From positions 1-7,151 of the forward strand of contig JAUVYQ010000128.1 of assembly GCA_030603035.1 (NCBI GenBank): 7,151 nucleotides of DNA. The letters are read 5' to 3'. Position 1 is the first letter of the stretch. The number at the start of each line of letters is the position of its first letter. Below, in pieces: positions 1 through 7,151 of this stretch. The translations under genes and the position numbers were made by a program. A model generated the notes under the pieces. The model was not told where the DNA came from, searched no databases, and saw nothing but the letters and a program-made list of their open reading frames with translations. The DNA is from Phycisphaerae bacterium (GTDB lineage Bacteria > Planctomycetota > Phycisphaerae > Sedimentisphaerales > SG8-4).

Positions 1-858
1 CCCGACAATCATCCCGACGGCAATATGCTCATCACCGGCCGGGTACATAATTCCGCCGCCGAACATACCCGGCCCAATGACCGGCGTCCATAAGGGATAG
101 CCCATAGCGTGGACAACACGGGTGTCGCCGAATTTTTTATATTGTTCGCTGCTTACCTTTATAATCTCTTTTACGCCTACCGAGTAGAGCTGGGGAGACT
201 GCCTTTGCAGCTTTGCCTTTTCTATAAATTTCTCCGTCAAAAGCCCATCGCATCCTTCTGCAAGCAGGACGAAATCAGCGTTTACAATTTCGCCTTCGAC
301 GAAGTTCGGCTGTTTATCGCCCTCTTTATCAAGCCCCTGGTCAACGAGTTTGACACCTGTTGCCTTATCAGCGGATTCATCGAGAATGATATCTTCAGCG
401 GCAAAACCGGTCAGCACCTCGGCGTCAAGCCCTTTTGCAAGCTGCCCCAGCCACTTTGTCAGCCTGCTTATCGATACAATATAATCGCCTTTGTGTATCA
501 TCTGGCCGACAGAGAGCCGGAAAATCTTTGCGAGCTTAATCATAAAGAAAATGTTAAATGACAGCTTCTTTCCCAGAAAGAACATCACGTTATCTTTATC
601 GACCTTTTTGCCTAACACATCTTTGGCGGCTTCGCTGTCCTGCCAGCCGGCAGCAGTCGAATCCAGCAGCCGATGCAGCGCCTCCGCCTCTAAAACCGCA
701 CCGGAGAGATTATGATTGCCCGGACCAGGCGTTTTGTCTATGACGCAAACGTCAATCTCCGGCTTTTCGACTTTGAGCTGTATCGCACTTGCCAGACCGG
801 CCGGCCCCGCGCCAACTATTAAAACCGACACTTTGTTATAGTCTTTATTGTTTGGCAC
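1..858 (-). CDS. Electron transfer flavoprotein:quinone oxidoreductase (ETF-QO), N-terminal part
   Basis: The frame is open for 286 codons from a GTG at 858 to the window edge, so the gene is partial; the family is usually about 550-600 residues. The N-terminus has an FAD-binding Rossmann motif, VLIVGAGPAGLASA, with glycines at residues 16, 18 and 21. A PGNHNLSGAVLE segment follows, matching the ETF-QO/ETFDH 'G-x-H-x-LSGA' region. Near residues 195-286 are the family-like AEGCDG and a GGGIMYPAGDEHIAVGMIVG stretch. Such enzymes take electrons from reduced ETF through FAD and a 4Fe-4S cluster to membrane quinone. The Fe-S and quinone-binding C-terminal parts lie outside the window. GTG is chosen because an AGAGGTGG ribosome site precedes it and an in-frame stop (874-876) lies just upstream. 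The gene lies downstream of the EtfB-EtfA fusion on the same strand, its expected partner. FixC, a close relative, is a less likely identity. Confidence 0.88.
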   Translation of the reverse strand, partial: MPNNKDYNKVSVLIVGAGPAGLASAIQLKVEKPEIDVCVIDKTPGPGNHNLSGAVLEAEALHRLLDSTAAGWQDSEAAKDVLGKKVDKDNVMFFLGKKLSFNIFFMIKLAKIFRLSVGQMIHKGDYIVSISRLTKWLGQLAKGLDAEVLTGFAAEDIILDESADKATGVKLVDQGLDKEGDKQPNFVEGEIVNADFVLLAEGCDGLLTEKFIEKAKLQRQSPQLYSVGVKEIIKVSSEQYKKFGDTRVVHAMGYPLWTPVIGPGMFGGGIMYPAGDEHIAVGMIVG

Positions 859-867
859 CTTTTTATT

Positions 868-875
868 CCACCTCT
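868..875 (-). promoter_or_regulatory. Ribosome-binding site of the ETF-QO gene
   Basis: On the minus strand this reads AGAGGTGG, nine nucleotides before the GTG at 858. It decides the start: no ATG occurs between the upstream in-frame stop and the Rossmann motif. Confidence 0.7.
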
Positions 876-883
876 AAAAGCTG

Positions 884-946
884 AAAACTTAAAGTTAAAA
901 GCGAAAAACTGAGGGAACTAAAAACTTAAAGCTAAAAACGAAAAAC
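884..946. repeat. Pair of 26-nt direct repeats (884-909 and 921-946)
   Basis: The two units begin AAAACTTAAAG and end CGAAAAAC, and differ at two of 26 positions. A shorter relative (CTAAAAACTTAAAGC) recurs at about 3166-3180, upstream of the EtfB-EtfA gene. The sequence is A-rich and low in complexity, so it looks like dispersed intergenic filler rather than a protein-binding array. It lies in the 165-bp gap between the two ETF-related genes. Confidence 0.6.
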
Positions 947-1004
947 CATAGTTCAAAATTCAAAACCTGCTTGTTTTTAATTTTGAGTTTTGCGCTATGG
1001 TTTT
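942..1004 (-). terminator. Hairpin with T-rich tail after the EtfB-EtfA gene
   Basis: AAAACCATAG (942-951) pairs perfectly with CTATGGTTTT (995-1004). Inside it, TCAAAATT (953-960) pairs with AATTTTGA (979-986), and a further AAAAC/GTTTT pairing is possible. On the minus strand the hairpin begins 20 nt after the EtfB-EtfA stop codon, and its right arm runs into a T-rich stretch, as an intrinsic terminator would. The stem is AT-rich and bulged, so termination may be partial and could allow read-through into ETF-QO. It could instead be a degenerate palindromic repeat. Confidence 0.5.
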
Positions 1005-1023
1005 ACATTTTACACTTTGCATT

Positions 1024-3120
1024 TTACGTTTCCTTCAATGCCTGAACCAACTGCGGCACCGTATCTTCAACATTCCCGACAATATAATAATCGCACTGCT
1101 TGAATATCGGTGCGTTTGGGTCGCTGTTGACAGCGACAATGGTCTCGGTGTTTGCAATGCCTATCATATGCTGAATCGCACCGGATATTCCCAGGGCAAT
1201 GTAAATTTTCGGCCCGATGGAAGTGCCGGTTTGGCCGACCTGGTGTACGCGTTCGATGAAGCCCTGCTCCACCGCCGCACGCGAAGCCCCTCTTTCAACT
1301 TGCGTATCTAACTTTTTGCTCAAGCCGGCACAAAGCAAGCCCACCAGCCGTTCATAGTTGTCCCGGTTCTGCATACCCTTACCGCCGCTGACAACCAAGT
1401 CGGCACCAAAGTTCACCTCGCCGGTTCCCAGCTCTGTTTTTATAATTTTCAGACTAACATCGTCTTTGGTAAGCTCGACCTTGTGTTTGATGACTTTGCC
1501 CGTTCTTGAGTCATCGGGGGGTAGTCTCTTCATAACGCCCGGCCTTGCCGTAGCCGTTTGCGCCTTTGAATTTTTCGTGCAGATAGTAGCCATAACGTTT
1601 CCGCCCAGTGCCGGCCGGGTCTGCAGAAGGATACCTATCAGGCCTTTTCGTGAGCTGTCCTTGATATCCAGTCCGGTGCAGTCGGCGGTCAGTCCGCAGC
1701 CAACTCTGTATGAGACCATCGGCGCCAGCATTCTACCCTGCGGAGTCGCAGCATACAGAACGATTTGCGGCCAGTATGTGGCTATTGCATCGGCAATGGC
1801 TTTGCGATGTGCAGCCGGGTCAAATTCGCTGAGCAGCTTATCCTCGATGATGTAGATGTTGTCTGCGCCGGCGGCGATTAATTCTTTTGCCATTGGCTCG
1901 GCCTCGCAGCCGGCTACTGCAACGCCTACTTTGGTTTCCAGAGAATCCGCAAGCGCGCGGGCCTTGCCGATAAGCTCGAACGTCGCCGGATGTACCGCAC
2001 CATCGCTGTGTTCGGCGACGACCCAAACCTCGCCCTTATAGCTCGGCTCGGTCAACTGCAAACCGTTTATCATATCCTCCAATGCCTTCTTATGGAAATG
2101 CTTGCCTGCAGCAGCAAGAATCTTTTCCTTACTCGCATCATCAAGCCGGCTAATCTCGGTAATGCCGAGCTCCTTGAGCTTGCCGGCTAAAATTTCAAAA
2201 TCTTCGTTTTCCTTTTTTGTCCCCTCGAAGCTTCTGTCAAACAAACTCGCTCGCTTGCCCGGCAAAATGTAGCGGCTTGTTTGAATATCGGCGTCCTCAC
2301 CGGCCTCGGCGCCGCTGCTCTTGAATTGGTCAACAAGCAGCTTGGCTAATGCTTTTGCATCGCCGACCTGCTCGCATTTTCTGGTGCTTTTGCCCGGTGG
2401 AAAAACCCGTATTACAGTCGTCTTCGAGCCGGTAACACCAATGTGGGTGGCTTTGATGTCATCGCTGCCCCAGCGAATAATCTCCATCCTGTTTGCCTGT
2501 CGCGTTGCCGCAAATGTTGCAAACACAGGATACTCATACTTGGCAACGGTTATTACCGCCGGCAGCTCCCTGGCGGCAACCACCTGGCTGCCGCCGCTGA
2601 TAATGCGCGTGAATTCAAACCGCTTGTTCCTGAATTTGGCCCTGGTGACGTAAGCTATGCAGGGCAGACCCAGTTCTTCAGCGATTTGCGGCGGCACCTG
2701 GGCCGTGTCGCCGTCCACCGACTGCATCCCGCAAACCACATAATAATCGCTGTCTTCTTTAAGAATTTCTCTGACTATTTTTCTAACAGCAAATGCTAAC
2801 GGATTTGCCGTTGCCACGGTATCTGCCCCGGCCAGGGTTCTGTCGGTCAGCAGCACCACCGTATCGGCGCATCGGCTCAGGCCATATCGCAGGACCTCCT
2901 CAGCCATCGGCGGTCCCATAGTTAAGGCAATGATTTTGCCGCTCTTGTCACCGCTGTCCCGCCTCATCTGATTTGCAAAAGCCAGTGCCTGCGAGTCCAG
3001 CTCGTTGATTACGCTGGCCAGCCGGCTTCTAATCAGCGTGCCGGTCTCGAGGTCAAACGCATTGTCGGTGATTTGCGTTACGTCAGGAACCTGTTTTACC
3101 AGAACTATGTAGTTACTCAT
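1024..3120 (-). CDS. Fused electron transfer flavoprotein, beta and alpha subunits in one chain
   Basis: This 698-residue protein joins two subunits that are normally separate. Residues 1-265 are EtfB: the start MSNYIVLVKQVPD is canonical and a nucleotide-binding loop DGDTAQV lies at 136-142. Residues 266-362 are a charged linker with helical, HhH-like character (KLKELGITEISRLDDASKEK). Residues 363-698 are EtfA, ending in the FAD domain with SR at 613-614, VGQTGT at 628-633 and the signature YIALGISGAIQH at 640-651. The protein carries electrons from flavin dehydrogenases, here probably to the ETF-QO encoded next on the same strand. The DGDTAQV loop resembles FixA and bifurcating EtfB proteins more than the AMP-binding loop of classical ETF, so electron bifurcation cannot be excluded; this comparison is from memory. 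The ATG at 3120 fits the family start, though no strong Shine-Dalgarno is visible. No frameshift is seen; the fusion is one continuous frame. Confidence 0.95.
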   Translation of the reverse strand: MSNYIVLVKQVPDVTQITDNAFDLETGTLIRSRLASVINELDSQALAFANQMRRDSGDKSGKIIALTMGPPMAEEVLRYGLSRCADTVVLLTDRTLAGADTVATANPLAFAVRKIVREILKEDSDYYVVCGMQSVDGDTAQVPPQIAEELGLPCIAYVTRAKFRNKRFEFTRIISGGSQVVAARELPAVITVAKYEYPVFATFAATRQANRMEIIRWGSDDIKATHIGVTGSKTTVIRVFPPGKSTRKCEQVGDAKALAKLLVDQFKSSGAEAGEDADIQTSRYILPGKRASLFDRSFEGTKKENEDFEILAGKLKELGITEISRLDDASKEKILAAAGKHFHKKALEDMINGLQLTEPSYKGEVWVVAEHSDGAVHPATFELIGKARALADSLETKVGVAVAGCEAEPMAKELIAAGADNIYIIEDKLLSEFDPAAHRKAIADAIATYWPQIVLYAATPQGRMLAPMVSYRVGCGLTADCTGLDIKDSSRKGLIGILLQTRPALGGNVMATICTKNSKAQTATARPGVMKRLPPDDSRTGKVIKHKVELTKDDVSLKIIKTELGTGEVNFGADLVVSGGKGMQNRDNYERLVGLLCAGLSKKLDTQVERGASRAAVEQGFIERVHQVGQTGTSIGPKIYIALGISGAIQHMIGIANTETIVAVNSDPNAPIFKQCDYYIVGNVEDTVPQLVQALKET

Positions 3121-3240
3121 ATTTCGTATCTCATATTTAGCCTTGAATTAACTCAAAAATCAGCACTAAAAACTTAAAGCGACAACTATCCTGTTATCCA
3201 GACCATTTATGTAGAGCAAATAAATATTGAGGTAATAAAA

Positions 3241-3263
3241 CGGGTAATATATATTACTGCCCG
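3241..3263. promoter_or_regulatory. Palindromic dyad, possible operator
   Basis: GTAATATATATTAC (3244-3257) is a perfect 14-bp palindrome. It is flanked by CGG on the left and, after two bases, CCCG on the right, which extends the symmetry with a small bulge. Its place roughly midway between divergent genes suits a shared regulator site. On the minus strand it is followed by TTTTATT, so a weak terminator is the alternative. Confidence 0.4.
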
Positions 3264-3426
3264 GCATATGTCAAACGATGTAAAGCTGCTTTTATACTGT
3301 TATTTCGTTAAAAATTGCCTTTGCGGTAAAAAAGTTTCATTTAGCGCTTGTTCTGGATTGTGGAATAATGTTTAATTGTGGCTTCAATCATCAGAAAGTA
3401 AATGTAAGCAGGTCAACATAATTTTG

Positions 3427-3472
3427 TTGACCCCGTTAGAGACCCGAAGGAAAAAGTCTCTAACCGGGTTGA
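3427..3472 (+). promoter_or_regulatory. Strong hairpin in the leader of the corrinoid gene
   Basis: The left arm (3427-3443) and right arm (3456-3472) pair over 17 positions with one C-C mismatch and two G-U pairs; the core is GTTAGAGAC/GTCTCTAAC. The 12-nt loop (3444-3455) is purine-rich. The base of the stem touches the GAGGAG ribosome site at 3471-3476, so folding could affect translation. No T-tract follows, so it is not an intrinsic terminator. It may instead be a dispersed palindromic repeat that landed here. Confidence 0.6.
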
Positions 3473-3476
3473 GGAG
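3471..3476 (+). promoter_or_regulatory. Ribosome-binding site of the corrinoid gene
   Basis: GAGGAG sits seven nucleotides before the ATG at 3484. It fixes the start there rather than at the TTG 108 nt upstream, which has no such site. Confidence 0.75.
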
Positions 3477-3483
3477 AATAGAG

Positions 3484-4110
3484 ATGGCAGATTTGAAAAC
3501 ATTGGCTGACGCAATTATCAAAGGTGACCAGAACACCGCCGTAGAAATTACAAAAACAGCCCTTGATGAAGGCACAGCAGCTAAAAGTGTTCTCGAAGAG
3601 GGTTTAATTGCAAGTATGGACGTTGTTGGCGGCCGTTTCAAAAAGAACGAGATTTACATACCTGAGGTGCTTATTGCCGCCCGAGCAATGAAAATGGCGA
3701 TGGAAATCCTTGAGCCGGAACTTGCTAAGGCCGGCGTCAAGCCGGTCGGAAAGTTCCTGATAGGGACCGTGCAGGGTGATCTGCACGATATCGGTAAAAA
3801 TTTAGTGGCAATGATGCTAAAAGGAGCGGGCTTTGAAGTTATCGACCTCGGTGTCGATGTTTCGGCTGAAAAGTTTGTCGAGCAGGCCGGCAACGCAGGC
3901 ATTCAGTTGATTGGTATGAGTGCGCTTTTAACTACGACAATGCCCGGTATGGAGAAAACCGTAAAGGCACTGAAGGACGCCGGCGTTTCAGTCAAGATTA
4001 TGATAGGCGGCGCACCGGTAACTCAGGGTTATGCCGACAGGATTGGTGCCGACGGCTATGCCCCCGATGCCGCTTCCGCCGTCGATATGGCCAAAACACT
4101 CATCGCATAA
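3484..4110 (+). CDS. Corrinoid (B12-binding) protein, MtbC/MtmC type
   Basis: The 208-residue product has the two-part layout of methyl-carrier corrinoid proteins. Residues 1-85 form the helical cap domain, with EEGLIASMDVVGGRF and the EIYIPEVLIAARAM stretch. Residues 88-208 form the Rossmann-like cobalamin domain. The hallmark D-x-H-x-x-G is present as DLHDIG (D99, H101, G104), where the histidine is the lower axial cobalt ligand. S146-A-L148 and G175-G176 supply the other cofactor contacts. Family length is about 200-220 residues, so the protein is complete. Such proteins shuttle a methyl group between a substrate-specific methyltransferase (for methylamines, methanol, methoxy compounds or betaine) and a second methyltransferase. 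Neither partner, nor a reductive activator, is in the window, so the substrate cannot be named. The start is fixed by the GAGGAG site. The closely related cap and B12 domains of methionine synthase occur in much longer proteins. Confidence 0.93.
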   Translation: MADLKTLADAIIKGDQNTAVEITKTALDEGTAAKSVLEEGLIASMDVVGGRFKKNEIYIPEVLIAARAMKMAMEILEPELAKAGVKPVGKFLIGTVQGDLHDIGKNLVAMMLKGAGFEVIDLGVDVSAEKFVEQAGNAGIQLIGMSALLTTTMPGMEKTVKALKDAGVSVKIMIGGAPVTQGYADRIGADGYAPDAASAVDMAKTLIA

Positions 4111-4150
4111 GATTAACCGCGGAGCCCCGTTAGCCTGCATTTCTCATTAA

Positions 4151-4177
4151 CCGCAAAGATCGCAGAGTCCGCAGAGA
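4151..4177. repeat. Three 9-nt tandem units (CGCAGAG type)
   Basis: CCGCAAAGA, TCGCAGAGT and CCGCAGAGA follow one another without gaps. This resembles low-complexity 'CGCAGAG' filler that I recall from many environmental bacterial genomes. It precedes the left 141-bp repeat. Confidence 0.55.
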
Positions 4178-4188
4178 TTAGCAGTTTT

Positions 4189-4329
4189 TGCCACCAAGGC
4201 GCAAAGACACCAATCCTGGTTATATTTGTTTTTTAACTTTTAACTTCTTTGTGCCTTCGTGTCTTTGTGGCTATTTAACTATGCGAAAGATAAAGAATCA
4301 AAATTTAGCGCAATTGTTGGTGCAGCTTC
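4189..4329 (+). repeat. 141-bp direct repeat, left copy
   Basis: This copy is identical to 5014-5154 at every position except 4277 (A here, G at 5102), a constant offset of 825. It contains an 82-bp inverted-repeat element (4190-4271), a 9-nt spacer and the first 49 nt of the sigma-like gene from its ATG (4281). Matching stops at 4330. The two copies bracket the hicBA module. The left edge is within a base of the start of the inverted-repeat element, which may mark the recombination boundary. Confidence 0.95.
4190..4271. repeat. 82-bp imperfect inverted-repeat element, copy 1
   Basis: The ends are GCCAC and GTGGC. The first 24 nt match the reverse complement of the last 24 nt at about 18 positions, around an AT-rich centre. 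It resembles a widespread 'CCACCAAGGC...CTTTGTGGC' class of small non-coding repeat that I recall from environmental genomes. It carries no gene and sits 9 nt before an ATG. A second copy is at 5015-5096. Confidence 0.65.
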
Positions 4330-4349
4330 AAAAATTCTTTTGTCGATAA
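4281..4349 (+). pseudogene. Beheaded 5' stub of the sigma-like gene
   Basis: The ATG and first 49 nt are the same as those of the intact gene at 5106. The frame then runs into inserted DNA and stops at 4347-4349 after 22 codons, the last six of them foreign. It is either the original gene start, cut off by arrival of the toxin-antitoxin module, or a by-product of duplication. It overlaps the 3' end of hicA in antisense. There is no Shine-Dalgarno, as in the intact copy, so translation is uncertain. Confidence 0.75.
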
Positions 4350-4535
4350 ACCCGCTTGTTTGATTATATGCCTCAATGTCCCTTTTTTTAGATCTCTATT
4401 ATGCCAGGGGATTGTTACTGCGATATTTTCTTTTAGATAAATCCGATGGCCTCCTTTCTGGCGAACAAAAGAAAAACCCGCCTTTCCCAAAGCTTTAGCT
4501 ACTTCTCTTGGTTTTAAGGCGGGTAGTTTACGCAT
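4305..4535 (-). CDS. hicA: HicA-family mRNA interferase toxin
   Basis: The 76-residue product has the small dsRBD-like HicA fold: LKPREVAKALGKAGF, then the catalytic motif QKGGHRIY with the active histidine at H30, then the strand IAVTIPWHN and the helix GTLRHIIKQAGLSTKEFL. HicA cleaves mRNA and arrests growth when free of HicB. It follows hicB by seven nucleotides on the same strand, so the two are co-transcribed. Its last seven residues, KLHQQLR, and its stop codon lie inside the 141-bp repeat and are the reverse strand of the sigma-gene start. The native C-terminus was therefore replaced or extended at the junction. The core domain and histidine are intact, so activity is plausible. The gene and its surroundings look more AT-rich than the neighbours, which fits horizontal arrival. 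Confidence 0.93.
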   Translation of the reverse strand: MRKLPALKPREVAKALGKAGFSFVRQKGGHRIYLKENIAVTIPWHNRDLKKGTLRHIIKQAGLSTKEFLKLHQQLR

Positions 4536-4542
4536 AACGAGA

Positions 4543-4794
4543 CTAAGCCTTTACTTGAACAGGGGCTATGATCACTCCCTTTTCCTCTCTTAATATTTCC
4601 TCTTTCTTTGTTCGCATCACCTCTAAGTATAAACTGGCTGCTTCTTTGATATTTTTTAGAGCTTGCTCAAAGGTGTCTCCTTCAGAGATACAACCAGGTA
4701 AAGAAGGAATGGTAACGGTGTAGCCTCCTACTTTTATGTCAGGCTCAAAAATAGCAGTATATTGATAAACTTTTTTCTCTAAAACTTTTTTCAT
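4543..4794 (-). CDS. hicB: HicB-family antitoxin
   Basis: The 83-residue product shows the HicB partial RNase-H-like fold: the strand YTAIFEPD, then GGYTVTIPSLPGCISEGDTFEQAL, with the typical 'P-x-LPGC-x-S-x-G-x-T' motif near residues 30-42, and a following helix, NIKEAASLYLEVM. HicB binds and blocks HicA and often represses its own operon. The C-terminal tail (GVIIAPVQVKA) is short and no clear ribbon-helix-helix or HTH domain is visible, so DNA binding may be weak or need the complex. The gene comes first in the pair. The ATG at 4794 has an AGAGGT ribosome site six nucleotides upstream. The divergent intergenic region on its other side leads to the sigma-like gene. Confidence 0.93.
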   Translation of the reverse strand: MKKVLEKKVYQYTAIFEPDIKVGGYTVTIPSLPGCISEGDTFEQALKNIKEAASLYLEVMRTKKEEILREEKGVIIAPVQVKA

Positions 4795-4800
4795 AATTTA

Positions 4801-4806
4801 ACCTCT
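4801..4806 (-). promoter_or_regulatory. Ribosome-binding site of hicB
   Basis: On the minus strand it reads AGAGGT, six nucleotides before the ATG at 4794. This contrasts with the sigma-like gene, which has no such site. Confidence 0.7.
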
Positions 4807-4813
4807 GACCATA

Positions 4814-4842
4814 ATTTCAAAAGAACAACAGAACAGTGTCAA
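4814..4842 (-). promoter_or_regulatory. Second possible hicBA promoter
   Basis: On the minus strand a perfect -35 TTGACA (4837-4842) lies 17 nt from a weaker -10 TGAAAT (4814-4819). Transcription from it would start almost at the ribosome site, so it is less convincing than the upstream candidate. Confidence 0.35.
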
Positions 4843-4848
4843 GCTAAT

Positions 4849-4878
4849 ATTATAGCATAGACATAAGGACAAAAACAA
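4849..4878 (-). promoter_or_regulatory. Likely hicBA promoter with overlapping dyad
   Basis: On the minus strand a perfect -10 TATAAT (4849-4854) lies 18 nt after TTGTTT (4873-4878). The -10 is embedded in an imperfect palindrome with GCTA/TAGC arms (4843-4856), a plausible operator for the HicB or HicAB complex. The leader would be about 45-50 nt. Confidence 0.55.
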
Positions 4879-4953
4879 GCAAAAACTTTTCTTTTTCTTG
4901 AAAAACGCTATCTTTTTGCGCCCAATTTGGTAAAATGGACACCTGGTCATAAT

Positions 4954-5010
4954 GGGAAAAATCAAAAATTAAAAAGCAAAATGCAAAATGACAAATCAAA
5001 ATTCAAGAAG
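4954..5010. repeat. A-rich low-complexity run
   Basis: The run is built from variants of CAAAAATTAAAAA and AAAATGCAAA. The same word AAAATGCAAA appears on the opposite strand just after the EtfB-EtfA stop (about 1014-1024), which suggests a dispersed non-coding family. No coding or structural signal is seen. Confidence 0.45.
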
Positions 5011-5013
5011 TTC

Positions 5014-5154
5014 TGCCACCAAGGCGCAAAGACACCAATCCTGGTTATATTTGTTTTTTAACTTTTAACTTCTTTGTGCCTTCGTGTCTTTGTGGCTATT
5101 TGACTATGCGAAAGATAAAGAATCAAAATTTAGCGCAATTGTTGGTGCAGCTTC
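5014..5154 (+). repeat. 141-bp direct repeat, right copy
   Basis: This is the partner of 4189-4329, differing only at 5102. It supplies the 92 nt before the ATG and the first 49 nt of the intact sigma-like gene. The near identity means the duplication is recent or kept uniform by gene conversion. Confidence 0.95.
5015..5096. repeat. 82-bp imperfect inverted-repeat element, copy 2
   Basis: This is the same element as 4190-4271, ending in GTGGC nine nucleotides before the ATG at 5106. It forms the immediate upstream region of the sigma-like gene, so it may have become its leader or promoter. Confidence 0.65.
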
Positions 5155-6827
5155 GATTTACGCCCCAGAAGCAGCGCCGAAAACAGCTCGATGCCATCGA
5201 AAAACTCTTTGCGATTATCGATAGGGACAGGGAATATCCCTTTGACTTTGTCTGCTTTCGTATCACGGGTTTTCACCCCGCCCCTCCGAGGGGCGGGGTT
5301 CACCCTAAGGGCGCAGCCGAGCAGCAGCTCATAAAAGGAGATGAGCTTGCAGAGGACCTGCGCATCTTCATCGCTAAGCTGAGCGGCCAGCTTGCTCGAC
5401 CCGTTACTGAGCAACGTGAAAAAGTTTATACCATTGAAGAGCTTGCAGCAGCCCTCGGCGTTTCAACAAAAACAATTCATCGCTGGCGAAAACGAGGCCT
5501 GATTGCCCGAAAGTTTATCTTTGACGACGGCAAAAAACGTTTCGGCTTCTCGCAATCGGCCGTTGATAAATTCATCAAGGCAAATCCCGGCCTTATTGCC
5601 AGAGCGAAAATCTTTACGCGACTGACAAACAAACAAAAACAACTGATTATAAGACAGGCCGGGGCGCTTGCGGCCAAAACCACAATGAGCCGCTATCAAA
5701 TCATAAACCAGATAGCAGCTCAAATCGGAAAGGCCCACGAAACCATCAGGTACACAATCGCCAGCTACGAAAAGTCCAACCCCGATAAGCCTATTTTTAA
5801 GGAGCCGCCCGGCGTAATCAGCCCGGCCCAGGCCGCCGAACTCTACAAACTCTTCAAACAAGGCACCAGCGTCAAAGAGTTGATGAGACGCTTCAATCGC
5901 AGTAAAAGCTCGATATATCGGATTATAAATCGACGAAGGGCAAAGGCGCTTCTGGCCAGAAGAATTGAATTCATCGCCAGCGACGAGTTTCTCCAGGAAG
6001 GCATCAGAGAAAAGATGCTCGCAAAACCAATGAAGATGGACAAGCCCGTCTCTGCTAAAAAGCTTGAACCATTCGAATTGGTCGGCGAGCATCTCCTGCC
6101 CGAATACCTGCAGAAATTAAAGGAAACCCCTGTCCTGAATCGGGAACGCGAAGTCGAGCTGTTCCGCAGATATAATTACCTGAAATACCTCGCTTGCATA
6201 ACCAGGGCGGGTATGAAACCCGCTCGTGTCTCGGGTTCTCGGATAAACGAAATAGAAAACTATCTCGCCGAGGCCGAGACAATCAAAAAAATGATAATCG
6301 AGGCAAATCTGCGACTCGTCGTCAGCATAGCAGGCAAACACGCCGCCGGCGGGACTAATTTTCTGGAATTGGTAAGCAAGGGTAATTTCGCACTGACCAA
6401 AGCGGTCGAAGAATTCGATTATACAAGGGACATTCGATTCAGCAAGCACGCCTCATTGAACATAGCCAAAGAATATGCAAAGGTGTCCGGTAAAAGTACA
6501 GAGCTTACCAGGGAAAAAGTAGGTTCATTGGCAAATATCCAGCGCTATTTGAGAACCACAGAGGCCGCAGATTTTGCAGCTATCGAACGAGCGCGCCAGA
6601 GCTTAGTCCAGGTCATCAAGGATGAGCTCAACGAGCGCGAGCAGTATATAATCTTAAATCATTTCGGCCTGGTCGGCTCACCTATAAAAAAGAAGACAAA
6701 GACCTTGAAGCAAATCGGCGAAGATTTGGACCTCGGCAAAGAAAGAGTCCGCCAGATCGAACTGATTGCCCTGCAGAAGTTGAGACACTCCCTCAGTATC
6801 GAAGAATTCGAGCTGCTGACCGGCTGA
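5106..6827 (+). CDS. Sigma-70-family protein with N-terminal HTH modules, divergent region 2
   Basis: The 573-residue product starts with a basic helix. A MerR/excisionase-type HTH follows (about 106-160: YTIEELAAALGVSTKTIHRW), then two more HTH-like units (about 195-220, IAAQIGKAHETIRYTI; and 238-283, VKELMRRFNRSKSSIYRII). The sigma part has region 1.2 (about 330-362), region 2 (395-458: IIEANLRLVVSIAGKH, FLELVSKGNFALTKAVEEFDY) and a well-kept region 4 (500-562: LKQIGEDLDLGKERVRQIELIALQKLR). Region 3 is short. It should bind RNA polymerase core and choose promoters. The melting residues, T-Y-x-x-W-W in RpoD, read K447, H448, L451 and N452 here, so it may be a specialised or weak initiator. 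I recall this architecture from planctomycetes. The ATG at 5106 is preferred to the GTG at 5076 because the duplication preserves it and the family-like sequence begins there. No Shine-Dalgarno is seen. Confidence 0.88.
   Translation: MRKIKNQNLAQLLVQLRFTPQKQRRKQLDAIEKLFAIIDRDREYPFDFVCFRITGFHPAPPRGGVHPKGAAEQQLIKGDELAEDLRIFIAKLSGQLARPVTEQREKVYTIEELAAALGVSTKTIHRWRKRGLIARKFIFDDGKKRFGFSQSAVDKFIKANPGLIARAKIFTRLTNKQKQLIIRQAGALAAKTTMSRYQIINQIAAQIGKAHETIRYTIASYEKSNPDKPIFKEPPGVISPAQAAELYKLFKQGTSVKELMRRFNRSKSSIYRIINRRRAKALLARRIEFIASDEFLQEGIREKMLAKPMKMDKPVSAKKLEPFELVGEHLLPEYLQKLKETPVLNREREVELFRRYNYLKYLACITRAGMKPARVSGSRINEIENYLAEAETIKKMIIEANLRLVVSIAGKHAAGGTNFLELVSKGNFALTKAVEEFDYTRDIRFSKHASLNIAKEYAKVSGKSTELTREKVGSLANIQRYLRTTEAADFAAIERARQSLVQVIKDELNEREQYIILNHFGLVGSPIKKKTKTLKQIGEDLDLGKERVRQIELIALQKLRHSLSIEEFELLTG
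5275..5299. repeat. GC-rich palindrome inside the sigma-like gene
   Basis: Two perfect 12-bp arms, ACCCCGCCCCTC and GAGGGGCGGGGT, flank a single C at 5287. The palindrome is read in frame as roughly HPAPPRGGVH (residues 57-66), a proline/glycine-rich stretch unlike its surroundings and lying before the first HTH. It looks like a small palindromic element inserted without breaking the frame. Confidence 0.75.
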
Positions 6828-6843
6828 TTATTGATGGGTTTGA

Positions 6844-6947
6844 TTGGGTTTGTTTTCACCAAGTGTCCAATTGGATTTATTTTCGTAATCCTTTGTTAAA
6901 TAGAAGTTTAAGTTCATTCTGGCTTTTCGGAAATTGGGTTTGTTTTG
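6844..6947. repeat. AT-rich 104-bp repeat, copy 1
   Basis: By eye it is identical to 7045-7148. It contains a perfect palindrome TCCAATTGGA (6866-6875) and starts and ends with TTGGGTTTGTTTT. It begins 16 nt after the sigma-like stop codon. On the minus strand the shared ends read KTNPI/KQTQF-like, a signature I recall from planctomycete intergenic repeats. It is non-coding. Confidence 0.9.
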
Positions 6948-7044
6948 GCTTTGTTTTTTCATAGCCCCTATCCGCATTTATCTTCATAATCCTTTGTAAA
7001 TACACACTTTGCATCAATTTTACTCTCTGGCAAATTGGCTTTGT
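6948..7044. repeat. Divergent middle unit of the AT-rich array
   Basis: This roughly 97-bp unit aligns with its neighbours through shared words (GGCTTTGTTTT, ATAATCCTTTGT, CAAATTGG) but differs at many positions and lacks the TCCAATTGGA palindrome. The array is therefore A-B-A: two identical units around a diverged one. Confidence 0.65.
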
Positions 7045-7148
7045 TTGGGTTTGTTTTCACCAAGTGTCCAATTGGATTTATTTTCGTAATCCTTTGTTAA
7101 ATAGAAGTTTAAGTTCATTCTGGCTTTTCGGAAATTGGGTTTGTTTTG
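7045..7148. repeat. AT-rich 104-bp repeat, copy 2
   Basis: This copy repeats 6844-6947 at an offset of 201. The array may continue beyond the window, since the copy ends three bases from the edge. No gene is visible from 6828 to the end. Confidence 0.9.
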
Positions 7149-7151
7149 CAT

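What the first reader, a model, noticed from the sequence alone, without database searches (positions are those of the whole stretch)
4189..5154. A toxin-antitoxin pair held between 141-bp duplicated starts of a sigma-like gene
hicBA sits between two 141-bp direct repeats with one mismatch, each carrying an inverted-repeat element and the first 49 nt of the downstream sigma-like gene. The duplication is far longer than a normal target-site duplication, and no transposase is present. The layout fits integration of a hicBA circle by homology, or a repair duplication. Recombination between the repeats would delete 825 bp, lose the toxin-antitoxin pair and leave one intact gene start. The toxin-antitoxin pair could therefore select against loss of its own insertion and fix the new upstream region of a transcription factor.
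Basis: partly seen in the sequence, partly recalled or inferred. Interest (0 to 1): 0.75.

Follow-up and report, generated by a model that had tools for sequence, protein, structure and literature searches.

The report
Toxin-antitoxin pair beside duplicated gene start
In an uncultured planctomycete a HicBA toxin-antitoxin pair sits between two copies of the start of a sigma-factor-like gene, and related genomes show other toxin-antitoxin genes lying between two versions of a housekeeping gene's end or start, which suggests that such pairs can enter chromosomes by homology at gene ends without a transposase.

Summary
The repeat is real: 4189-4329 and 5014-5154, 141 nt, one mismatch, 825 bp apart. 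Each copy is a dispersed palindromic repeat (R2) plus 49 nt of the sigma-like gene. Pfam confirms HicA and HicB.

A congener, L002, has hicBA (98.3% DNA identity) at the same place without this repeat but with a different flanking duplication. There hicA keeps its native end (LHKD). In the window the new joint lies in a 10-bp match between hicA and the gene start, and HicA ends LHQQLR. hicBA is younger than the species split: 1 of 58 versus 92 of 502 fourfold sites differ.

The pattern recurs in this family: direct repeats straddle 14 of 88 hicB hits and 11 of 58 parE hits, against 0 of 59 acetyltransferase controls. About two thirds of these repeats are gene ends or starts, whose copies differ mainly synonymously (pooled pN/pS 0.22, 13 alignments).

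Best reading: homology-driven, transposase-free arrival of DNA carrying the TA pair and a gene terminus. For the window itself a local gene-conversion patch remains possible.

The parts
3484..4110 (+). corrinoid (B12-binding) protein gene, the conserved left neighbour
   Evidence: Pfam PF02310 and PF02607; same neighbour in L001-L004
4111..4188 (.). left flank X, containing a dispersed repeat (CGCAAAGATCGCAGAGTCCGCAGAG type); no copy of P seen here
   Evidence: 1, 1, 2 and 5 matches in the genomes of L001-L004
4189..4329 (+). left copy of the 141-nt repeat: R2 (about 4189-4272) plus the 49-nt sigma gene start (4281-4329)
   Evidence: 140 of 141 identical to 5014-5154
4305..4535 (-). hicA toxin gene; its 3' end (4305-4329) lies in the left repeat; protein ends LHQQLR in place of native LHKD
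   Evidence: PF07927, 69.1 bits, cut-off 27; native end in L002, P0121 and P0122
4320..4329 (.). 10-bp match GTGCAGCTTC shared by the native hicA end and the sigma gene start; the novel joint
   Evidence: the only 10-bp match among 65,949 position pairs examined in the two regions
4543..4794 (-). hicB antitoxin gene
   Evidence: PF15919, 48.2 bits, cut-off 27
4887..4959 (+). P: conserved upstream element of the sigma-like gene (TTTTTTGCGC..AATTTGGTAAAATGGACAC), presumed promoter and leader
   Evidence: one match in the genomes of L001 and L003, two in that of L002, none in that of L004; by pattern also upstream of the orthologue in L005, L009, L011, L016 and L057
4960..5010 (+). R1: A+T-rich dispersed repeat
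   Evidence: 28, 23, 14 and 9 matches in the genomes of L001-L004 (lower bounds for the first two, whose candidates were capped at 40)
5014..5154 (+). right copy of the 141-nt repeat, attached to the intact gene
5106..6827 (+). sigma-70-like gene with extra helix-turn-helix domains (573 aa), with orthologues in many Phycisphaerae
   Evidence: Pfam Sigma70_r2 and r4, HTH_17; relatives

Best explanation
hicBA was added beside the sigma-like gene by homology-directed, transposase-free integration. DNA carrying hicA, hicB and the 5' region of the sigma gene (P, R1, R2 and the first 49 nt), from a congener with an L002-like arrangement, was joined end to end at the 10-bp match GTGCAGCTTC between the hicA 3' end and the gene start. 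A single exchange within R2 plus the gene start then placed it in the chromosome. The product reads: left flank, R2 + gene start, hicA-hicB-P-R1, R2 + gene start, intact gene. Shown here: the repeat, the 10-bp joint, the altered HicA end, the recent common origin of hicBA in two species, and the recurrence of TA genes between two gene termini in the family. Inferred: the circular or end-joined intermediate, the single exchange, and the direction of transfer.
For: The left joint lies exactly in a 10-bp match with the native hicA end seen in L002. The native HicA end is LHKD in L002, P0121 and P0122. hicBA differs at 1 of 58 fourfold sites between window and L002, against 92 of 502 in three neighbouring genes (Fisher 3e-4). 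R1+R2 (145 of 146) and the gene start (48 of 49) are as close as hicBA, while the rest of the gene is 91.3%. Window, L001, L002 and L003 are nearly equidistant, and L001 and L003 have no hicBA at the site. In the family, direct repeats straddle 14 of 88 hicB and 11 of 58 parE hits against 0 of 59 GNAT controls (TA versus GNAT Fisher 2e-4; hicB versus 11 of 236 other small frames, 0.0017). Repeats include ends of purH, pheS, dnaE-type, uvrC-like, class II tRNA-synthetase and DHH genes, and starts of dihydroorotase-like and yacP-like genes. The two termini differ mostly synonymously (13 alignments pooled, Sd 77 of 235.5, Nd 58 of 796.5). In published E. coli conjugation experiments, 56 of 60 clones gave the duplication PCR product, 14 sequenced clones had duplications of 109-950 bp, and the authors attributed them to single crossover of a partly degraded circle (PMC3240628, passages).
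Against: L002 shares the hicBA position without the 141-bp repeat. P, which would have travelled between hicBA and R1, is only about 87% identical to L002 (92 of 106 with the stretch before it), significantly lower than R1+R2 (Fisher 3e-5). The model needs a recipient in which R2 followed the left flank with no P, although P is conserved in relatives. The two window copies are too alike to show two separate histories, unlike most other family cases. Not every straddling repeat is a gene terminus (4 of 14 for hicB and at least 2 of 8 for the first parE set are not). No circular form was seen; plasmids gave no match and phage or viral relatives are distant.
Confidence: 0.5

Rival explanations
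1. hicBA was already in place in an L002-like arrangement. The left copy arose later by ectopic gene conversion or template switching: copying began in an R2 repeat to the left of hicA (25 nt identical) and stopped at the 10-bp match in the hicA end, replacing about 150 bp by 141 bp.
For: L002 has TGCCACCAAGGCGCAAAGACACCAA left of hicA and GTGCAGCTTC at the hicA end, 153 bp from the start of the first to the end of the second; R2 is a dispersed repeat; the window's left copy begins TTTTTGCC, as many dispersed R2 members do, unlike the right copy; the two window copies share two differences from L002.
Against: It does not explain why hicBA itself is far more similar between the species than neighbouring genes, nor the family-wide pattern. 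The left flank of the window differs from that of L002 altogether.
Confidence: 0.33
2. Insertion with long target duplication in the sense of Nobusato et al. 2000: hicBA inserted at a wide staggered break, and both copies of the target come from the recipient.
For: Similar outline: an addiction-type gene pair between long direct repeats of adjacent DNA, no transposase. Described for restriction-modification genes of Helicobacter pylori (passages in PMC1643837).
Against: In the window the left copy lies outside P-R1 while the unit between the copies contains P-R1, which a plain target duplication would not give. In other family members the copies differ mostly synonymously and no premature stop was printed, and in the dnaE-type case the orthologues match either copy about equally at the differing sites (18:14 and 14:17 in the two closest), which fits two lineages better than one duplicated target.
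Confidence: 0.1
3. The left copy is an assembly or library chimera with a 10-bp microhomology.
For: Probably a short-read metagenome contig (inferred; the source is not told); chimeric molecules often join at microhomology (recalled).
Against: The copies differ at one base, with the left one carrying the base found in L002. The same type of arrangement occurs in other contigs of the family.
Confidence: 0.05

Closest known systems
Insertion with long target duplication (Nobusato, Uchiyama, Ohashi, Kobayashi 2000; not read here, known from recall and from passages in PMC1643837)
   Same: A selfish, addiction-type gene pair lies between long direct repeats of the adjacent gene region, without a transposase.
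   Different: Here toxin-antitoxin genes in planctomycetes instead of restriction-modification genes in Helicobacter; in the family cases the two termini look like orthologues from different lineages and not like one target duplicated.
Homology-facilitated illegitimate recombination and single-crossover integration of trimmed circles (PMC3240628, passages seen)
   Same: Homology at one end, short microhomology or free joining at the other; duplications of 109-950 bp of the target were seen in E. coli conjugation.
   Different: An experimental system with an engineered plasmid; here natural and only inferred.
Integrase-driven elements that restore the 3' end of a gene (for example phage-type integration in icd; recalled)
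   Same: The element brings its own version of a gene terminus, with mostly synonymous differences (recalled).
   Different: No integrase model among the window's Pfam hits; gene starts are affected as well as gene ends; the gene-terminus repeats are about 0.5-1.4 kb apart.
Chromosomal hicAB type II toxin-antitoxin modules
   Same: HicA and HicB pass their Pfam cut-offs and are adjacent on one strand.
   Different: HicA carries a foreign C-terminus read from the antisense strand of a sigma-like gene start.

Membership tests
HicAB type II toxin-antitoxin system | HicA toxin domain | tested here: met
   PF07927 69.1 bits against cut-off 27; no NCBIfam model matched HicA or HicB at E 0.001
HicAB type II toxin-antitoxin system | HicB-type antitoxin adjacent on the same strand | tested here: met
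   PF15919 48.2 bits against cut-off 27; frames 4305-4535 and 4543-4794, both minus
HicAB type II toxin-antitoxin system | toxicity neutralised by the antitoxin | not testable with these tools
   needs expression in a laboratory strain
Insertion with long target duplication | insert between long direct repeats of adjacent DNA | tested here: met
[quoted passage not shown]
   L001 and L003 have no hicBA and one gene start, but their flanks differ and lack R1 and R2
Insertion with long target duplication | both copies derive from the recipient's own target | tested here: inconclusive
   window copies nearly identical; in other family cases the copies differ mainly synonymously, against this
Transposon or insertion sequence | transposase in the unit | tested here: not met
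   no transposase model among the Pfam hits of the scanned proteins
Transposon or insertion sequence | short target-site duplication (a few to about 14 bp; recalled) | tested here: not met
   141-nt repeats
Integrase-driven genomic island | integrase gene in the element | tested here: not met
   none among the Pfam hits in the window

The most novel reading that the evidence does not exclude
Small toxin-antitoxin modules of several unrelated families (HicBA, ParE-type, BrnT-type) spread between planctomycete species as short DNA units whose homology arm is the terminus of a conserved housekeeping gene. Integration by homology at that terminus leaves the gene whole, with one terminus from each lineage on either side of the TA pair. 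This would be a transposase-free, integrase-free route by which chromosomal TA pairs move.
Probability: 0.4. Interest if true: 0.8.

Novelty: new variant of a known kind. Interest (0 to 1): 0.6.

Why it matters
[quoted passage not shown] Paired gene termini with separate histories on either side of a TA module would be a readable scar of such moves. The idea becomes testable by counting and dating scars in any well-sampled clade, and by integration assays in laboratory strains. It would also explain small C-terminal changes in toxins, such as LHKD to LHQQLR here, as by-products of the joining.

Tried and rejected
A plain short target-site duplication: rejected by length and order. A plasmid or phage carrier of this hicBA: no plasmid match; phage relatives below 60% identity, 70 records; viral-contig relatives at most 57%, 26 loci. 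An RNA element or tRNA target: no Rfam match at the gathering scores, no tRNA. The idea that the 141-bp repeat is the scar of hicBA's first arrival: weakened by L002. A strong promoter call for P: the consensus scan did not list it, so P is called an upstream element on conservation alone. Which dnaE-type copy is foreign in L346: not decided; of eight genomes compared, six lean to the attached copy (18:14, 16:10, 14:11, 16:8, 16:9, 13:9), one is even (13:13) and one leans to the remnant (14:17).

Weak points of the survey. The parE and GNAT samples are part of what was listed: 40 fetched plus 18 untruncated loci out of 30 for parE (58 usable); 40 fetched, 39 usable, plus 20 untruncated loci out of 30 for GNAT (59 usable). 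One GNAT place (G022:C346) was both given as L330 and fetched as L420; by its coordinates it ends 147 bp from the contig end, so both rules leave it out. Of 94 hicB hits, 90 were entered and 88 had 400 bp on both sides. The four left out were the L002 hit itself, two at contig starts, and one in a 605-residue frame. hicB hits reach down to E near 8e-4 and some contain a stop codon.

By eye, 10 of the 14 hicB cases are gene termini (L197, L203, L211, L213, L217, L218, L221, L224, L256, L279); L276 is intergenic, L208 unresolved, and L251 and L254 are simple or dispersed repeats. The automatic rule also gave 10 of 88, but with L251 and L254 in and L211 and L256 out. For parE, 6 of the 8 in the first set are gene termini (L341, L346, L350, L364, L369, L375); L353 and L378 look like dispersed repeats. 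Of the 3 in the second set, L310 looks like a gene end; L288 and L309 were not resolved. The purH scar occurs in three genomes and the uvrC-like one in three, so events are not independent and the Fisher values overstate. Random positions gave 36 of 1507. Among other small frames in the same loci 11 of 236 are straddled; one of the seven that the automatic rule called terminus matches is a BrnT toxin gene itself. hicB and parE do not differ from each other (p 0.62).

L251 and L254 were dropped before the synonymous count and L211 was added by hand. L310, L369, L375 and L256 were looked at later and are not in the pooled figure; in the gene's frame they give Sd:Nd 6:1, 4:3, 3:1 and 3:1. The excess of synonymous change is weak in L364 (ratio 0.63), L350 (0.50) and the brnT case of L341 (0.51, not pooled), and L224 has no difference to count.

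Full report
Observation. The window holds a direct repeat of 141 nt (4189-4329 and 5014-5154) with one mismatch, 825 bp apart. Each copy contains a palindromic element, R2, and the first 49 nt of a 573-residue sigma-70-like gene (5106-6827). Between them lie hicA and hicB on the minus strand, both above their Pfam cut-offs. The unit between the copies also contains P (4887-4959), a conserved upstream element of the sigma gene, and R1 (4960-5010). R1 and R2 are dispersed repeats in relatives: R2 has 17, 9, 2 and 18 matches and R1 has 28, 23, 14 and 9 matches in the genomes of L001-L004 (lower bounds where candidates were capped). P occurs once in the genomes of L001 and L003, twice in that of L002 and not in that of L004, and a pattern for it matches upstream of the orthologous gene in five further loci.

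Relatives at the same locus. One scan of bacterial and archaeal genome contigs with a 16-row alignment gave 79 loci, the best of 112 relatives, nearly all titled as planctomycetes. Of these only L002 encodes a HicA or HicB relative at E up to 1e-4 (71 of 79 loci have more than 700 bp upstream). L001 and L003 have no hicBA, R1 or R2 there; P stands directly before the ATG. L002 has hicBA in the same place and orientation at 98.3% DNA identity, but its left flank is not the gene start. It carries the native hicA end and, further left, a second copy of P-R1-R2start; the two P-R1-R2start copies are 94.6% identical over 147 columns. So both lineages have hicBA between duplicated pieces of the same upstream region, but different pieces.

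The joint. The native hicA end and the sigma gene start share GTGCAGCTTC. The window's left joint lies exactly there, and no other pair of positions in the compared stretches has a match that long (1 of 65,949). As a result the toxin ends LHQQLR instead of LHKD; LHKD is seen in L002 and in the two best-scoring database proteins P0121 and P0122. The last codons of the toxin are thus the antisense of the sigma gene start.

Age. Between window and L002, hicBA differs at 1 of 58 fourfold sites and three neighbouring genes at 92 of 502 (Fisher 3e-4). Window, L001, L002 and L003 are nearly equidistant at 18-21% of fourfold sites. hicBA therefore looks younger than the split. R1+R2 (145 of 146) and the gene start (48 of 49) are equally close, while P with the stretch before it (92 of 106) and the rest of the gene (91.3%) are not. 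Such a mosaic fits repeated recombination between congeners. [quoted passage not shown]

A family-wide pattern. Looking for other hicB loci between repeats gave unexpected cases (6 of 54 loci in which hicB was found), so I surveyed the usable hicB hits (89 genomes, the GTDB family of L002's genome). Direct repeats of at least 35 nt, at most 2 kb apart, straddle 14 of 88 hits, against 36 of 1507 random positions in the same loci. With the same rule, parE-type toxin genes give 8 of 40, acetyltransferase genes 0 of 39 and other small frames 11 of 236. With further untruncated loci the totals are parE 11 of 58 and acetyltransferase 0 of 59. On inspection 10 of the 14 and 6 of the first 8 are gene termini. 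For hicB: the end of purH in three genomes, the end of pheS, the end of a PEGA-domain gene, the start of a dihydroorotase-like gene, the start of a yacP-like gene, and ends of three other frames (Pfam for one of each named kind). For parE: ends of a DHH gene, a DNA polymerase III alpha-type gene, a class II tRNA synthetase and, in three genomes, a uvrC-like gene. In L341 the same DHH gene also has its start duplicated around a BrnT toxin gene.

Two histories. If the second terminus were a relic of a simple duplication it should gather amino-acid changes and stops. Pooled over 13 alignments, 77 of 235.5 synonymous sites but only 58 of 796.5 nonsynonymous sites differ, a ratio of 0.22; about 143 nonsynonymous differences would be expected if one copy were neutral and the other evolved at a ratio of 0.1. 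No premature stop appears in the remnants printed; three alignments contain gaps (L350, three positions; the brnT-side L341 and L344, one each) and I did not settle whether L350's lie in the frame. In purH the distal copy of G019 is no closer to its own gene (86.8%) than to the genes of G066 and G022 (86.8% each); the distal copies of G066 and G022 are closest to their own genes (83.0% and 84.9%). In the dnaE-type case the two closest orthologues match either copy about equally at the differing sites (18:14 and 14:17), though more distant ones lean to the attached copy. Both termini thus appear to have evolved, at least for a good part, within working genes in different lineages. Weaker individual cases are named under Tried and rejected.

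Mechanism. The simplest scheme is that a TA pair arrives on DNA that also carries the terminus of a conserved gene, and one exchange in that terminus leaves the order terminus - TA - terminus. Single crossover of trimmed circles gave just such duplications (109-950 bp) in E. coli conjugation experiments (PMC3240628, passages). For the window the unit would be hicA-hicB-P-R1-R2-gene start, closed at the 10-bp match. The main rival is a conversion patch between R2 copies that ended at the same 10-bp match on an hicBA already present. The low identity of P and the need for a recipient without P speak against the first; the recent common origin of hicBA and the family pattern speak for it.

Recombination between the copies would remove 825 bp including P, not hicBA alone. 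Whether the TA pair keeps the locus from being lost is untested. L001 and L003 do not look like products of that deletion, since they lack R1 and R2 and keep P.

Literature. Five searches on TA integration, repeats and target duplications listed no paper that, from title or abstract start, describes TA modules between divergent housekeeping-gene termini; listings shown were 8 of 8, 10 of 38, 19 of 19, 10 of 13 and 2 of 2 papers. The concept of insertion with long target duplication is known for restriction-modification genes (passages in PMC1643837; reference lists of PMC2654758 and PMC3874152; the original was not read). Passages of PMC4615327 on mobile restriction-modification and toxin genes were also seen. 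PMC7167474 (passages) says the integration mechanism of TA systems is unelucidated.

Noticed in passing
5274-5300: A 27-nt palindrome (CACCCCGCCCCTCCGAGGGGCGGGGTT) is inserted in frame in the sigma-like gene (HPAPPRGGV). Among the 79 loci a pattern for it matches only L001 and L002, and the same kind of palindrome is dispersed in all four relatives' genomes searched (forward/reverse matches 42/53, 5/5, 8/8, 7/5; reversed control 0).
   Followed up: partly
6835-7148: Three 113-nt direct repeats downstream of the sigma-like gene, outer copies 98% alike, middle copy 63%; related sequence in L003 at 7209-7456.
   Followed up: no
L001:2450-3930 and L003:2425-3930: About 1.5 kb of partly similar sequence between the corrinoid gene and P, with no match in the window; contents not analysed.
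   Followed up: no
L341:4800-7485: One DHH-family gene has its 3' end duplicated around a parE-type gene and its 5' end duplicated around a BrnT toxin gene.
   Followed up: partly
P0002 with P0121, P0006 with P0185: The sigma-like and Hic proteins of each pair list the same longest-contig length and source (5068 jgi; 6462 ena), so hicBA may stand beside this gene in further metagenome contigs; these could not be fetched.
   Followed up: no
1024-3120: A 698-residue electron-transfer flavoprotein frame on the minus strand with two ETF-domain stretches and an ETF alpha FAD-binding domain, which looks like a fusion of both subunits.
   Followed up: no
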